A DNA stretch of 64,000 bases. Source: Caenimonas soli. Lineage in GTDB: Bacteria; Pseudomonadota; Gammaproteobacteria; Burkholderiales; Burkholderiaceae_C. The translations under genes were made by a program, and so were the position numbers. Below, piece by piece: positions 1 through 64,000 of this stretch (positions are counted from its first letter, which is position 1; every line of letters begins with the position of its first letter). The notes beneath the pieces were generated by a model that was given only the letters and a program-made list of their open reading frames with translations, did not search any database and was not told where the DNA came from. The DNA lies in assembly GCF_013155545.1 (NCBI RefSeq), contig NZ_JABJVV010000010.1, positions 1 through 64,000 on the forward strand, written 5' to 3'.

Positions 1-1
1 C

Positions 2-286
2 TTCAAGTGGATCAAACAGAACCTGCGCATCAAGGCATTTGTGGGCAACAGCGCCAACGCCGTGAAGACGCAAATCTGGATCGCAATCGCTACCTATGTG
101 CTGGTGGCGATCGTGAAGAAGCGGCTCCAACTCACCGCCACGCTACACACCATCCTGCAGGTACTGAGCCTGTCACTTTTTGATCGGGTACCGATCGATG
201 TGCTCCTGCTCAAAGCCGTCGATCTCGACGACGAAATCGAGGCTTCTCAGCAGTTTTCACTATTTGAAAATATCTCCGGACAGTAG
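2..286 (+). CDS. IS4-family transposase, C-terminal fragment
   Basis: The window opens inside this reading frame, so only about 94 C-terminal residues are visible. The stretch FKWIKQNLRIKAFVGNSANA followed by VKTQIWIAIATYVLVAIVKK is the typical end of IS4-group DDE transposases: the conserved last lysine region, then a hydrophobic helix. The catalytic residues lie upstream, outside the window, so I cannot tell whether the element is intact. It ends 31 bases before the stop of the convergent ABC transporter gene. The gap holds a piece of a repeat also seen at 14367-14391. Confidence 0.8.
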   Translation, partial: FKWIKQNLRIKAFVGNSANAVKTQIWIAIATYVLVAIVKKRLQLTATLHTILQVLSLSLFDRVPIDVLLLKAVDLDDEIEASQQFSLFENISGQ

Positions 287-287
287 T

Positions 288-305
288 GGGCCTGACCCGG
301 GATCC
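288..305. repeat. Fragment of dispersed terminal repeat
   Basis: This 18-bp stretch (GGGCCTGACCCGGGATCC) matches 17 of 18 bases of the terminal repeat at 14374-14391. It lies directly after the transposase stop codon and is the only occupant of the short gap before the next gene. Confidence 0.5.
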
Positions 306-316
306 ATGCCTCGCTA

Positions 317-1162
317 TCAGGGCAACGGCGTGAACTTCAGCTGACTGAGCGGAACCACCTTGTCTTCACGGGTCATCTTGTACTCGGTGTTCGGGCCCAG
401 CCACTTGTCCCAGAGCTGGTTGATCTCGCCTGCCTTGTCCATCTCCAGCAGCGTGCTGTTGATCTTGGCCAGCAGCGCCGGTTCGTCCTTCTTCATGCCT
501 ACACCGATCGGCTGAAATGCCATCGGCTCGGGAATCATCTTGAGCGGCACGCCGGAGGCCTTGGACTGATTGACCAGCTTGGTGATCGTCATGGTGTTGG
601 CCACCATGCCCAGGGCCTTGTTCTGTTGCACGGCCATGTAGGCGGAACCGGTATCCTGGAAGGTCACGGGTTCCGAGCCATTGAGCTTGATCGACAGTTC
701 GGAGGTCGAGCCCTTGGTCGAGGCCAGGCGCTTGCCCTTGAAATCGGCCTTGCTCTTGCCCGGATCGCTTTCCTTCACGGCCAGCATCTCCTTGGCCAGG
801 TAGTACGGGTCGCTGAACTGGATCTGTTCGGCGCGGCCGAGCGTGTAGGCCAGGTTGGCCACCGTCACGTCGACGCGCCCCATCTTCACCTCCGGCACGC
901 GCGCCTCCACCGACAGCGGTGTGATCGATGCCTTGAGGCCCAGGCGCTTGGCGATGGCGTTGCACAGGTCGACGTCGAAGCCCACCATCTCGCGGGTCTT
1001 GGGGTCGGGGGCGGCGAATGGCGGCACGTCGGCAAAGGTGCCGCAGCGCAGCTCCTTGCGCTGCTGGATGTCCTGCCACTGGTCGGCCAGGGCAGCGAAC
1101 GACAATGCGCCGAGGCCGATGGCCGTGGCGGCGAGGCGAATTGTGGAAATGCGGACAGACAT
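317..1162 (-). CDS. Amino-acid ABC transporter, periplasmic substrate-binding protein
   Basis: Family-3 solute-binding protein of 281 residues, the usual length. A signal peptide covers residues 1-26 (cleavage after SFAALA). The mature part begins with the typical 'LRCGTFADVPPF...DVDLCNAIAKRLG' pattern of polar amino-acid binding proteins. The start at 1162 is preceded by an AAGGAG ribosome site; a longer upstream reading frame is an artefact. It is the last gene of the run SDR - permease - permease - ATPase - binding protein. Glutamate, aspartate or oxoproline would suit the neighbouring PxpABC genes, but the ligand is inference. Confidence 0.9.
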   Translation of the reverse strand: MSVRISTIRLAATAIGLGALSFAALADQWQDIQQRKELRCGTFADVPPFAAPDPKTREMVGFDVDLCNAIAKRLGLKASITPLSVEARVPEVKMGRVDVTVANLAYTLGRAEQIQFSDPYYLAKEMLAVKESDPGKSKADFKGKRLASTKGSTSELSIKLNGSEPVTFQDTGSAYMAVQQNKALGMVANTMTITKLVNQSKASGVPLKMIPEPMAFQPIGVGMKKDEPALLAKINSTLLEMDKAGEINQLWDKWLGPNTEYKMTREDKVVPLSQLKFTPLP

Positions 1163-1194
1163 GGCTGGCTCCTTGAGTTGATGAACGGTTGCTA

Positions 1195-1929
1195 TCAGTG
1201 CGAGCGCAGGTCGGACAGGAAGCGCTGCGCGCGCGGATGCTGGGGGGTGCGGAAAAACGTCTCGGGATCGGCCGACTCGAGAATGCAGCCGGCGTCCATG
1301 AACCACACGCGATCGGCCACCTCGCGCGCGAAACCCATCTCGTGAGTGACGCACATCATCGTCATGCCGTCGCGGGCCAGGCTGCGCATCACGGCCAGCA
1401 CCTCGCCCACCATCTCGGGATCGAGCGCGCTGGTCGGCTCGTCGAACAGCATCGCCGGGGGCTCCATAGCCAGCGCGCGGGCGATCGCCACGCGCTGCTG
1501 CTGGCCGCCGGACAGCTGTGCCGGGTAGGACGAGGCCTTGGCAGCGAGCCCGACGCGATCGAGCAGCTGCATCGCCTTTTCGCGCGCTTCGGCGCGCTTG
1601 GCGCCGCGCACGTGGATCGGCGACAGCATCACGTTGTCCAGCGCCGACAGGTGCGGGAACAGGTTGAAACTCTGGAACACGAAGCCGATGCGGCTGCGCA
1701 GGAGGTTCAGCTGCGCGCTGCTCATGGGCGCGTGGACGTTCTGGCCCTCGAACAGCAGCTCGCCGGACTTGATTTCCTCGAGCCGGTTGACGGTTCGGAT
1801 CAGCGTGGATTTGCCGGACCCCGAAGGGCCGCAGACCACCACCACCTCGCCTTTCTTGACCTCGGCATTGATATCGGTGAGCGCGCGATAGTCGCCGTAC
1901 CACTTGTTGACGTTGGAAAAGACGATCAT
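1195..1929 (-). CDS. Amino-acid ABC transporter ATPase
   Basis: ATP-binding subunit of 244 residues of the GlnQ/HisP type. Visible motifs: Walker [10 protein letters not shown] (about residues 34-42), a Q-loop at FQSFNLFPH, the signature LSGGQQQR, Walker [14 protein letters not shown] and the switch histidine in VTHEMGFA. It would sit on the cytoplasmic face and drive the two permeases encoded just upstream in the same transcript. The gap to the permease is 16 bases and to the binding-protein gene 32 bases. Confidence 0.95.
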
Positions 1930-1945
1930 GTGCGTTTGACTCCGG

Positions 1946-2701
1946 TCAGGGTTCGGCCACCAGCGGCTGGACGATAGCCGCGGCCTGGATCGCAGCGGCG
2001 CTGCGCTGCCCTGCGCGCTTGGCGGTGATGCGCTGTTCCAGCGCCCTCGCCGCCCGTGTCAGGCTCCAGCAAACGACGTAATAGATGACGGCCAGGATGA
2101 AGAACACCTCGAACGGCTTGGTCAGCAGCTGGTTGTTGATCTGGTTGGCCGCGAAGGTGAGTTCGGGCACGTTGATGACGTAGCCCAGCGTCGTCTCCTT
2201 GATCGTCGAGACGAACTGGCTGAGCATGCTGGGCAGCATGTTGAATAGCGCCTGAGGCAAGATCACCAGGCGCATCGCGCCCAGGTGGCTGTGGCCGAGC
2301 GACCGCGCGGCCTCCATCTGGCCTTTAGGCAAGGCCTCGATGCCCGCGCGTACCACCTCGGACAGATAAGCCCCTTCGTAGATCACCAGGGTGCATAGCA
2401 TCGTCACGAAGCCCGACACGTTGCGGCCGATCAGAAGTGGCACCAGGAAGTAGACCCACAGGATCAACATCAGGAGCGGCACACCGCGAACCAGGTACAC
2501 CAGTGCGGTGGACGGCCACTTCAGCAGCCGCCAGTGCGACAGCCGGGCCAGCGCCAGCAGCACGCTCAAGGGAAAGGCCAGCACGATGCCCAGCACCGAC
2601 AGGATCAGCGTGCAGGCGATGCCGCCCAGCGGCCCATTGGGGTACTGGCCGATCAGCAGCAGCAGCCAGTTGTCGCGCAGGATCTCGAAGATGGAGGTCA
2701 T
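1946..2701 (-). CDS. Amino-acid ABC transporter permease (second copy)
   Basis: Membrane protein of 251 residues of the HisM/GltJ type. The binding-protein-dependent loop reads [23 protein letters not shown], matching the family EAA motif. Several hydrophobic segments cover most of its length. It lies 3 bases after the other permease, and the two probably form a heterodimer. The C-terminal tail after about residue 225 is Ala-rich and variable. Confidence 0.9.
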
Positions 2702-2704
2702 GGC

Positions 2705-3406
2705 TTACCTCGCCCCGGCAACGCGGGCGCGCCGGCCCAGCCAGGCGCCGGCCATCATGAACAGCAGCGAGAAGGCCAGGTACATGATCGTCGCCAGCAG
2801 GTAGGCCTCGAAGGCGCGGAAGCTCAGGTTCTCGACCTCCTTCACGGCATGTGTGAGTTCGGCCACGCCGATGGCCATCGCCAGGCTGCTGTTCTTGAAC
2901 AGCGAGACGGTGTGGTTGACCAGCGCCGGCAAGGCGTTGCGCACGGCCTGTGGCATCAGCACATGGCGCATCGCGCTCACGTAGCTATGGCCCAGGGCAC
3001 GGGCCGCCTCGGCCTGGCCGGCCGGGATCGAGCGCAGGCCGGAGCGCAAATCCTCGCTGAAATACGCCGCCTGGCACAGGCCCAGGCCGATGATCGCGAA
3101 CACCGCCTCACCGTTGTGCTCGCCCAGCCAGCCCTGCACGGCGTTGGGCATCAGGCTGGAGATGCCGAAGTACCACAGCATCAACTGCACCAGCGTCGGC
3201 ACGTTCTGGTGGTAGGAGATGTAGGCGATCACGCCCCGCTCGGCCACTCGGCTGGGCGTCAGGCGCACCACCAGCAGCACCACGGCCAGGCTCATCGCCA
3301 GCAGCCAGGACCCGAACGCGATCACCAGCGTCATTTGCACGCCGTGCACCAGCATCCGGACGAACTCCGCGTTCAGCAGGATCGCGATGAGGTCGAAGCC
3401 TTTCAT
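2705..3406 (-). CDS. Amino-acid ABC transporter permease (first copy)
   Basis: Membrane subunit of 233 residues with the EAA-type loop SIPAGQAEAARALGHSYVSAMR, paired with the next gene as a two-permease importer. I place the start at 3406 (MKGFDLIAILL), behind a purine-rich AGGAAGAA site. An upstream in-frame ATG would overlap the SDR gene's coding end and gives an unlikely basic, proline-rich N-terminus. The sequence after the start has the expected periplasmic and first transmembrane segments. Confidence 0.88.
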   Translation of the reverse strand: MKGFDLIAILLNAEFVRMLVHGVQMTLVIAFGSWLLAMSLAVVLLVVRLTPSRVAERGVIAYISYHQNVPTLVQLMLWYFGISSLMPNAVQGWLGEHNGEAVFAIIGLGLCQAAYFSEDLRSGLRSIPAGQAEAARALGHSYVSAMRHVLMPQAVRNALPALVNHTVSLFKNSSLAMAIGVAELTHAVKEVENLSFRAFEAYLLATIMYLAFSLLFMMAGAWLGRRARVAGAR

Positions 3407-3437
3407 GCGGTTCTTCCTGCGGATGGAGGCGCGGCCT

Positions 3438-4190
3438 TCAGGCCTGCGGCCGCTCGGGCCGGGTGGTTTGCAGGCCACCGGGGACTTGCATCGTCGGCGT
3501 GATCTCGATATGGCCGATGTTCACCGCCACCGGCGCGGAAATCGCGAAGGCGATGGCGTTGGCGATGTCCGCCGCCTGCGGCAGCTCGAAGCCCTTGACG
3601 AAGCGCTCGTAGGTTTCCGCGGAGTCGCCGTGCACATGGGCAAAGATGTCCGTCGCCACCCGGCCGGGGCAGATCTCGGTCACGCGAACGCGCTTGCCGA
3701 AGGCGTCGATGCGCAGCTGCCGCGACAGCATGCTCACAGCCGCCTTGGTAGCGTGGTAGGTGGAGTTGCCGCCGAAGTTGTAGGCACCGGCGATCGAGCT
3801 GATGTTGACGACATGGCCGCGATCGCGCGCCACCATGCCGGGCACGACCAGGCGGCATAGATGCAGCACGGCCCGCAGGTTCACGTCGATCAGCAGGTCG
3901 ATGTCCTGCGCGTCGGCCTTCAGGAAGGATTTGGGGCGGTCGACTCCGGCGTTGTTGACCAGCACGTCGAACTCGACTTCGCCGGCGAGCCGGGTGATGC
4001 CGGCGAGGTCGGTGACGTCCAGCGCGTGCGCAACGCAGCCGGTGCGTTCGGCAAGCGCATCCAGTGCCTTGGCGCCGCGTGCCAGCGCGTGCACTCGTAG
4101 TCCTTCCTTGCACAGCCGCTCGACGACGGCGGCTCCGATGCCGGACGAAGCACCGGTGACCAGAGCGGTCTTGTAGTCAGTGAAGGGCAT
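3438..4190 (-). CDS. Short-chain dehydrogenase/reductase (SDR)
   Basis: Classical SDR of 250 residues: NAD(P)-binding TGASSGIG near the N-terminus, NNAG at about residue 85, catalytic Ser in NISSIAGAY, and Tyr/Lys in STYHATK. The PG motif after the active site is CPGRVATDIF. The family includes 3-hydroxy acid dehydrogenases such as YdfG, which act on serine or 3-hydroxypropionate-type substrates; the substrate here is not visible. It is the first gene of the amino-acid transporter operon and follows promoter module A (4208-4279). Confidence 0.9.
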   Translation of the reverse strand: MPFTDYKTALVTGASSGIGAAVVERLCKEGLRVHALARGAKALDALAERTGCVAHALDVTDLAGITRLAGEVEFDVLVNNAGVDRPKSFLKADAQDIDLLIDVNLRAVLHLCRLVVPGMVARDRGHVVNISSIAGAYNFGGNSTYHATKAAVSMLSRQLRIDAFGKRVRVTEICPGRVATDIFAHVHGDSAETYERFVKGFELPQAADIANAIAFAISAPVAVNIGHIEITPTMQVPGGLQTTRPERPQA

Positions 4191-4207
4191 GGCTTTCCTT
4201 TACGCTT

Positions 4208-4279
4208 TGTGTCAATTTATCGATGGCTGGCCTGTTGCGCCAAGACGGATTGGGTGTGGTGAGATAAGCCGCTCTTATG
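4208..4279 (-). promoter_or_regulatory. Nac-type promoter module A (SDR/amino-acid transporter operon)
   Basis: Reading toward the SDR gene: ATA-N9-TAT (4278-4264), 20 nt, TTGGCG (4243-4238), 18 nt, then TAAATT (4219-4214). The predicted start of transcription is near 4207, which places the box centre (4271) 64 bases upstream. That is the position known for sites of the LysR-type regulator Nac. The motif CGTCTTGGCG at the -35 is identical in modules B and C. The box overlaps the last codons of pxpA. Confidence 0.72.
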
Positions 4280-5054
4280 TCACCGCCAGTTGCAGGGAGA
4301 TCGGGACGATCCGGCCACCCCCAGCTTCGATTTCGCGCCGTATCGTGCGCGCCAGCCCTACTGCGCCCGGCGTGTCGCCATGCACCAGGATCGATCGAGG
4401 CCGCATGGCCAGGGTTTTCCCGCTGTGGGTGACGATGCTGCCTTCCGCCAGCAGGCGACGCACCCGATCCAGCACGGCCGTTTCGTCGTGGATCACCGCG
4501 CCGGGCAGCTTGCGCGGCACCAGCAAGCCTTCGTCGTCGTAGGCGCGGTCGGCCAGGAACGCGGTGGCGATGCGCAGGCCGCATTGCGCTGCCGCGCCCT
4601 CGATCGCCCGGCTGCTCGACGAGCTGATGATGAGCGACGGATCGAAACCCGCCACCGCGCGCACCAGCGGCCCGGCCAGGGCCGCGTCGCCGGCAGCGAG
4701 GTTGCCCAGCGCCCCGTGGAAGCTCATGTGCGTCATGCGGTGGCCGGCCGCGCGCGCGATGCCGGCCAGCGCGCCGAGCTGGTAAGTCACCATCGCGGCA
4801 AGCTCCGCGGTGTCGATCTGCATGGACCGGCGTCCGAAGCCCTGGAGGTCCGGATAGCCCACATGCGCACCCACGTCGACGCCGCGCGCCAACGCCTGTC
4901 GCACCGTCCGGTCCATGATGACCGGGTCGCCGGCGTGGAAGCCGCAGGCGACGTTGGCGGACGAGACGACTTCGAGCAGCGCTTCGTCCTCGCCCATGCG
5001 CCAGGGGCCGTAGCCCTCGCCCATATCTGCATTGAGGTCGATGTCCATGGTCAT
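4275..5054 (-). CDS. pxpA: 5-oxoprolinase subunit A (LamB/YcsF family)
   Basis: Protein of 259 residues with the family hallmarks: DLNADMGEG at the N-terminus, ANVACGFHAGDP, GAHVGYPDLQGFGRR, and VHGDTPGAV near the end. PxpA works with PxpB and PxpC in ATP-dependent opening of the 5-oxoproline ring to glutamate. Oddly, the usual SFVKPHGALYN-like segment reads MSFHGALGN and a Ser-rich run follows, so substrate preference may differ from the E. coli enzyme. It overlaps the preceding carrier-like gene by 4 bases and is last in the accB-accC-pxpB-pxpC run. Confidence 0.9.
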   Translation of the reverse strand: MTMDIDLNADMGEGYGPWRMGEDEALLEVVSSANVACGFHAGDPVIMDRTVRQALARGVDVGAHVGYPDLQGFGRRSMQIDTAELAAMVTYQLGALAGIARAAGHRMTHMSFHGALGNLAAGDAALAGPLVRAVAGFDPSLIISSSSSRAIEGAAAQCGLRIATAFLADRAYDDEGLLVPRKLPGAVIHDETAVLDRVRRLLAEGSIVTHSGKTLAMRPRSILVHGDTPGAVGLARTIRREIEAGGGRIVPISLQLAVT

Positions 5055-5458
5055 GCCTGCCTTCCAGGAGATTGAAGTTCGACCAGCGGCGTGCCGTACC
5101 CCACGATCGTGCCTGGCTCCGCCAGCATGGCGGCCAGGATGCCGTCTTGCGGCGCCGTGACCGGCAGCAGCAGGGCGCCGATCCGCAGCAGGCCCACCAC
5201 TTGCCCGGCGCCCACCACGGCACCGGGAGGTACCAGCGGTTCCGCGCGCAGCGGGTGGCCATGCAGGAACACGCCCACCGAGGCGGCGGCCACGACCTTG
5301 GATTCAGGCTCGTTTCCCGCCGTGTCGGATGGGACGAGCTCGACGCGCGTGCCGTTGCGACGCAAGCGCAGATGCTCCCCGGGGCCCTGCAATTCCAGCA
5401 GGTCGATGTCGGTGGCCTCCAGCCAGCGCGACAACTGCTGCACCTCTTCAATGCGCAT
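5051..5458 (-). CDS. BCCP-like protein lacking the biotinylation lysine
   Basis: This 135-residue protein has the layout of a biotin carboxyl carrier protein: an N-terminal helix (RIEEVQQLSRWLEATDIDLLELQG), a linker and a C-terminal biotinyl/lipoyl-like fold. Its last 50 residues align without gaps to the true AccB at 8475-8915. Where AccB has EAMK with the biotin lysine, this copy reads RIGA (residues 92-95), so it has no lysine to biotinylate. It overlaps pxpA by 4 bases and pxpC by 11, so it should be translated with them. A structural or regulatory subunit is one explanation. Confidence 0.75.
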   Translation of the reverse strand: MRIEEVQQLSRWLEATDIDLLELQGPGEHLRLRRNGTRVELVPSDTAGNEPESKVVAAASVGVFLHGHPLRAEPLVPPGAVVGAGQVVGLLRIGALLLPVTAPQDGILAAMLAEPGTIVGYGTPLVELQSPGRQA

Positions 5459-6449
5459 GCTCGGCTCCTCGCTGGCCGCGGTGCAAGTCGACGAGGCGGC
5501 GCGCCTCGTCCAACCATCGTCGGTTCTGGTCGAGCGCGGCGACAGCCTCGTCCCACGTGGTTTCGACGAAGCGGATACGGCTGCCGATGGGCGCCTGGCC
5601 CAGGCGCCAGCGGTCTGCCTCGATCACCGTGCCGATCTTCGGATAGCCGCCCGAAGGCTGCGCGTCGCACATCTGGACGATGGGCTGTCCGCTGGGAGGC
5701 ACCTGGATCACGCCCGGAACGATGCCGTGCGACCGCATTTCGATCTCATCGACCGGCTGCAGCGGCGCGCCGGCCAACCGGTAGCCATAGCGGTCGCTTT
5801 GCGGGGTGATCTTCCAGGCCTCGGCCCAGAACGACGCGCGCGAAGCTTCGGTGTAGTGGCCGTACTCGCCCGCAGGCAGCACGCGCATCGCCGGCAGGCC
5901 ATCCGCCTCCAGCGGCAGGGCGAGCGCCGGCGGCACCAGGCCGAAGCCGGTGGCCTGAAGCCCGGCACCCGGCGCCACGGCTTGCAGCTTGTCACCGCGA
6001 CGCAGCGCCCGGCCGTCCAGGCCGCCGAACGCGCCGCGCAACTGGGTACTGCGCGAGCCCAGCACTTCGGGCACGTCGACACCACCGGCCAGGCACAGGT
6101 AGACGCGGCTCGCGCGCCAGGCGCTGGCTTGCTGCGGCACGCCGAGCTGCAGCACCTGGCCCGCCCGTGCCGCATGGGTCCACCATGGCAGCAGCGCGAC
6201 GTCGTCCAGACGCGCGGCGCAATCGGCGCCGGTCACGGCGAACGCGCAGTCGGCGGTGAAGCGCACCTGGAACGGAAACACCGGCACCTCGATGGCGGCC
6301 GCCCCTTCGTCGTTGCCCAGCAGCAGGTTGCCCGCGGCCAGCGCGAGCGGGTCCATCGCGCCCGAGCTGCCCACGCCCCAGCGCAATTCGCCCAAGCGTC
6401 CCAGGTCCTGCACCGTGGCCAGCGCGCTGGCGGACAAGACTTCGATCAT
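5448..6449 (-). CDS. pxpC: 5-oxoprolinase subunit C / carboxyltransferase-like protein (KipA, AHS2)
   Basis: Protein of 333 residues of the biotin-dependent carboxyltransferase/allophanate-hydrolase-subunit-2 family. It shows the N-terminal motif TVQDLGRLGELRWGVGSSGAMD and later the family stretch CDAQPSGGYPKIGTV. Family knowledge: KipI and KipA halves together resemble the carboxyltransferase domain of urea carboxylase, and in many bacteria form 5-oxoprolinase with PxpA. It overlaps pxpB by 4 bases and the carrier-like gene by 11. Confidence 0.9.
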   Translation of the reverse strand: MIEVLSASALATVQDLGRLGELRWGVGSSGAMDPLALAAGNLLLGNDEGAAAIEVPVFPFQVRFTADCAFAVTGADCAARLDDVALLPWWTHAARAGQVLQLGVPQQASAWRASRVYLCLAGGVDVPEVLGSRSTQLRGAFGGLDGRALRRGDKLQAVAPGAGLQATGFGLVPPALALPLEADGLPAMRVLPAGEYGHYTEASRASFWAEAWKITPQSDRYGYRLAGAPLQPVDEIEMRSHGIVPGVIQVPPSGQPIVQMCDAQPSGGYPKIGTVIEADRWRLGQAPIGSRIRFVETTWDEAVAALDQNRRWLDEARRLVDLHRGQRGAEHAH

Positions 6450-7105
6450 CGGATCACCTTTTCGACACGAAAGCGGATGCTGTCGCCCGGCTGGACCAGC
6501 GCGGGCGGGTCCTGCGCCGGATCGAAGAACCTCATCGTGGTGCTGCCTATCGTGTTCCAGCCGCTCGGCCCGTCGGAGGCCGACACGCCGGTCTGCGCGC
6601 CGCCGATGGACACGGCGCCGCCGGGGATGCTGATGACGGGCACCTTGCGCCGGGGCGTGGCGATGCGCGGGTCCATGCCGCCGAGATAGCAGTAGCCGGG
6701 GTGGCTGCCGATCGCAAACACCGGGTACAGCGGCGCACTGTGAAGCTCGACGATCTCGTCCACGCGCAGGCCGGTGTACGCGACCACGTCGGCCATGTGC
6801 GGGCCGCCGGGGCCGCCATACACCACCGGCAGTTCGATCACACGGCCCTTCAGCGGCATCGGCTGCACCGCCTGCCAGGCGGCACGGAGACGCGCCTTGA
6901 GTTCATCGAGTCGGCGCGGCGCCCGCTCGAAGCTCAGCATCAGGTTGTTCATGCCGGGCACGGCCTCGCGCACCTCGGGCCAGGATTGCGCTTCGCGCGC
7001 CAGTGCCCAGACTCGCTGCTGGGCCGACAGGTCCATGTCGCCGGGCGGCTCGAACAGCAGGGCACTGGTGCCCAGCAGGCTGATGGTGGCGTCCTGGGAC
7101 CTCAT
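6446..7105 (-). CDS. pxpB: 5-oxoprolinase subunit B (KipI, AHS1)
   Basis: Protein of 219 residues with the allophanate-hydrolase-subunit-1 core: [18 protein letters not shown], then [20 protein letters not shown] and [17 protein letters not shown]. The usual 'F.PGF.YL' segment is GSHPGYCYL here. It partners PxpC, and the two are coupled by a 4-base overlap. Its own start overlaps the end of accC by 4 bases, so carboxylase and oxoprolinase-like subunits are made from one message. Confidence 0.9.
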
Positions 7106-8454
7106 GGCTCTTTCCGTTGTTGCAGCCAGCGTTCAAGGTGATGGATGTCCACACCGCCGGCCGCGAAGCCGGCGTCCTGGACGATCTGGCGGTGCAGCGG
7201 CAGGTTGGTGGCGATGCCCCCCACACGCATCTCCTCGAGCGCCACGCGCAAACGCACCAGGGCGTCGTCGCGCGTCGCGCCGTGCACGATCAGCTTGGCG
7301 ATCATCGAGTCGTAGTACGGCGGCACCCGATAGCCGGCCCCGACATGGGTGTCCACCCGAACGCCATAGCCGCCGGGCAGCACCCATTCGCCGATGAGTC
7401 CGGGCGACGGGGCGAAGGTGTCGGGGTTCTCGGCGTTGATGCGGCACTCGAGCGCATGGCCGCGGCATTCGATGTCCGCCTGGGTGATGGCCAGCCGCTC
7501 GCCCCGCGCCACGCGGAGCTGCTGCTGCACGATGTCGATGCCGGTGGTCATCTCGGTGACCGGGTGCTCCACCTGCAGGCGCGTGTTCATCTCGATGAAA
7601 TAGAACGCGCCGTCCTCGAACAGGAATTCGAAAGTGCCGACGCCGCAGTAGCCGATCTGCCGGCAGGCTTGCGCGCAGCGTTCGCCGACGGCGCGGATCA
7701 GTGCGATGTCTATGCCCGGCGCCGGCGCTTCCTCGATCACCTTCTGATGGCGGCGCTGCAACGAGCAGTCGCGGCTGCCCAGCCACAGCGCGTTGCCGTG
7801 GCTGTCGGCCAGTACCTGGATCTCGACATGGCGCGGATGCAGCAGGAATTTCTCGATGTAGACCTCGGGGTTGCCGAAGGCGCGCCGGGCTTCTTCGCGG
7901 GTCAGCGACAGGGCGTCCAGCAGTTCGGCCTCGCCGTGCACGACCCGCATGCCCCGGCCGCCACCGCCGCCCGCGGCCTTGACGATCACCGGATAGCCGA
8001 TGTCGCGTGCCACCGCGCGTACGGCGCCGGGGTCGTCGGGCAGCGCCGTGTCGGGCCCGGGCACGCAGGGCACGCCGGCCTCCCTCATCGCCCGCTTGGC
8101 GGCGACCTTGTCACCCATCGTCCGGATGCATGCGGCACTGGGGCCGATGAAGGTCAGCCCGGCTTGCTCGACGCGGTCGGCGAAGCCCGCGTTCTCCGAG
8201 AGAAAACCATAGCCGGGGTGAATCGCCTGGGCGCCACTGACCTGTGCGGCGAACAGGATCGCCGCCTGGTTCAGGTAGCTGCGTCCCGGCGCAGCGGGCC
8301 CGATGCACAGGGCCTGGTCGGCCTGGCGCACGTAGACCGCATCCTGGTCCGCCTGCGAATGCACGGCGACCGTGCGCAGGCCCAGCCCGCGGCAGGCGCG
8401 TTGGATGCGCAAGGCGATCTCACCGCGATTGGCAATCAGGACAGTGTCGAACAT
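7102..8454 (-). CDS. accC: Biotin carboxylase (AccC-type)
   Basis: Enzyme of about 450 residues that carboxylates the biotin carrier with ATP and bicarbonate. The N-terminus [11 protein letters not shown], the glycine-rich ATP-grasp loop [14 protein letters not shown], the [18 protein letters not shown] segment and the catalytic [14 protein letters not shown] are intact. I start it at 8454 ([11 protein letters not shown]) because the family begins there; an ATG three codons earlier (8463) is possible and neither has a clear ribosome site. No accA/accD lies nearby, so its carboxyltransferase partner may be PxpB/PxpC. A housekeeping accC is expected elsewhere. Confidence 0.9.
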
Positions 8455-8474
8455 GGCGGGCATGGTGAATGTGG

Positions 8475-8915
8475 TCAGGCAAATCGCACCAACGGCTGGC
8501 CGGTTTCCACTTCCTGTCCCGAGGCGACGAGCACGGTATCCACTACCCCGTCATGCTCCGCGCGGACCTCGTTGAAGACTTTCATGGCCTCGATGACGCA
8601 CAGTGTCTGGCCCGCCTTCACGGCAAGCCCCGGTGCCACGAAAGGCGGCTCGCCCGGCGAAGGCTGCAGGTGCACGACGCCATAGAGGGGGGCGCGCAGT
8701 ACGCTTTCCGCGGGCCGAGACGCTTCATCACGTTGGGCCGCAGCAGTGGTGATCGCTGGACGCGGGCGGGCGGGCTCCACGCGCGTAGCCGTTGCCGGCG
8801 TACCGTTCGCCCGCCGCACGAGGCGCAGCGTCCAGCCGTCCTGGCTGAACTCCATCTCGGCTAAATCCGAGGATGCCATCGCATCGATGAATGCCTTGAT
8901 CTGCTGCGGGTCCAT
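8475..8915 (-). CDS. accB: Biotin carboxyl carrier protein (AccB-type)
   Basis: Protein of 146 residues with an AccB-like helical N-terminus, a Pro/Ala-rich linker at about residues 38-70 and a C-terminal biotinyl domain. The biotinylation motif is EAMKVFN with Lys112; the usual methionine after the lysine is Val. It is the first gene of the accB-accC-pxp operon behind promoter module B. The predicted transcription start is only about 3 bases before the ATG and no ribosome site is visible, so the message may be leaderless. Confidence 0.9.
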
Positions 8916-8917
8916 AT

Positions 8918-8990
8918 GCCCGCAACAGTACTGGCGCCGCGCTCAGGGCGCCAAGACGGAATGTCTCTAGCGCGATAAGGGAGACTTATG
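8918..8990 (-). promoter_or_regulatory. Nac-type promoter module B (accB-accC-pxp operon)
   Basis: Toward accB: ATA-N9-TAT (8989-8975; the inner arms also pair as ATAAG-N5-CTTAT on the plus strand), 20 nt, TTGGCG (8954-8949), 18 nt, TACTGT (8930-8925). The predicted start is near 8918 and the box centre is 64 bases upstream. Spacing is identical to modules A and C. The box overlaps the stop codon of the LysR gene. Confidence 0.75.
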
Positions 8991-9918
8991 ACGCGGCGTG
9001 ATGCTCCCCGGCGAGCAGGCTGTGGGGCAGGCCCGTCACGAGTTCGAGCAGGATTTCCTTGACCGCCTGCGCCGGCTCCGACAGCGGCAGGTGGTCCGAC
9101 TGGCACAGCGCCAACGGCGCCTCTATCACCGGCTCGACGATGCGGCATTGCCACGCATCGCTGGACGCGACCACCTCGGCCGCCATCGACGCCGGCAGGA
9201 TGGTGGCACCCAGCCCATCGGCGATCACGGCCTTGAGAGTGCTGGCGGACTCGATTTCGCCGACGACACGCGGCACCATGCCCGCGCCCGCGAAGGCTTC
9301 GTCCACCATCCGGCGCACCACGTTGTAGGGACGCGCGAGGTACAGGTCCATCTCGCCCAGCATGCGCAGCCGCACCTGGTCCGGCGGCGCCGGCATGCTG
9401 TTCGGCCCGACAACGAAGAGCTGCTCCTTGAGCAGCGGCAGGAACGACAGGCCATGCACCTGCGTCTTGCCGCCGTAGAGCACGGCCAGGTCCATGCGGC
9501 CGTTCATGATCAGTTCCGACAGCGTGGTGCCGTAGGTTTCGTTCAGGTAGAGCAGGATGCCGGGGTGGCGGGCGCGGACCGTGCGCACCAGCGGCAGAGC
9601 CAGCGAGGCCGCGGCGGTGCCGGGCGCCAAGCCGACCGCCACGGCGCCGGACAGACCGCGCCCGGCTGCCGCCATGTCGACCTGCGCCTGCTCGCATTGC
9701 CGCATGATGAGCTGGGCATGGCGATAGAGCACCTTGCCCGCCTCGGTCGGCGTGACGCCACGCTTGGTTCGCACCAGCAGCTGCTGGCGGACTTCGCCTT
9801 CGAGCGTGGCCAGTTGCTGGCTCAAAGCCGGCTGCGCAATGTGCAGGAGATCGGCCGCCTGCGTGAGGCTGCCGACGTCCACGATCTTCACGAAATATTT
9901 CAGGCGCCTGAGGTTCAT
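8986..9918 (-). CDS. LysR-type regulator, Nac-like
   Basis: Regulator of 310 residues from the start at 9918 (MNLRRLKYFVKIVDVGSLTQ). An in-frame ATG at 9975 would add 19 residues and lies inside promoter module C. The winged helix-turn-helix is in residues 10-60 (AADLLHIAQPALSQQLATLE) and the co-inducer domain follows. The sequence resembles the nitrogen assimilation control (Nac) branch. Its neighbours carry three ATA-N9-TAT boxes, the known Nac recognition pattern, so it is the obvious candidate regulator of all three operons. Module C also lies 63 bases upstream of its own start, compatible with autoregulation. Confidence 0.85.
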   Translation of the reverse strand: MNLRRLKYFVKIVDVGSLTQAADLLHIAQPALSQQLATLEGEVRQQLLVRTKRGVTPTEAGKVLYRHAQLIMRQCEQAQVDMAAAGRGLSGAVAVGLAPGTAAASLALPLVRTVRARHPGILLYLNETYGTTLSELIMNGRMDLAVLYGGKTQVHGLSFLPLLKEQLFVVGPNSMPAPPDQVRLRMLGEMDLYLARPYNVVRRMVDEAFAGAGMVPRVVGEIESASTLKAVIADGLGATILPASMAAEVVASSDAWQCRIVEPVIEAPLALCQSDHLPLSEPAQAVKEILLELVTGLPHSLLAGEHHAAS

Positions 9919-9972
9919 GGCGTCCGTCCCGGGCGGAGTGATTCCTGATGATGCCACGAACCCGGCGCTATC

Positions 9973-10045
9973 CATAAGTGTTGCCTATTTAGGCAGACCG
10001 AACTCGTCTTGGCGCGCGGGGCGAAGGCGTCTTACTGTTACGCCT
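9973..10045 (+). promoter_or_regulatory. Nac-type promoter module C (aminotransferase/idonate operon)
   Basis: ATA-N9-TAT at 9974-9988, 20 nt, TTGGCG at 10009-10014, 18 nt, TACTGT at 10033-10038. The predicted transcription start is near 10045, 64 bases from the box centre. The -10 hexamer TACTGT and -35 context CGTCTTGGCG match module B. A perfect TGCCTA-TT-TAGGCA inverted repeat (9982-9995) overlaps the box and may be a second binding site. Confidence 0.75.
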
Positions 10046-10073
10046 GTCCCCAGGTCGCACGCTAAGGAACCCC

Positions 10074-11282
10074 GTGAACCCATCCCGTATCGCCGAGCGC
10101 GTCAGGCGCATCAAGCCGTCGCCCAGCACCTCGGCCGCCGACCGCGCCAACGAGCTGCGGCGCCAAGGCAAGTCCATCGTCAACCTGGTCGTGGGCGAGC
10201 CGGATTTCAACACGCCGGAGCACATCCGGCGGGCAGCGGCCGCGGCCATGGACGCGGGCGCGACACGCTACACGCTGATGGCCGGCACGGTGGAACTGCG
10301 CCAAGCCATTGCAGCCAAGCTCGAACGCGAGAACGGGCTCACCTATGCCCTCAGCGAAATCATCGCCACCAATGGCGCCAAGAGCGCCATCTACAGCGCC
10401 CTTGCGGCAACGCTGCAGTCCGGCGACGAAGTCATCATTCCGGCGCCCTATTGGGTTTCGTACCCCGACATGGTGCTGGCCAACGACGGCGTGCCCGTCA
10501 CCGTCCCCTGCCCCGAGGCCAACGGCTTCAAGATCACGCCTGCTCAGCTTGCGGCGGCCATCACCCCACGGACGCGCTGGTTGCTACTGAATTCGCCAAG
10601 CAATCCGACCGGCGCGAGCTACACCGTGGCCGAATATCGCGCCCTCGCCGAAGTGCTAGCCGCCCATCCGCAGGTGCTCGTCATGACGGACGACATCTAC
10701 GAGCACATCCGATTCGACGGCGAACGCACACCGCACCTGCTCAACGCCGCGCCCGAACTTCGCGATCGCACATTGGCCATCAACGGCGTGTCCAAGACCT
10801 ATGCGATGACAGGCTGGCGCATCGGCTGGGCGGCGGGCCCGCGTGACCTGATCCTGGCCCTGGACACGCTGCTGTCGCAATCTGCCGGAAATTGCTGTTC
10901 GATCAGCCAGGCTGCGGCCGCCGCCGCGCTGAACGGCGACCAAGGCTTCGTGGCCGAAAGCGTGATCGTCTACAAGCAGCGGCGCGATGCCACGCTGGCA
11001 CGCATCAACGCGATCCCCGGGCTGAGTTGCCGCTCACCGGACGGCGCGTTCTACCTCTACATCAACTGCGCCGGCCTGATCGGCAAGACCACGCCCGAAG
11101 GCAAGGTCCTGGTTCAAGACGGCGACGTGGTGATGTACCTGCTTGAAAAAGAAGGTGTCGCGGTCGTCGCGGGTACCGCCTACGGCCTCTCGCCCTACTT
11201 CCGCCTGTCGATCGCGACATCGATCGAGATTCTCGAAGAAGGCTGTACCCGTATCGCACGCGCGGTCGCTGCACTGCGCTGA
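10074..11282 (+). CDS. Class I/II PLP aminotransferase (aspartate aminotransferase type)
   Basis: Enzyme of 402 residues starting at a GTG behind AAGGAA. Fold-type I features: VVGEPDFNTPEHI near the N-terminus, NSPSNPTG, and the PLP lysine in GVSKTYAMTGWRIGW with the phosphate-binding arginine. The family covers aspartate, aromatic and other amino-acid transaminases; the substrate is not visible. It opens an operon that continues with an RraA-like protein and sugar-acid enzymes. A role in nitrogen recovery would fit the Nac-type promoter. Confidence 0.9.
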   Translation: MNPSRIAERVRRIKPSPSTSAADRANELRRQGKSIVNLVVGEPDFNTPEHIRRAAAAAMDAGATRYTLMAGTVELRQAIAAKLERENGLTYALSEIIATNGAKSAIYSALAATLQSGDEVIIPAPYWVSYPDMVLANDGVPVTVPCPEANGFKITPAQLAAAITPRTRWLLLNSPSNPTGASYTVAEYRALAEVLAAHPQVLVMTDDIYEHIRFDGERTPHLLNAAPELRDRTLAINGVSKTYAMTGWRIGWAAGPRDLILALDTLLSQSAGNCCSISQAAAAAALNGDQGFVAESVIVYKQRRDATLARINAIPGLSCRSPDGAFYLYINCAGLIGKTTPEGKVLVQDGDVVMYLLEKEGVAVVAGTAYGLSPYFRLSIATSIEILEEGCTRIARAVAALR

Positions 11283-11324
11283 ACCACTGCACTGAAATAT
11301 TCACCGCATACATCGAGGAAGCCC

Positions 11325-11999
11325 ATGAGCACGTACAAGGCCATCCGCAAAGTCCCCTCGGCCCCTCAGGCCGACGCCAAGGTCATCGCCGCGCTACGCG
11401 AGATCCCGGTCGCGGCACTCAGCGACAACATGCACCGCAACATCGGCACCGTGGGGCTGCATCCCTACCACCGCCCGGGCAAACAGACGATGGCGGGCAC
11501 GGCCGTCACCGCGCGCTCGCGCGGCGGCGACAACCTGACGTACCTGCGCGCCCTGGAGTTCTGCCGCCCGGGCGACGTGCTGGTGATCGACGCCGGCGGG
11601 GACCTCAACAACGCAGTTGTCGGCGGCATCCTGTCGTTCTACGCCGCCAGCATCGGCGTCACCGGCGTCGTGATCGACGGCGCGGTGCGTGACGTGGCCG
11701 AGATCCGCGAGCGCACGTTTCCGGTCTATGCCCGCGGCGTCACGCACCGCGGCCCGTACAAGGACGGGCCGGGCGAGATCAACGTGCCCATCAGCGTCGG
11801 CGGCATGGTGGTGAATCCCGGCGATATCGTCGTTGGCGACCAGGACGGCTTGCTGGCCATTCCCCAGCAAGGTATTGAGGAGCTCATCGAAAAGGCAATC
11901 GCCCACCTGCACGCCGAAGCGAAGACCATCCAGGCCATGAAGGAAGGCCGCTGGGACCGGTCCTTCATCGACGCGCTCGAAGCGCGCTGCAACAACTGA
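11325..11999 (+). CDS. RraA-like protein / HMG aldolase family
   Basis: Protein of 224 residues of the RraA/demethylmenaquinone-methyltransferase-like family. It includes 4-hydroxy-4-methyl-2-oxoglutarate and oxaloacetate-decarboxylating aldolases as well as the E. coli RNase E inhibitor. Seen: the glycine-rich GGDLNNAVVGGILS region and the GVVIDGAVRDVAEI motif, whose Arg and Asp bind pyruvate and metal in the aldolases. The operon context favours the aldolase/decarboxylase role over RNase control. Confidence 0.82.
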   Translation: MSTYKAIRKVPSAPQADAKVIAALREIPVAALSDNMHRNIGTVGLHPYHRPGKQTMAGTAVTARSRGGDNLTYLRALEFCRPGDVLVIDAGGDLNNAVVGGILSFYAASIGVTGVVIDGAVRDVAEIRERTFPVYARGVTHRGPYKDGPGEINVPISVGGMVVNPGDIVVGDQDGLLAIPQQGIEELIEKAIAHLHAEAKTIQAMKEGRWDRSFIDALEARCNN

Positions 12000-12009
12000 A
12001 GAACCTTCC

Positions 12010-12543
12010 ATGAGCCCCGTCGCATCGCGCCACAAAGTGCTGGTCATGGGCGTCGCCGGTTGCGGCAAGTCGACGGTCGCCGGCATGCTGGCCACGCAGC
12101 TGGGCGCGGCATTGATCGAGGGCGACGAACATCACCCGCCGGCCAGCCAGGAAAAGATGCGCAACGGCATTGCCCTCTTGGACAGCGATCGCGAGCCGTG
12201 GCTGGACAAGCTGGGAGCGCTACTCGCGGGAACCCCAGGCAACGCCGTACTTGCCTGCTCGGCGCTCAAGCGAAGTTATCGCGACCGGCTGCGCGCGGCC
12301 GAGCCGGCCCTGCGGATCGTCTATCTGGAGATTTCGCTGGCCGAGGCGCATTGCCGGGTGGCGGCGCGCAAGGAACATTTTTTTCCCCCGGGCCTGGTGG
12401 TGAGCCAGTTTGCGTCACTCGAGGCGCCCACCGGAGAAGCCGGGGTCCTGCGATTGCCCGCCCATCAGCCCTTGGCCGCGCAGGCCAGTACGATCATGGC
12501 CTGGCTTGGCCGTAACATCACGGACGAACAAGGAGTCATGTGA
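12010..12543 (+). CDS. gntK: Gluconokinase
   Basis: Kinase of 177 residues. P-loop GVAGCGKSTVAG, the EGDEHHPPASQEKMRNGIAL segment typical of GntK/IdnK, and ACSALKRSYRDRLR are all present. It makes 6-phosphogluconate from gluconate, feeding Entner-Doudoroff; edd and eda are at 35801-38244. It lies 10 bases after the RraA-like gene and its stop overlaps the GTG start of the following reductase, so the enzymes are translationally coupled. Confidence 0.93.
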   Translation: MSPVASRHKVLVMGVAGCGKSTVAGMLATQLGAALIEGDEHHPPASQEKMRNGIALLDSDREPWLDKLGALLAGTPGNAVLACSALKRSYRDRLRAAEPALRIVYLEISLAEAHCRVAARKEHFFPPGLVVSQFASLEAPTGEAGVLRLPAHQPLAAQASTIMAWLGRNITDEQGVM

Positions 12544-13313
12544 ATTCCATCCTTCAGAAATTCGACCTCACCGGCCGCACGGCGCTCATCACGGGATCGA
12601 GCTCCGGCATTGGCCATGCACTCGCCATCGGCCTTGCCGGCGCCGGCGCGCGCATCGTGCTGAATGGGCGCGACCCGGCCAAGCTCGAACGTGCCGCAGA
12701 GAAGCTGAAAGCCGATGGCGCTACCGTGGTCACGACGCCTTTCGACGTCACCGACGGCGCTGCCGTGACCAAGGCCATCGCGCACATCGAAGCCGAAATC
12801 GGCCCCATCGACATCCTCGTCAACAACGCCGGCATGCAGCGCCGCGCCCCGCTCGAAGAGTTCGAAGAGGCGCACTGGCACGAGCTGATGAAGACCAATG
12901 TCGACAGCGTGTTCCTGGTCGGCCAGGCGGTGGCCAGGCACATGATCCCGCGCGGCCGCGGCAAGATCATCAACATCTGTTCGGTGCAAAGCGAACTGGG
13001 CCGTCCCAACATCGCACCCTACACCGCCAGCAAGGGCGCCGTGAAGATGCTGACCAAGGGCATGGCGATCGACTGGGGCCAATACGGCATCCAGGTCAAT
13101 GGCCTGGGCCCCGGCTATTTCAAGACCGAACTCACGGAGGCGCTGGTGAACAACGCCGAATTCAGCGGCTGGCTGATCAACCGCACGCCGTCGCGCCGCT
13201 GGGGCGACGTCGAGGACCTGGTCGGCGCAGCCGTGTTCCTGGCGAGCGAGGCATCGAACTTCGTCAACGGCCACATCCTCTATGTGGATGGCGGCGTGAC
13301 TGCAACCCTTTAA
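12540..13313 (+). CDS. idnO: SDR, gluconate 5-dehydrogenase type
   Basis: SDR of 257 residues with a GTG start overlapping the gluconokinase stop. Motifs: TGSSSGIG, NNAGMQ, catalytic Ser in NICSVQSE and Tyr/Lys in APYTASKGA. The stretches GMQRRAPLEEF and NRTPSRRWG are typical of gluconate 5-dehydrogenases, which reduce 5-ketogluconate to gluconate. With the next gene (idonate dehydrogenase) and gluconokinase it completes L-idonate to 6-phosphogluconate. Confidence 0.88.
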   Translation: MNSILQKFDLTGRTALITGSSSGIGHALAIGLAGAGARIVLNGRDPAKLERAAEKLKADGATVVTTPFDVTDGAAVTKAIAHIEAEIGPIDILVNNAGMQRRAPLEEFEEAHWHELMKTNVDSVFLVGQAVARHMIPRGRGKIINICSVQSELGRPNIAPYTASKGAVKMLTKGMAIDWGQYGIQVNGLGPGYFKTELTEALVNNAEFSGWLINRTPSRRWGDVEDLVGAAVFLASEASNFVNGHILYVDGGVTATL

Positions 13314-13325
13314 AGACACCAAGAC

Positions 13326-14360
13326 ATGGACGCTCTAGTCATCCACGCCGCCCGCGACCTGCGAGTCGAAGACGTTCCCACCCCTGAAGTGCTGCCGCAC
13401 CAGCTGCGCGTGCGGGTACGCTTTGGCGGCATTTGCGGATCCGACCTGCACTACTTCCAGGATGGCGGGTTCGGCACGATCCGTGTCAAGGAGCCCATGG
13501 TGCTGGGCCATGAGGTGGCGGGCATGATCGAGGAAGTTGGCAGCGGCGTTTCGGGCTTCGCGCCCGGCGAACGCATCGCCATCAGTCCCAGCCTGCCCTG
13601 CGGCATCTGCCGCTATTGCCAGCAAGGTCTGCAGAATCACTGCCTGGACATGCGCTACTTCGGCAGCGCGATGCGCACCCCGCACGTACAAGGCGCGTTC
13701 CGTCGCGAGATCGTGGTCGAGAAAGGGCAGGCATACAAACTTGCCGACACGCTGAGCGACGAGGAAGGCGCGATGGCCGAGCCGCTCGCGGTCGCGCTGC
13801 ACGCGGTTCGCCGCGCAGGGCCCTTGCTCGGCAAGAACGTGTTGGTGACCGGGTGCGGGCCCATAGGCGCGCTGGCGGTCATCGCTGCGCGGCACGCCGG
13901 CGCCTCGAACATCGTCGTGACCGACATGGGCGACTATGCGCTGCGCAGCGCGCTGAAGGTCGGCGCCGACCAGGCCATCAACGTCGCGGAACAGCCCGAC
14001 GGCCTGCGGCCGTTCACCACCGACAAGGGCCAGTTCGACGTGCTGTTCGAGGCCAGCGGCAACGAACGGGCGCTGCGCGGCGCCTTCGATGCGCTGCGCC
14101 CGCGCGGCATCATCGTGCAGATCGGCATCGGCGGCGAGATGACGCTGCCGATCAATGCCATCGTCGCCAAGGAGTTCGACCTGCGCGGCACCTTCCGCTT
14201 CCACGAGGAGTTCGGCATCGCCGTCGACCTGCTGAACAAGGGGCTGGTCGACGTCAAGCCGCTGATCTCGGCATCGGTGTCCTACCGCGACGCGGGGCGG
14301 GCATTCGCATTGGCGGCGGATCGCTCGAAGGCGATGAAGGTGCTGCTGGACTTCAAGTAA
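13326..14360 (+). CDS. idnD: L-idonate 5-dehydrogenase (zinc alcohol dehydrogenase family)
   Basis: Medium-chain dehydrogenase of 344 residues. Catalytic zinc residues appear in GGICGSDLHY and GHEVAG. The structural zinc region SPSLPCGICRYCQQGLQNHC gives four cysteines, and the Rossmann loop is VTGCGPIGALAV. The SDLHYFQDGGFG segment is typical of L-idonate dehydrogenases, which oxidise L-idonate to 5-ketogluconate. Last gene of the operon; a strong hairpin follows its stop codon by about 9 bases. Confidence 0.88.
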   Translation: MDALVIHAARDLRVEDVPTPEVLPHQLRVRVRFGGICGSDLHYFQDGGFGTIRVKEPMVLGHEVAGMIEEVGSGVSGFAPGERIAISPSLPCGICRYCQQGLQNHCLDMRYFGSAMRTPHVQGAFRREIVVEKGQAYKLADTLSDEEGAMAEPLAVALHAVRRAGPLLGKNVLVTGCGPIGALAVIAARHAGASNIVVTDMGDYALRSALKVGADQAINVAEQPDGLRPFTTDKGQFDVLFEASGNERALRGAFDALRPRGIIVQIGIGGEMTLPINAIVAKEFDLRGTFRFHEEFGIAVDLLNKGLVDVKPLISASVSYRDAGRAFALAADRSKAMKVLLDFK

Positions 14361-14365
14361 GCCTT

Positions 14366-14825
14366 GTCATCCCGGGCTTGACCCGGGATCCACCCGTTGC
14401 GGGCCAGCACCTCGCGGCAAGGCTGTGCGCCGGTCGGCTGCGGCGCGCGGACCAGCGCACAGCCTTGCAACAGAGTGGTTGGAGTGCGAAAGCCTTCGGC
14501 GCGCCAACTAAGTCCGAGCGAAGCCGCGTGTGGGCGGGCTGGGGCGCGCAATCAGGGCTGCCCGAGGCGTCGGGGAATGGACTTGCAGGCGTTGCGCGCG
14601 ATCAGCGCGCGGGCCTCTCCGGAGTGCGAGGACAGTCCACGATGAGTCCGAAGCCCGCAATTCCGTTCCCCGGCGCCGCTTGCGCGCCTTGAAAAGGCGC
14701 GGAACGGGCTGACCGCGCGTCACAGCCCGCCCGCACGCGGCTTCGCCGCCCACACGCAGGCCTGCAACAGCAGCGGACAGCGAACCGCTCGCGACCATGG
14801 GTCCCGGGTCAAGCCCGCAATGACG
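14366..14825. repeat. Dispersed structured intergenic element, copy 1
   Basis: This gene-free stretch is bounded by 25-bp inverted ends (14367-14391 and 14799-14823, 22 of 25 matching). Inside are a 47-bp block (14410-14456) and a block at 14455-14486 that recur exactly at 39564-39610 and 39782-39813. Also present are an inverted repeat (14523-14541 with 14723-14741, 18 of 19) and a palindromic TGCGCGCGATCAGCGCGCG core near 14593. No protein-coding frame looks real. It resembles a non-autonomous, MITE-like or BIME-like element. Its right end runs into the stop codon of the deacylase gene. Confidence 0.7.
14369..14389 (+). terminator. Hairpin after idnD (left end of repeat element)
   Basis: ATCCCGGG and CCCGGGAT pair perfectly across a 5-nt loop. 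It lies 9 bases after the idnD stop and could stop or stabilise the transcript, though no T-run follows. It is also the left terminal repeat of the element at 14366-14825. Confidence 0.45.
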
Positions 14826-16272
14826 ATCCTTGGGCACGCCGCAGGAAGCGGCCCGCTCGTCCGCCTGTGGCACGTGTCTCGGCGGTGTAGCTCAGCACGC
14901 CATTCACCCAGACTTTCTCGATCCCCTCGCTGAACTGCACAGGCTGCTCGTAGGTCGCGCCGTCTTTCACGCGCAGCGGGTCGAACACGACGATGTCCGC
15001 CGCCCAGCCGGGTTTCAGCTCGCCGCGCTTGTCCAGGCGGAACTGCCGCGCCGACAAGCCGGTCATCTTGTAAATCGCCTGCTCCAGCCGCAACAGGCCC
15101 TTCTCGCGCCAGTAGCGCGCCAGCAGGCGCGGGAACGCTCCCCATAGGCGCGGGTGCGGCCGCTCGTCGTGCGGCAGCCCGTCGGAGCCGATCATCGACA
15201 GCGGATGAGCGATCACGCGCTCGACGTCGTCCTCACGCATCTGGAAATAGCACGCGCCGCCGGGCTTGAGGCGAATGCACGCGTCCCGCTCCGACACGCC
15301 CCATTCGCGCGCCACGTCGGCCAGGTAGCGGCCAGCCGTTTCCGGATGCGGCTGGCTGCCGGTGATCAACACGTCGATGCCTTCGACCAGGTCCTCGCGC
15401 AACACGGTGGAACCGGCGGTATAGGGGTAGACATCCAGTGCGATCGGCTGCCCTTTGGCGAGCTGCCCGATCAGCGGCAGCGTCTCGAGCGTGCGGCCCC
15501 AATTGGCCGGGCCCGCGCATTTGTGGTGCGAGATCACCAGCGGCAGGCCGGCGTGGCGCGCCGTCAACGCGGCCTCTTGCAGCGCGGGCAGCACACCGGC
15601 CAGTTCGTCGCGGATGTGGGTCGCGTAGACGCCGCCGTTGCGCGCCGCGACGGACGCAACCGACACGAGTTCTTCCACGTCTGCGGCATAAGCCTGTGCA
15701 TAGAACACACCCGACGACAGGCCGAGCGCGCCGGCGTCCATGGCCTCCTGCATGTCGGCGGCCATGGCTGCGCGTTCCTCGCTCGTCGCGATCCGGTCCA
15801 GCGAATCCATGTGCCGCATGCGCAGCGCGGTGTGGCCGACCAGCGCCGCCACGTTGACCCCCGGCGTGGCTTCGTCGATGGCCTTGGCATACGCGGCCAT
15901 CGTGGCGTGCCGAAACTGTCTGGCGCCGAGCAAGGACAAGGGCGCGCCGGGTTCGCCCGTCACCATCGGCACCAGCGATATGCCGCAGTTGCCGACGATC
16001 ACCGTCGTCACGCCCTGCGAGAGCTTGGGCAGCATGTCCGGTTCATCGAGAACCGCTGCGTCGTCATGCGTGTGCACGTCGATGAAACCGGGCGCAATGA
16101 CGCAGCCGTTGCAATCGACCTCCTCCACATCCGCGTACCTGCCCAGCACATTCGCCGCAATAGTGCCGACCGCGACGATGCGGCCATCGGCCAGCAGCAG
16201 GTCGCCGGTCTCGCCGAGATTGTTGGCGCCGTCAACGATCAGGCCGTTGCGCAGGAGCGTTGCTTGCGCCAT
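14809..16272 (-). CDS. N-acyl-D-amino-acid deacylase family amidohydrolase
   Basis: Metal-dependent amidohydrolase of 487 residues. The signature APGFIDVHTHDD provides the HxH metal ligands, and GNCGISLVP, SHHKCAG and MIGSDG follow as in D-aminoacylases. This family removes acyl groups from N-acyl-D-amino acids and also includes deacetylases of N-acetylated amino-aldonates. The start overlaps the RpiR stop by one base. The last codons and the stop lie within the right terminal repeat of the element at 14366-14825, so the original C-terminus may have been replaced. With the PLP dehydratase and KDG enzymes around it, I infer deacetylation of an N-acetyl sugar acid. Confidence 0.85.
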   Translation of the reverse strand: MAQATLLRNGLIVDGANNLGETGDLLLADGRIVAVGTIAANVLGRYADVEEVDCNGCVIAPGFIDVHTHDDAAVLDEPDMLPKLSQGVTTVIVGNCGISLVPMVTGEPGAPLSLLGARQFRHATMAAYAKAIDEATPGVNVAALVGHTALRMRHMDSLDRIATSEERAAMAADMQEAMDAGALGLSSGVFYAQAYAADVEELVSVASVAARNGGVYATHIRDELAGVLPALQEAALTARHAGLPLVISHHKCAGPANWGRTLETLPLIGQLAKGQPIALDVYPYTAGSTVLREDLVEGIDVLITGSQPHPETAGRYLADVAREWGVSERDACIRLKPGGACYFQMREDDVERVIAHPLSMIGSDGLPHDERPHPRLWGAFPRLLARYWREKGLLRLEQAIYKMTGLSARQFRLDKRGELKPGWAADIVVFDPLRVKDGATYEQPVQFSEGIEKVWVNGVLSYTAETRATGGRAGRFLRRAQGSSLRA

Positions 16273-17183
16273 CAGTCCCGAGCCCCGTCTTCCTCGGCGC
16301 TGTCGCGCGCGCCCGAGTATTCCGCGCTGTCGAAGCCGTGCTTGTGCAGCAACGCCTTGAACTGCTGCAGGCCGCGCGCGACCTGCGGCCCGAGTTTCTG
16401 CGCCAGCCGCACCATCAGGATCTCGATCACCACCAGGTGCGCGAGATACGCCTCGGTGCCCACGCGCATGATTGCATCCTGCGGCACCGATACCGCCAGC
16501 ACCAGGTCGGCGATGCCGGCCAGCGGGGTGTCTGGCTGCGTCAGGGCCACCACGGTCGCGCCCTGCGAGCGCGCGAATTTCGCGGCCTCGAGGGTGTAAG
16601 GCATACGTCCCACATGCGAGATAACGAAGGCCACACCCTGCGGGCCGAGCGTGCTGGCGGACACCAGCTGCTGGTGCGCGTCGAAGATGGCATTGGCGGT
16701 GCGCCCGAGGCGGAACAACCGGCTCTGCAGTTCGTTGGCCATGAAGGTGGATGCCGCGCCGACCGAGTAGCAGTCGATGCGCTGGGCTTGCGCCAGCCGG
16801 TCGGCCACGCGGTCGATCATCTCGGCATCGATGCGCCGGCCCAGTTCGGTCAGCGACGACACCGCGGCGTGGATGATCTTGCTCGATACGTCCTGCGCCG
16901 CGTCGTCGGGCAATACGCTGCGGTGCAGGTAGGAGCCGGACACCGCCAGGTCCTGAGCCAGCGCTACCATGAACTCGCGCACGGATTCGTAGCCGAAACT
17001 GCGGCAGGTGCGAACGATCGTCGGCATGGATACCTGGGCCTGCTGCGCGAGCTGCTCCACGGTTGCGGCGACAGCCGCGCGCGGATCTTCCAGCACGGCG
17101 CGCACCACGCTGCTCTGCGCGTCGGGCAGTTCGGGCAGGCGCTCGCGCAATTGCTGCAGCAAGCCGGGGGCCAGGGTGTTCAT
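16272..17183 (-). CDS. MurR/RpiR-family transcriptional regulator
   Basis: Regulator of 303 residues starting at 17183. The N-terminal RpiR helix-turn-helix covers about residues 40-80 (VEQLAQQAQVSMPTIVRTCR) and a C-terminal SIS sugar-phosphate-binding domain about 130-260 (YSVGAASTFMANELQ, VISHVGRMPYTLEAAKFARS). Such regulators bind phosphosugars or keto-deoxy acids. It sits inside the minus-strand operon and is the natural candidate to bind the two GTAAT-N3-(A/C)TTAC sites at 23945-24032. Confidence 0.9.
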   Translation of the reverse strand: MNTLAPGLLQQLRERLPELPDAQSSVVRAVLEDPRAAVAATVEQLAQQAQVSMPTIVRTCRSFGYESVREFMVALAQDLAVSGSYLHRSVLPDDAAQDVSSKIIHAAVSSLTELGRRIDAEMIDRVADRLAQAQRIDCYSVGAASTFMANELQSRLFRLGRTANAIFDAHQQLVSASTLGPQGVAFVISHVGRMPYTLEAAKFARSQGATVVALTQPDTPLAGIADLVLAVSVPQDAIMRVGTEAYLAHLVVIEILMVRLAQKLGPQVARGLQQFKALLHKHGFDSAEYSGARDSAEEDGARD

Positions 17184-17191
17184 CGGGTCCT

Positions 17192-18463
17192 TCAAAAACA
17201 GGTGCGGATCGCGCCGCTGACGGTCCAGTCGTCCTCGACCACCGGCATCCAGCGCCATTTGTCGAAGGTCGTGCAGGGATGGGATATGCCCAGCGCCACC
17301 GTGTCGCCAACCTGCGGCGCGGCTGTGGCAGGGTCGAATCTCAGATAGGCGTGCTGGTCGTTCAGGGCGCTGATCGTCCAGCCGGCAGGACTGTTCGCAA
17401 CCGCCCGGGTGCCCCGCTTCACATGGCGCACGGGAATGGGCATCTCGATGTCGTACGAAATGTCCCGGCGGCCGCAGGTCAACAAGGCCAGGCCCGGCTC
17501 GGGCACCGACTGGACCAGCGACCACACTTCCAGCGCCGGCTGCAGCGAGGACTGGAGGCCCTCCCGCTTCTCTACCTGCTTGAGGAAGCGCGCATAGTTG
17601 CCGTGGTCGTGCGTGACGTAGCAGCCGGAACGCAGCACCCCGCGCACGGGCTTGGACAGGCCCTGGGTGCGCAGCAGCGGCATCACCAGATCGAACACCG
17701 CCGAGCCGCCCGCTGTCAACAGGATTTCCTCGCCGGCGAACAGGGCTTGCCTGTCGCAGACCTTGGCTGCCTCGCTCACGCGGCGAACCAGTGCGGTGAC
17801 TTCGCGCGAGTCATGCTCGCTTTCGCAGCGCGCAAGGCCGCCTTCATAGCATTCGATGCCACCCATTCGCACGGCCGGCGAGCTTGCCATCGCCTGCGCG
17901 AGCGCGACGGCCTCCTCCAGCGTGCGGCAGCCGGTGCGCTGGCCGGGCACTCCCATCTCGAGCAGCACGTCCAGTGGCGGCGCCGCGATCTGGCGCCGCG
18001 ACCATTGCTCTATCAGTGACAACTGGGCCAGCGAATCGACCAGGAACCAGATGCGCAGATCGGCATGCCGGCCCAGCAGCATGGCCAGGCCGTCGAGATC
18101 GGCATCGCAGACCACCTGGTTGGCGATGATGACGCGGCGGGCGCCGGCCTGCACGCCCGCGGCCGCCTGGAAAACGGTGGCGAAGGTCAGCCCCCACGCG
18201 CCCGCTTGCAGTTGCCGGGCAAACAGCTGCGGCGACATGGTGGTCTTGCCGTGCGGCGCCAACGCCACGCCCCTGCGGGTGGCGTAGTCCTGCATCCATG
18301 CCAGGTTGTGCTCCAGCGCGCTGCGGCGCAAGACTGCCAGCGGAAACGGCAGATCGCCGGCCAGCAGGCTCCAGCCCTTGCCGCCTATGTCGGCGGCCCG
18401 GCAAGGCTCTGCTGCCGGCGGATAGCTCTTGCAGCGATGGTCGATGATGAAGTCGTCGGTCAT
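17192..18463 (-). CDS. PLP-dependent amino acid deaminase/dehydratase (D-serine dehydratase, DSD1-like fold III)
   Basis: Enzyme of 423 residues from the ATG at 18463, which overlaps the stop of the upstream ATPase gene by 4 bases. The PLP lysine is Lys73 in APHGKTTM. The C-terminal half is the D-serine-dehydratase domain with the zinc-ligand pair in SHPCTTFDKW. Family activities are ammonia elimination from D-serine, D-threonine-type hydroxy amino acids and, by report, D-glucosaminate. A 2-amino-2-deoxyaldonate would give ammonia and a 2-keto-3-deoxyaldonate, exactly what the KDG/KDGal kinases of the divergent operon need; RidA would help hydrolyse the enamine. The substrate is inference. 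Confidence 0.82.
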   Translation of the reverse strand: MTDDFIIDHRCKSYPPAAEPCRAADIGGKGWSLLAGDLPFPLAVLRRSALEHNLAWMQDYATRRGVALAPHGKTTMSPQLFARQLQAGAWGLTFATVFQAAAGVQAGARRVIIANQVVCDADLDGLAMLLGRHADLRIWFLVDSLAQLSLIEQWSRRQIAAPPLDVLLEMGVPGQRTGCRTLEEAVALAQAMASSPAVRMGGIECYEGGLARCESEHDSREVTALVRRVSEAAKVCDRQALFAGEEILLTAGGSAVFDLVMPLLRTQGLSKPVRGVLRSGCYVTHDHGNYARFLKQVEKREGLQSSLQPALEVWSLVQSVPEPGLALLTCGRRDISYDIEMPIPVRHVKRGTRAVANSPAGWTISALNDQHAYLRFDPATAAPQVGDTVALGISHPCTTFDKWRWMPVVEDDWTVSGAIRTCF

Positions 18464-19442
18464 GAAAGGCTGTATCCCACGGGTTCGGCGCGCCAGCAGG
18501 CCGTCCAGCGGCCGGGTTCTATTTCCCGCAGACGCATGTCGGCGGCCGCGCATTCCGGCAAGGCGTTGGGGCAGCGCGTGCGAAACACGCAGCCCGACGG
18601 CGGGTTGGACGGACTGGGCAAGTCGCCTTGCAGCAAGGGGATGGTACGGCGCATCGCGGGGTCGGGCACGGGCGCCGCAGCGAGCAGGGCCTGCGTATAG
18701 GGATGGCGCGGCCGCGCATAGAGCGCCTCCGTGGGCGCGATCTCCATGACGCGCCCCAGATACAGGACCACGACACGGTCGCACAGATACTCCACCACGT
18801 CCAGGTCATGCGAGATGAAGAGCAGCGTCAGGCCCAGCCGCTCCTTCAGTTCGCCCAGCAGGTTGACGACCTGGGCCTGGATAGAGACATCGAGCGCCGA
18901 CAGCGGCTCATCGGCGATGATGAAGTTCGGCTGCACGGCCAGGGCGCGGGCAATGCCTATGCGCTGGCGCTGGCCGCCGGAGAATTCGTGCGGAAAGCGG
19001 TCGGCGTGCTCGGGCCGCAAGCCTACTTGCTGCAAGAGCTCGTCGATGCGCGGCTGGCGGGCGGCGCCTTTTGCCAGGCCGTGGGTGTCCAGCGCTTCGG
19101 ACAGCACCTGCCGAATGCGCATGCGCGGATTGAGGCTGGCATACGGGTCCTGGAAGATGATCTGGATCTTCGAGCGCAGCGGCCGGTATTGCGATTGCGT
19201 CAGGCCCGCCAAGTCAGTGGGTGCATCCGTCCCGTGATAGACCATGGCGCCCGCGGTCGGATCGGCCAACCGGGTGAGCAGCCGGCCTATGGTGCTCTTG
19301 CCCGAACCGGACTCGCCGACCAATCCCAGCGTTTCACCGGCGCGAATGGAAAAGCTCACCCCATCGACGGCGCGAACCGGATGCTTGCCGCCGCCGAAGA
19401 ATTTGCTCAGGCCCTGCACCTCGACCAAAGGCTGCGCCGCGT

Positions 19443-19446
<4 letters not shown>
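18460..19446 (-). CDS. Dpp/Opp-type ABC transporter ATPase (F type)
   Basis: ATPase of 328 residues: Walker [10 protein letters not shown], signature [15 protein letters not shown], Walker [13 protein letters not shown] and switch His in FISHDL. The C-terminal oligopeptide-transporter domain has the cysteines of [16 protein letters not shown] that in relatives bind an iron-sulfur cluster. Start at 19446, overlapping the partner ATPase by 4 bases. It forms the nucleotide-binding pair with the next gene. Confidence 0.92.
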
Positions 19447-20458
<1,012 letters not shown>

Positions 20459-20462
<4 letters not shown>

Positions 20463-21325
20463 ACGGCCTTCTTCAGTTTGGGGTCCAGCAAGTCGCGCAC
20501 GCCGTCGCCCAGCAATTGCAGGGACAGCGCCGTGAGAACGATCGCCAGTCCGGGCGACAAGATGGTCCAGAAAGCGCGGTCAGCGTATTCCAGGCTGCCG
20601 GCGATCATGGTGCCCCAGGTGGGAATGTCCGGCGGCACGCCCACGCCCAGGAAAGACAGGCCGGCTTCGGCCAGGATGGCATAGGCGAAGATGAAGGTCA
20701 CTTGCACCAGCACCGGCGACATCAGGTTGGGCAGGATGTGCGAAGCCAGGATGCGCCATGTGCGCACACCCAGCGCACGCGCCGCGTCGACGAACAGCAG
20801 TTCGCGCAACACCAGCGTGGCCGCACGCACCACGCGGGCGACGCGAGGCGTATAGACGATCACCAGCGCCAGCATCACGTTCCACAGCGATACGCCCAGG
20901 ATGGACACCAGGGCAATGCCCAGCAGGATGTCGGGGAAGGCCATCATCGCGTCCACCAGGCGCATCAGCGGCGCATCCAGCCTGCGGAAGAACCCGGCCA
21001 GCATGCCGAGCAGGGTGCCGAACAGCACGGCCCCCGCCGCCGTGATGCTGCCGATCATCAGCGAATAGCGCGCGCCGTGGATGATGCGCAGCATCACGTC
21101 GCGGCCCAGTTCGTCGGTGCCGGCCCAGTGCAGCCAGGACGGCGCGCGCAGGCGCTCGCTCACGGTGATGGCATTCGGGTCGGCACCGGAGATCCAGGGA
21201 AAGAAGGCGGCCACCAGGACTACGCCCGCGAGCGCGATGGCGGCGGCCAGCACCACCTTGCGGCCGAACAGGCGGCGGGCCATGGGGGCCAACCGCTGCG
21301 ACCACCAGCTTCGAAAACGCTTCAC
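20459..21325 (-). CDS. Dpp/Opp-type ABC transporter permease (C type)
   Basis: Permease of 288 residues. I start it at the GTG at 21325 ([10 protein letters not shown]), which overlaps the stop of the B-type permease by 4 bases; a longer frame upstream is out of context. Family features: [20 protein letters not shown] after the first transmembrane segment, the EAA-like loop [15 protein letters not shown], and the C-terminal [14 protein letters not shown]. Confidence 0.9.
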
Positions 21326-22278
21326 GCAGCCCCCAGCCGGATGCGCGGATCGACCAGCATGTAGAGCAGGTCGACCAGCAGGTTGATGAAGACGTAGATG
21401 GCGGCGATCACCAGCAGCGTTCCCTGGATCACCGGGTAGTCGCGGCGCAGCACCGCGCGCACCACCAGATTGCCCACGCCGGGGAGGTTGAACACGGTTT
21501 CGGTCACCACCGCGCCGCCGATCATCAGCGCCACGGTCAGACCCAGCACGGTGACGATCGGGACCAGGGCGTTGCGCAGCACATGCTTGATCATCACCAC
21601 GTGCTCGGGCAATCCCTTCGCGCGCGCCGTTCGCACATAGTCCTCGCCCAGGATGTCGAGCATGGAGGCGCGGGTGAAGCGGATGATCAATGCCGAATTG
21701 AGCAGACCCAGCACCGACGCGGGGAGCGCCAGGTGGTACAGCCGCTGGCCAAGCCCCATGCCCGGGTCGCCATAGCCCGAGGCGGGAAACCAACCGAGGT
21801 GCACCGCGAACAGCTGGATCAGGATCAGTCCCAGCCAGAAACTGGGGACGCTGGCGCCGAGCATGGCGATGCTGCTCACGGCCTGGTCGGCCGCGCTGCC
21901 GCGCCAGATCGCGGCGGCCATCCCGGCCGGGATCCCGATCAGCGCGGCGATACTCACGGCGAACAGGGCCAGGAACAGCGTGGGCTCGGCGCGCTCCAGC
22001 AGGGCTTGCGCCACCGGCCGCTGCAGGAAGATCGACTGTCCCAGGTTGCCCTCCAGCAGTTCCTTGATCCACAGCACGAACTGGGTGGGCAAGGGTTTGT
22101 CCAGACCGTACTGGATGCGGGCCTGGGCGATGTCCGCGGCGTTGGCCTGGTCGCCCAGCAGCAGCGCGACCGGGTCGCCCGAGGCCAGTCGCGTGAGCGC
22201 GAACACCAGCACGGCGACGATGCCGAGCACAACCAGGGCGCCGGCCACCCGAGCCAGCAGGAACTTCAGCGCGGGCAT
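21322..22278 (-). CDS. Dpp/Opp-type ABC transporter permease (B type)
   Basis: Permease of 318 residues starting at 22278 (MPALKFLLARV) behind a GGAGG ribosome site. An in-frame ATG at 22338 would translate the intergenic hairpin region. It has the long periplasmic region after TM1 (YGLDKPLPTQF), the loop VRTARAKGLPEHVVMIKHVLRNAL and the C-terminal DLLYMLVDPRIR of DppB proteins. Confidence 0.9.
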   Translation of the reverse strand: MPALKFLLARVAGALVVLGIVAVLVFALTRLASGDPVALLLGDQANAADIAQARIQYGLDKPLPTQFVLWIKELLEGNLGQSIFLQRPVAQALLERAEPTLFLALFAVSIAALIGIPAGMAAAIWRGSAADQAVSSIAMLGASVPSFWLGLILIQLFAVHLGWFPASGYGDPGMGLGQRLYHLALPASVLGLLNSALIIRFTRASMLDILGEDYVRTARAKGLPEHVVMIKHVLRNALVPIVTVLGLTVALMIGGAVVTETVFNLPGVGNLVVRAVLRRDYPVIQGTLLVIAAIYVFINLLVDLLYMLVDPRIRLGAA

Positions 22279-22298
22279 CAGGCCTCCGACGGGCCGCT

Positions 22299-22329
22299 CC
22301 CTAGGAGGCCTAGGGCCCCCCTGGGGGGC
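22299..22329 (-). terminator. Double hairpin between binding protein and permease genes
   Basis: CCCTAGG-AGG-CCTAGGG (22299-22315) is followed at once by CCCCCC-T-GGGGGG (22316-22328). Such stems after the first gene of an ABC operon often protect or attenuate the message so that binding protein is made in excess. GC-rich stems of this kind are common between genes in this bacterial group. Confidence 0.5.
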
Positions 22330-22359
22330 AGCGAACAAAGTGAGCGTGGGGGCGACATA

Positions 22360-23931
22360 TTACCGGGCGAGGCCCGTGTTCCAGAAGAAGGGCCAGGTGC
22401 TGGGCACATAGCCCTCCAGCTTGGCCGAACGCGCCGACAGGCTGTTGAACTTGCCCACTTCGATGAAGGGAACCTCGTCGTAGATGACCTGTTGGACGCT
22501 GCCCCACAATGCGCCGCGCTTGGCGGGATTGGTTTCCTGGTTGAACGCCGTCAGGCTCGCCTTCTTCGCCGGGCTGTCCCACCATCCGGGCGCACCGTCG
22601 CCCAGTTGCGGGGGCGACAGCATGGGCTCGGGAAACAATCCCGAATGCGTGATGTAGATGTCCCACAGCTTGGGGTCGTTGCGCCGCTGCACCAGGGTCG
22701 CCCAGTCCACCACCTGCAACTCGGCCTTGAACCCGGCCTTCTTCAGCTGCTCGGCCAACACGAGCGCCATGTTGTAGTGGAACTCGTATTGCCGGCTGGC
22801 CATGATGCGCACCGGCTGTCCGTTGTAGCCCGCCTTGGCGGCCTTGTCCTTGGCGGCCTGCGGGTTGCGCTCGTTGTACATGTTCGACCCCGCGGCCGAA
22901 TAGTAGGGCGTGCCCTTGGGGAAGAAGTTGGGCTCGACGACGAAGAAGCGGTTGTCGCCGAATCCCGCCGCCAACAGCTCACCCTCGCCTATGGCGGTGC
23001 GAAGCGCCTTGCGCACCGGCTGCGATGCCAGCACGCCCTCCCGGGTGTTGAAGACCATGTAGGGAAAACCGAAGTTGCGCGTCACGATGGGGACGACGTT
23101 GCCTCCGGCTTTTTCCAGGCGGCCAATGGTCTCGACCGGCAACAGGTCGGCATAGTGGAACTGCCCCGAGAGGGATCCCTCGACGCGGGTGTTCGCGTTG
23201 GGCACCGGCACGAAGCGCAGCTCATCGAGCAAAGCCTCGCGCCTGCCGGCAAAACCGCTGGGCGCTTCCTTGCGCGGGGAATAGCCTTCCCAGCGCACCA
23301 GCACAGTGAACTGATCGGGCCGGCGCTCCTTGAACTTATACGGCCCGGTGCCGATGAAGTCCTTCAGCTGGGGCGCGATGCTTTCCTTCGCCATGATGGC
23401 AGCCAGGCCGCTGGGCAGGGCCAGTTGCGACAACAGCGGCGCATAGGGCGCCTTGAGCTTGAGCTCGACCGTGTGCGAGTCCTTGGCTGACAGCGACGCG
23501 ACTTCCTTGCCCACTGACTTGCCGCGCGGCGACAGTTCGATCCATCGCTGCAGCGAGGCAACGACATCATCGGCGGTCATCTCCCTACCGTTGTGGAACC
23601 TGACTCCCTTGCGCAGGGGGATCGTATAGCCCAGGCCATCCTTGGAGACCTGGGGCATGCTCTCGGCCAACATGGGCGCGACGTTCCAGTTCGCGTCGAA
23701 GGTGTAGAGCGGCTCATAGACGTGCTGCATGATCGTGCCCACCAGATCCGCGGTGGTGATCATCGGGTCCAGGCCCTGCGGTTCGCCCACCATGGCAAGG
23801 TTGGCCGCGCCACCTTTGGCGGGCGCGGCCCAGGCTCCCGGCGCGGCAGCCAGAAGGCAACCCGCCAAGGCGAGCGCACGGCCGAAATGGCGGCGGCCCG
23901 GGTTCGACGCGATCAAAGTCACGGATTGCAT
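22360..23931 (-). CDS. Dpp/Opp-type ABC transporter substrate-binding protein
   Basis: Family-5 solute-binding protein of 523 residues, the usual size. The signal sequence ends around ...GAWAAP (residues 35-37). The conserved start of the mature part (MVGEPQGLDPM) and the RKGVRFHNGREMTADDVVASLQR region are clear. It is the first gene of the minus-strand operon, with AGGAGT 6 bases before the ATG. Relatives bind dipeptides, but others take sugars, opines or amino-sugar derivatives. The operon context makes an acylated amino-sugar acid or a D-amino acid peptide plausible. Confidence 0.9.
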   Translation of the reverse strand: MQSVTLIASNPGRRHFGRALALAGCLLAAAPGAWAAPAKGGAANLAMVGEPQGLDPMITTADLVGTIMQHVYEPLYTFDANWNVAPMLAESMPQVSKDGLGYTIPLRKGVRFHNGREMTADDVVASLQRWIELSPRGKSVGKEVASLSAKDSHTVELKLKAPYAPLLSQLALPSGLAAIMAKESIAPQLKDFIGTGPYKFKERRPDQFTVLVRWEGYSPRKEAPSGFAGRREALLDELRFVPVPNANTRVEGSLSGQFHYADLLPVETIGRLEKAGGNVVPIVTRNFGFPYMVFNTREGVLASQPVRKALRTAIGEGELLAAGFGDNRFFVVEPNFFPKGTPYYSAAGSNMYNERNPQAAKDKAAKAGYNGQPVRIMASRQYEFHYNMALVLAEQLKKAGFKAELQVVDWATLVQRRNDPKLWDIYITHSGLFPEPMLSPPQLGDGAPGWWDSPAKKASLTAFNQETNPAKRGALWGSVQQVIYDEVPFIEVGKFNSLSARSAKLEGYVPSTWPFFWNTGLAR

Positions 23932-23944
23932 ATCGACTCCTGAA

Positions 23945-23957
23945 GTAATAACATTAC
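23945..23957. promoter_or_regulatory. Predicted RpiR-type operator 1
   Basis: Perfect palindrome GTAAT-AAC-ATTAC directly upstream of the ribosome site of the binding-protein gene. Its reverse complement differs from operator 2 at a single base. The pattern resembles the TGTAAT-N3-ATTACA sites of HexR, an RpiR-family regulator. Confidence 0.62.
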
Positions 23958-24019
23958 ATGCCTGGAATGCTAATTGATGGATTTTCAGATGTCAAACCCT
24001 AAAATACGCATGCTTCTAC

Positions 24020-24032
24020 GTAATGTTCTTAC
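24020..24032. promoter_or_regulatory. Predicted RpiR-type operator 2
   Basis: GTAAT-GTT-CTTAC, 12 of 13 bases identical to the reverse complement of operator 1. It lies just upstream of the ridA ribosome site (AAGGA at 24038). The two sites are 62 bases apart and would allow one regulator to control both divergent operons. AT-rich sequence between them should hold both promoters. Confidence 0.6.
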
Positions 24033-24049
24033 ACATCAAGGAAAATGAA

Positions 24050-24442
24050 ATGTCACATGTAGAGATGCTCGGCCAAGCCCCTTTGGCCTCCGATCGGCTG
24101 GCCCGTCCGCTGTCCCCCGCGACTCGCGCCGGCGATTTCGTTTTCGTTTCGGGGCAAGTGCCCACCGACGATCAGGGGCAGGTGATCGCCGGCGGCATTG
24201 AAGCGCAGACGCGCCAGGTCTTCAAGCGCATCGAGCATGCCCTGGCATTGGGTGGTTGCACGCTGGCAGACGTGTGCAAGGTCAGCGTGTGGCTGCACGA
24301 TGCGCGCGACTTCGGCAGCTTCAACCGCGTCTACATGGAATGCTTCGGCGAGCACCGCCCGGCGCGCTCCACCGTCGAGGCGCGCCTGATGATAGACGCC
24401 AAGGTGGAGATCGACGTCACGGCCTACAAGCCACGCGGCTGA
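24050..24442 (+). CDS. ridA: RidA-family enamine/imine deaminase
   Basis: Protein of 130 residues, start at 24050 behind AAGGA. The RidA core is visible: PLSPATRAGDFVFVSGQVP, then ADVCKVSVWLHDARDFGSFN and the C-terminal RPARSTVEARLMIDAKVEIDVTAYK with the substrate-binding arginine. RidA hydrolyses reactive enamines released by PLP dehydratases. The divergent operon encodes such an enzyme, which explains its presence here. It leads the kdgK-dgoK-dgoA run. Confidence 0.92.
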   Translation: MSHVEMLGQAPLASDRLARPLSPATRAGDFVFVSGQVPTDDQGQVIAGGIEAQTRQVFKRIEHALALGGCTLADVCKVSVWLHDARDFGSFNRVYMECFGEHRPARSTVEARLMIDAKVEIDVTAYKPRG

Positions 24443-24469
24443 GGCGTCGTCGCTTACGATAGCCTGAGC

Positions 24470-25387
24470 ATGGAAAAACATTTTGACGTAGCCGCGCTGG
24501 GTGAGGCGATGGTCGAATTCAACCAGACCCATCCCGGCAAGCCCCAGTTCCTGCAGGGCTTCGGCGGCGACACCAGCACCGCCATGATCGCCGCCGCCCG
24601 CGCGGGTGCGAAGTCCGCGTACCTGACCCGGCTGGGCCAGGATACGTTCGGCGACGCGCTGATGGATCTCTGGCAGCATGAAGGGGTCGACACCAGCGCC
24701 GTGGAGCGCGACGCCGAGGCTCCGACGGGCATCTACTTCGTTTCCCACGGCCCCAAGGGCCATGAGTTCAGCTACCTGCGCACGGGCTCGGCCGCCAGCC
24801 GCATGACGCCCCAGTGGCTGCCGCGGGCACTCATCGCCGACTCCAAAATCCTGCATGTCTCGGGCATTTCCCTGGCGATCTCGCGCACAGCGTGCGAGAC
24901 GGTGTTCGAGGCGATGATGCACGCGCGCGACGCCCGCACGCTGGTTTCCCTGGATTCGAACCTTCGCCTCAAGCTCTGGTCACTGGAGGATGCGCGGGCG
25001 GCCATCACCCGGGCCATGAGCCTGTGCGACCTGTTCCTGCCAAGCGTCGACGACGTTACCCTGCTGAGTGGCCTGGAAGATCCGGCCGCCATCGTCGATT
25101 GGAGCCATTCGCTGGGCGCCAGGAAAGTTGTGCTCAAGCTCGGAGCCGACGGCGCGCTGGTCAGCGACGGCAGCCGCCGCGTCCGCCTGGCGGGCCATCG
25201 CGTGCAGCTGGCCGATGCCACCGGCGCGGGCGATTGCTTCTGCGGCAACCTGCTGGCCCGCATCGCGCTGGGCGATTCGGTGTTCGATGCGGCGCACTAT
25301 GCGAACGCCGCGGCCGCGGTCGCGGTGCAGGGCTTCGGCGCGGTCGCACCGCTGCCCTGGCCCGACCAGGTCAGGGCTTTGCTGTGA
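24470..25387 (+). CDS. kdgK: 2-dehydro-3-deoxygluconokinase (PfkB family)
   Basis: PfkB kinase of 305 residues. N-terminal GEAMVEFNQ and GGDTSTAMIAAARAG, the anion-hole and catalytic motif DATGAGDCFCGN, and SLDSNLRLKLWS (typical of KDG kinases) are present. It phosphorylates 2-keto-3-deoxygluconate to KDPG. Coupled by a GTGA overlap to dgoK. Confidence 0.88.
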   Translation: MEKHFDVAALGEAMVEFNQTHPGKPQFLQGFGGDTSTAMIAAARAGAKSAYLTRLGQDTFGDALMDLWQHEGVDTSAVERDAEAPTGIYFVSHGPKGHEFSYLRTGSAASRMTPQWLPRALIADSKILHVSGISLAISRTACETVFEAMMHARDARTLVSLDSNLRLKLWSLEDARAAITRAMSLCDLFLPSVDDVTLLSGLEDPAAIVDWSHSLGARKVVLKLGADGALVSDGSRRVRLAGHRVQLADATGAGDCFCGNLLARIALGDSVFDAAHYANAAAAVAVQGFGAVAPLPWPDQVRALL

Positions 25388-26280
25388 AGCAGCTGGTCGC
25401 GCTGGACTGGGGCACCTCGTCGCTGCGGGCGGCATTGCTCGATGGGCAGGGCCGTGCCGTCGAAGAGCGCTCGCTGCCGCGCGGCATCCTCACTGTGGCG
25501 CCGGGCGAGTTCCCGGCTGTCTTCGACGCTGCTTGCGGCGACTGGATGCGCGCCGGCTCACCGCTGGCCCTCGTCAGCGGCATGGCCGGCAGCCGGCAAG
25601 GCTGGCTGGAAGCGCCCTACTGCGCTTGCCCGGCCGGCTTTTCCGACATCGCGGCGCAACTGGCCTGGGTGCAAGCCGGCCGCGTTGCCATCGTGCCCGG
25701 CCTCTGCTGCGAGCAGCAGGGCCTGCCGGACGTCATGCGCGGCGAGGAGACGCAGGTATTCGGCGCGCTGTCGCTGCTGGAACTCGGCGAAGGGCTGTTG
25801 GTGCTGCCCGGAACCCACAGCAAATGGGTGCGGGTCGAGGGCGGCCGGATCCAGTCTTTCGCGACCTTCATGACAGGGGAATTCTTCGCCATGCTGCGCC
25901 GGCATTCCATCCTTGCGCGCACCCTGCCGGAGGCGGACGGCGAGCTGGACGAGCCGGCCTTCAGGCGCGGCGTGATGCACGCAGCGCAAAGCGGCAACCT
26001 GCTGCATTCGGCATTCAGCGCGCGCACGCTCTCGCTGTTCGAGCGGCTGCCGGCGGCTGCCATGCCCAGCTACCTGTCGGGCCTCGTCATCGGGGAGGAA
26101 CTGCGATCGCAACAACTGCAGGCGCTGCGCGAACCTGTCGTCGTTATCGGGTCGCCGGCACTCACACAGCGATATGAACTGGGCCTGCAAACGCTGGGCG
26201 TGGCGTCGCGCCGCGTCGGCTCCGAGGCAAGCTGGCGTGGCCTGTGGGCCATCGCGCAAACGCTGGAAGGAACGGCATGA
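25384..26280 (+). CDS. dgoK: 2-dehydro-3-deoxygalactonokinase
   Basis: Kinase of 298 residues starting at a GTG that overlaps the kdgK stop. DgoK family features: LDWGTSSLRAALLDGQG at the N-terminus, SGMAGSRQGW, GEETQVFGAL and LPGTHSKWVRV. It phosphorylates 2-keto-3-deoxygalactonate. A KDG kinase and a KDGal kinase in one operon suggests that both epimeric keto-deoxy acids, or a promiscuous pathway, are handled. Confidence 0.9.
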   Translation: MKQLVALDWGTSSLRAALLDGQGRAVEERSLPRGILTVAPGEFPAVFDAACGDWMRAGSPLALVSGMAGSRQGWLEAPYCACPAGFSDIAAQLAWVQAGRVAIVPGLCCEQQGLPDVMRGEETQVFGALSLLELGEGLLVLPGTHSKWVRVEGGRIQSFATFMTGEFFAMLRRHSILARTLPEADGELDEPAFRRGVMHAAQSGNLLHSAFSARTLSLFERLPAAAMPSYLSGLVIGEELRSQQLQALREPVVVIGSPALTQRYELGLQTLGVASRRVGSEASWRGLWAIAQTLEGTA

Positions 26281-26915
26281 ACGCACATGAGAAACTCCAG
26301 GGCGCATTGGCGGTGAGCCCGCTGATCGCCATCCTGCGTGGCCTGCGGCCCGACGAAGCCCATGCCGTCGGCGAAGCGCTGGTCACGAGCGGCTGGAAGC
26401 TGATCGAGGTACCGCTCAACTCCCCGGATCCGCTGCGCAGCATCGCCACGCTGGCCAAGGCTTTCCCCGCTGCCCTCGTGGGTGCGGGGACGGTGCTCCA
26501 ACCCGAGCAGGTGCGCGAGGTCCATGCGGCCGGCGGGCAGCTCGTGGTCGCGCCCAACTTCAACGCCGAGGTCGTGCGCGAAGCCGTGCGCCTGGGCATG
26601 GTCTGCCTGCCCGGCGTGCTGACGGCGACCGAGGCTTTCGAGGCGCTGGCCGCCGGCGCCAGCGGCCTCAAGCTTTTCCCCGCCGAGATGATAGGGCCGG
26701 CGGCCGTGAAGGCCCTGCGCGCCGTGCTGCCGGCCGAGGCACTGCTGCTGCCCGTCGGGGGCATAAGCCCCGGCAATATGGGCACGTATCGGGCCGCCGG
26801 CGCCGACGGCTTCGGCATCGGCTCCGCGCTCTACAAGCCGGGCATGACGCCGGCCGAGGTGAAGCGCAATGCGCTTGACTTCATGGCCGCTTGCGCGGGT
26901 ACGATTCGTACATGA
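26277..26915 (+). CDS. dgoA: 2-dehydro-3-deoxy-6-phosphogalactonate aldolase
   Basis: Class I aldolase of 212 residues from an ATGA overlap with dgoK. The catalytic glutamate is in IEVPLNSPDPL and the Schiff-base lysine in GLKLFPAEMIGP. PLNSP is characteristic of KDPGal aldolases, while the edd-linked Eda at 35801 has TLRTP. It yields pyruvate and glyceraldehyde 3-phosphate. Some members also cleave KDPG. Confidence 0.9.
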   Translation: MNAHEKLQGALAVSPLIAILRGLRPDEAHAVGEALVTSGWKLIEVPLNSPDPLRSIATLAKAFPAALVGAGTVLQPEQVREVHAAGGQLVVAPNFNAEVVREAVRLGMVCLPGVLTATEAFEALAAGASGLKLFPAEMIGPAAVKALRAVLPAEALLLPVGGISPGNMGTYRAAGADGFGIGSALYKPGMTPAEVKRNALDFMAACAGTIRT

Positions 26916-27688
26916 ATAGCGACAACGTTTCTTTCGGCCTGGCGGGCCGTGTCTGTATCGTCACCGGCGGCGCCCAGGGCATAGGCGAAGCCTGCGCGCG
27001 GCGCTTTGCCCGCGAAGGCGGCAAGGCCGTCATCATCGACGTGGACGACGCGCGCGGCCAGGCACTGGCCAAGGCGCTGGACGGCCTGTACCTGCATTGC
27101 GACGTCGGCGACAAGTCCCAAGTCGATGCCGTCGTGGCGCGGACCATCGAGGCTCATGGCCGCATCGACGTATTGGTCAACAACGCGGGCATCTTCAAGG
27201 CGGCCGATTTCCTGGACGTCACCGAAGCCGATTTCGACGCGGTGCTGCGCGTCAACCTCAAGGGTTCGTTCCTCATGGGGCAGGCCGTCGCCCGCCAGAT
27301 GGTTGCGGCGGGCAAAGGCAGCATCGTCAACATGAGTTCGGTCAACGCCACCCTGGCGATCCCCAACATCTCCAGCTACAACGTGAGCAAGGGCGGCATC
27401 AACCAGCTCACCCGCGTGATGGCGCTGGCACTGGCCGACAAGGGCGTCCGTGTGAATGCCGTGGCGCCCGGCACCATCGCCACCGAGCTGGCCGCCAAGG
27501 CCGTGCTGACCACCGAGGAGGCCCAGAAGCGGATCATGAGCCGCACGCCCATGAAGCGGCTGGGCGAGCCCTGGGAGATCGCCGACACCGTCGCCTACCT
27601 GGCGAGCGATGCCGCCAGCTACATCACCGGTGAGATCGTGGTGGTCGACGGCGGGCGCATGACGCTCAACTACACCGTACCGGTATAA
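26912..27688 (+). CDS. SDR oxidoreductase (sugar dehydrogenase type)
   Basis: SDR of 258 residues beginning at the ATGA overlap with dgoA; an ATG 21 bases earlier lies inside dgoA. TGGAQGIG, NNAGIFK, catalytic Ser in NMSSVNAT and Tyr/Lys in SSYNVSKGG are intact. It resembles glucose/galactose 1-dehydrogenases and gluconate-type dehydrogenases. It could form the aldonate from an aldose (amino sugar) or adjust stereochemistry; its substrate cannot be read. Its stop abuts the convergent thioredoxin-fold gene. Confidence 0.85.
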   Translation: MNSDNVSFGLAGRVCIVTGGAQGIGEACARRFAREGGKAVIIDVDDARGQALAKALDGLYLHCDVGDKSQVDAVVARTIEAHGRIDVLVNNAGIFKAADFLDVTEADFDAVLRVNLKGSFLMGQAVARQMVAAGKGSIVNMSSVNATLAIPNISSYNVSKGGINQLTRVMALALADKGVRVNAVAPGTIATELAAKAVLTTEEAQKRIMSRTPMKRLGEPWEIADTVAYLASDAASYITGEIVVVDGGRMTLNYTVPV

Positions 27689-28270
27689 CTAGTTCGCCGG
27701 CACATCCAGGCCCAGCAGCTTCGCCAGCTCGGGCGTCGGCAAGCCTCCTTCCCGGCTCACCAGCGCACCGGTCTTCGCATGCTGGCCGACGATGGTGGGG
27801 ATGGAGGTGAAGCCGAAGCGGTTCATGAGCGCCGTGTTCTTCAGCACGACCGCCCTCTGCGCCTCGATGTCCCCTTCCGCCTGGATGCCGCCCTTGCCGG
27901 CAGACATGGACGCTTCGTGCTCGTCCATGGCCGACACGGGATTCTTGGAGGCGAGCAAGGCCGCCCCCTGCGTCTGGCTGTTCTTGTTCATGATTGCCAC
28001 CGGCACCCAGATGAACTTGGCCTGGGTTCGCAGGGGCTTGGCCGCATTCCAGAGCGCCGCGCAGTGCGGGCACTGCGGGTCGAAGAACACGTACACGGTT
28101 CGCGCGCTGATGGACGAGCCCAGGGTGAAGCCGGTCGCCTCGGCCTCGATGGCGGATATGGAGACCGGCACTCCGGCGGCCGCCTTGGCGCCTTCGGGTG
28201 GCGGCGAATCCTTGCAGCCGGAAACCAGGAGGCCGGCAGCCAGCGCGGCAATAAGGAAAAGTGTTTTCAT
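27689..28270 (-). CDS. DsbG/DsbC-like lipoprotein thioredoxin
   Basis: Protein of 193 residues with a lipoprotein signal (LLVSGC, Cys19) and a thioredoxin active site CPHC in YVFFDPQCPHCAALW. A cis-proline follows in TSIPTIV. The N-terminal dimerisation domain of true DsbG/DsbC is missing, so it is a shortened, membrane-tethered version. Its start overlaps the stop of the large membrane-anchored protein upstream (ATGA), so it may form or isomerise disulfides in that partner. Confidence 0.82.
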   Translation of the reverse strand: MKTLFLIAALAAGLLVSGCKDSPPPEGAKAAAGVPVSISAIEAEATGFTLGSSISARTVYVFFDPQCPHCAALWNAAKPLRTQAKFIWVPVAIMNKNSQTQGAALLASKNPVSAMDEHEASMSAGKGGIQAEGDIEAQRAVVLKNTALMNRFGFTSIPTIVGQHAKTGALVSREGGLPTPELAKLLGLDVPAN

Positions 28271-30387
28271 GCTCGGGACTCGGATATGGATCCCGGAACT
28301 TTAACCTCGGCGGCGCGCAGCTCGGCGCAACGCTTCACCAAGGCCCTGTGGATCTGGGCGTGGCGCTGGGCGAATTCATCCGTACCGCGCGGCGGTGCCA
28401 AGGCGGCCAGCTTCTCGCCGCAGTTCCAACGGTTCAGCTCCGGGCCCAGCGCGATCAGATAACGTTCCAGCGTGGCGAGGCTGCTGTCGGCCCGGGCCGC
28501 GCGGTAACGCTCCAGCTCGGAGACGATTCCCTGCCACCGTGCCAGCGCCTGACCCGAGGCGGCAGGCGCGTCCGCGTGGGCCAGCAGGGGCGCCACCTGG
28601 CGGCCAAGCTCGTCCAGGCTGGCGAACTGCTCCATGAGGGCCTGGCGCATGGCCGGGACATCCGCTACGGCGAAGGCCTGCAGCAAGGGCGAGCCCTCCC
28701 CCTGCCACCAGCCGAAGTCAACGGCAAGTTCCGAATACAGGAGCGACCGGCGCATGGCTTCCTCGGCCAGCGTGAGGCGTCCCTGCACATCGCCTGCCAG
28801 CAGTGTGCGCAGCCTCTCGGCGCTGTGCCGGGCGCCGAGTTCAGCCAGCAGCGTCCGCGCCCTGGCGAGCTGCTCGCGCTGCGCCCGGAACGCCGCGGCG
28901 TCAATCGCCGTGGGCGGCTCGGCGGGGCCCAGCGGGCTCATTGCTTCGATGATCCGGTCCTGCACCAGCTGGGCCAGTTGCGCATCCACGATCCGTGCGA
29001 CTGCGCCGCGCAGCGCCGGCGGGAATTTCGGCAGGCCCTCGGCAACGACGCGCCGGCGCACCTGGCCCATGGCAACCGCTTGCTCCAGCCGCTGGGTGTC
29101 CCAGGAGACGAGCGAAGCCTCTCCCACCGGGAACCCGCCGTCGCCCGCCGGCACCATGAAGGGCTCCCGCAGCAGCGCAACCAGTCCATCGCGCAGCGCC
29201 GCCCGCTCGGGCGACAGCACCAGACGGCCATTGCCCGGAGCCCAGACCAGCGACGGCTCGCCACCGTTGCGGAAGGTTGCCACGAACTGCCCGCGAAAGC
29301 GCAGCAGCGCCTGATCCGACTGGCGACGCACCTGATCGACTGCTTCGGGTCCCAACAGCAGCGGTATGGCCGCGGCGCCAGCCAGCAGCTTCTCATGCGC
29401 CGGTCCCAGGCTGGGCGCTCCGCTGTGCATCCAGGCGTAGTCGGTATGGGCCAGCAGAACCTGCTGGTGGTCGAGCGCCAGCACTAATTCGCGCAAGGCT
29501 TGCAAGGTCTCGCCCGGGGTGCCCGGCCTGGCGCCGGGCGCGAACAGGAGCTGCGTGCGCTGCGCGAGAAATACTTCGGTGGCGAGCAGTTCGTTGCGCT
29601 CGAACAAACGCGCGTCCAATGCACTCATGGCCTTGCCCAGGCTGCAGCGCGCCGCTTGCTGCAAGCGGGCCGTGCCGAGCGCGGCATGGGCGGCCTCGGT
29701 GGGCCTGAAACCGCGCCGCACGAACCCGGTGCTGCGCGCCAGGCGCCCGGGCAACTCGGCGCCGAGCGTGTAGCGCACCAGCAGCCGCAGGTCTTCGGAA
29801 TCGGCCGGGCCGGGGCCTTGCAAGGCGGTCATTGCCTGCAGTGCCTGATCGAGTTGCCCGACGCGCGCAAGGTAGTCCCGCGCAGCAGCGAACTCGGGTG
29901 ATTCGAGCGGACCGCTATGCGCCATCAGCGGCGGCCGCACGCAGTCCCTCACCGCCTGCAGCTCAGCGGTGCCGCCGTCCAGCGGCACCCCCGTGATCTG
30001 GCTGGCCACGAAGTGGACCTCGCGGCGCATCGTTTCCACCGCGATCTCGCTGAACGCGCGCTCGATGCGCAGGCCCACGCGTTCCTTGAGGGTATCGAAC
30101 ACGCGCCAGGAACCCGGTATGAAGAGCGTCCATACCGTCTCCTCCTGCAGGCGCTCGGCGGCCGCAAGCAGGGTCAGGGCCTTGCTGCGATACCACTCGC
30201 GCGGGATCGCTTCGCCCTGCAGCGCCATGCGTTCGCGCAAGGTCGCGTCGGCGCGGATCTGCAGCAGGGTATTCACGAGATCGTCGTTCCACGCATCGAG
30301 CTTCACCGCGGCCACCCCCAAGGCGACCATCCAGGCGCCCAGCGCCAGGGCCGCAACGCTGCGCAGCAGCCGGCCCGCGTGTCTCAT
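28267..30387 (-). CDS. Large membrane-anchored periplasmic protein, unknown (weak IcmF/TssM-like impression)
   Basis: Protein of 706 residues starting at 30387. One transmembrane segment (about residues 9-28) follows a basic N-terminus, so the rest is probably periplasmic. It is mostly helical, Ala/Leu/Arg-rich, with only a few cysteines. Parts such as the DYLARVGQLDQALQAMTALQ region loosely recall the periplasmic part of IcmF/TssM secretion proteins, but I see no diagnostic motif and no other type VI genes nearby. Both neighbours overlap it by 4 bases, which indicates a three-gene unit. Function unknown. Confidence 0.6.
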   Translation of the reverse strand: MRHAGRLLRSVAALALGAWMVALGVAAVKLDAWNDDLVNTLLQIRADATLRERMALQGEAIPREWYRSKALTLLAAAERLQEETVWTLFIPGSWRVFDTLKERVGLRIERAFSEIAVETMRREVHFVASQITGVPLDGGTAELQAVRDCVRPPLMAHSGPLESPEFAAARDYLARVGQLDQALQAMTALQGPGPADSEDLRLLVRYTLGAELPGRLARSTGFVRRGFRPTEAAHAALGTARLQQAARCSLGKAMSALDARLFERNELLATEVFLAQRTQLLFAPGARPGTPGETLQALRELVLALDHQQVLLAHTDYAWMHSGAPSLGPAHEKLLAGAAAIPLLLGPEAVDQVRRQSDQALLRFRGQFVATFRNGGEPSLVWAPGNGRLVLSPERAALRDGLVALLREPFMVPAGDGGFPVGEASLVSWDTQRLEQAVAMGQVRRRVVAEGLPKFPPALRGAVARIVDAQLAQLVQDRIIEAMSPLGPAEPPTAIDAAAFRAQREQLARARTLLAELGARHSAERLRTLLAGDVQGRLTLAEEAMRRSLLYSELAVDFGWWQGEGSPLLQAFAVADVPAMRQALMEQFASLDELGRQVAPLLAHADAPAASGQALARWQGIVSELERYRAARADSSLATLERYLIALGPELNRWNCGEKLAALAPPRGTDEFAQRHAQIHRALVKRCAELRAAEVKVPGSISESRA

Positions 30388-30593
30388 GTAGTCCCCGCCG
30401 TCAATTGCTCGGCGTCCAGCACTTCGCGCACTGGCCACGAATGCCAGAGCCAGAGCACTTCGGATATTCCGAGCAGCGCGATCGCGAGCAGCAGGAACGG
30501 CCACACCCGCCGCCACGAGCGCAGACGCCGCGACCCTATGGCCAAACGGTGGCTGAGCTTGGCGCCCGATCGCGCCGGCATGTGGTTGTGCAT
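30384..30593 (-). CDS. Small single-pass membrane protein, unknown
   Basis: A 69-residue protein with a basic N-terminus (about residues 7-28) and one transmembrane helix (WPFLLLAIALLGISEVLWLW). Its stop overlaps the start of the 706-residue protein (ATGA), which supports it as a real gene and a likely membrane partner. A second ATG four codons in is also possible. No family recognised. Confidence 0.6.
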   Translation of the reverse strand: MHNHMPARSGAKLSHRLAIGSRRLRSWRRVWPFLLLAIALLGISEVLWLWHSWPVREVLDAEQLTAGTT

Positions 30594-30594
30594 A

Positions 30595-30613
30595 GCTTCG
30601 AAATTATCGAAGC
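30595..30613. promoter_or_regulatory. Palindrome upstream of the membrane-protein operon
   Basis: GCTTCGA-AATTA-TCGAAGC is a perfect 7-bp inverted repeat ending 2 bases before the start codon of the small membrane protein. It could be an operator or an mRNA hairpin hiding the start. No regulator gene is adjacent, other than the more distant MarR gene at 31893. Confidence 0.4.
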
Positions 30614-30667
30614 GCCGCTGCGCGCCGTGGGCCGCGCGCAGCGTGTGTTTCTCAGTTCAACGTTCGC

Positions 30668-31900
30668 TTACGCCGTTGCAGGCCTGGGCACCACCGGCAG
30701 CAGAGCCTCGCGGATCGGCAGGTGGATCAGCGCCGCGCCCACCGCCAGCACGATGTCGATGTACCAGACCCAGTCGTACGAGCCGGTGGCCTCGAAGACC
30801 CTGCCGCCCAGCCAGGCGCCCAGGAAACCGCCAACCTGGTGCGTGAGCATCACGATGCCGAACAGGGTGGCCATGTTGGCGGGGCCGAAGAACTTGGCCA
30901 CCAGCCCCGCCGTGGGCGGCACCGTGGACAGGAACGTGAGGCCCATGACGGCAGCGAACACCAGCATGACCGGGCCCGTCTTGGGTGCCAGGAGGAACAC
31001 GATCACAGCCAGGGCACGCGCCGTGTAGACCAGCGCCAGCAGCGACTTCATGCGCCAGCGTCCCACGGCCCAGCCCATGGCGACGCTGCCGACGATGTTG
31101 AACAGCCCGATCATGGCCAGCGACCAGCCGGCCCATTCGGTGGGCAGGCCGCAGGATGCGATCACGCCCGGCAAGTGGGTGGCGAGGAAGGCCACGTGAA
31201 AGCCGCAGACGAAGAATCCAGCGCCCAGCATCAGGTAGCTGGGGTTGCGCAAGGCCGTACGGATGGCTTCGCGGGTGCCCACCACTTTCTGCCCCGCAGG
31301 CGCCGACTGCAGGGAGTTGCCCTTGAGCAGGAAGGCAGCCGGAAGGCACAGCAAGACGACCAGGCCCATGGCCTGCATGGCACCAGCCCAGCCGATGCCC
31401 GCCATCAGCGCCGCAGCGATCGGCGCCATCAGGAACTGGCCGAAGGAGCCCCCCGCATTCACGATGCCGGTGGCCAGGCCGCGCTTCTCGGCGGGGATCA
31501 GCCGCGTGGTCGCCGCCATCAGCACAGCCGGGCCCGCCATCCCCGCCCCGCCGGCCGACAAGACGCCAATGGCGAAGATCAGTCCCGCGGTCGTGGTCAT
31601 GTACGGCGTGATGAACGTGCCCAGCGCGACCAGCAGCGCCCCGGCGAAGAGAACCCGGCCGGCGCCGACCTTGTCGGCCATGGCACCTGCAAACGGCTGG
31701 GTCAGCCCCCACCAGAGCTGGCCGAAGGCGAAGGCCAGGCTGATGCTGCCGAGGCCCAGGCCGGTTGCCGTGTTGAGCGGGGACAGGAACAAGCCCATGG
31801 TTTGGCGCGTGCCCATGGTCAGGGCGAAAGTGCCGGCGGCGGCCAGCAATACGATCCAGAAGGCCATGCGCCGGCCTTCGATGTTCGTCGGGCTATTCAT
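30668..31900 (-). CDS. MFS transporter
   Basis: Major facilitator of 410 residues starting at 31900, with GGAGA placed 6 bases before it; an ATG four codons upstream is less well placed. About twelve hydrophobic segments; the loop 2-3 motif is GAMADKVGAGRVL. It resembles the CynX/NimT and oxalate-formate antiporter-like groups that move organic acids or cyanate. It overlaps the MarR gene by 8 bases, so MarR and pump are co-transcribed. Substrate unknown. Confidence 0.88.
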   Translation of the reverse strand: MNSPTNIEGRRMAFWIVLLAAAGTFALTMGTRQTMGLFLSPLNTATGLGLGSISLAFAFGQLWWGLTQPFAGAMADKVGAGRVLFAGALLVALGTFITPYMTTTAGLIFAIGVLSAGGAGMAGPAVLMAATTRLIPAEKRGLATGIVNAGGSFGQFLMAPIAAALMAGIGWAGAMQAMGLVVLLCLPAAFLLKGNSLQSAPAGQKVVGTREAIRTALRNPSYLMLGAGFFVCGFHVAFLATHLPGVIASCGLPTEWAGWSLAMIGLFNIVGSVAMGWAVGRWRMKSLLALVYTARALAVIVFLLAPKTGPVMLVFAAVMGLTFLSTVPPTAGLVAKFFGPANMATLFGIVMLTHQVGGFLGAWLGGRVFEATGSYDWVWYIDIVLAVGAALIHLPIREALLPVVPRPATA

Positions 31901-32348
31901 CGATCTCTCCATCGGGTAGGGGTGAAAGAAGTGACAGGCACTCGTCGATCAGCGCATGCAGTTCGACGACGCGGCGCGGGCCGAGCGTCTGGTTGATGCC
32001 CTCCTGCGCCACGCGCCAGCGGCGCTGAGCCTCCTGACGCTTTTCGCGGCCCGCGTCGGTGACACTGACCAGGCGGCTACGCCCGTCGGCGCCGGGGCCG
32101 AGCTCCAGCCAGCCGGCATCGATGAGCGGGCGCAGGTTGCGGCTGATTGTGGAAACACCGATCTTCATCTCGCGCGCCAGATCGCCGGGGCGGATGGGAC
32201 CGAGCTTGACCACATAGGACAGCAGCGAATACTGCGTGCCCTTGAGCCCCGTCTTGCCGACCTCGGCGTCGTAGTGCTGCGCCACGCGGCGCATCAGCTG
32301 GCGCAGCTTGATGTTGGTGCAGCCCTGCGGCTTGACAGCGGTGTCCAT
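31893..32348 (-). CDS. MarR-family regulator
   Basis: Regulator of 151 residues starting at 32348 (MDTAVKPQGCTNIKLRQLMR). The winged helix-turn-helix lies at about residues 50-100, with GDLAREMKIGVSTISRNLRPL as recognition region and DGRSRLVSVTDAG as wing. It is divergent from a thioesterase gene, and the 55-base gap holds a TTGCA-type palindrome. It probably represses both itself plus the MFS gene and the thioesterase. Confidence 0.9.
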   Translation of the reverse strand: MDTAVKPQGCTNIKLRQLMRRVAQHYDAEVGKTGLKGTQYSLLSYVVKLGPIRPGDLAREMKIGVSTISRNLRPLIDAGWLELGPGADGRSRLVSVTDAGREKRQEAQRRWRVAQEGINQTLGPRRVVELHALIDECLSLLSPLPDGEIDE

Positions 32349-32363
32349 GTTGATTATTGTACC

Positions 32364-32383
32364 TGCAACTGTTGCATATGCAA
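32364..32383. promoter_or_regulatory. Predicted MarR operator
   Basis: Two overlapping palindromes, TGCAAC-T-GTTGCA (32364-32376) and TTGCAT-ATGCAA (32372-32383), sit midway between the divergent MarR and thioesterase genes. The repeated TTGCA half-sites fit a MarR dimer or tandem dimers. Confidence 0.6.
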
Positions 32384-32403
32384 GTTTAATTCGAGGAACC
32401 CCC

Positions 32404-32949
32404 ATGACCCAGATGAACCAGCTCGAGGCCTGGCTGGCCCAGGAGCGAGAAGTGATGGCGCGGCTCGATGCCGGCGCCGGCGCCGGTGTGGCGCGCCCCG
32501 AGCAGGTGGCCGGCAAGAGCGGGCTGGAAATGCTGCAAGCCATGCTGCGCGGAGAGCTGCCCTACCCGCCGATCGCCAAGACGCTGGACTTCTCGCTGCT
32601 GGAAGTGGAGGAAGGCCGCGCCGTGTTCCAGGGAACCCCGGGCCCCGCCCACCTCAACCCGATGGGCACCATCCACGGGGGCTGGTACGCTACCCTGCTC
32701 GATTCCGCATTGGGCTGCGCCGTGCACACCATGATGCCCCCCGGGCGTGGCTACACCACGGCCGAACTGGGCGTGAACCTCGTGCGTGCCATCGGCGCCA
32801 AGGCGCCGCGCGTGCGGGCCGAGGGCAAGGTCATTCATTGCGGCAGGCAGCTGGCCACGGCCGAAGCGCGGCTGTACGGACCGGACGGCACCCTGTACGC
32901 CCACGGCACCACGACGTGCCTGGTGTTCGAGCTGCCTGCGCAGAAGTAA
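32404..32949 (+). CDS. PaaI-family hotdog thioesterase
   Basis: Protein of 181 residues from the ATG at 32404. The hotdog core starts at about residue 60. NPMGTIHGGWYATLLDSALGCAV carries the HGG motif of PaaI-type acyl-CoA thioesterases, and TTAELGVNLVRAI is the following conserved strand. The first 55 residues are an extra helical part. It would hydrolyse a CoA thioester in the cytoplasm, possibly linked to the aromatic or organic acid handled by the MarR/MFS pair. Confidence 0.85.
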   Translation: MTQMNQLEAWLAQEREVMARLDAGAGAGVARPEQVAGKSGLEMLQAMLRGELPYPPIAKTLDFSLLEVEEGRAVFQGTPGPAHLNPMGTIHGGWYATLLDSALGCAVHTMMPPGRGYTTAELGVNLVRAIGAKAPRVRAEGKVIHCGRQLATAEARLYGPDGTLYAHGTTTCLVFELPAQK

Positions 32950-33630
32950 TCAAAGGCCGCGCAGAAAGCCTGGCACCGGCCGGCCCACCGAGGCCAGCCA
33001 GGCTGCCATGGCGCGGGCCACGGTACGCACCGCGGGCCGCTGCGTCACCCGGTCCCGCCATGCCAGGAGCCTGGGCGTGGCTTGCGTGAGCGGTGCGCCC
33101 TGGCGCTCGCCGAACAGCGCCGCCATGTAGAAGGCGATGTCGGCGAAGGAATAACCGCCGGCCAGAAAATCGCGGCCCTCCAGCAAGGCTTCCATGTCGG
33201 CGTAGTAGCGGGTTGCCGCTTCGATGGCGGCAAGGGCGGCCTCCCCTTGGAGTTCGCTTTGGAGTCCCATCAGGCGCACGACATGCGGGAAATAGACCTC
33301 ATCCGATTTGTGCTCCAGCAGCCTGGCGCGGGCCCGCTCACGTGGCTCTTGGGGCCACAGCGCAGGCGTGGGCTGCAGGTCCTCCAGGTACTCGAAGATC
33401 TGGGTCGAGTCGAAGATCTCCAAGTCGCCGTGTACCAGGACCGGCACCTGCCGCTTGGGATTGATGCGCAGCACCTCCGGGTGCTTGGGCGTGTACAAGG
33501 CCGTGAAGTCGAAAGGGACCATCACGAGATCGAACTCCAGCCCCTTCTCCAGCGCGGCTATCTGGGCCTTGGCTCCGAACATGCTGAGCGGCCCGGAATA
33601 CAGGGTGAATCGGTTGGAAGATGTCGCCAT
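32950..33630 (-). CDS. Glutathione S-transferase
   Basis: Protein of 226 residues starting at 33630 (MATSSNRFTLYSGPLS). The N-terminal thioredoxin-like domain includes RQVPVLVHGDLEIFDSTQIFEYLED, which has the cis-Pro and the glutathione-binding Asp/Ser pair. The helical C-terminal domain contains FLAGGYSFADIAFYM. Its stop is immediately adjacent to the stop of the convergent thioesterase. Specific substrate unknown. Confidence 0.88.
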   Translation of the reverse strand: MATSSNRFTLYSGPLSMFGAKAQIAALEKGLEFDLVMVPFDFTALYTPKHPEVLRINPKRQVPVLVHGDLEIFDSTQIFEYLEDLQPTPALWPQEPRERARARLLEHKSDEVYFPHVVRLMGLQSELQGEAALAAIEAATRYYADMEALLEGRDFLAGGYSFADIAFYMAALFGERQGAPLTQATPRLLAWRDRVTQRPAVRTVARAMAAWLASVGRPVPGFLRGL

Positions 33631-33634
33631 GCGC

Positions 33635-34846
33635 TCAGGCCCGCAAGAGGTGCTCCAGCAGCAGGCCCGCCGCCAGGCAATCGCTGTCATTGCCGGGCGG
33701 CGCAATGAATTGCACGCCCATCGGGCGGTTGTTGACGCCCACGGCGCCGGGCACGTTCAGGCAGGGCGTGCCGAGCAGGGTCCAGGCGCGGTTGAAGGTC
33801 GAAGCACCCGTGCTTGCATTTCCCATGGGGGGCTCGTCCGGCGCGCTGGGCGTCAGGAGCACGTCGACACCCGCGAGCCATTCGCGGCACCGCAAACGCG
33901 CCTCGCGCGCAACCGCCTGCGCAGCCGCATACGCTTCATCGGTGATCTTGGCACTGGCCAGCAGGTATTCGCGCAGCAGCGGCGAAAGCCGGTCCAGGCC
34001 GGTGTCCGTTTCCAGCGCGAGGGCCCGCGCGGCTTCCCAACCCTGCACGGTGTCGTGGGCGGTGAAGGCCTCGGCGGCCCAGGAGGGCAAGGTACAGGGC
34101 ACGAGGCGCGCGCCTGCGGCTCGCAAGACTTCGGTGGCTCGCGCCATCGCCCGCTGGGCGCTCGCCGATATTTCTCCCCAGGGATAGGCATCCGGAACGC
34201 CGATGGTCCACTCCCCCGGCTCACGCGACGCGGGCGGCATGATGCGTTGGCCGCTGGCTGCCCGCGCGAACTCGCTGACCTCGGCGACCGTGCGCGCGAA
34301 CAGTCCGACGGTGTCGAGTGACCAGGCGAAGCATTTCATTCCCGCGGTGGGCAGCACACCGAAGCTGGGCTTGAAGCCGGCGATGCCGCAGTACGAGGCC
34401 GGCCGGATGGTGGAGCCGCCGGTCTGCGAGCCGACGGACAGCGGGACCAGGCCCGCCGCCACGGCGGCCGCGGAACCGGCGGACGAACCACCGGGCGTGC
34501 AGCCCGGGGCCGCGGGATTGAGCGTACAGGCGGGCTCCAGGTAAGCGAATTCGGTCGTCACCGACTTGCCGATCACGAGCCCACCGGCATTGCGGATGAT
34601 GCCGACCATCGCCGCTTCGGTGGACGGCTGGTGGCCCGAGTAGATCGGCGAACCGTATGCCGTCGGAAAGTCCGCCGTGTCGAAGATGTCCTTGACGGCA
34701 ATCAGCTTTCCGGCGAGCGGACCGGTGAGTTGCCGCGCCATGCTGGAGGCCGAGGCGTCGTCGCGCACTGCCGTAAATGCCTTCAGGCTCGGATTGGCCG
34801 TCCTAATCGCTGCCAGGGCTTGCGCTACGTTGTCGGGCGTGGCCAT
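33635..34846 (-). CDS. Amidase (amidase-signature family)
   Basis: Enzyme of 403 residues from 34846, with AAGG upstream. The Ser-cisSer-Lys triad is visible: Lys in IAVKDIFDT, the GGSSAGSAAAVAAGLVP glycine/serine run and the nucleophile in GSQTGGSTIRPASYCG. Similar proteins are often labelled AtzF/GatA-like amidases; nothing indicates a GatCAB role here. Located 4 bases after the start of the GST gene on the same strand, so they may be co-transcribed. Confidence 0.88.
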   Translation of the reverse strand: MATPDNVAQALAAIRTANPSLKAFTAVRDDASASSMARQLTGPLAGKLIAVKDIFDTADFPTAYGSPIYSGHQPSTEAAMVGIIRNAGGLVIGKSVTTEFAYLEPACTLNPAAPGCTPGGSSAGSAAAVAAGLVPLSVGSQTGGSTIRPASYCGIAGFKPSFGVLPTAGMKCFAWSLDTVGLFARTVAEVSEFARAASGQRIMPPASREPGEWTIGVPDAYPWGEISASAQRAMARATEVLRAAGARLVPCTLPSWAAEAFTAHDTVQGWEAARALALETDTGLDRLSPLLREYLLASAKITDEAYAAAQAVAREARLRCREWLAGVDVLLTPSAPDEPPMGNASTGASTFNRAWTLLGTPCLNVPGAVGVNNRPMGVQFIAPPGNDSDCLAAGLLLEHLLRA

Positions 34847-34908
34847 TGGGTTGCCTTGAAGAGCTTGACAGCTTATCCACGGCGCCGCGATTCGGCAACA
34901 GCAAACAG

Positions 34909-35388
34909 TCAGGCGTTGGCTGGCCTGGCCCGAAAAAGCGCCTTCTCGAGCTTTATCGCATCGATCATGCCGCGGTAATAGCCTGGCACGATGCCCTGGC
35001 GCCGGTATCCCTGGTCCTGGTAGAACGCGAGGGCAGCCTCGTTGTCCGCGCGCGCTTCCACCTGGATGTGTTCCAGCCCGGCCGTGACCGCGCATTTCTC
35101 CAGCCACGCCAGCAGCAAGGCGCCCAGCCCGCGCTTTCTGTGGTCGAGGTGCACCCCGAGGAGCACCAGGTGGGCGCGGCGCTCGCCGTAGCGCATGATG
35201 CCGAACCCCAGGAGGGCATCCTGTTCGCGGACCACGGCCACGTTGGTGGACGGGTCATGGATGGCTTTGAGGACGCGGGCCTGCGTCCAACTCCAGCCCA
35301 GCCCGTACTCGATGTACTCGCGCGACATCTCGGCAATGTCGCGCGCATGCGCCGGGACGGCGAGGCTGATGTGAGGGCTGAGGATCAT
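34909..35388 (-). CDS. GNAT-family N-acetyltransferase
   Basis: Acetyltransferase of 159 residues. The acetyl-CoA loop is [15 protein letters not shown] and the later [25 protein letters not shown] is the usual C-terminal motif B. The resemblance is to RimI-like or small-molecule acetyltransferases; the acceptor is unknown. It is divergent from gloA with only 25 bases between the start codons. Confidence 0.87.
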
Positions 35389-35413
35389 GGCCTTGCCGCA
35401 TCATAATTCGCCC

Positions 35414-35809
35414 ATGAGACTTCTACACACCATGCTGCGCGTGGGCGACCTGCAGCGATCCATCGATTTCTACACCCGCGTGCTCGGGATGAAGCTGCTG
35501 CGCACCACCGAGCGGCCGGAGCAGAAGTACTCGCTGGCTTTTGTCGGCTACGGCACAAACCCGGACCACGCCGAGATCGAGCTGACCTACAACTACGGCG
35601 TGGACAGCTACGAGATGGGCACGGCCTATGGCCACATCGCGCTGGGCGTTGCGGACGTGTATGCGGCCTGCGAGAAGATCCGCGCCGGCGGCGGCAACAT
35701 CACCCGCGAGCCGGGGCCGGTCAAGGGCGGCACCAGCGTGATCGCCTTCGTCACCGATCCCGACGGCTACAAGATCGAATTGATCGAGCGGGCCAGCGAA
35801 TCAGCGTAG
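35414..35809 (+). CDS. gloA: Lactoylglutathione lyase (glyoxalase I)
   Basis: Enzyme of 131 residues that isomerises the methylglyoxal-glutathione adduct. The four metal ligands sit in [28 protein letters not shown] and [23 protein letters not shown] is the conserved first repeat. The start at 35414 matches other GloA proteins. Its last 9 bases overlap the end of convergent eda. Confidence 0.95.
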
Positions 35810-36430
35810 CGCCACCGCCTCCCGCGCGAGTTGGGTGATACGCGCCCAGTCGCCCCGGGCCACGGCATCGGCCGGCGTCAGCCAGGAGCCGCCGACGCAG
35901 ACCACATTGCCCAGCCCCAGGAAATCCGCCGCATTGGCGGCCGTGATCCCGCCGGTGGGGCAGAACTTGACGTCGCCGAACGGGCCCTGCCAGGCCTTGA
36001 GCATCGCCAGCCCGCCGGCCTGCATGGCAGGAAAGAACTTCAGCGCCGTGTAGCCGTCTTCCTGCGCCGCCATGATCTCGCTGCCAGTGGCCACGCCGGG
36101 CAGCAGCGGCAATTCGAGTTCGTGGCAGGCCTTGCCTACGGCGTGGGTGTAGCCGGGGCTGACGGCGAAACGCGCGCCCGCCATTGCCGCGGCCTGCGCA
36201 TCGGCCGCGCTGCGGACGGTGCCGGCGCCCGCCACTGCCTCAGGCACCTCGCGCGCGATGGCCTCGATGCAGGCCAGCGCAACCGGCGTGCGCAGCGTCA
36301 CTTCGAGCATGCGGATGCCGCCGGCCACCAGCGCCCGCGCCAGGGGCACCGCATGCGCGACGTCGGACAGGACGATGACCGGAATCACCGCTGCGTCGTT
36401 CATCACTTCGAGCGATGTCAGTTGCTTCAT
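35801..36430 (-). CDS. eda: KDPG aldolase (Entner-Doudoroff)
   Basis: Aldolase of 209 residues. Catalytic Glu in [11 protein letters not shown] and Schiff-base Lys in [13 protein letters not shown] are those of bacterial Eda. I use the ATGA-coupled start at 36430; an ATG two codons earlier (36436) is also possible. It follows edd directly. This is the second KDPG-type aldolase of the window, beside dgoA at 26277. Confidence 0.95.
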
Positions 36431-38244
36431 AGCCATGTGCAGGCGCCCTCCTCGGCGACCAGGGCGTTGCGCCGGAACGCGGTGAACAGTTCGCGGCCGA
36501 CACCCATCGCGTCGGCGGCCCTGAGGTTGTCCGGCATGACGGCATTCTCGCGCAGGGCCCAGTCCGCATCGGGCACCAGCGCTTGCAGGGTTCCGGCCTC
36601 GGCGTCGAGGCGAACCATGTCACCGTCGCGCAGCTTCGCCAAAGGCCCGCCCGCCGCCGCTTCCGGCGACACGTGGATGGCGGCAGGCACCTTGCCGGAA
36701 GCCCCACTCATGCGGCCGTCGGTGACGAGCGCCACGCGAAAGCCCCGGCCTTGCAGCACGGCCAGCGGCGGCGTGAGCTTGTGCAGTTCGGGCATGCCAT
36801 TGGCCTGCGGGCCCTGCCAGCGCACCACGCAAATGACGTCGCGTTCCAGTTCACCCGCCTTGAAGGCTTGCAGCAGTTCCTCCTGAGCGTTGAAGATGCG
36901 CGCCGGCGCCTCGATGACGTGACGATCGTTCGGCACGGCCGAAACCTTGATCACGCTGCGCCCCAGGTTGCCGGTGAGCAGCTTGAGGCCCCCGGTGGCG
37001 CTGAACGGGTCGGTGGCCGGGCGCACGACGTCGGTGTCGCGCGATGGCCCGATGTCCGACCACGCCAGGCCGTCACTATCGAAATGAGGTATGCGCGTGT
37101 ATTCACGAATGCCCCCCTCGCGCACCGCCAGCACGTCCTCGTGCATCAGACCGGCGTCGAGCAGCTCGCGGATCACGTAGCCGGGGCCGCCGGCCGCCTG
37201 GAACTGGTTCACGTCGGCCGTGCCGTTGGGATACACGCGGCTGAGCAAGGGCACGGCGGCGGACAGTTCGGCAAAGTCATTCCAGTCGATGCTGATGCCG
37301 GCGGCCCGCGCCACGGCGACCCAGTGAATGAGGTGGTTGGTCGAGCCGCCCGTCGCCAGCAGCGCCGCCATTGCATTGACGATGGCCCGCTCGTCCACCA
37401 TGCGTCCGATGGGCACGTAGCGCCGCGCCTTGATGATTCCCAGCACGGTGCGCAGCGCTTCGCGCGTGAGCTGCTCGCGCAATTCGTTGCCCGGATTGAC
37501 GAAAGCCGTACCAGGTACGTGCAGCCCCATCGCTTCCATCAGCATCTGGTTACTGTTGGCGGTGCCGTAGAACGTGCAGGTGCCCGGCGAGTGATAGGCC
37601 CGCGATTCGGCATCGAGCAAGGCCTCGCGCCCGACCAGGCCCTGCGCCGCCTGTTCGCGCACCTTGGCCTTTTCGGTATTGGACAGGCCGCTGGGCATGG
37701 GCCCACCGGGCACGAAGACCGTCGGGAGGTGGCCGAAATGCAGCGCGCCGATGAGAAGGCCCGGAACGATCTTGTCGCAGATGCCCAGCATCAGGGCGCC
37801 ATCGAACACGTCGTGGCTGAGGGACACGGCAGTGGCCATCGCGATCACGTCGCGCGAGAACAGGCTCAACTCCATGCCCGGCGTGCCCTGGGTCACGCCG
37901 TCGCACATGGCGGGCACGCCGCCCGCCACCTGCGCCGTGGCGCCGCGCTTGCGCGCCTCGTCCTTGATGACGTCGGGGTACGTGGCGAACGGCGCGTGCG
38001 CCGACAGCATGTCGTTGTACGAAGTGACGATGGCGATGTTGGGCGCCTTCTCGGCCACGACGCGAAACTTGTCGTTCGAGGGAAGGCCCGCAAAGGCATG
38101 GGCCACGTTGGCGCAGCCCATGCGGTCGGCGCCGCGTTCGCGCGCGGCGGCCTCGTCGATCAGTCGGAGATAGGCGGCACGGCCAGGGGCGCTGCGTTCG
38201 CGAATGCGCTCGGTGACGGCCACAACAGCGGGATGAAGTTTCAT
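36427..38244 (-). CDS. edd: 6-phosphogluconate dehydratase
   Basis: Iron-sulfur dehydratase of 605 residues, full length for Edd. Cysteines likely to bind the cluster occur in [17 protein letters not shown] and GICDKIVPG; the C-terminal [23 protein letters not shown] is characteristic. It converts 6-phosphogluconate to KDPG, which Eda splits. Gluconokinase at 12010 would feed it. A GTAAC-N3-ATTAC site lies 10 bases before its start. Confidence 0.96.
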
Positions 38245-38253
38245 CTTGGTCCG

Positions 38254-38266
38254 GTAACAAAATTAC
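38254..38266. promoter_or_regulatory. Possible HexR/RpiR-type site upstream of edd
   Basis: GTAAC-AAA-ATTAC resembles both the pair at 23945-24032 and published HexR sites, which control edd in several proteobacteria. One half-site base differs. The site is between promoter and start codon, a repressing position. No hexR gene is in the window. Confidence 0.42.
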
Positions 38267-38364
38267 GGCTCATCCTACCCCGGACAAGCCGTCCCGGTGT
38301 GTGCCGCAGTTACGAACGGGTTACCAAATTGCCGGGGCAATGGTCGGGCGGTAAAGTGGCGTCC

Positions 38365-38961
38365 ATGACCCCTATGAGCGATCTGCCCAAGCCGTTGCGC
38401 GACCCGGCGCCGATGCTGGAAAAGGCGCTGCAGGAATGGGGCGGCCGCGAAGACCTGTGGATCTTCGGCTATGGCTCGCTGATCTGGAGACCCGACTTCG
38501 AATTCGCCGAGCGCCGGCCGGCGAAGGTGCATGGCTGGCACCGGGCCCTGAAGATGTGGAGCCGCATCAATCGCGGCACGCCCGAGCGGCCCGGCCTGGT
38601 GTTCGGCATGCTCTCCGGGGGCTGTTGCCAGGGCATGGTGTTTCGCATACCCAAGCAGAACGGCCAGGAAGTTCTGACCAGGCTGTGGTCGCGCGAAATG
38701 GTCACCGCGGTGTACGACCCGAAATGGCTGACCTGCCACACCAGCCACGGGCCGGTTCAGGCGCTGGCCTTCACCCTTTCGCGCAAGAGCCCCAGCCACA
38801 CGGGGGTGTTGAGCGAAGAGGAATACCGGCGCATCTTTACCGAAGCCACGGGCATCTACGGCACGACGCTGGACTACGCGCACCGCACGTGGGAAGAATT
38901 GCGGCGGCACAACATCCACGACCGTGGGCTGGAGCGGCTGCTGAAGCTGTTGCAGCGGTAG
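38365..38961 (+). CDS. chaC: Glutathione-specific gamma-glutamylcyclotransferase (ChaC-like)
   Basis: Protein of 198 residues. LWIFGYGSLIWRPDF is the ChaC nucleotide/substrate loop, WSREMVTAVY holds the likely catalytic glutamate, and GTTLDYAHRTWEELRRHNI is the conserved end. It splits glutathione into 5-oxoproline and Cys-Gly. That makes 5-oxoproline, the substrate of the PxpABC enzymes encoded at 4275-7105. A second ATG three codons in could be the start. Confidence 0.88.
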   Translation: MTPMSDLPKPLRDPAPMLEKALQEWGGREDLWIFGYGSLIWRPDFEFAERRPAKVHGWHRALKMWSRINRGTPERPGLVFGMLSGGCCQGMVFRIPKQNGQEVLTRLWSREMVTAVYDPKWLTCHTSHGPVQALAFTLSRKSPSHTGVLSEEEYRRIFTEATGIYGTTLDYAHRTWEELRRHNIHDRGLERLLKLLQR

Positions 38962-39040
38962 GTTTTCGGGGGGTTGGCGTTGGTACTGTCGGCCACTTAT
39001 GGGCTACAGTCCGTTAAAACAGCAACGTGGGAGACTTCCG

Positions 39041-39553
39041 ATGGCCAATCGCCTGCTCTGCACCCTCGCCGTGGTCGCCCTCGCGGGTTGCGCCACTCCC
39101 GAAGGCCCCAAGGCTACCGCCAACCTCCAGCCCACCACCGGCAACACCGCGAGCGGCACCGTGCGCTTCGTGCAGTCCGGCAAGAACGTGCTGGTCAGTG
39201 GTGAAGTGCGCGGCCTCAAGCCCAATGCCGAGCACGGCTTCCACGTCCACGAGAAGGGCGACTGCTCCAGCCGCGATGGCATGGGCACCGGCGGCCACTT
39301 CAATCCCGATGGCAAGCCCCACGGCCAGCATAGCCACGGCACGCACCACGCCGGCGATCTGCCCAGCCTGAAGGCCAACGCCAACGGCGTGGCGACCTTC
39401 AGCTTCGAATCCAGCGCCATCACGCTGGGCAGCGGCAACGCCGACGTTGTCGGCAAGGGCCTGATCGTCCACCGCGACCCCGACGACTTCAAGACCCAGC
39501 CCACCGGCAACTCGGGCCCGCGCCTGGCTTGCGCGGTGATCGTCAAGTCCTAG
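39041..39553 (+). CDS. sodC: Cu/Zn superoxide dismutase, lipoprotein
   Basis: Protein of 170 residues from 39041, with GGGAGA upstream. A lipobox (VVALAGC, Cys14) predicts anchoring in the envelope. Copper and zinc ligands are in HGFHVHEKGDC and GGHFNP...H, and a second histidine-rich stretch HGQHSHGTHHAGDLP follows; the arginine/cysteine end SGPRLACAVI is conserved. It detoxifies periplasmic superoxide. The structured repeat begins 11 bases after its stop. Confidence 0.95.
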   Translation: MANRLLCTLAVVALAGCATPEGPKATANLQPTTGNTASGTVRFVQSGKNVLVSGEVRGLKPNAEHGFHVHEKGDCSSRDGMGTGGHFNPDGKPHGQHSHGTHHAGDLPSLKANANGVATFSFESSAITLGSGNADVVGKGLIVHRDPDDFKTQPTGNSGPRLACAVIVKS

Positions 39554-39563
39554 CGGTCAGCAT

Positions 39564-39813
39564 CCTCGCGGCAAGGCTGTGCGCCGGTCGGCTGCGGCGC
39601 GCGGACCAGCCGTTCGGCGCTGGGAGCGCCGAAACGATGCGGAGGTCGAGTTTGCGGCCTCCAGACTAATCGTGGTCTGTCCCCGCGCTCCGGAGACGTC
39701 CTGCGCGCTGATCGCGCGCAAACGGCCGCAAACTCGACCTCCGCATCTCGCCTGGTCCCGATTGCGCGCCGCAGCCGACCGGCGCACAGCCTTGCAACAG
39801 AGTGGTTGGAGTG
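39564..39813. repeat. Dispersed structured intergenic element, copy 2 (nested palindrome)
   Basis: Fills the otherwise gene-free gap between convergent sodC and the MobA-like gene. A perfect 30-bp inverted repeat (39573-39602 with 39764-39793) encloses GGACCAG/CTGGTCC arms, a perfect 24-bp inverted repeat (39636-39659 with 39724-39747) and a TGCGCGC-TGATC-GCGCGCA hairpin (39702-39720). The outer segments 39564-39610 and 39782-39813 are identical to parts of copy 1 at 14410-14486. The transcript would fold into one very long stem on either strand. I see no coding frame. Confidence 0.75.
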
Positions 39814-39855
39814 GACGGGTCATTGGGGTACCGCCCGCCGCCGGCCAACGTGTTC

Positions 39856-40449
39856 CTAAACGCGCAAGAGCAACCGCTCCGCCTCCGCCAAGTCGCGCGT
39901 CGTATCCACGTCCGTGACGATGCCGGGGTCGTCCAGCTCCAGCTGGGCAACAGGATTCACCACCGCCTGAGCCCGTGCCACCAGCGCCGCGCCTTGGGGC
40001 CCCTTGAGTCGCAACAGTGCATCACGGCATGAAGCGGCGAAACCGACGGGGTGGCCACGCCGGCCCTGATAGAGCGGAAACACCACGGTATGCTGGGACA
40101 ACGCTGCAGCGACCGCCTTCAGGCTGTCGGGTCTGACCAGCGGCAGATCGCCGGGAAGGATCAACCAGCCCGCAGCATCCTGGGTCGCGCGCACCGCGGC
40201 CGCGATGCTGTCACCCATGCCTTCGTGCCCCTGGTCTTCCAGGTGCCAGGGCAAACCGCTGGCGCGCACCGCGTCAAGCGTGCGTTCGAGCACGGGCTTG
40301 CCGGCCAGCAAGGCGTGCAGCTTGCTGCCTGTTCCGCCGGAAGCGATGAAGCGCTCGCCGCGCCCAGAAGCCAGGACAAGCACGACCGGCTGCCTCATTT
40401 CACCTGCGCCATGGTCTTGCCCTGCAGGGTAACGGTTCAGCGTGGCCAT
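39856..40449 (-). CDS. MobA/MocA-like nucleotidyltransferase
   Basis: Protein of 197 residues from 40449, chosen for the GAGGAG site 7 bases upstream; an ATG at 40398 (MRQPVVLVLASGRG) would give the bare domain. LASGRGERF is the NTP-binding loop, although the second Ala of the usual LAAG is Ser. GWLILPGDLPLVRP carries the metal-binding Asp. Relatives add CMP or GMP to molybdopterin. No molybdenum enzyme is nearby. Confidence 0.82.
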   Translation of the reverse strand: MATLNRYPAGQDHGAGEMRQPVVLVLASGRGERFIASGGTGSKLHALLAGKPVLERTLDAVRASGLPWHLEDQGHEGMGDSIAAAVRATQDAAGWLILPGDLPLVRPDSLKAVAAALSQHTVVFPLYQGRRGHPVGFAASCRDALLRLKGPQGAALVARAQAVVNPVAQLELDDPGIVTDVDTTRDLAEAERLLLRV

Positions 40450-40531
40450 GAAGGAGCTCCTCGGGTAGGTTTTCGGCGCAAGGGTCCACTGTAGCGCGGC
40501 GATTCCCGGTCGGCGATGAGACAATCCCTGC

Positions 40532-41179
40532 ATGAGCACGACCTCCTCCCGCATCGCCGAACTGCGCAAAAGCTATGAGCGCGCCGAGCTGAGCGAAGAG
40601 GCCTCGAATGCCGATCCGTTGCAGCAGTTCGACCGCTGGCTGACCGAAGCAATCAGCGCGGAAGTCCCGGAACCGAACGCCATGACGCTGGCCACGGTCG
40701 GCAGCGACCTGCGGCCCAGCACCCGCGTGATCCTGATCAAGGGCTACGACGAGCGCGGCATCGTCTGGTACACCAACTACGAGAGCCGCAAGGGCCAGGA
40801 GCTGGCGGGCAATCCCTATGCCGCACTGCAGTTTCACTGGGTCGAGCTGGAACGCGTGGTGCGGATCGAAGGCCGCGTGGAGAAAACCTCTGCGGCCGAG
40901 AGCGACGCGTACTTTGCGACGCGGCCACTCGATTCGCGCATCGGGGCCTGGGCCAGCCCGCAAAGCCAGGTGATCCCCAGCCGAACCGTGCTGGTCACCA
41001 ATGCGGCCAGATACGGCGCGCAATTCATGCTCAACCCGCCGCGCCCGCCGCACTGGGGCGGCTATCGACTGGTGCCCGACCAATGGCAGTTCTGGCAAGG
41101 GCGCAAGAGCCGCCTGCATGACCGGCTGCGCTACACGCTGCGCAACGGCGAGTGGGTGCGCGAGCGGCTGGCGCCCTGA
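40532..41179 (+). CDS. pdxH: Pyridoxamine 5'-phosphate oxidase
   Basis: FMN enzyme of 215 residues that makes pyridoxal phosphate. Features: [58 protein letters not shown] and the C-terminal [10 protein letters not shown], all highly conserved in PdxH. Divergent from the MobA-like gene. It supports the PLP enzymes elsewhere in the window as a housekeeping function. Confidence 0.97.
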
Positions 41180-41184
41180 CCGCC

Positions 41185-41502
41185 TCAGGCGTGCGTGATC
41201 TTCAAACCGATGATGCCCGCCACGATGAGGGTCACACAGACCAGACGCCCCAGCGTCGCGGGTTCACCGAACAACACGATGCCCAGCGCCACGGTGCCGA
41301 CGGCGCCGATGCCGGTCCACACGGCGTAGGCCGAACCGACCGGCAGGCTGCGCATCGCCCAGCCCAGTAGCACCACGCTGGCGACCATGGCCGCCGCGGT
41401 GGCGACCGAGGGCCAGAGCTTGCTGAAGCCGTCCGTGTATTTGAGGCCGATGGCCCAACCGACCTCCAACAGCCCCGCAACCGCCAGTACCAGCCACGCC
41501 AT
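41185..41502 (-). CDS. gdx: Small multidrug resistance protein, Gdx/SugE type (guanidinium exporter)
   Basis: SMR protein of 105 residues with four transmembrane helices, start at 41502 behind GGGAGA. The helix 1 sequence [24 protein letters not shown] carries the essential membrane glutamate. [14 protein letters not shown] is the Gdx signature rather than EmrE. Gdx exports guanidinium in exchange for protons. I looked for a mini-ykkC guanidine riboswitch in the 40-base leader and did not see its paired ACGR hairpins. Confidence 0.88.
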
Positions 41503-41543
41503 TGCATCTCCCACGCAAAAAAGAGCGCAGCCTAGCACCGCCG

Positions 41544-43547
41544 TCAGAAACTCGCTTGCAGCCCCAGCTTCAAGCTACGCCCCGGTAAGGGCACCTTGCC
41601 CGGCGCGGTCTGCGTGAGGATGGAAGTGGCGCTGTAGGCGAGCCTGTCGCCGACGTTGTCCAGGCGGGCGTACCAGAGCAGATTGGACGCGCCCGCTTTC
41701 ATGCGATAGGTCAGTGCGCCTGTCCATAGGTTGTAGGCGCCGGTTGCCAGTTCACCGGCAGGCACGCGATCCTGCCGGGCGAAATGGTCGAAACCCACAC
41801 GCGCGCCCCAGGCGCCCTGCGCCCACGCCAGCGTCGCGCCCGCGCGCCAAGGCGCGATGCGTGGCAGCGCCTGGCCGGTGTCCGTGTTGGCCGCCCGCAC
41901 GGTGTCGCCCCGCAATTCCAGGTCCAGCGTGGACGGGCCCTCGTGCAGCCGCACGTTGCCGCCCGCCTCCAGTCCGCGGAAATTGGCCCGCACCTGGCGG
42001 TAGGCGAACTCGGGCAAGAGCTCACCATCCACGTCGCGCTCCAGGCCCGTCGCCTCCAGCGAGATGTAGCCGGCGAAGCGGCTGTGGAAGGCGCTGAGCT
42101 TGAAGTTGTCGGCGCCGCGCTTCCACTGCAGGCCCAGGTCCAGATGCCGTGAGCGCTCTTTGCCCAAGGCGGGGTTGCCCAGCTCGTAGGCGCCGGTGGC
42201 GACGTGGGGACCATCGGCGAACAGCTCGTAGTCCTTGGGCGCGCGCTGGGTCGCCGAATAGTTCGACGTGAGCTGCCAGGCCGGCGCCAGGTTCCACAGC
42301 GCGCCCAAGGCGTAACTGCCCGGGTTGAAACTGCGGCTCGCCGGCGCGAAGCGGGCGACGACCGGGTTGCCGAGCGACTGCACCTCGACCGATTCGGCCC
42401 GCGCGCCGAGACTCAGCTTGCCCCATGTGGTGGCCAGTTCCTCGTAGGCGAAGGCGGCGCGTTGCCGCGTGCGGCTGTAGGGTGCAAAGGCTTCGTCGCC
42501 GTCCGCCGAGAAGCGCGTGTTTTCCCCCTGCACGCCGATCACACCCTCGACCGGCCCCAGTCGCGCGTGCCGCGCCTCCAGCCGGAAATCGTTGCCCCGG
42601 TTCTTGAACAGGGTTCCGGGGGCGCCGGCGTCGAACTCGGTATGCCGGTAATCCGTGTGGCTGAACTGGCCCTTGATGCTCTTGATGAAGCCACCCAGGT
42701 CGCGCAGTTCGCCCTCGACGGCGTAGCGTTGCGAGCGCATATCGATGGTGACCTCATCCTCGGCGACGGTGCCGTAGTCGTTGCCGTAGGTGGACACGGA
42801 CGCGCCGAGATAGCCTTTGTCGAAGAACAGCGACCCGCCCACCGCCCCGCCCCGCACGTCACTGGCCGAGTTGCAGATGCGGCGGGCGAAGCTGGTGACG
42901 CTGTCCTTCGTGCACGCCAGCGAGATGGGGACACGCACGTCCTGCGTGCTGCGATTGAACACATCCGCATGCAAGCCCAGCCGCTGATTGCCGCCTTCGA
43001 TCATGAAGGCGGCGGCACGCTCCCGGTTGCCGCTGGCCAGGCCCAGGTCCGCCTTGCCGCTCACGCCTTGCAACGGCTCGCGCGGGATCCGGTTGTCGAT
43101 GATGTTGACCACACCGCCCACGGCACTGCCGCCGTACAGCAAGGCACCAGGGCCGCGCAGCACTTCGATGCGCTCGATGCTGATCGGATCCGCGGTGACC
43201 GCGTGGTCATAGCTGAGGCCGGACGCATCCACCGTGGCGCCGCTGTTCGACAGGATGCGGATTCGGTCGCCGTCCAACCCGCGGATGACGGGGCGGCTGG
43301 CATTGGGCCCGAAATAGCTGCTGCTCACGCCGGGCGTACCCGACAGCGTTTCGCCCAACGTCGTTTGCGCGCGCAACAGCAGACCGGTGCCCGAATATTG
43401 GGCGGCCGGCGCTATCAGGTCGGTTGCGCCCAGCGGATTTCCGGTGACGGTGACTTCCTTCAGGGAAGGCGTGGTCTGGGCCAGCGCCATGCCGCCCAGC
43501 GAAAAGATCGCCGCGCCCATGGCGCTGCGGGACATATGAAATTTCAT
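41544..43547 (-). CDS. TonB-dependent outer-membrane receptor, ZnuD-like
   Basis: Receptor of 667 residues. The signal peptide ends near ...GGMALA (about residue 23). The plug domain includes [41 protein letters not shown], and the barrel ends in [12 protein letters not shown] with the terminal Phe needed for assembly. A cysteine pair spans an extracellular-loop-like segment (ACTKDS...RRICNSASD), as in zinc receptors of the ZnuD group. It closes an operon with DUF3299, a MacB-like ABC pair and small metal-binding-looking proteins. Zinc is the best guess; copper or haem are not excluded. Confidence 0.82.
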
Positions 43548-43622
43548 GAAAAGCTTCGGTTGATTCGAACAAGACCAGGCAGGCGCGGGGGCTGGAAGCC
43601 CTGCGCCTGCAACTGCGGGAAA

Positions 43623-43988
43623 TCAACGAAGCTGGGGCGGGCCTCGCGCGTCGAACAGCGCGGCCCAGCGGGCGAGTGCTTCGCCCTGGAACCATTGCAG
43701 GAAGAACAACGGGGCTGTCACGGGCAACAGCACCACCGCCACGGAAGGCAGGCAGCCGCCGTGGCTCAGCTGGTCGAACAGGCGGCACTCCGACTCGCCG
43801 CCATGGCCACCGAACAGCGTTTCGGTCCAGGCGTGACTGTGGTGGCCTTCGTCCTGGGCATGGACGGATACGACTTCGGCTTTGCCCTCGAACTGCGAAA
43901 GGTGCACGACGCGATGCACCAGGCCCAGCGTCTGCGCTGCAACCAGCGCAAACAGCATCAGCCAGAGCAAACCGCGCCGCAGTGCCAT
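43623..43988 (-). CDS. His-rich membrane protein (DUF2946-like)
   Basis: Protein of 121 residues with an N-terminal membrane or signal segment, then HRVVHLSQ and a periplasmic His-rich stretch containing HHSHAWTETLFGGHGG and two cysteines (SECRLF, HGGCLP), then a second hydrophobic helix. This layout matches the DUF2946 group found next to metal receptors. The ATG follows the stop codon of the DUF3299 gene with no gap. Probably binds zinc or copper in the periplasm; function not established. Confidence 0.7.
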   Translation of the reverse strand: MALRRGLLWLMLFALVAAQTLGLVHRVVHLSQFEGKAEVVSVHAQDEGHHSHAWTETLFGGHGGESECRLFDQLSHGGCLPSVAVVLLPVTAPLFFLQWFQGEALARWAALFDARGPPQLR

Positions 43989-44480
43989 CTACTTGACGCC
44001 GACAGCGTCGGTGATCCGGTAGTACAGCCCATAGGGGTCGTCGTTCAGCACGGCGAACTTGCCCTCCACAGTGACCGGCTCGAGCGTGTATTTCAGGGGT
44101 GTCTTGGTCTTGACCTCGACCATGCTCTCGGGCCCGCCCGGCATGCAGAAGCTGCAAGTCAGCGGCACCGAGCTCAGCAGGAAATGGGTCTGCTTCTCGC
44201 CCGGCTCCAGCGGCATCATGAAGCCCTGGATGCGCTGGGTCTTCTGGTTCAAGGCCAGCTGGGGCTTGTCGAACACCGGCAGCACCTTGTTCTTTTCGGT
44301 CTTGGTCTTGATCGCCGTGAGCAGCGACCAGGGCACGACGTCGCTGCGCGCCGGCAAGGGCGCGAACGGACTCTTGGGATCATGGACCCCCGGCCCCGCA
44401 CCGGCAGGCACGGGCGAGCTCAACTGGGCGCCGGCCGAGGCCGCAAACGCGAGGGCCAGCAAGACAACTGCTCTCTTCAT
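43989..44480 (-). CDS. DUF3299 periplasmic protein
   Basis: Protein of 163 residues from 44480. The signal peptide ends near AFAASAGAQ (residue 19). The conserved DUF3299 core reads QRIQGFMMPLEPGEKQTHFLLSS and then PLTCSFCMPGGPES, with two cysteines. Family members are regularly encoded with FtsX-type ABC transporters and zinc-uptake genes (the zrg operon of Vibrio). The start codon ATG is preceded by AGGAG. Confidence 0.82.
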   Translation of the reverse strand: MKRAVVLLALAFAASAGAQLSSPVPAGAGPGVHDPKSPFAPLPARSDVVPWSLLTAIKTKTEKNKVLPVFDKPQLALNQKTQRIQGFMMPLEPGEKQTHFLLSSVPLTCSFCMPGGPESMVEVKTKTPLKYTLEPVTVEGKFAVLNDDPYGLYYRITDAVGVK

Positions 44481-44506
44481 GGCTTTTTCTCCTGGAACGG
44501 ACACGG

Positions 44507-44740
44507 TCAGTGTTCGTGCTTCATTCCGCAGTATTTTCCTATGGCCAGGCCCTTGCAGGCGGCCTGCAATTCCTTTTGGCACTGGTCGTGCTTCTTGCCC
44601 GACTCCAGGCACTTGGCCGCGGCGTCATGGGCGGCCGCCATGGCGCGGTGCCGCTGGGCGTCTTTCTTGATGTCTTCCGGGCTTTCCGCCGCCATCGCCA
44701 GCAGCGGCAGGCAGCACAACAGGAACATCAACCGTTTCAT
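44507..44740 (-). CDS. Small secreted Cys/His protein, unknown
   Basis: A 77-residue protein with a signal peptide (LLCCLPLLAMAA, cleavage about residue 18). The mature part is helical, has four cysteines spaced C-X9-C-X7-C-X8-C, and ends in KHEH. It lies 3 bases after the ABC permease gene. The spacing suggests two disulfides or a metal site. No family recognised. Confidence 0.65.
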   Translation of the reverse strand: MKRLMFLLCCLPLLAMAAESPEDIKKDAQRHRAMAAAHDAAAKCLESGKKHDQCQKELQAACKGLAIGKYCGMKHEH

Positions 44741-44743
44741 CTT

Positions 44744-45946
44744 TCACCTCGTATTCAGCAATTGGGCCACATCCACACGGTAGGCGCTGATCACGGGAAT
44801 CAGTGCCGCCAGCGTCGCCACCGCGAAGGCGGCCCCCGGGATCCAGGCCTCGGCTGGGACCCATATGCGGCCCGTCATCGGCAGCGAGCGCTGGGCCTCC
44901 AACAAGTAGCCTACCAGGGCTGTCAAGCCATGCCCGACAGCGAGGCCCAGCACCGAGGCCAGCAAGGCCAGCCACAAGGCCTCGCACAGCAGCAAGGCCG
45001 CGACCTTGGCGGGCGTGGCCCCCAGCATGCGCAGCATCGCCAGGTCGGCGCGGCGCTCGCGCACCGCGGTCCAGAAAGCGATGAACACGCTCAGCCCGGC
45101 CGTGAACAGCAGCACGGCCCCCACGCCGCGCAGCACCTCCGAGCCCACGCCCAGCATGCGCAGCAGGCGCGACACTTCGATGGCCGGCGCCGCGGCTTGC
45201 ATGTCGGTGGCGCTGTTGATCCAGCGCGGAAAAGAAGCTGCCGCCAGCGGGCTCTTGTAGGTGATCAGGGCGATGGTGACTTCGCGCTCGGCCTGCAGCG
45301 CCTTGCGGTCCTCCTCGTCGGCGGCCATGGACTTCTCGTGCACCTGCCACACCGATTCGGTGGCCGTGAGGATCAGCCGGTCCACGACGCAGCCGCACGG
45401 CGCGAGCACGCCGGTGACGCGGTAGGGATCGTTGCCATGCTCGTGCCCACTCGCGCCCAGCCCATGGCTGCCGACGAAACTGTCCCCCGGCTTGATGCCG
45501 GTGGCCTGCGCCACTTGCGCGCCGAGCACCGCGTCCATCGGCAGGGACCAGGCCTGGCCGTGCGCCAACGCCACGCGGTAGTGCGCAAGATAGTCCCTCG
45601 TGGTGCCGACGATGCGGTAGCCGCGAAAGGCATCTCCCAGGCTCAGCGGAATCAGCTTGGCAACCTCAGGCCGCCTGGCCAACTCCTGCACGTCGTCCAG
45701 GCGGATGTTGCCCGGCGGCACATCGATATGGAACACCCCCGCCAGGATCAGCTGCATGGGGCTGCCCTTGGCGCCGACCACCAGGTCGATGCCGGCCAGG
45801 TCGCGCTCGAAGGCGCGATCGATCTGCTCGCTGGTCAGCAGCACGAAGGTGATCGCCGCCAGCCCCAACGTGAGCAGCAGCAGGTTGAGCAGCGCCGCAA
45901 GTGGTCGCGACCAGAGATAGCGGAATGCCAGGGCGATCGTGCTCAC
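44744..45946 (-). CDS. ABC transporter permease, FtsX/MacB/LolC type
   Basis: Permease of 400 residues. I start it at the GTG at 45946, which overlaps the ATPase stop by 4 bases. The sequence there (VSTIALAFRYLWSRPLAALL) is the typical cytoplasmic entry to TM1. A large periplasmic domain (about residues 45-250, including GHEHGNDPY with several His) is followed by three helices of the FtsX fold; LAMLRMLGATPAKV is the ATPase contact. Matches ZrgC-like components linked with zinc import. Confidence 0.88.
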   Translation of the reverse strand: MSTIALAFRYLWSRPLAALLNLLLLTLGLAAITFVLLTSEQIDRAFERDLAGIDLVVGAKGSPMQLILAGVFHIDVPPGNIRLDDVQELARRPEVAKLIPLSLGDAFRGYRIVGTTRDYLAHYRVALAHGQAWSLPMDAVLGAQVAQATGIKPGDSFVGSHGLGASGHEHGNDPYRVTGVLAPCGCVVDRLILTATESVWQVHEKSMAADEEDRKALQAEREVTIALITYKSPLAAASFPRWINSATDMQAAAPAIEVSRLLRMLGVGSEVLRGVGAVLLFTAGLSVFIAFWTAVRERRADLAMLRMLGATPAKVAALLLCEALWLALLASVLGLAVGHGLTALVGYLLEAQRSLPMTGRIWVPAEAWIPGAAFAVATLAALIPVISAYRVDVAQLLNTR

Positions 45947-46584
45947 GCCGATCCAATCCGATAGACGATGGCGGCGGGCAAGGCCTCCTGCACGCGCCGG
46001 TCGTGCGTGGCGATCACCAGCGTGGCGTTGCATCGGAATGCGCAGGACTCCAGCAGCTTGAGGCCTGCCAGGGCCGCCTCGTCGTCCAGGCTCGCCGTGG
46101 GCTCATCCGCCAGGATGACCTGGGGCTCCATCAGGATGCTGCGCGCCAGCGCCACCCGTTGCGCCTGGCCACCGGACAGCTGCGAAGGCCTGCGCTCAGC
46201 CAGCTCCGCGACGCCCAGTTGTTCCAGTGCATGGTGCACGGCGCCTTGCTTTTCCGGCAGGCCCGCCGCGTAGAAAGCTAGAGCCAGGTTCCGCTCGACC
46301 GACAGCGCGTCGCTCAGGTGCAGCTTTTGCGGCAGGAAGCCCAGATGCCGCGCCCGCCAGCCGTCGCGGGCGGCTCGGGAAAGCGCAGACAGCGACTGGC
46401 CCGCGACCACGATGTCTCCGGCGCCGGCCGTCAGCAGGCCCGCCGCCAGCGCCAGCCAGGTCGATTTGCCGGCGCCGGAGTTGCCGCGCAGCAGCAAGGT
46501 GGCGCCCTGCGGCACATCGAGATCGGGAAACGCCAGGGACGGGCCGCGCGGGTAGTCGTAGCGCAGCGCGCTGGATTGAATCAT
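45943..46584 (-). CDS. ABC transporter ATPase, LolD/MacB type
   Basis: ATPase of 213 residues, start at 46584 (MIQSSALRYDYPRG), sharing a base with the msrA stop. Walker A RGNSGAGKST, signature LSGGQAQRVALARS, Walker B VILADEPTASLDDE and switch His in IATHDRRV are intact. It pairs with the FtsX-type permease. Confidence 0.92.
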   Translation of the reverse strand: MIQSSALRYDYPRGPSLAFPDLDVPQGATLLLRGNSGAGKSTWLALAAGLLTAGAGDIVVAGQSLSALSRAARDGWRARHLGFLPQKLHLSDALSVERNLALAFYAAGLPEKQGAVHHALEQLGVAELAERRPSQLSGGQAQRVALARSILMEPQVILADEPTASLDDEAALAGLKLLESCAFRCNATLVIATHDRRVQEALPAAIVYRIGSA

Positions 46585-47123
46585 CAGTCTTTGACGAGGT
46601 CCGCGAAGGTCTTGCGGAACTTGGCGACCTTGGGGCCGGCGACGGCCACGCAATAGCCCTGGTGGGGGTTCTTCTCGAAGAAGTCCTGGTGGTATTCCTC
46701 GGCCGGCCAATAGTTGGCCAGGGGCAGCACCTCGGTGACGATGGGTTTGCCGAACAGCTTGTCCTGGCTCATCTGGCGGATCATTCCATCCGCCTCTTCT
46801 TTCTGCTCGGGCGTGGTGTAGTAGATGCCGCTGCGGTATTGGGTGCCGCTGTCGTTGCCCTGCCGGTTCAAGGTGGTGGGGTCGTGGACGACGAAGAAGA
46901 TCTCCAGGATCTGGCGCACGCTGATCTGCGAAGGGTCGTAGGTGAGCTTGACCACCTCGTTGTGGCCGGTCGTGCCGGTGCAGACCTGCTCGTAGCTGGG
47001 GCGCTGCACGTGGCCGTTGCTGTAGCCGGATTCGACGTCGGTGACGCCCCGGACCTTGACGTACACGGCCTCGGTGCACCAGAAGCAGCCGCCGCCCAGG
47101 ACAATGGTTTGCAAGTCGCTCAT
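46584..47123 (-). CDS. msrA: Peptide methionine sulfoxide reductase A
   Basis: Enzyme of 179 residues from 47123, with AAGGGA 8 bases upstream. The catalytic motif GGGCFWCTEAVY and the GYSNGHVQRPSYEQVCTGTTGH segment are complete, and a distal Cys (HQGYCVAVAGP) can resolve the disulfide. First gene of the metal-acquisition-like operon and coupled to its ATPase, which suggests joint expression of oxidant repair and metal uptake. Confidence 0.95.
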   Translation of the reverse strand: MSDLQTIVLGGGCFWCTEAVYVKVRGVTDVESGYSNGHVQRPSYEQVCTGTTGHNEVVKLTYDPSQISVRQILEIFFVVHDPTTLNRQGNDSGTQYRSGIYYTTPEQKEEADGMIRQMSQDKLFGKPIVTEVLPLANYWPAEEYHQDFFEKNPHQGYCVAVAGPKVAKFRKTFADLVKD

Positions 47124-47206
47124 AAATGGATTCCCTTCGCCAGACCCGAACTGTAGCCCCATCGCGTCCCATGCTGGTTGACGGCCCGCCCGCCAAAAGC
47201 TACATT

Positions 47207-47220
47207 ACTAACCAGTCAGT
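47207..47220. promoter_or_regulatory. Predicted TetR operator
   Basis: ACTAACC and AGTCAGT form an imperfect inverted repeat (5 of 7 pairs) 14 bases before the TetR start. The ACTAACCAGTCAGT type is typical of TetR repressors that control RND pumps. Confidence 0.55.
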
Positions 47221-47233
47221 CATTAATTTTTCC

Positions 47234-47905
47234 ATGTCTCTTTCCAAGCTCATAGGCGCCAAAAGCGACGAGGTGCAGGCCAAGCGCGAGCGCCGCAAGG
47301 AGGCTCGCCCCGGCGAGCTGCTCGATGCGGCCCTGGACCTGTTCGTCGAAAAGGGCTTTGCCGCCACCCGCGCCGAGGAAGTCGCGGCGCGCGCCGGCGT
47401 GTCCAAGGGGACCTTGTTCCTTTATTTCCCCAGCAAGGAAGAGCTCTTCAAGGCGGTGGTGCGCGAGAATATCTCGGGGCGATTCAAGGAATGGAACGAG
47501 GAGTTCCAGGCTTTCGAGGGCACGACGGCCGACATGGTCCGCTACTGCATGAAGGTCTGGTGGGAACGGGTCGGCGCGACCAAGGCGTCGGGCATCACCA
47601 AGCTCATCATCAGCGAGGCCCGCAACTTCCCCGACCTTGCCGCCTTCTACCAGCGGGAGGTGATCAAGCCGGCGCAGGACCTGATTCGCCGCATCCTGCA
47701 GCGCGGCGTGGACCGGGGCGAGTTCGAGGTGCGGGACATGGAATACGCCACCTTCAGCATCACAGCGCCGATGATCTTCCTGATCATGATGAAGCACTCG
47801 CTGGGCGCCTGCATGCCGCAAGATCATCCGCTGGACCCGGAACGCTACATCGCGTCCCAGGTCGAGACGTTGCTGCAGGGCTTTTGCGTGCGAGGCAAGA
47901 AATGA
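47234..47905 (+). CDS. TetR-family regulator of the RND pump
   Basis: Regulator of 223 residues from 47234. The helix-turn-helix lies at about residues 30-70 ([40 protein letters not shown]), after an unusually long basic N-terminus. The ligand domain is hydrophobic. It overlaps the adaptor gene by 4 bases, so it is co-expressed with the pump it presumably represses. Confidence 0.9.
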
Positions 47906-49038
47906 CCCGGCGACATTACACATGGCTGGCCCTGGGCCTGGTGGTGGCGCTGATCGCTTTCAGCGTGGTGCGCGCCCTCTCGGCCCGCAAGGCGCAGCAG
48001 GAGGCGGTGTCGCAGGCCAGCGTAGCCAAGGTGCAAGCCTTGGTGGAACTCGCCGCCAGCGACGTGGTGAAGGCCGAAACGCGCGAGCTGGCGCAGGGCC
48101 TGCCGATCTCGGGCTCGCTCAAAGCCATCAACTCGGCCGTCGTCAAGGCGCGGGCCGCCGGCGAACTGCAAGGGCTCACGGTCCGCGAAGGCGATGTCGT
48201 GAAGGCCGGCCAGATCGTCGCTCGCATCGACGCCACGGAATACAGCGCCCGCGTCAAGCAGGCACAGCAGCAGGCCGATTCGGCCAAGGCGCAAATCGAC
48301 ATCGCCCAGCGCCAGTGGGACAACAACAAGGCGCTGGTGGACCAGGGCTTCATCTCCAAGACCGCGCTGGACACGTCGCTCAACAACTTCAACGCCGCGC
48401 GGGCCAACCACCAGGCCGCGCTGGCGGCCGTCGAGATGGCGCGCAAGACGCTGGACGACACCGTGCTGCGCGCGCCGATCTCGGGCGTGGTGGCACAGCG
48501 CCTGGCCCAGCCGGGCGAGCGCGTCGGTGTGGACGCCCGCGTGATCGAGATCGTGGATCTGAGTCGACTGGAGCTCGAAGCCACGCTCAGCGCCGTCGAC
48601 TCGATGAACGTGCGCGTGGGCCAGGAAGCCGTGCTGCAGATCGAAGGCAGCGCCAAGCCCGTGCTCGCCAAGGTGGTCCGCATCAACCCCAGCGCGCAGG
48701 CTGGAAGCCGCAGCGTGCTGGCCTACCTGGACATCGTGGACGCAACCGGCCTGCGCCAGGGCCTGTACGCGCAAGGCACGCTGGGCGTCGGACAGGCCTC
48801 GGGCCTGGCCGTTCCGCTTTCAGCGGTGCGCACCGACAAACCCGCTCCCTACGTGCAGGTGGTCGAGAACAACCAGGTCGCGCACAAGACCGTCGAGCCC
48901 GGCGCGCGCGGGGATACCGGCAAGGAAGTGATGGTCACTGTGAAGGGGCTGAGTCCCGGCGCCGTGGTGATCAGGGGCAATGTCGGCTCGCTGCGCGAAG
49001 GCACGCCGGTCAAGTTCACCAAGGCTCCCGCCCCGTAA
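47902..49038 (+). CDS. RND efflux periplasmic adaptor (HlyD/AcrA type)
   Basis: Membrane-fusion protein of 378 residues. One N-terminal helix (about residues 7-25) anchors it. A lipoyl-like half ([31 protein letters not shown]), an alpha hairpin (about 120-185) and beta barrel domains follow. It bridges the RND pump and an outer-membrane channel, probably the TolC protein at 53332. Confidence 0.92.
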
Positions 49039-49042
49039 CGCC

Positions 49043-52000
49043 ATGTGGTTCACCCGCGTCAGCCTGAAGAACCCGGTCTTCGCGACCATGGTCATGCTCG
49101 CGATCGTGGTGCTGGGCCTGTTCTCCTATCAGCGCCTGAAGGTGGACCAGTTTCCCAACATCGACTTCCCGGTCGTGGTGGTGATGGCGGAGTATCCCGG
49201 CGCTTCGCCCGAGATCGTCGAGAGCGAAGTCACCAAGAAACTGGAAGAAGGCGTCAACTCCATCGCCGGCATCAACGCCCTCACCTCGCGCAGTTACGAG
49301 GGCCAGGCGGTGGTCGTGATCGAATTCCAGCTGCACATCGACGGCCGCAAGGCGGCGGAGGACGTGCGCGAGAAAGTGGCCGCGATCCGGCCCAGCTTCC
49401 GTACCGAGGTGAAAGAGCCGCGGGTGCTGCGCTTCGACCCGTCGAGCCGGGCGATCTGGTCGCTGGCCGTGCTGCCGGACGCCGCGAAGACAAAGGGAAT
49501 GTCGTCCGTCGAGCTGACCAACTGGGCCGACCAGGTACTCAAGAAGCGGCTGGAGAACGTGCGCGGCGTCGGCTCGGTCACGTTGGTGGGCGGCACCAAG
49601 CGCGAGATCAATATCTACCTCGACCCGGCCGCACTGGAAGCCCAGGGCATCACACCCGACCAGGTGGTGGCCGCCGTGCGCAACGAGAACCAGGACCTGC
49701 CGATCGGCGCGATCCGCTCGCTGGCGCAGGAACGGGTGGTGCAGATCGACGCGCGCATGCAGCGCCCCGAGGATTTCGGCAGGATCATCGTCGCCCGCAA
49801 GAACGGGGTCGCGGTACGCGTGGATCAGGTGGCCCGGGTTGCCGACGGCGCCCAGGAAATCGACAGCCTGGCGCTGTACAACGGCGAACGCACGCTGCTG
49901 CTCACGGTGCAGAAGGCCCAGGACGAGAACACCATCCAGGTGGTGGACGGCCTGAACAAGACCGTCGACGAGATCAAGGCCCAGTTGCCGCCCGGCGTGC
50001 GCCTGGAGCCTATTGCGGATGGCTCGCGGCCGATCCGCGTGTCGGTGGAGAACGTGCGGCGCACCCTGATCGAGGGCGCCCTCCTCACGGTGCTCATCGT
50101 TTTCCTGTTCCTCAATTCCTGGCGCTCCACCGTCATCACCGGGCTGACGCTGCCCATCTCGATCATCGGCACGTTCCTGTTCATGAACCTGTTCGGGTTC
50201 ACGATCAACATGATCACGCTGATGGCGCTGTCGCTGTGCGTGGGCCTCCTGATCGACGACGCCATCGTGGTGCGCGAGAACATCGTGCGGCACGTGCAGA
50301 TGGGCAAGACCCCGTACCAGGCCTCGCTGGACGGCACGCAGGAGATCGGCCTCGCCGTCCTTGCGACTACGTTCTCCATCGTCGCCGTGTTCCTGCCGAT
50401 CGGCTTCATGGGCGGCATCATCGGCAAGTTCTTCCACGAGTTCGGCGTGACCATCGTGGCGGCCGTGCTGATCTCGATGTTCGTGAGCTTCACACTCGAC
50501 CCCATGCTGTCGTCCGTCTGGCACGACCCGGAGATCGAGGCCCACGGCAAGCCCAAGGCCCATCCCAGCTTCTACGACCGCACCATCGGCCGGGTGACCG
50601 GCTGGTTCGACCGCGGCACCGAGGCCTTGGGCGATACCTATCAGGGCATCCTGCGCTGGTCGCTGGGGCACAAGCTGGCGACGGTCGGGCTGGCCATCGG
50701 CATCTTCATCACCAGCGTCGTGATGGTCCCTCTGCTGGGCACGGAGTTCGTGCCCAAGGCCGACTTCTCCGAAACCTCGCTCAACTTCTACACACCTGTC
50801 GGCTCCTCGCTGGAGGCAACGGAAGCCAAGGCGCGCCAGGTCGAAGCCATCGTGCGCGAATTCCCTGAGGTCAAGTACACGCTGTCGACGATCAACACCG
50901 GAAACGCGCAGGGGAAGATTTACGCCTCGGTGTTCGTACGCATGGTGGACCGCAAGGAGCGGTCGCGCAGCGTAGACCAGATGGCCGGCGTGCTGCGCGA
51001 GCGCCTCAAGCAGGTGCCGGGCATCACCGTCACGCACGTGGGCCTGCTCGACGCCGTCGGCGGTAACAAGCAGGTGGAGTTTTCGTTGCAAGGCCCCGAT
51101 CTCAAGGAGCTCGAGCGCCTGGCCAAGCTGGTGACGGAGAAGGTCAGGCCGGTCCCTGGCCTGGTGGACCTGGACTCCAGCGTCAAGCCCGACAAGCCGG
51201 TGATCGACATCGAGGTGCGGCGCGACGCCGCCTCCGACCTGGGCCTGTCGGTGTCCCAGATCGCCGCGTCGCTGCGCACCCTGGTGGCCGGCCAGACCGT
51301 GGGCAACTGGCGCGCGCCCGACGACCAGACCTATGACGTGAACGTCCGGCTGTCGCCCGACGCGCGCAACGCGCCACAGGACCTCGAAAGGCTGCCTTTC
51401 GCCACCGGCACCAACGCCGACGGCAGTACGCGTATCGTGCGGCTGAACCAGGTGGCGCAGGTCACGGAAGGCACGGGCCCCAACCAGATCAACCGGCGCG
51501 ACCTGACGCGCGAGGTCGCGATCAACGGCAACGTCTTCAACCGCTCGGCCGGCGAAGTGTCGAACGACATCCGCGCCCAGCTCGACACCATCAGCTTCCC
51601 GCCCGGCTACCGCTACCAGTTCAGCGGCTCGACCAAGAACATGGCCGAGTCCTTCGGGTACGCAGTGTCCGCGCTGGTCATGGCCGTGATCTTCATCTAC
51701 ATGATCCTGGCCAGCCAGTTCAAGAGCTTTTTCCAGCCGCTGGCCTTGATGACGGCCCTGCCCCTGACCCTGATCGGCGTGGTGCTGGCGCTGCTCATGT
51801 TCCGCTCGACCCTGTCGATGTTTTCCGTCATCGGCATCGTCATGCTGATGGGACTGGTCACCAAGAACGCCATCCTGCTGGTGGATTTCGCGATCCGCAT
51901 GCGCGAGCAGGGCATGAACCGGACCGAGGCCCTGTTGCACGCGGCCAAGGTCCGCCTGCGGCCCATCCTGATGACGACGCTGGCGATGATCTTCGGCATG

Positions 52001-52228
52001 GTGCCTCTGGCCTTCGCCCTGACCGAGGGCTCCGAGCAGCGCGCACCCATGGGCCAGGCCGTGATCGGCGGCGTCATCACCTCCTCGCTGCTGACATTGG
52101 TGGTCGTGCCGGTGGTCTACTGTTATCTGGATGATCTGGCGAACTGGCTGCGCGGGCGGCGCCGCACTTCTGGCGGAGGCGGCAACGCCGAAGCCGTCCC
52201 CGCCTCTAAAATCGACGGTTTGCCTTGA
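49043..52228 (+). CDS. RND efflux pump, inner-membrane transporter
   Basis: AcrB-type pump of 1061 residues, start at 49043 four bases after the adaptor stop. The N-terminus MWFTRVSLKNPVFATMVMLA is the first helix. TM4 carries the proton-relay aspartate pair in GLLIDDAIVVREN, and TM10-11 include LMGLVTKNAILLVDFA. It is closest to the HAE1/MdtBC-like drug exporters rather than the heavy-metal class. The substrate is unknown. Confidence 0.95.
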   Translation: MWFTRVSLKNPVFATMVMLAIVVLGLFSYQRLKVDQFPNIDFPVVVVMAEYPGASPEIVESEVTKKLEEGVNSIAGINALTSRSYEGQAVVVIEFQLHIDGRKAAEDVREKVAAIRPSFRTEVKEPRVLRFDPSSRAIWSLAVLPDAAKTKGMSSVELTNWADQVLKKRLENVRGVGSVTLVGGTKREINIYLDPAALEAQGITPDQVVAAVRNENQDLPIGAIRSLAQERVVQIDARMQRPEDFGRIIVARKNGVAVRVDQVARVADGAQEIDSLALYNGERTLLLTVQKAQDENTIQVVDGLNKTVDEIKAQLPPGVRLEPIADGSRPIRVSVENVRRTLIEGALLTVLIVFLFLNSWRSTVITGLTLPISIIGTFLFMNLFGFTINMITLMALSLCVGLLIDDAIVVRENIVRHVQMGKTPYQASLDGTQEIGLAVLATTFSIVAVFLPIGFMGGIIGKFFHEFGVTIVAAVLISMFVSFTLDPMLSSVWHDPEIEAHGKPKAHPSFYDRTIGRVTGWFDRGTEALGDTYQGILRWSLGHKLATVGLAIGIFITSVVMVPLLGTEFVPKADFSETSLNFYTPVGSSLEATEAKARQVEAIVREFPEVKYTLSTINTGNAQGKIYASVFVRMVDRKERSRSVDQMAGVLRERLKQVPGITVTHVGLLDAVGGNKQVEFSLQGPDLKELERLAKLVTEKVRPVPGLVDLDSSVKPDKPVIDIEVRRDAASDLGLSVSQIAASLRTLVAGQTVGNWRAPDDQTYDVNVRLSPDARNAPQDLERLPFATGTNADGSTRIVRLNQVAQVTEGTGPNQINRRDLTREVAINGNVFNRSAGEVSNDIRAQLDTISFPPGYRYQFSGSTKNMAESFGYAVSALVMAVIFIYMILASQFKSFFQPLALMTALPLTLIGVVLALLMFRSTLSMFSVIGIVMLMGLVTKNAILLVDFAIRMREQGMNRTEALLHAAKVRLRPILMTTLAMIFGMVPLAFALTEGSEQRAPMGQAVIGGVITSSLLTLVVVPVVYCYLDDLANWLRGRRRTSGGGGNAEAVPASKIDGLP

Positions 52229-52251
52229 TCCCGCCCCCGAAAGAACCCGCC

Positions 52252-52941
52252 ATGACGACCCACATCGATTTCGAACAAGCCCGTTTCAACATGATCGAGC
52301 AGCAGATCCGTCCCTGGGACGTGCTCGACCTGGAGGTGCTGGAACTGCTGTCGCTGGTGCGGCGCGAAGACTTCGTGCCCTTGGCGCACAAGGCGCTGGC
52401 CTTCGTGGACATGCAGATCCCCCTGCTCGGATCGGGTGAGGAAGCCATGCAGCAGGGCCATTGCATGCTCGAGCCGAAGGTCGAGGCCCGCATGCTGCAG
52501 GACCTGCACGTCCGGCCGCACGAAAAGGTTCTGGAGGTGGGCGCCGGATCCGGCTACATGGCCGCGCTGCTCGCCCGCCGCAGCCAGCGCGTGGTCAGCC
52601 TGGAACTGCATCCCGAGCTGGTGCAAATGGCCCGCACCAACCTGCAGCGCGCGGGCATCAGCAACGCCGAAGTGCGCCAGGCCGACGGCTCCCACGGCCT
52701 GCCGGCCGAAGCGCCGTTCGACGTCATCGTGCTGAGCGGCTCGGTGGCCGAAGTTCCGCCGGCGCTGTTGGCACAGCTCAAGATCGGCGGCCGCCTCGCA
52801 GCCATTGTCGGCTTCGAACCGGTCATGCGCGCCACCTTCACCACGCGCACCGGCGAGACCACCTTCACCACGGCGCAGCCCTGGGACACCCTGACACCGC
52901 GCCTGGCCCATTTTCCCGAGCCCTCGCGCTTCCAGTTCTAG
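52252..52941 (+). CDS. pcm: Protein-L-isoaspartate O-methyltransferase
   Basis: Methyltransferase of 229 residues. The SAM loop is LEVGAGSGYMAALLA and the family signature at about residues 20-60 (MIEQQIRPWDVLD) is recognisable. The Burkholderiales type lacks part of the classical Pcm motifs, so activity on isoaspartate is assumed from homology. It sits between the RND genes and the rhodanese gene, and the three are tightly spaced. Confidence 0.82.
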   Translation: MTTHIDFEQARFNMIEQQIRPWDVLDLEVLELLSLVRREDFVPLAHKALAFVDMQIPLLGSGEEAMQQGHCMLEPKVEARMLQDLHVRPHEKVLEVGAGSGYMAALLARRSQRVVSLELHPELVQMARTNLQRAGISNAEVRQADGSHGLPAEAPFDVIVLSGSVAEVPPALLAQLKIGGRLAAIVGFEPVMRATFTTRTGETTFTTAQPWDTLTPRLAHFPEPSRFQF

Positions 52942-52949
52942 GCCCAACC

Positions 52950-53297
52950 ATGATCGATCAAGTTCGCCCGGCCGACCTCGCCGCCTGGATCCAGTCGCAA
53001 CCGGCCGGCGGCGCTGCCACGGTCGTGCTCGACGTGCGCGAGCCGGCCGAATTGCAGGCCGCCAGCATCAAAGCCGATGAGCGTTTCGAACTGCTCACCA
53101 TCCCCATGAACGAGATTCCGGCCCGGCTGGCCGAGCTCGACCCCGAGCGGCCGATCGCCTGCTTGTGCCACCACGGCGGGCGCAGCCAGCGGGTCGCCAT
53201 GTTCCTGGCCGGCAATGGCTTCGCCCGCGTCGCCAATATCGCCGGGGGCATCGACGCCTGGGCCCGTGAAGTCGACCCCAGCGTGCCGCGCTACTGA
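52950..53297 (+). CDS. Rhodanese-domain protein
   Basis: Single rhodanese domain of 115 residues. Catalytic Cys in CLCHHGGRSQRVA (loop C-H-H-G-G-R) and VVLDVREPAELQ at the front; ANIAGGIDAWAREVDPSVPRY is the usual end. It would transfer sulfane sulfur or sense redox state in the cytoplasm. Eight bases after pcm, 34 before the TolC gene. Confidence 0.92.
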   Translation: MIDQVRPADLAAWIQSQPAGGAATVVLDVREPAELQAASIKADERFELLTIPMNEIPARLAELDPERPIACLCHHGGRSQRVAMFLAGNGFARVANIAGGIDAWAREVDPSVPRY

Positions 53298-53331
53298 ATC
53301 AAGACCAACGAAGACTCTCTAAGGATGGACC

Positions 53332-54669
53332 ATGAAATTGTTGCGGCGATACTTTAGATTGGTGCCCCTGTCGGCGGCACTGGGCCTCGTGTTTGCCGCA
53401 CCGGTGCGAGCGGAAAACCTGCTCGAGCTGTATGAGTCTGCGCGCGCCTACGACGCCACCTGGCAATCCGCCAAGGCCCAGTACGACGCCAACCTGTTTC
53501 GCGCCGAGCAGGCCAAGGCCGGTATCCTGCCTTCCGCCAACCTCGGGGCCGGTGTCACCCGTTCCAATTTCGAGAGCATCCGCCCGCCTGCGGCGGATAG
53601 GAACTTCACGTCGCAGACCGCCACCGTCAGCGCCTCCCAGCCGCTGTATCGCCCCGCCAACTTCGCCACCTGGGAACAAGGCAAGCGCCAGGTCGACCTG
53701 GCCCAGGCACAACTGACTGCCGCCAGCCAGGACCTGATCATCCGCGTGAGCCAGGCCTACTTCGATGTGCTGGCCGCGCAGGACACGCTGGCCTTCGTGC
53801 AGGCCCAGAAGACCGCAGTGGGCGAGCAACTCGCCTCGGCCAAGCGCAACTTCGAGGTGGGCACCTCGACCATCACCGACACACGCGAGGCTCAGGCCCG
53901 CCACGACCTGGTGGTCGCGCAGGAAATCGCGGCCGAGAACGACTTGCGCGTCAAGAAGCTCGCCCTGGATGCGCTGGTCGGCAAGCCCGACGTGAAGCCC
54001 AATCCCTTGATCGTGCCGGTGAACGTCCCGGGCCCGCAGCCCGCCGACGTCAACGTCTGGGTCCAGCAAGGCGAGGAAAACAGCCCCTCCGTGCAGCAGG
54101 CCAAGACCGCGGTGGAAATCGCCCAGCTCGAAACCGAGAAGGCCAAGGCCGGCCACAAGCCCACCCTGGACCTGACGGCCAGCTACAACCTCACGCGCAA
54201 TCCCAACGGTAGCCCCACGATACCTGTGCCTACGCGCAACAACACCGGCAGCATCGGCGTGTCGTTCAACCTGCCGCTGTTCGCCGGCTTCGCCACGCAG
54301 AACCGCATTCGCGAAACGCTGTCCCTGGAAGAAAAGGCTCAGGCCGACCTGGAAGGAACGCGCCGCGCCGTCGCACAGGCCACCCGCACCGCGTTCTTTG
54401 GCGTTGTCTCGGGCCAAGGCCAGGTCAAAGCGCTGGAAGCCGCCGAGGCGTCGAGCCAGAGCGCGCTGGATGCCAACCGGCTGGGCTACCAGGTGGGCGT
54501 TCGCATCAACATCGACGTGCTCAATTCGCAGAGCCAGCTGTTCCAGACCAAGCGCGACCTGGCGCAAGCCCGCTACAACGTGCTGCTGGGCCAGTTGAAA
54601 CTGCGGCAAGCCAACGGCACGTTGGTGCCGGAAGACCTGGCAAGGCTCAACGCGCTGGTGACGAAGTAA
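53332..54669 (+). CDS. TolC-family outer-membrane channel
   Basis: Protein of 445 residues. The signal peptide ends near AAPVRA (about residue 24). Two internal TolC repeats are seen: LLELYESARAYDATWQSAKAQYDANLFRAEQAKAG at the front and SFNLPLFAGFATQNRIRETLSLEEKA in the second half. It resembles E. coli TolC (type I secretion and RND partner) more than the lipoprotein OprM group. AAGGA lies upstream. Likely outlet of the adjacent RND pump. Confidence 0.92.
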   Translation: MKLLRRYFRLVPLSAALGLVFAAPVRAENLLELYESARAYDATWQSAKAQYDANLFRAEQAKAGILPSANLGAGVTRSNFESIRPPAADRNFTSQTATVSASQPLYRPANFATWEQGKRQVDLAQAQLTAASQDLIIRVSQAYFDVLAAQDTLAFVQAQKTAVGEQLASAKRNFEVGTSTITDTREAQARHDLVVAQEIAAENDLRVKKLALDALVGKPDVKPNPLIVPVNVPGPQPADVNVWVQQGEENSPSVQQAKTAVEIAQLETEKAKAGHKPTLDLTASYNLTRNPNGSPTIPVPTRNNTGSIGVSFNLPLFAGFATQNRIRETLSLEEKAQADLEGTRRAVAQATRTAFFGVVSGQGQVKALEAAEASSQSALDANRLGYQVGVRINIDVLNSQSQLFQTKRDLAQARYNVLLGQLKLRQANGTLVPEDLARLNALVTK

Positions 54670-54671
54670 CT

Positions 54672-55967
54672 CTAGCGCGCGAGCAGCGCCAGCACCGCTT
54701 CGGCGGTTTTCGTGGCGGCGCCCTGGTGCGCAGCGCAGAACGCGGTGGCTGCTTGCACGGCCGCGCCACGCCGCATCACATTGCCGGCCAGCGTGACCGC
54801 GTTGCGCACGGCTTCCTCCATGCTCATTACCCGCAGCGCCGCCCCGGCCTCCTGCGCCAGCTGCGCTGCTTCGGCGAAATTGAAGGTGTGCGGGCCCATC
54901 ACCACCGGGCAACCACAGGCGGCCGCCTCGATCAGGTTCTGTCCGCCCAGCGGGGCGAAGCTGCCGCCCAGCAAGGCGACGTCGGCCAGGCCGTAGTACA
55001 GCGCCATCTCCCCCAGCGAATCGCCGATCCACACGTCGGCGGCCTCCGGCTGCGCCGTCCACTGGCTGCGGCGCGAAACCGTCATGCCATGCTGCTGGGC
55101 GAGCGCGGCCACCTCGTCGAAGCGCTGCGGGTGCCGGGGCACGACGAGCCACTGCACATGCGGCTCGATCAGGTCGGTGGAGCGGCGCGCCCAGCCGGCC
55201 TGCGCCACTTCGCGGTTCGCCTTCAGGACCCGGAAGAAATCGGCCTCCTCGCCTTCGCGCGAGCTGGCGAACATCACCACCGGCCGTGCCGATTCCACAC
55301 GCCAATTCCGGCCCTGCTCGACCTGCCCCACATCGACCGGCGCATCGAACTTGAGGTTGCCGAAGACACCCTTGACGGTTGCACCGGCCTGGGCCAGGCG
55401 CTGGGCATCAGCCTCGGTCTGCGCCCATACCGCCGTCAGCGATGCATAGGCAGGACGCGACAGCCGCGACAGGCGCCGCGCTTTCGACAGCGACTTCTCG
55501 CTCAGCCGCGCGTTGGCCAGCACCAGCGGGAGCTCACGCGCCTTCGCCGCGGCGACCAGATTGGGCCAGACCTCGGTTTCCATCAGCACGCCCGCGCTCG
55601 GCTGGAAATGGTTGAGGAAACGCCGCACGGCCTTGGGCGTATCCCAGGGAAGCCAGGCCTGGCGGTCGCCGCCCCGCAGCAGGCGCTCGCCTTCGGCCCG
55701 GCCGGTGGCCGTGCCATGCGTGAGCAGGATGCGCAGGCCGGGCTCGAAGCCGCGCAGGCGTTCGATGAGGATCGCCGCGGCCCGGGTTTCGCCCAGCGAT
55801 ACGGCATGGATCCACAACGCCCCCGGCTGCGCCGTGTCGGCGTAGCGGCCGAAGCGCTCCTCCATGGCCAGGAGATAGCCCGGCTCCGCAACGCCCCGCC
55901 GCCTGAGCTTTCGACGCAGGAACAGCTGGGCGCCGGATGCCAGCAGCGAATAGAGCGAGCGGATCAT
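54672..55967 (-). CDS. waaA: 3-deoxy-D-manno-octulosonic acid (Kdo) transferase
   Basis: Glycosyltransferase of 431 residues, start at 55967. The N-terminal membrane anchor leads to ERFGRYADTAQPGALWIHAVSLGETRAA and LMETEVWPNL, both typical; the C-terminal domain has ALLGGSFAPLGGQNLIEAAACGCPVVMGPHTFNF. It adds Kdo to lipid A precursor. Coupled to waaC by a 4-base overlap and convergent with the TolC gene, 2 bases apart. Confidence 0.96.
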   Translation of the reverse strand: MIRSLYSLLASGAQLFLRRKLRRRGVAEPGYLLAMEERFGRYADTAQPGALWIHAVSLGETRAAAILIERLRGFEPGLRILLTHGTATGRAEGERLLRGGDRQAWLPWDTPKAVRRFLNHFQPSAGVLMETEVWPNLVAAAKARELPLVLANARLSEKSLSKARRLSRLSRPAYASLTAVWAQTEADAQRLAQAGATVKGVFGNLKFDAPVDVGQVEQGRNWRVESARPVVMFASSREGEEADFFRVLKANREVAQAGWARRSTDLIEPHVQWLVVPRHPQRFDEVAALAQQHGMTVSRRSQWTAQPEAADVWIGDSLGEMALYYGLADVALLGGSFAPLGGQNLIEAAACGCPVVMGPHTFNFAEAAQLAQEAGAALRVMSMEEAVRNAVTLAGNVMRRGAAVQAATAFCAAHQGAATKTAEAVLALLAR

Positions 55968-56941
55968 GAAGCCGCTTCTTGCACCTGTTGCCATGCCTGC
56001 CACACCGCGTCGGCGGAGGGCGTGGGCTGTGCATAGACAGCTTGCTGCCGCTGCGGTCCAGAGTGCAGCGACGGGCCAGTGCGCCATGCCGTGTCGAAGT
56101 TGTAGATCTGCACATGCGGCAGATCCAACGCCACCGCGATGTGGCTGAGGCCGCTGTCAACGCCGATCACGCCCGCGCACGCCGCGAGCCGATCGGTGAG
56201 CTGTCCCAGGTCAAGCCGCGGCCACACCTGCGCCTGCGGTCCCAGCGCTGCGGCGAGGCGCTCGCTGCGTTCGCGCTCAGGCTCGTTGCCGTGCGGCAGG
56301 CCCAGGCTGAAGCCCTGCCCGATCAACCGGCGGCCGAGGTCCACCCAATGTGCCTCGGGCCAGCATTTGTCGTCGCGCGACGTGCCGTGCACGAATGCCA
56401 CGCAACGCATCGCCGTGTCCGCGCCGGCTTTCAGCCCGAACCGCAGCGGCGCCGGAACCTCGTAGCCCAGCGCCCGGGCGCACAGCTCGCGGGAGCGAGC
56501 CACCGCATGCACGCGCGGCTCGATGCGGATCGCGACGTCGGCCACCCAGCGTGTCGCAGCCTCGTAGCCCGACCCTTCGGTTTGATTGGCCAGTGCGAAG
56601 CGCTTGCCGTTTTCGGCCATGCGGGCGACGCGTGCCACCAGCGCCGATTTGGTCAGCCCTTGCAGGTCGATCACGGCGTCGTAAGCCTGGCTGCGCAATT
56701 CGTCGCGGAAGGCCCGCCACTCATGCCTGGTCTGTGCCCCGAGCGGCGACTTGCGCCAGCGCCGCAGCTCGCAGCCGATGATCGCCTGCACCCCTTCGCA
56801 GCGCTGCACCAGCGGCGCAAAGGATTTTTCGACCACCCAGTCGATGCGGGCCTGCGGCATGGCGGCGCGGATATCCTGCACCGCCGGCATGGCGTGGACG
56901 ACATCACCCAGCGAGGAGAGCTTGACGATCAGAATCTTCAC
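55964..56941 (-). CDS. waaC: LPS heptosyltransferase I
   Basis: GT9-family enzyme of 325 residues: MKILIVKLSSLGDVVHAMPAVQDI, DWVVEKSFAPL, HGTSRDDKCWPEAHWVDLGRRL and VIGVDSGLSHIAVALDLP. It attaches the first heptose to the Kdo of the LPS inner core. It follows the phosphomannomutase gene after 49 bases that hold a hairpin. Confidence 0.95.
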   Translation of the reverse strand: MKILIVKLSSLGDVVHAMPAVQDIRAAMPQARIDWVVEKSFAPLVQRCEGVQAIIGCELRRWRKSPLGAQTRHEWRAFRDELRSQAYDAVIDLQGLTKSALVARVARMAENGKRFALANQTEGSGYEAATRWVADVAIRIEPRVHAVARSRELCARALGYEVPAPLRFGLKAGADTAMRCVAFVHGTSRDDKCWPEAHWVDLGRRLIGQGFSLGLPHGNEPERERSERLAAALGPQAQVWPRLDLGQLTDRLAACAGVIGVDSGLSHIAVALDLPHVQIYNFDTAWRTGPSLHSGPQRQQAVYAQPTPSADAVWQAWQQVQEAAS

Positions 56942-56967
56942 AACTCGCCATTGTGTACTGTCCGGCT

Positions 56968-56985
56968 GACCGGGGTCACCCGGTC
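56968..56985 (-). terminator. Hairpin between phosphomannomutase and waaC genes
   Basis: GACCGGG-GTCA-CCCGGTC pairs over 7 bp with a 4-base loop. No T-run follows, so it may weaken rather than stop transcription into waaC. Confidence 0.35.
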
Positions 56986-56990
56986 CGGGA

Positions 56991-58379
56991 TCAGTGCGCC
57001 GCCTGCTCGATCTGCGCGTCGGGCTTGAGGCGCCGCAGCAGCGCCAGCATGTCGCGCTCGATGCGGTGCAATGCGTCCTGGGTCTGGCCTTCGAAGCGCA
57101 GCACCAGCACCGGCGTCGTGTTCGAGGCGCGGATCAGGCCGAAGCCGTCCGGCCAGTCGACTCGCACGCCGTCGATGGTGGAAATCTGGGCCGGCGCTTC
57201 GAAAGAGGCGCTGGCCACCAGCTTTTCGACCAGGGCGTGCGGTTCGCCCTCGGCGCACTTCACGTTGAGTTCGGGTGTGGAGAAACTGGTGGGCAATCCA
57301 TCCAGCACGGCGCTGGGATCGGCATGGCGCGACAGGATTTCCAGCAGGCGCGCGCCGGCGTAGGTGCCGTCGTCGAAGCCGAACCAGCGCTCCTTGAAGA
57401 AGATGTGGCCGCTCATCTCGCCGCCCAGTGGAGACGCCACCTCTTTCATCTTGGCCTTGATCAGCGAATGGCCGGTCTTGTACATCAGCGGTATGCCGCC
57501 GGCCTCGCGAATGGCAGGGGCCAGGCGCTGCGTGCACTTGACGTCGAACAGGATGGTGCCGCCGGGCACGCGGGTGAGCACATCCTGCGCGAACAGCATC
57601 ATCTGGCGGTCGGGATAGATGTTGTTACCGCCGCGGGTGATGATTCCCAGGCGATCGCCGTCGCCGTCGAAGGCCAGGCCCAGTTCGGCACCGTGCTTGC
57701 TGATCGCGGCGATCAGGTCCCGCAGGTTCTCGGGTTTGCTCGGATCGGGGTGGTGATTGGGGAAGTTGCCATCGACCTCGCTGAAGAGCTCGATCACCTC
57801 GCAGCCCAGCGCCCGAAAGATGCCGGGCGCGGATGCACCGGCCACGCCGTTGCCCGAGTCCACGACGATCTTCATGGGCCGCGCCAGTTTCACGTCCTGG
57901 ACGATGCGGTCGCGGTACGGCGCCAGCAGGTTGACGTTGCGGATGGTTCCGGGCTTCGCGGCGGTAGCACCCGTCCCGGTTTTCTCCATCTCCCGGCGCA
58001 GGGCCTGAATCTGCTCGCCGTAGATGGCCCGCCCGGCCATCACCATCTTGAAGCCGTTGTAGTCCTTGGGGTTGTGGCTGCCGGTCACCTGGATGCCGCT
58101 CGTGCACAACGTGCTGGCCGCAAAGTAGAGCATCGGCGTCGTCACCATGCCGATATCGATCACGTCGACCCCCGACGCCACCAAACCCCGCACCAGCGCC
58201 GCGCTGAGGGCCGGCCCGCTGAGCCGCCCATCGCGCCCGACGGCGACCACTTTTTCGCCTTCAACCTGCGCGAGCGTGCCGAATGCGTGCCCCAGCGCTT
58301 GCGCCACCTCTTCGGTCAATGTGGACGGCACGATGCCGCGAATGTCGTAGGCCTTGAAGATGGACGGCGAAAGTTGCAT
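56991..58379 (-). CDS. Phosphomannomutase/phosphoglucomutase
   Basis: Enzyme of 462 residues of the ManB/AlgC type, start at 58379 with AGGGAAGA before it. The phosphoserine loop is TGSHNPKDYNGFKM, the metal site FDGDGDRLGI, the sugar loop GEMSGHIFF and the phosphate-binding end RASNTTPVLVLRFE. It interconverts 6- and 1-phosphates of mannose or glucose for LPS and exopolysaccharide precursors. Confidence 0.93.
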   Translation of the reverse strand: MQLSPSIFKAYDIRGIVPSTLTEEVAQALGHAFGTLAQVEGEKVVAVGRDGRLSGPALSAALVRGLVASGVDVIDIGMVTTPMLYFAASTLCTSGIQVTGSHNPKDYNGFKMVMAGRAIYGEQIQALRREMEKTGTGATAAKPGTIRNVNLLAPYRDRIVQDVKLARPMKIVVDSGNGVAGASAPGIFRALGCEVIELFSEVDGNFPNHHPDPSKPENLRDLIAAISKHGAELGLAFDGDGDRLGIITRGGNNIYPDRQMMLFAQDVLTRVPGGTILFDVKCTQRLAPAIREAGGIPLMYKTGHSLIKAKMKEVASPLGGEMSGHIFFKERWFGFDDGTYAGARLLEILSRHADPSAVLDGLPTSFSTPELNVKCAEGEPHALVEKLVASASFEAPAQISTIDGVRVDWPDGFGLIRASNTTPVLVLRFEGQTQDALHRIERDMLALLRRLKPDAQIEQAAH

Positions 58380-58467
58380 TGATGTGTCTTCCCTGGGTCG
58401 AGTGCGAAGGGCGAATTGTAGGCTTTGGGCCCACCTTCGAGGGCCGCGGCGGCAGCACAATCGGGCC

Positions 58468-59574
58468 ATGGACATTTATCGGTCGCTGCTGCGCCCGGTG
58501 CTTTTTTCCACTGGTGCGGAAACGGCGCACAGGTTCGCCATCGCCACTGCCGAGCTTGCCTCGTCGTCGCCATGGCTGTGTTCGCAGATCGAGCGCAGCC
58601 GCGCGGTGCGGGCGCCCCGACTGGAGATCGAAATCAAGGGCCTGCGGTTTCGAACGCCGCTGGGACTGGCGGCCGGCTTCGACAAGAGCGCCCGGGCGGT
58701 TCCTTTTCTGGCGGCGCTGGGTTTCGGCCACGTCGAGGTCGGGTCGATCTCGGCCGAGCCTTCCGAGGGCAATCCCAAGCCGCGCCTGTTTCGCATCCCG
58801 CAGGACCGGGGCATCGTCGTCAACTACGGCCTGCCCAACGATGGCGCCATCCGCGTCGCCGAGCGCCTGGCGAGCTTGCGGGCCTGCGCGCCACTGGGCA
58901 TCAATATCGTCAGCACCAACCGCGGGCCGTCCGGCGCCGCCGAGCTGGACGAAGCGGTGATCGGCGATTACCTGCGATCGGTGCGCCGCCTGCAACCAGC
59001 AGCCGACTACCTGTGCCTGAACCTGAGTTGCCCCAACACGCGCGAAGGCCGCGGCTTCTTCCACGAGCCGGCGCGCCTGCGCCAGCTGCTCGATGGGCTC
59101 GACGCGGTGCACCTCACGAAACCGCTTTTCCTCAAGGTCGCACCGTTCGCCACCTTGCTGGACCTCGAGAGGTTCCTGGGCACGGTGGAGCCCTCGCCCT
59201 GGGTGGCCGGCTTTTCGGTGAACCTGCCTCCCGGCAAGCCCGACGGCCTGGTCACGCCCGCCTCGATGCTGGCGACGATGCCGGGTGCCGTATCGGGGCC
59301 CGCGGCCTCGCATGCAGCGGACCGGACCATCCGCGAGCTCTACCGCCGCATGGACCGCTCGCGCTACCGCATCATCGGCTCGGGCGGCATCTTCACGGCA
59401 CAGGACGCGTACCGCAAGATCCGCATGGGGGCCTCCTTGGTACAGCTGATGACGGCGCTCGTCTACGAAGGGCCGGGCATTGTCGGCGCCGTCACCCACG
59501 GCTTGGACCGGCTCCTGGAAGCCGACGGCGTGGCCCGCGTCGAAGAGGCCGTCGGCGTGGATGCCGACCTGTAG
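58468..59574 (+). CDS. pyrD: Dihydroorotate dehydrogenase, quinone-dependent (class 2)
   Basis: Enzyme of 368 residues from 58468. The amphipathic N-terminal membrane helix (YRSLLRPVLFSTGAETAH), FMN-binding GLAAGFDKSARAVPFLAALGFGHVEVGS and catalytic Ser in LNLSCPNTREG define class 2. IIGSGGIFTAQDAYRKIRMGASLVQLMTALVYEGPG is the phosphate site. It makes orotate for pyrimidine synthesis. Confidence 0.96.
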   Translation: MDIYRSLLRPVLFSTGAETAHRFAIATAELASSSPWLCSQIERSRAVRAPRLEIEIKGLRFRTPLGLAAGFDKSARAVPFLAALGFGHVEVGSISAEPSEGNPKPRLFRIPQDRGIVVNYGLPNDGAIRVAERLASLRACAPLGINIVSTNRGPSGAAELDEAVIGDYLRSVRRLQPAADYLCLNLSCPNTREGRGFFHEPARLRQLLDGLDAVHLTKPLFLKVAPFATLLDLERFLGTVEPSPWVAGFSVNLPPGKPDGLVTPASMLATMPGAVSGPAASHAADRTIRELYRRMDRSRYRIIGSGGIFTAQDAYRKIRMGASLVQLMTALVYEGPGIVGAVTHGLDRLLEADGVARVEEAVGVDADL

Positions 59575-59619
59575 GGACATGTCCGAAAACGGCTAGCCGA
59601 GGGCGCGGCGCTGCGTATC

Positions 59620-61134
59620 ATGGACCGCATGAACCCCGATGCCGCGACCCTGCAACCCGACGCCTGCTACCTGGCCTTGCAGGCCCGCGACGCGCGCTTC
59701 GACGGCCGCTTCTTCATCGGCGTCACCTCGACCGGCATCTACTGCCGGCCGGTCTGCAGGGTGCGCATGCCCAAGCGCGAGAACTGCCGCTTCTTCGGCC
59801 ATGCCGCCCAAGCCGAGCGCGAGGGTTTCCGCCCCTGCCTGCGCTGCCGGCCCGAGTTGGCCCCGCAGTCGGTCGCCTGGTCGATTCAGGATGCGAGCTA
59901 TATCCTGGCGCACCAGGCAGCCCGCCTGCTCGACGAACCGGAAGCCTGGGCCGACAACTCGCCATCGGTGGAGCAGCTGGCCAAGCGGCTGGGCGTGAGC
60001 GACCGCCACGTGCGGCGCATCTTCGAGGCCCAGTTCGGCGTTTCGCCCGTGCAATACCTTCAGACCAGGCGCCTGCTCACGGCCAAGCAACTGCTGGCCG
60101 ATACCGACTTGCCCATGACCCAGATTGCGCTCGTGAGCGGCTACCAGAGCGTCAGGCGCTTCAACTCGGCGTTCGTCGAACACTATGGCCTCAACCCGAC
60201 GCAGCTGCGGCGCGAAGGCACGGCGACCCCGGCCCACGGCTTCGCCATCCGCCTGGGCTACCGGCCGCCCTATGACGTGCAGGCCATGCTCGGCTTTTTC
60301 CGCAAGCGCCGGATCTCGGGCATCGAGTTCGTGAGCGCTGAAGGCGACGGCAACAAGACCGGCCGCACTTTGGCGATCGAATCCGCCGGCAAATGGCACA
60401 AGGGATGGCTGGTCGCCGAGTTCGACGAAACCCGGCACCAACTGGTGCTGCGCGTGAGCGACACCCTGCATGAGGTGTTGCCGATCGTGATCCATCGCAT
60501 GCGAGCGGCGCTCGATCTGGACGCCGACCCCATGGCCATCAACAGCGTCCTGCACGAGAGCTTTCCGCACGGCGACGGCTTGCGCGTGCCGGGCGCGATG
60601 AGCGGTTACGAGCTGGCAGTGCGCGCCGTGCTCGGCCAGCAGATCACGGTGGCAGCCGCGCGCACGCTTGCCCAGCGACTGGTGGACCGCTTCGGCGAAC
60701 CCATAGCCACGCCTTTGCCCGAGCTCACCCGCCTTTTCCCCGAACCTGCGGTACTGGCCGGCGCCGGCGGCGACGCGCTCGGCCAGCTGGGCATCGTCAA
60801 GCAAAGGCAGGCCGCGATCGTCGCCATCGCGCAGGCAGTGGCCGAAAAGCGTCTTGCGCTTCACGGCGGCGCCGACGTGCAGGCCACCATCGCCGCGCTC
60901 AAGGAACTGCCGGGCATCGGCGACTGGACCGCGCAGTACATAGCGATGCGATCGCTGCGCTGGCCCGATGCGTTTCCGGCCGGCGACGTGGCGCTGCACA
61001 AAGCAATGGGCGTGCAGGGCGGCCCCCACCCGGCGCGGGCGGCGCAAGCCGCGTCGCAGGCATGGAAGCCATGGCGCAGTTACGCCGTGATCCGGGCCTG
61101 GCACGCAATGACAATCCCACAGGAGTCCCAATGA
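59620..61134 (+). CDS. Ada-N / AraC / AlkA fusion: alkylation response regulator and DNA glycosylase
   Basis: Three-domain protein of 504 residues. Residues 14-85 are the Ada zinc domain: Cys42, Cys46, Cys73 and Cys76 have the same spacing as the methyl-accepting site of E. coli Ada. Residues about 95-200 are an AraC helix-turn-helix (QLAKRLGVSDRHVRRIF). From about 205 the AlkA glycosylase follows, with helix-hairpin-helix LKELPGIGDWTAQYIAMR and catalytic Asp in FPAGDVALHKA. It excises alkylated bases and may switch on its own operon after methylation. ogt overlaps its stop. Confidence 0.93.
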   Translation: MDRMNPDAATLQPDACYLALQARDARFDGRFFIGVTSTGIYCRPVCRVRMPKRENCRFFGHAAQAEREGFRPCLRCRPELAPQSVAWSIQDASYILAHQAARLLDEPEAWADNSPSVEQLAKRLGVSDRHVRRIFEAQFGVSPVQYLQTRRLLTAKQLLADTDLPMTQIALVSGYQSVRRFNSAFVEHYGLNPTQLRREGTATPAHGFAIRLGYRPPYDVQAMLGFFRKRRISGIEFVSAEGDGNKTGRTLAIESAGKWHKGWLVAEFDETRHQLVLRVSDTLHEVLPIVIHRMRAALDLDADPMAINSVLHESFPHGDGLRVPGAMSGYELAVRAVLGQQITVAAARTLAQRLVDRFGEPIATPLPELTRLFPEPAVLAGAGGDALGQLGIVKQRQAAIVAIAQAVAEKRLALHGGADVQATIAALKELPGIGDWTAQYIAMRSLRWPDAFPAGDVALHKAMGVQGGPHPARAAQAASQAWKPWRSYAVIRAWHAMTIPQESQ

Positions 61135-61628
61135 GATTCGACACTTCCATCGTCCAGGCGCGCTACCGGAGCCCCCTGGGTCCCATGATCGTCGCGGCCA
61201 CCGCGCGCGGAGTGGCCGGCGTGTGGTTCGATGGCCAGCGCCACCTGCCCGACTGCTCGGCCTGGCCGGCAGCGCCTGGCAACCCCCTGCTGTGCAAGGC
61301 AATGCAGCAGCTGGACGAATATTTCGCCGGCACGCGCACCGCATTCGACCTGCCGCTGGATCTGCAGGGCGGCACCGCCTTCCAGCAGTCGGTGTGGCAG
61401 GCACTGCTCTCTATCCCCCGCGGCGGGACCACCAGCTATGGCACCCTGAGCCATCGCATCGGGCAGCCCGCGGCCGTCCGCGCGGTGGGCGCGGCGGTGG
61501 GACGTAACCCGGTAAGCATCGTCGTGCCGTGCCACCGGGTGCTGGGGTCCGATGGTTCGCTCACCGGCTACGCGGGCGGGCTGGAACGAAAAGGCGCCCT
61601 GTTGCGGCTCGAAGGCGCATTGATGTGA
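61131..61628 (+). CDS. ogt: Methylated-DNA-protein-cysteine methyltransferase
   Basis: Suicide alkyltransferase of 165 residues that repairs O6-alkylguanine. Acceptor cysteine in VVPCHRVLGSDGSLTGYAGG, DNA-recognition helix AVRAVGAAVGRNP, and TAFQQSVWQALLSIPRG are intact. In E. coli Ada this domain is fused to Ada-N, while here it is separate and coupled by ATGA to the AlkA fusion. Confidence 0.95.
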   Translation: MRFDTSIVQARYRSPLGPMIVAATARGVAGVWFDGQRHLPDCSAWPAAPGNPLLCKAMQQLDEYFAGTRTAFDLPLDLQGGTAFQQSVWQALLSIPRGGTTSYGTLSHRIGQPAAVRAVGAAVGRNPVSIVVPCHRVLGSDGSLTGYAGGLERKGALLRLEGALM

Positions 61629-62530
61629 CCCGAGGCTCGATCATCGACTTCATCCTGCTGGCCGCCATCTGGGGCGCGTCTTTCCTCTTCATGCGATTGG
61701 GCGCCGTGGAATTCGGCGCCCTGCCCACGGCGGCCGTGCGCGTGGCGATAGCCTCGCTGTTCCTGCTGCCGCTGCTGTGGCTGCGCGGCCTCGGGCCGCA
61801 ACTGCGCCAGCACTGGAAGCCCGTCTTCCTGATCGGTGTGCTCAACTCGGGCATCCCCTTCGCCTGCTACTCGTTCGCGCTGCTGTCGATCACGACGGGC
61901 ATGTCCGCCATCCTGAACGCCACTGTGCCCTTGTTCGGCGCGCTCATCGCGTGGCTGTGGCTGAAGGACCGGCCGACCGGATCGCGTGTACTGGGCCTGG
62001 CCATCGGGTTCGCGGGCGTCGCCTTGCTCGCATGGGACAAGGCCAGCTTCAAGCCGGACGCCTCGGGTGTGGCCCCGGCCTGGGCCGTGATGGCCTGCCT
62101 GTTCGCGACGCTGTGCTACGGCCTGGCCGCGAGTGCGACCAAGCGCTACCTGAGCGGCGTGCCCCCGCTGGCCACCGCCACCGGCAGCCAGCTGGGTGCG
62201 ACGCTCGGGCTGGCATTGCCCGCGCTCTGGTTCTGGCCCACGCAGATGCCAAGCGTGCAGGCGTGGCTGTCTCTCGTGGCGGTGGGCGTGGTCTGCACCG
62301 GCATTGCGTATGTGCTGTACTTCCGCCTGATCGAGCAGGCCGGCCCTGCACGTGCACTGGCCGTGACTTTCGTCGTGCCGGTCTTCGCCGTGTTCTACGG
62401 CGTGCTGTTCCTGGACGAAAGCGTCACGGGCTGGATGCTGCTGTGCGGTCTGGTTATCGTCTGCGGCACGGCCTTGTCGACCGGGCTGCTGAAACTGCCG
62501 GGTCGCGTGGCCGCTAGGACGAGCACCTAA
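61625..62530 (+). CDS. EamA/DMT-family transporter
   Basis: Ten-helix drug/metabolite transporter of 301 residues from the GTG at 61625, coupled to ogt by a 4-base overlap. Two EamA repeats are visible; the first has AAIWGASFLFMRLGAVEFGALPTAAVR. Substrate unknown. Its end overlaps the convergent small gene by 4 bases. Confidence 0.9.
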   Translation: MTRGSIIDFILLAAIWGASFLFMRLGAVEFGALPTAAVRVAIASLFLLPLLWLRGLGPQLRQHWKPVFLIGVLNSGIPFACYSFALLSITTGMSAILNATVPLFGALIAWLWLKDRPTGSRVLGLAIGFAGVALLAWDKASFKPDASGVAPAWAVMACLFATLCYGLAASATKRYLSGVPPLATATGSQLGATLGLALPALWFWPTQMPSVQAWLSLVAVGVVCTGIAYVLYFRLIEQAGPARALAVTFVVPVFAVFYGVLFLDESVTGWMLLCGLVIVCGTALSTGLLKLPGRVAARTST

Positions 62531-62835
62531 AAGCGCGGCAGATCGCGCAGGCTGCGGCCGGGTTCTTCCTCATCCAGGGCCAGGGTTTCGGTGCCCTCGG
62601 GCAATACGTCCACCTTGACCTCAGGCCCAGCTTGCAGGCCGCCTTCGTCATCGGGGAAGAGGCTGATCACGGTGTCGCCCTCGACCAGGCGGTCGACGAC
62701 TTCGGTCAGGCGTGTGGGTGTCGGCCGCAAGTCCCAGTTCGCCTGGGTGGTGTCGATCAAGCCCATCATGGCCTCGACGATCTGCGCACCCGCGTAGCGC
62801 AGGGCTGTGATGCCGTATTTAGCGTTCTCAACCAT
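62527..62835 (-). CDS. Conserved hypothetical protein (possibly DUF3892-like)
   Basis: A soluble acidic protein of 102 residues. It begins with ENAKYGITALRYAGAQIVEA and has a beta-rich VVDRLVEGDTVISLFPDD segment; the C-terminal third is Glu-rich. The pattern faintly recalls DUF3892. No catalytic motif is visible and there is no clear ribosome site. Convergent with the transporter. Confidence 0.7.
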   Translation of the reverse strand: MVENAKYGITALRYAGAQIVEAMMGLIDTTQANWDLRPTPTRLTEVVDRLVEGDTVISLFPDDEGGLQAGPEVKVDVLPEGTETLALDEEEPGRSLRDLPRF

Positions 62836-62954
62836 AGGATCATTGTGGAGGAATACTTAAGTAAGGCGATAAGGCAACCGCGACAAAAGCCGTGGGACCG
62901 AGCCTACGGTGCGCGTCGTAGACGCCGGCCGGCGCTAAACTGACTTTGCGAAGT

Positions 62955-63722
62955 ATGAGCCCCCTTTCTCCGATTACAACTCTCGCCTCCGCACCGCCGG
63001 CTGCTCTCGGCAAGGCCCACTCACGAAGGCTGCGCGAGATATACCGCTCGGCCGGTTGGCCTTGCCAGGATCCGCTCGAGATCGAGCTGCTGGCGGCCGG
63101 CATGCTCGATCGTGTCCAGGCTCCGTCCGGCCACGAGTCACTGCGGGTGACCGATGCCGGTGTGCGGCTGCTGGCCGCGACCCTGGCCGCCAACCGCGCG
63201 GCCCTTTCCGCCCACGAAGCACTGGTTGAGCGCGTGGCGCTGGAGATGTCCCGCGCCGGCCGCATCGCCTGGCGCGGGCTTGGCCTGCGCGCACAAGTCC
63301 CCGCCGAGGATCCCGCCAAGCCGTTGCGCTGGTGCGTGGCCAAGCCCGACGTTTTTTCAATTCGCAATACATCGGTGGAGACCTATGTGGACCCCATCGT
63401 TCATGAGGTGAAGGTGCGGCGCGCCGACTTGCTGGGCGATTTGCGGCAGGAAGCCAAGCGGGCGGCCTACCTGGATCTGGGAGAGTGCTGGTACGTACTC
63501 GGCTGCGACGCCGAGGGGCGGTGTATTGCCGAGCCGGACGAAGTGCCGCCCGAGTGCGGCGTGCTGGTGCTGGATGGCGGGCGCCTGGTCGTGGCCCGTG
63601 CAGCGCCACGCAGGAAGCGAACTGGCCTGCCGTTTGGCGTATGGATGGCGTTGGCGAAAGCGACACCGGTACCCGGGCAGGACGGAGAGGCGCAGGCCTT
63701 GCTCGGCACGCCCCCTGCGTAG
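62955..63722 (+). CDS. MmcB-like protein with PD-(D/E)XK nuclease motif
   Basis: Protein of 255 residues; I use the ATG at 62955, with a TTG three codons earlier as alternative. The N-terminal half looks like a winged helix (SRRLREIYRSAGWPCQDPLEIELLAAGML..VTDAG). The second half has KPDVFSI, then IVHEVKVRRADLLGDLRQEAKRAAYLDLGECWYVLG, which provides the Asp and the E-X-K of PD-(D/E)XK nucleases in the arrangement seen in the MmcB DNA-repair family. I infer a role in DNA metabolism. Confidence 0.68.
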   Translation: MSPLSPITTLASAPPAALGKAHSRRLREIYRSAGWPCQDPLEIELLAAGMLDRVQAPSGHESLRVTDAGVRLLAATLAANRAALSAHEALVERVALEMSRAGRIAWRGLGLRAQVPAEDPAKPLRWCVAKPDVFSIRNTSVETYVDPIVHEVKVRRADLLGDLRQEAKRAAYLDLGECWYVLGCDAEGRCIAEPDEVPPECGVLVLDGGRLVVARAAPRRKRTGLPFGVWMALAKATPVPGQDGEAQALLGTPPA

Positions 63723-63728
63723 GCCCCC

Positions 63729-63872
63729 CTACTGGGTGGGGTGATCGGACTTGCCGGGCTCAGGCGTCTTCACGCGGCCCTTTTCCGGGTCAAGCGGCTC
63801 ATGCTGCGGCTCCGGGTTCACAGGCTTGGGCTGCTCCGCCGGCGGGGTCGTAGGCGCCGGGGTGCTGGCCAT
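63729..63872 (-). CDS. Small proline-rich protein, unknown
   Basis: A 47-residue reading frame, MASTPAPTTPPAEQPKPVNP at the front and ending in KSDHPTQ. It is Pro/Lys/Glu-rich and likely unfolded. It starts 5 bases after the stop of the upstream acidic frame, and both share the style of short stress-type proteins in Burkholderiales. Ribosome site weak; real status uncertain. Confidence 0.5.
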   Translation of the reverse strand: MASTPAPTTPPAEQPKPVNPEPQHEPLDPEKGRVKTPEPGKSDHPTQ

Positions 63873-63877
63873 GGCGG

Positions 63878-64000
63878 TTACTCGCGTTCGACGTCGCGCA
63901 GTGGCCGCCCGTCGGTTGCGGCTTCGCCCGAGGTGCCGACGCGGTCGTCGTCACTCGGAATGTCTTCCTCGTTCGCGAACTCAGGCTCCTCCTTTTCCAG
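63878..64000 (-). CDS. Acidic hypothetical protein, C-terminal part
   Basis: The last 40 codons of a minus-strand gene entering from the right edge. It is Glu/Asp-rich (KEEPEFANEEDIPSDDD) and ends in GRPLRDVERE. No family can be assigned from this piece. It lies just before the small proline-rich gene and may be co-transcribed with it. Confidence 0.5.
   Translation of the reverse strand: MEKEEPEFANEEDIPSDDDRVGTSGEAATDGRPLRDVERE

Follow-up and report, generated by a model that had tools for sequence, protein, structure and literature searches.

Three neighboring operons of Caenimonas soli surround a gene for a LysR-type regulator of the Nac family and share one promoter module, which raises the question of whether this regulator acts as a local switch or, like the Nac of enteric bacteria, as a global nitrogen regulator. 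The window analyzed here is the whole stretch of 64,000 nt from the start of contig NZ_JABJVV010000010.1. Its reverse strand encodes a polar amino-acid ABC importer (317 to 3403; binding protein, 317 to 1111; ATPase, 1195 to 1929; permeases, 1946 to 2701 and 2705 to 3403), assigned by inspection of translations and, for the binding protein only, by family search. The same strand carries a short-chain dehydrogenase (SDR) gene (3438 to 4190), the first after module A, and an accB-like biotin carboxyl carrier gene (8475 to 8915) with the biotinylation motif EAMKV. Family searches identified an accC-like biotin carboxylase (7102 to 8463), PxpB (CT_C_D; 6446 to 7105), and PxpA (LamB/YcsF; 4275 to 5054), all on the reverse strand. 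Also on this strand are a PxpC-like biotin-dependent carboxyltransferase (CT_A_B; 5448 to 6449), which passes the TIGR00724 cutoff but not the one for the PxpC equivalog NF045499, and a second BCCP-like protein (5051 to 5458) without the biotin-accepting lysine. Following module C on the forward strand (10074 to 14360) are genes for an aspartate-type aminotransferase, an RraA-like protein, a small kinase that we take to be gluconokinase-like, an SDR, and a zinc alcohol dehydrogenase, presumably idonate-type. Read from sequence, this gene content suggests that the three operons may serve the uptake and breakdown of an amino-acid-like compound. The initial annotation had named the last operon for its aminotransferase and idonate functions; across 80 stretches from relatives the aminotransferase is a stable member (78), but the idonate-type dehydrogenase is not (20), and RraA (46) and gluconokinase (10) are also irregular, some of these genes perhaps lying past the stretch ends.

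The module consists of ATA-N9-TAT, exactly 20 nt, TTGGCG, 18 nt, and TA-N3-T, and it is present in full at all three places. Module A (4208 to 4278, reverse strand) has box ATAAGAGCGGCTTAT at 4264 to 4278, CGTC TTGGCG, and, 18 nt farther on, the −10 element TAAATT at 4214 to 4219; it precedes the SDR and importer genes. Module B (8918 to 8989, reverse strand) has box ATAAGTCTCCCTTAT at 8975 to 8989, CGTC TTGGCG, and, after the same 18 nt, TACTGT at 8925 to 8930, and lies 9 nt before the accB ATG. Module C (9974 to 10045, forward strand), divergent from lysR, has box ATAAGTGTTGCCTAT at 9974 to 9988, CGTC TTGGCG, and TACTGT at 10033 to 10038, again at 18 nt. Exact matches to ATA-N9-TAT-N20-TTGGCG number three in the window (4238 to 4278 and 8949 to 8989 on the reverse strand, 9974 to 10014 on the forward strand) and zero in 100 dinucleotide shuffles, which confirms the exact spacing claimed for the module. 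The entire 5.64-Mb genome holds four, namely, A, B, C, and one at C45; the last was rejected as a further target, being without the CGTC and CAnA context. All three boxes have the T-N11-A form of a recognition site upstream of targets (ATAAG-N5-CTTAT, with a CCTAT variant in C), and the stop codons (TAA) of pxpA and lysR fall within boxes A and B, respectively. The conserved core exceeds a Nac box: ATAAG-N5-CTTAT...CAnAg.CAa..CGTCTTGG. Earlier module coordinates proved correct to within a base or two, and the additional conservation of CGTC was rightly noted but its extent understated, since positions 21 to 22, 24, 28, and 32 to 39 are conserved as well.

Comparison with relatives supports a local set of three transcription units with the Nac-family gene between B and C. 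Matrix scoring of 80 relatives found modules upstream of orthologous genes at 222 of 226 positions: module A before the SDR orthologue in 69/69 loci with that gene, module B in 76/79 loci with accB, and module C in 77/78 loci with the aminotransferase. Had relatives kept the genes and lost the boxes, the proposed regulon would have been contradicted, and this is not what we observed. No module was found in the stretch searched at three B positions and one C position; the three B exceptions (L045, L069, and L074) carry a module scoring 28.7 to 30.3 just after the LysR gene (in L045, ahead of an RraA gene). Because regex hits from these 80 loci served to train the matrix, scores there are not independent; modules also occur in loci outside the training set (L194, L195, L196, L198, L201, L205, and L206). 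The box-to-TTGG spacing is 20 in all 182 strict regex modules, though 16 to 27 was allowed, and TA-N3-T follows at 18 in 176 of them; it is away from its standard place in 3/69 A, 2/76 B, and 20/77 C modules. Averaged over the 80 loci, information content is 1.30 bits per base for the box, 1.27 for positions 21 to 41, and 0.27 for the spacer (42 to 57). Over 206 distinct modules T34-C35-T36-T37 is invariant, a figure partly biased because matrix training hits required CTTGG.

The module tracks the regulator, not the enzymes. Among 200 family genomes, 5 have the LysR gene (E ≤ 1e-60), and these alone contain ATAAG modules, a one-to-one match that rests on these few positives; pxpC occurs in 28, and the 24 of these without the LysR gene have no ATAAG module. 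One organism appears as L077, G150, and G353 and so is counted in several sets. The box-20-TTGG geometry also occurs at CatR-like promoters of three family genomes, which explains the case of G104 in this survey. The sites are also local: in 30 relatives, 73 of 75 composite matches are on the LysR-bearing contig, within about 25 kb, compared with none in any of the 30 for a reversed-pattern control. The scan sees the composite motif, and sites consisting of the box alone would escape it; by this measure sites are confined to the locus in C. soli (G000) and in 28 of the 30 relatives, the other two having one on another contig. The LysR gene itself lies <1 kb from accB in 77/80 loci and from the aminotransferase in 78/80. 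Together, these patterns show a rigid promoter layout that accompanies this one regulator gene of the Nac family in many bacteria, which suggests a local switch.

The lysR gene (8986 to 9918, reverse strand) encodes a 310-aa protein with the PF00126 (HTH_1) and PF03466 (LysR substrate-binding) domains of a LysR-type regulator, and it scores 484.7 bits against NCBIfam NF008410 (cutoff, 309). Aligned over 296 aa, it has 51% identity with E. coli Nac, including 55 of the first 65 residues in the DNA-binding region, and thus shares with enteric Nac the protein family, a near-identical DNA-binding region, and the ATA-N9-TAT box. In contrast to nac of E. coli, Klebsiella, and Citrobacter, which has a sigma54 site about 70 nt upstream and is paired with cbl, the window gene is flanked by the aminotransferase and accB, inside the locus that it apparently controls. 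A consensus scan for TGGCA-N7/8-TGC found no site within 250 nt upstream of it and none in 80 relatives (for 79 of them, the upstream sequence scanned was 200 nt or longer); sigma54 control through a −24/−12 site was therefore rejected. Without a sigma54 promoter or genome-wide sites, the protein is a local regulator within the Nac family and not the Nac known from enterics, and the description of the gene as Nac-like holds at the level of the family. Enteric Nac serves a global set of sigma70 promoters and is active independently of a co-inducer. A true Nac in the window, made by NtrC and sigma54 under nitrogen limitation, would likewise need no small-molecule inducer to link these genes, and others, to nitrogen status. 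We consider this unlikely: the NAC model score, the conserved DNA-binding region, and the sigma54-type site of a pxp-linked nac in Rahnella are in its favor, but the missing upstream site and the confinement of composite sites to the locus argue against it. Nac box placement at −64 is known from hut, and the initial annotation had taken the same placement here, valid only with a predicted start 7 nt after the −10 element, as a Nac hallmark. It is not diagnostic and was rejected as such, because CatR-like promoters share the spacing and ATA-N9-TAT fits the general LysR consensus CTATA-N9-TATAG, T-N11-A boxes being general for LysR proteins in the consulted part of PMC5002191. The consulted part of PMC5217608 held no usable Nac motif, and no module lies upstream of pxp or nac in E. 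coli. Upstream of hutU, intended as a yardstick for Nac placement, there was no ATA-N9-TAT box; the match was a plasmid hut operon with hutU close behind hutH.

Most likely the regulator is a LysR-type activator dedicated to one pathway, that of a 5-oxoproline-type lactam locus, and we are fairly confident that it binds and switches on the three units together. Its recognition site would be ATAAG-N5-CTTAT, about 64 nt upstream of each predicted start, and CAnAG-N9-CTTGG, which runs into the poor −35 element TTGGCG, may serve as a weaker second site. Bound protein would then recruit sigma70 RNA polymerase to the fixed −10 element, coactivating the importer and SDR, the biotin carboxylase/5-oxoprolinase genes, and the aminotransferase with the genes behind it. 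A pathway metabolite is the probable inducer, either 5-oxoproline or a lactam amino acid related to it. Counted against this explanation is the geometry, which CatR-like promoters show is not specific to this regulator. Divergent regulator-target arrangements are often autorepressed, and with module C between lysR and the aminotransferase, LysR could bind the modules mainly to repress otherwise constitutive promoters. That we judge improbable, as the −35 elements match TTGACA poorly and the box lies upstream of −35 at the usual activator position, as for AccR in the consulted part of PMC11602165. Least probable of all is that other LysR proteins use these boxes as generic sites, the neighboring gene being incidental. 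The genome has 93 LysR-like matches, and both the T-N11-A box (PMC5002191, in part) and the geometry recur elsewhere, but module presence matches this LysR gene across the 200 genomes, and the gene keeps its place beside accB and the aminotransferase. As far as the consulted sources go, the CatR/catB-like and AccR/accS activators likewise have a T-N11-A site near −65, a second site near −35, and a divergent target, AccR with its RBS near −65 and ABS near −35 (PMC11602165). The window differs in that a complete module precedes each of three units and in the strong conservation of the second block and of the spacing.

Whether enteric Nac itself arose from such a local regulator of the 5-oxoprolinase (pxp) locus is more doubtful, and we offer this descent tentatively. 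The ancestral state would be a pxp-linked LysR gene with rigid promoter modules, as found in Alpha-, Beta-, and Gammaproteobacteria; nac would first have gained a sigma54 promoter while in the pxp locus and then left it, its regulon widening in the lineage of E. coli and Klebsiella. In Rahnella sikkimica, nac is linked to pxp, has a sigma54-type promoter site, and is accompanied by module-like sites. The proposal depends on this one record because sampling of the class around a Pseudomonas genome yielded only the center itself (1/369) and no enteric Nac; a second class sample, with E. coli Amn, gave 0/339. A Nac match occurred in 26 plasmid records, nine of which were examined. An earlier quick tree could not place E. 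coli Nac. With groups named after the tree was seen, an AU test rejected holding the pxp-linked LysRs apart from enteric Nac (P = 0.003) when L126, a 45% paralogue without demonstrated pxp linkage, was outside the pxp-linked set. That value is largely about L126, which was left out of the set yet groups with its two deepest rows. Separation was not rejected without L126 (P = 0.084) or without the two deep pxp-linked rows (P = 0.086), and we lowered our probability for the descent because the cleaner test no longer rejects the opposite. If true, it would give a stepwise route from a pathway-specific LysR protein to a global regulator.

Among the titles and abstracts listed from a collection of open-licence papers, none described this regulon or a Nac linked to pxp. 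The modules give, in explicit and testable terms (box, second block, −10 element, and fixed spacings), the operator of a regulator that is publicly annotated "NAC" in several proteobacteria, and they indicate that outside enterics this label can denote a regulator of local catabolic genes and not one of nitrogen status. In the consulted part of PMC13274462, whose authors state that to their knowledge regulation of bacterial 5-oxoproline use had not been studied before, PxpR of Corynebacterium glutamicum controls pxpTABC, likewise a 5-oxoprolinase locus with a transporter under dedicated local control. PxpR, however, is a GntR-type repressor that binds 5-oxoproline, whereas the window regulator is LysR-type, and the window locus adds a biotin carboxylase, a BCCP, and an aminotransferase.

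The pattern ATA-N9-TAT-N20-TTGGCG has three matches in the window, in modules A (4238-4278, reverse strand), B (8949-8989, reverse), and C (9974-10014, forward), and none in 100 dinucleotide shuffles of it. TA-N3-T, the predicted -10, follows TTGGCG after 18 nt in each, so the three modules described in the initial annotation are present with their spacings. Genome-wide there are four exact matches, three of which are A, B, and C; allowing up to two mismatches yields 91, versus 51 with a reversed control. As an inverted repeat, ATAAG-N5-CTTAT (right arm CCTAT in C), the box qualifies as a T-N11-A LysR site; in A and B, the stop codon of the preceding gene falls inside it. Module A is predicted to serve a short-chain dehydrogenase (SDR) gene and a polar amino acid importer; module B, accB, accC, the 5-oxoprolinase genes pxpB and pxpC, a second biotin carboxyl carrier (BCCP)-like gene, and pxpA; and module C, an aminotransferase, an RraA-like gene, a small kinase, an SDR, and a zinc dehydrogenase. 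Between the end of the module B -10 and the accB ATG there are 9 nt (8913-8930, reverse), and no Shine-Dalgarno sequence was seen there on inspection, so the accB mRNA is predicted to have almost no leader; among 76 relatives, 11 have their first in-frame start 6 to 10 nt past the -10.

A scan of species genomes gave 471 relatives, of which the best 80 loci (LysR identity, 65 to 95%) were used; these came from Burkholderiales, Acetobacteraceae and other Alphaproteobacteria-labelled bins, Rhodocyclaceae, and Pseudomonas. Of these 80 loci, 77 have accB and 78 the aminotransferase no more than 1 kb from LysR, and 77 of the stretches contain at least one pxp gene. With a regular expression that let the box-to-TTGG distance vary from 16 to 27 nt, modules were found ahead of the orthologues of the SDR, accB, and aminotransferase genes in 65/69, 62/79, and 55/78 of the loci holding the gene; the distance was exactly 20 nt in all 182 modules, with TA-N3-T at 18 nt in 176. 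The misses were nearly all variants: a matrix trained on these same modules recovered 69/69, 76/79, and 77/78. Relatives that keep the genes thus keep the boxes (222 of 226 orthologous upstream regions). The three accB loci without module B at accB have a module directly after LysR even so, and a single aminotransferase locus (L104) lacks module C. In Pseudomonas sp. T1-3-2, an identical module B occurs twice (6915 and 7589 of L101); the two copies flank a partial second LysR match (53%), an arrangement that a tandem duplication would leave.

Information averages 1.30 bits per base over the box, 1.27 over positions 21 to 41, 0.27 over the spacer (42 to 57), 0.85 over 58 to 65, and 0.27 downstream. 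The second conserved block, CAnAG-N9-CTTGG, is a weaker dyad overlapping the -35, which we infer to be the activation site; one account of LysR activators places recognition sites near -65 and activation sites near -35 (PMC11602165). By analogy, the Nac-family LysR protein most likely occupies the box and CTTGG block and, once bound, would activate a promoter whose -35 is poor.

The predicted sites are also local, as the initial annotation had proposed for the regulon. Across 30 relatives, the composite pattern has 75 matches, at least one in every genome (reversed control, 0/30), and 73 lie on the LysR-bearing contig within ~25 kb; the others are on G369:C90 and G359:C26. Two genomes carry a second Nac-family LysR gene, 62 to 65% identical. 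In G343 (L174/L185) it lies ~3 kb from the first, with no module found within 1.5 kb of it. In Polaromonas jejuensis (G349; L175/L186) the second copy (63%) is ~22 kb from the first and has one of the composite matches beside it; the module directly after that gene scores 48.0.

Among 200 family genomes, a stricter pattern matched in nine (reversed control, 0). The ATAAG form occurs in five (G000, the window's own genome, G197, G162, G150, and G104). These same five are the genomes in which LysR is matched at E ≤ 1e-60, although G104 owes this to a 45% paralogue; its module lies between an 80% LysR fragment and accB. pxpC (E ≤ 1e-40) is present in 28 of the 200, and the 24 pxpC genomes without LysR gave no match to the stricter pattern. 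Three of the four non-ATAAG genomes (the fourth is G146) have their match upstream of a CatR-like LysR gene, and two of these genes face one resembling muconate cycloisomerase, judging by translations. These promoters (L109, L111, L114) share the box-20-TTGG geometry of the modules but differ in sequence, with ATAC-N7-GTAT (ATACT..GGGTAT in L109), 20 nt, TTGG, and a common AGTCTAAAA block. Given the same spacing at CatR-like promoters and the confinement of the ATAAG form to genomes with LysR, the geometry belongs to LysR promoters in general, whereas the sequence is particular to the Nac-family LysR. LysR and pxpC are both absent from the other two sampled genomes of the window's genus, so the locus is accessory there. 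The modules are real, rigidly conserved, and local LysR-type promoters whose distribution follows that of the Nac-family protein.

That protein (lysR, 8986-9918, reverse, between B and C) had been called Nac-like, which holds for its sequence: it passes the NCBI NAC model (484.7 bits; cut-off, 309) and is 51% identical to Escherichia coli Nac over 296 residues, including 55 of the first 65. Enteric nac, in contrast, adjoins cbl and has a sigma54-type site ~70 nt upstream in E. coli, Klebsiella, and Citrobacter; no such site was found upstream of the window's lysR or in any of the 80 relatives, of which 79 offer 200 nt or more of upstream sequence. Judged by these features, the protein is probably not Nac in the usual sense. 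Public annotation names the pxp-linked LysR genes of L193, L194, L195, and L197 "nitrogen assimilation transcriptional regulator NAC," a label that may misstate their function.

E. coli Nac matched 26 records in a plasmid collection, and seven of the nine examined (non-enteric or Rahnella) hold pxp genes in the fetched stretch and at least one site scoring >25, the weakest best sites being those of Terrarubrum (26.6) and Rahnella (27.6). The plasmid locus of the enteric relative Rahnella sikkimica (L193) has pxp genes, a clean sigma54-type site (6935-6949) upstream of nac, and two module-like sites, one after nac and one before the SDR gene (7924 and 9295), the better scoring 27.6 and the other 12.1; it is possibly intermediate between a local regulator and enteric Nac. 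A 41-row tree, moderately supported and long-branched, places Rahnella and enteric Nac together (90/90) among the pxp-linked LysRs. In a first AU test, separation of the pxp-linked rows from enteric Nac was rejected (p = 0.003), but the result was confounded by the paralogue L126; without it, p was 0.084, and the nesting is therefore not established. Descent of Nac from a local pxp regulator is suggested by this one intermediate.

Operon B holds all parts of a urea carboxylase-like enzyme (biotin carboxylase, BCCP, and both CT domains) besides PxpA, and its substrate may therefore be a lactam other than 5-oxoproline itself. A lactam would plausibly also be the inducer of the Nac-family LysR; the only studied pxp regulation we found in the literature is by PxpR, reported as a GntR-type protein that binds 5-oxoproline (PMC13274462). 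The second BCCP-like protein (5051-5458, reverse) reads IGALLLPV where EAMK is expected, without the biotin-accepting lysine, and neither MK nor EAM occurs at this site in any of 75 aligned relatives; it is a conserved lysine-less carrier domain. The sole BCCP in the fetched Rahnella stretch, where no biotin carboxylase was found, is likewise lysine-less.
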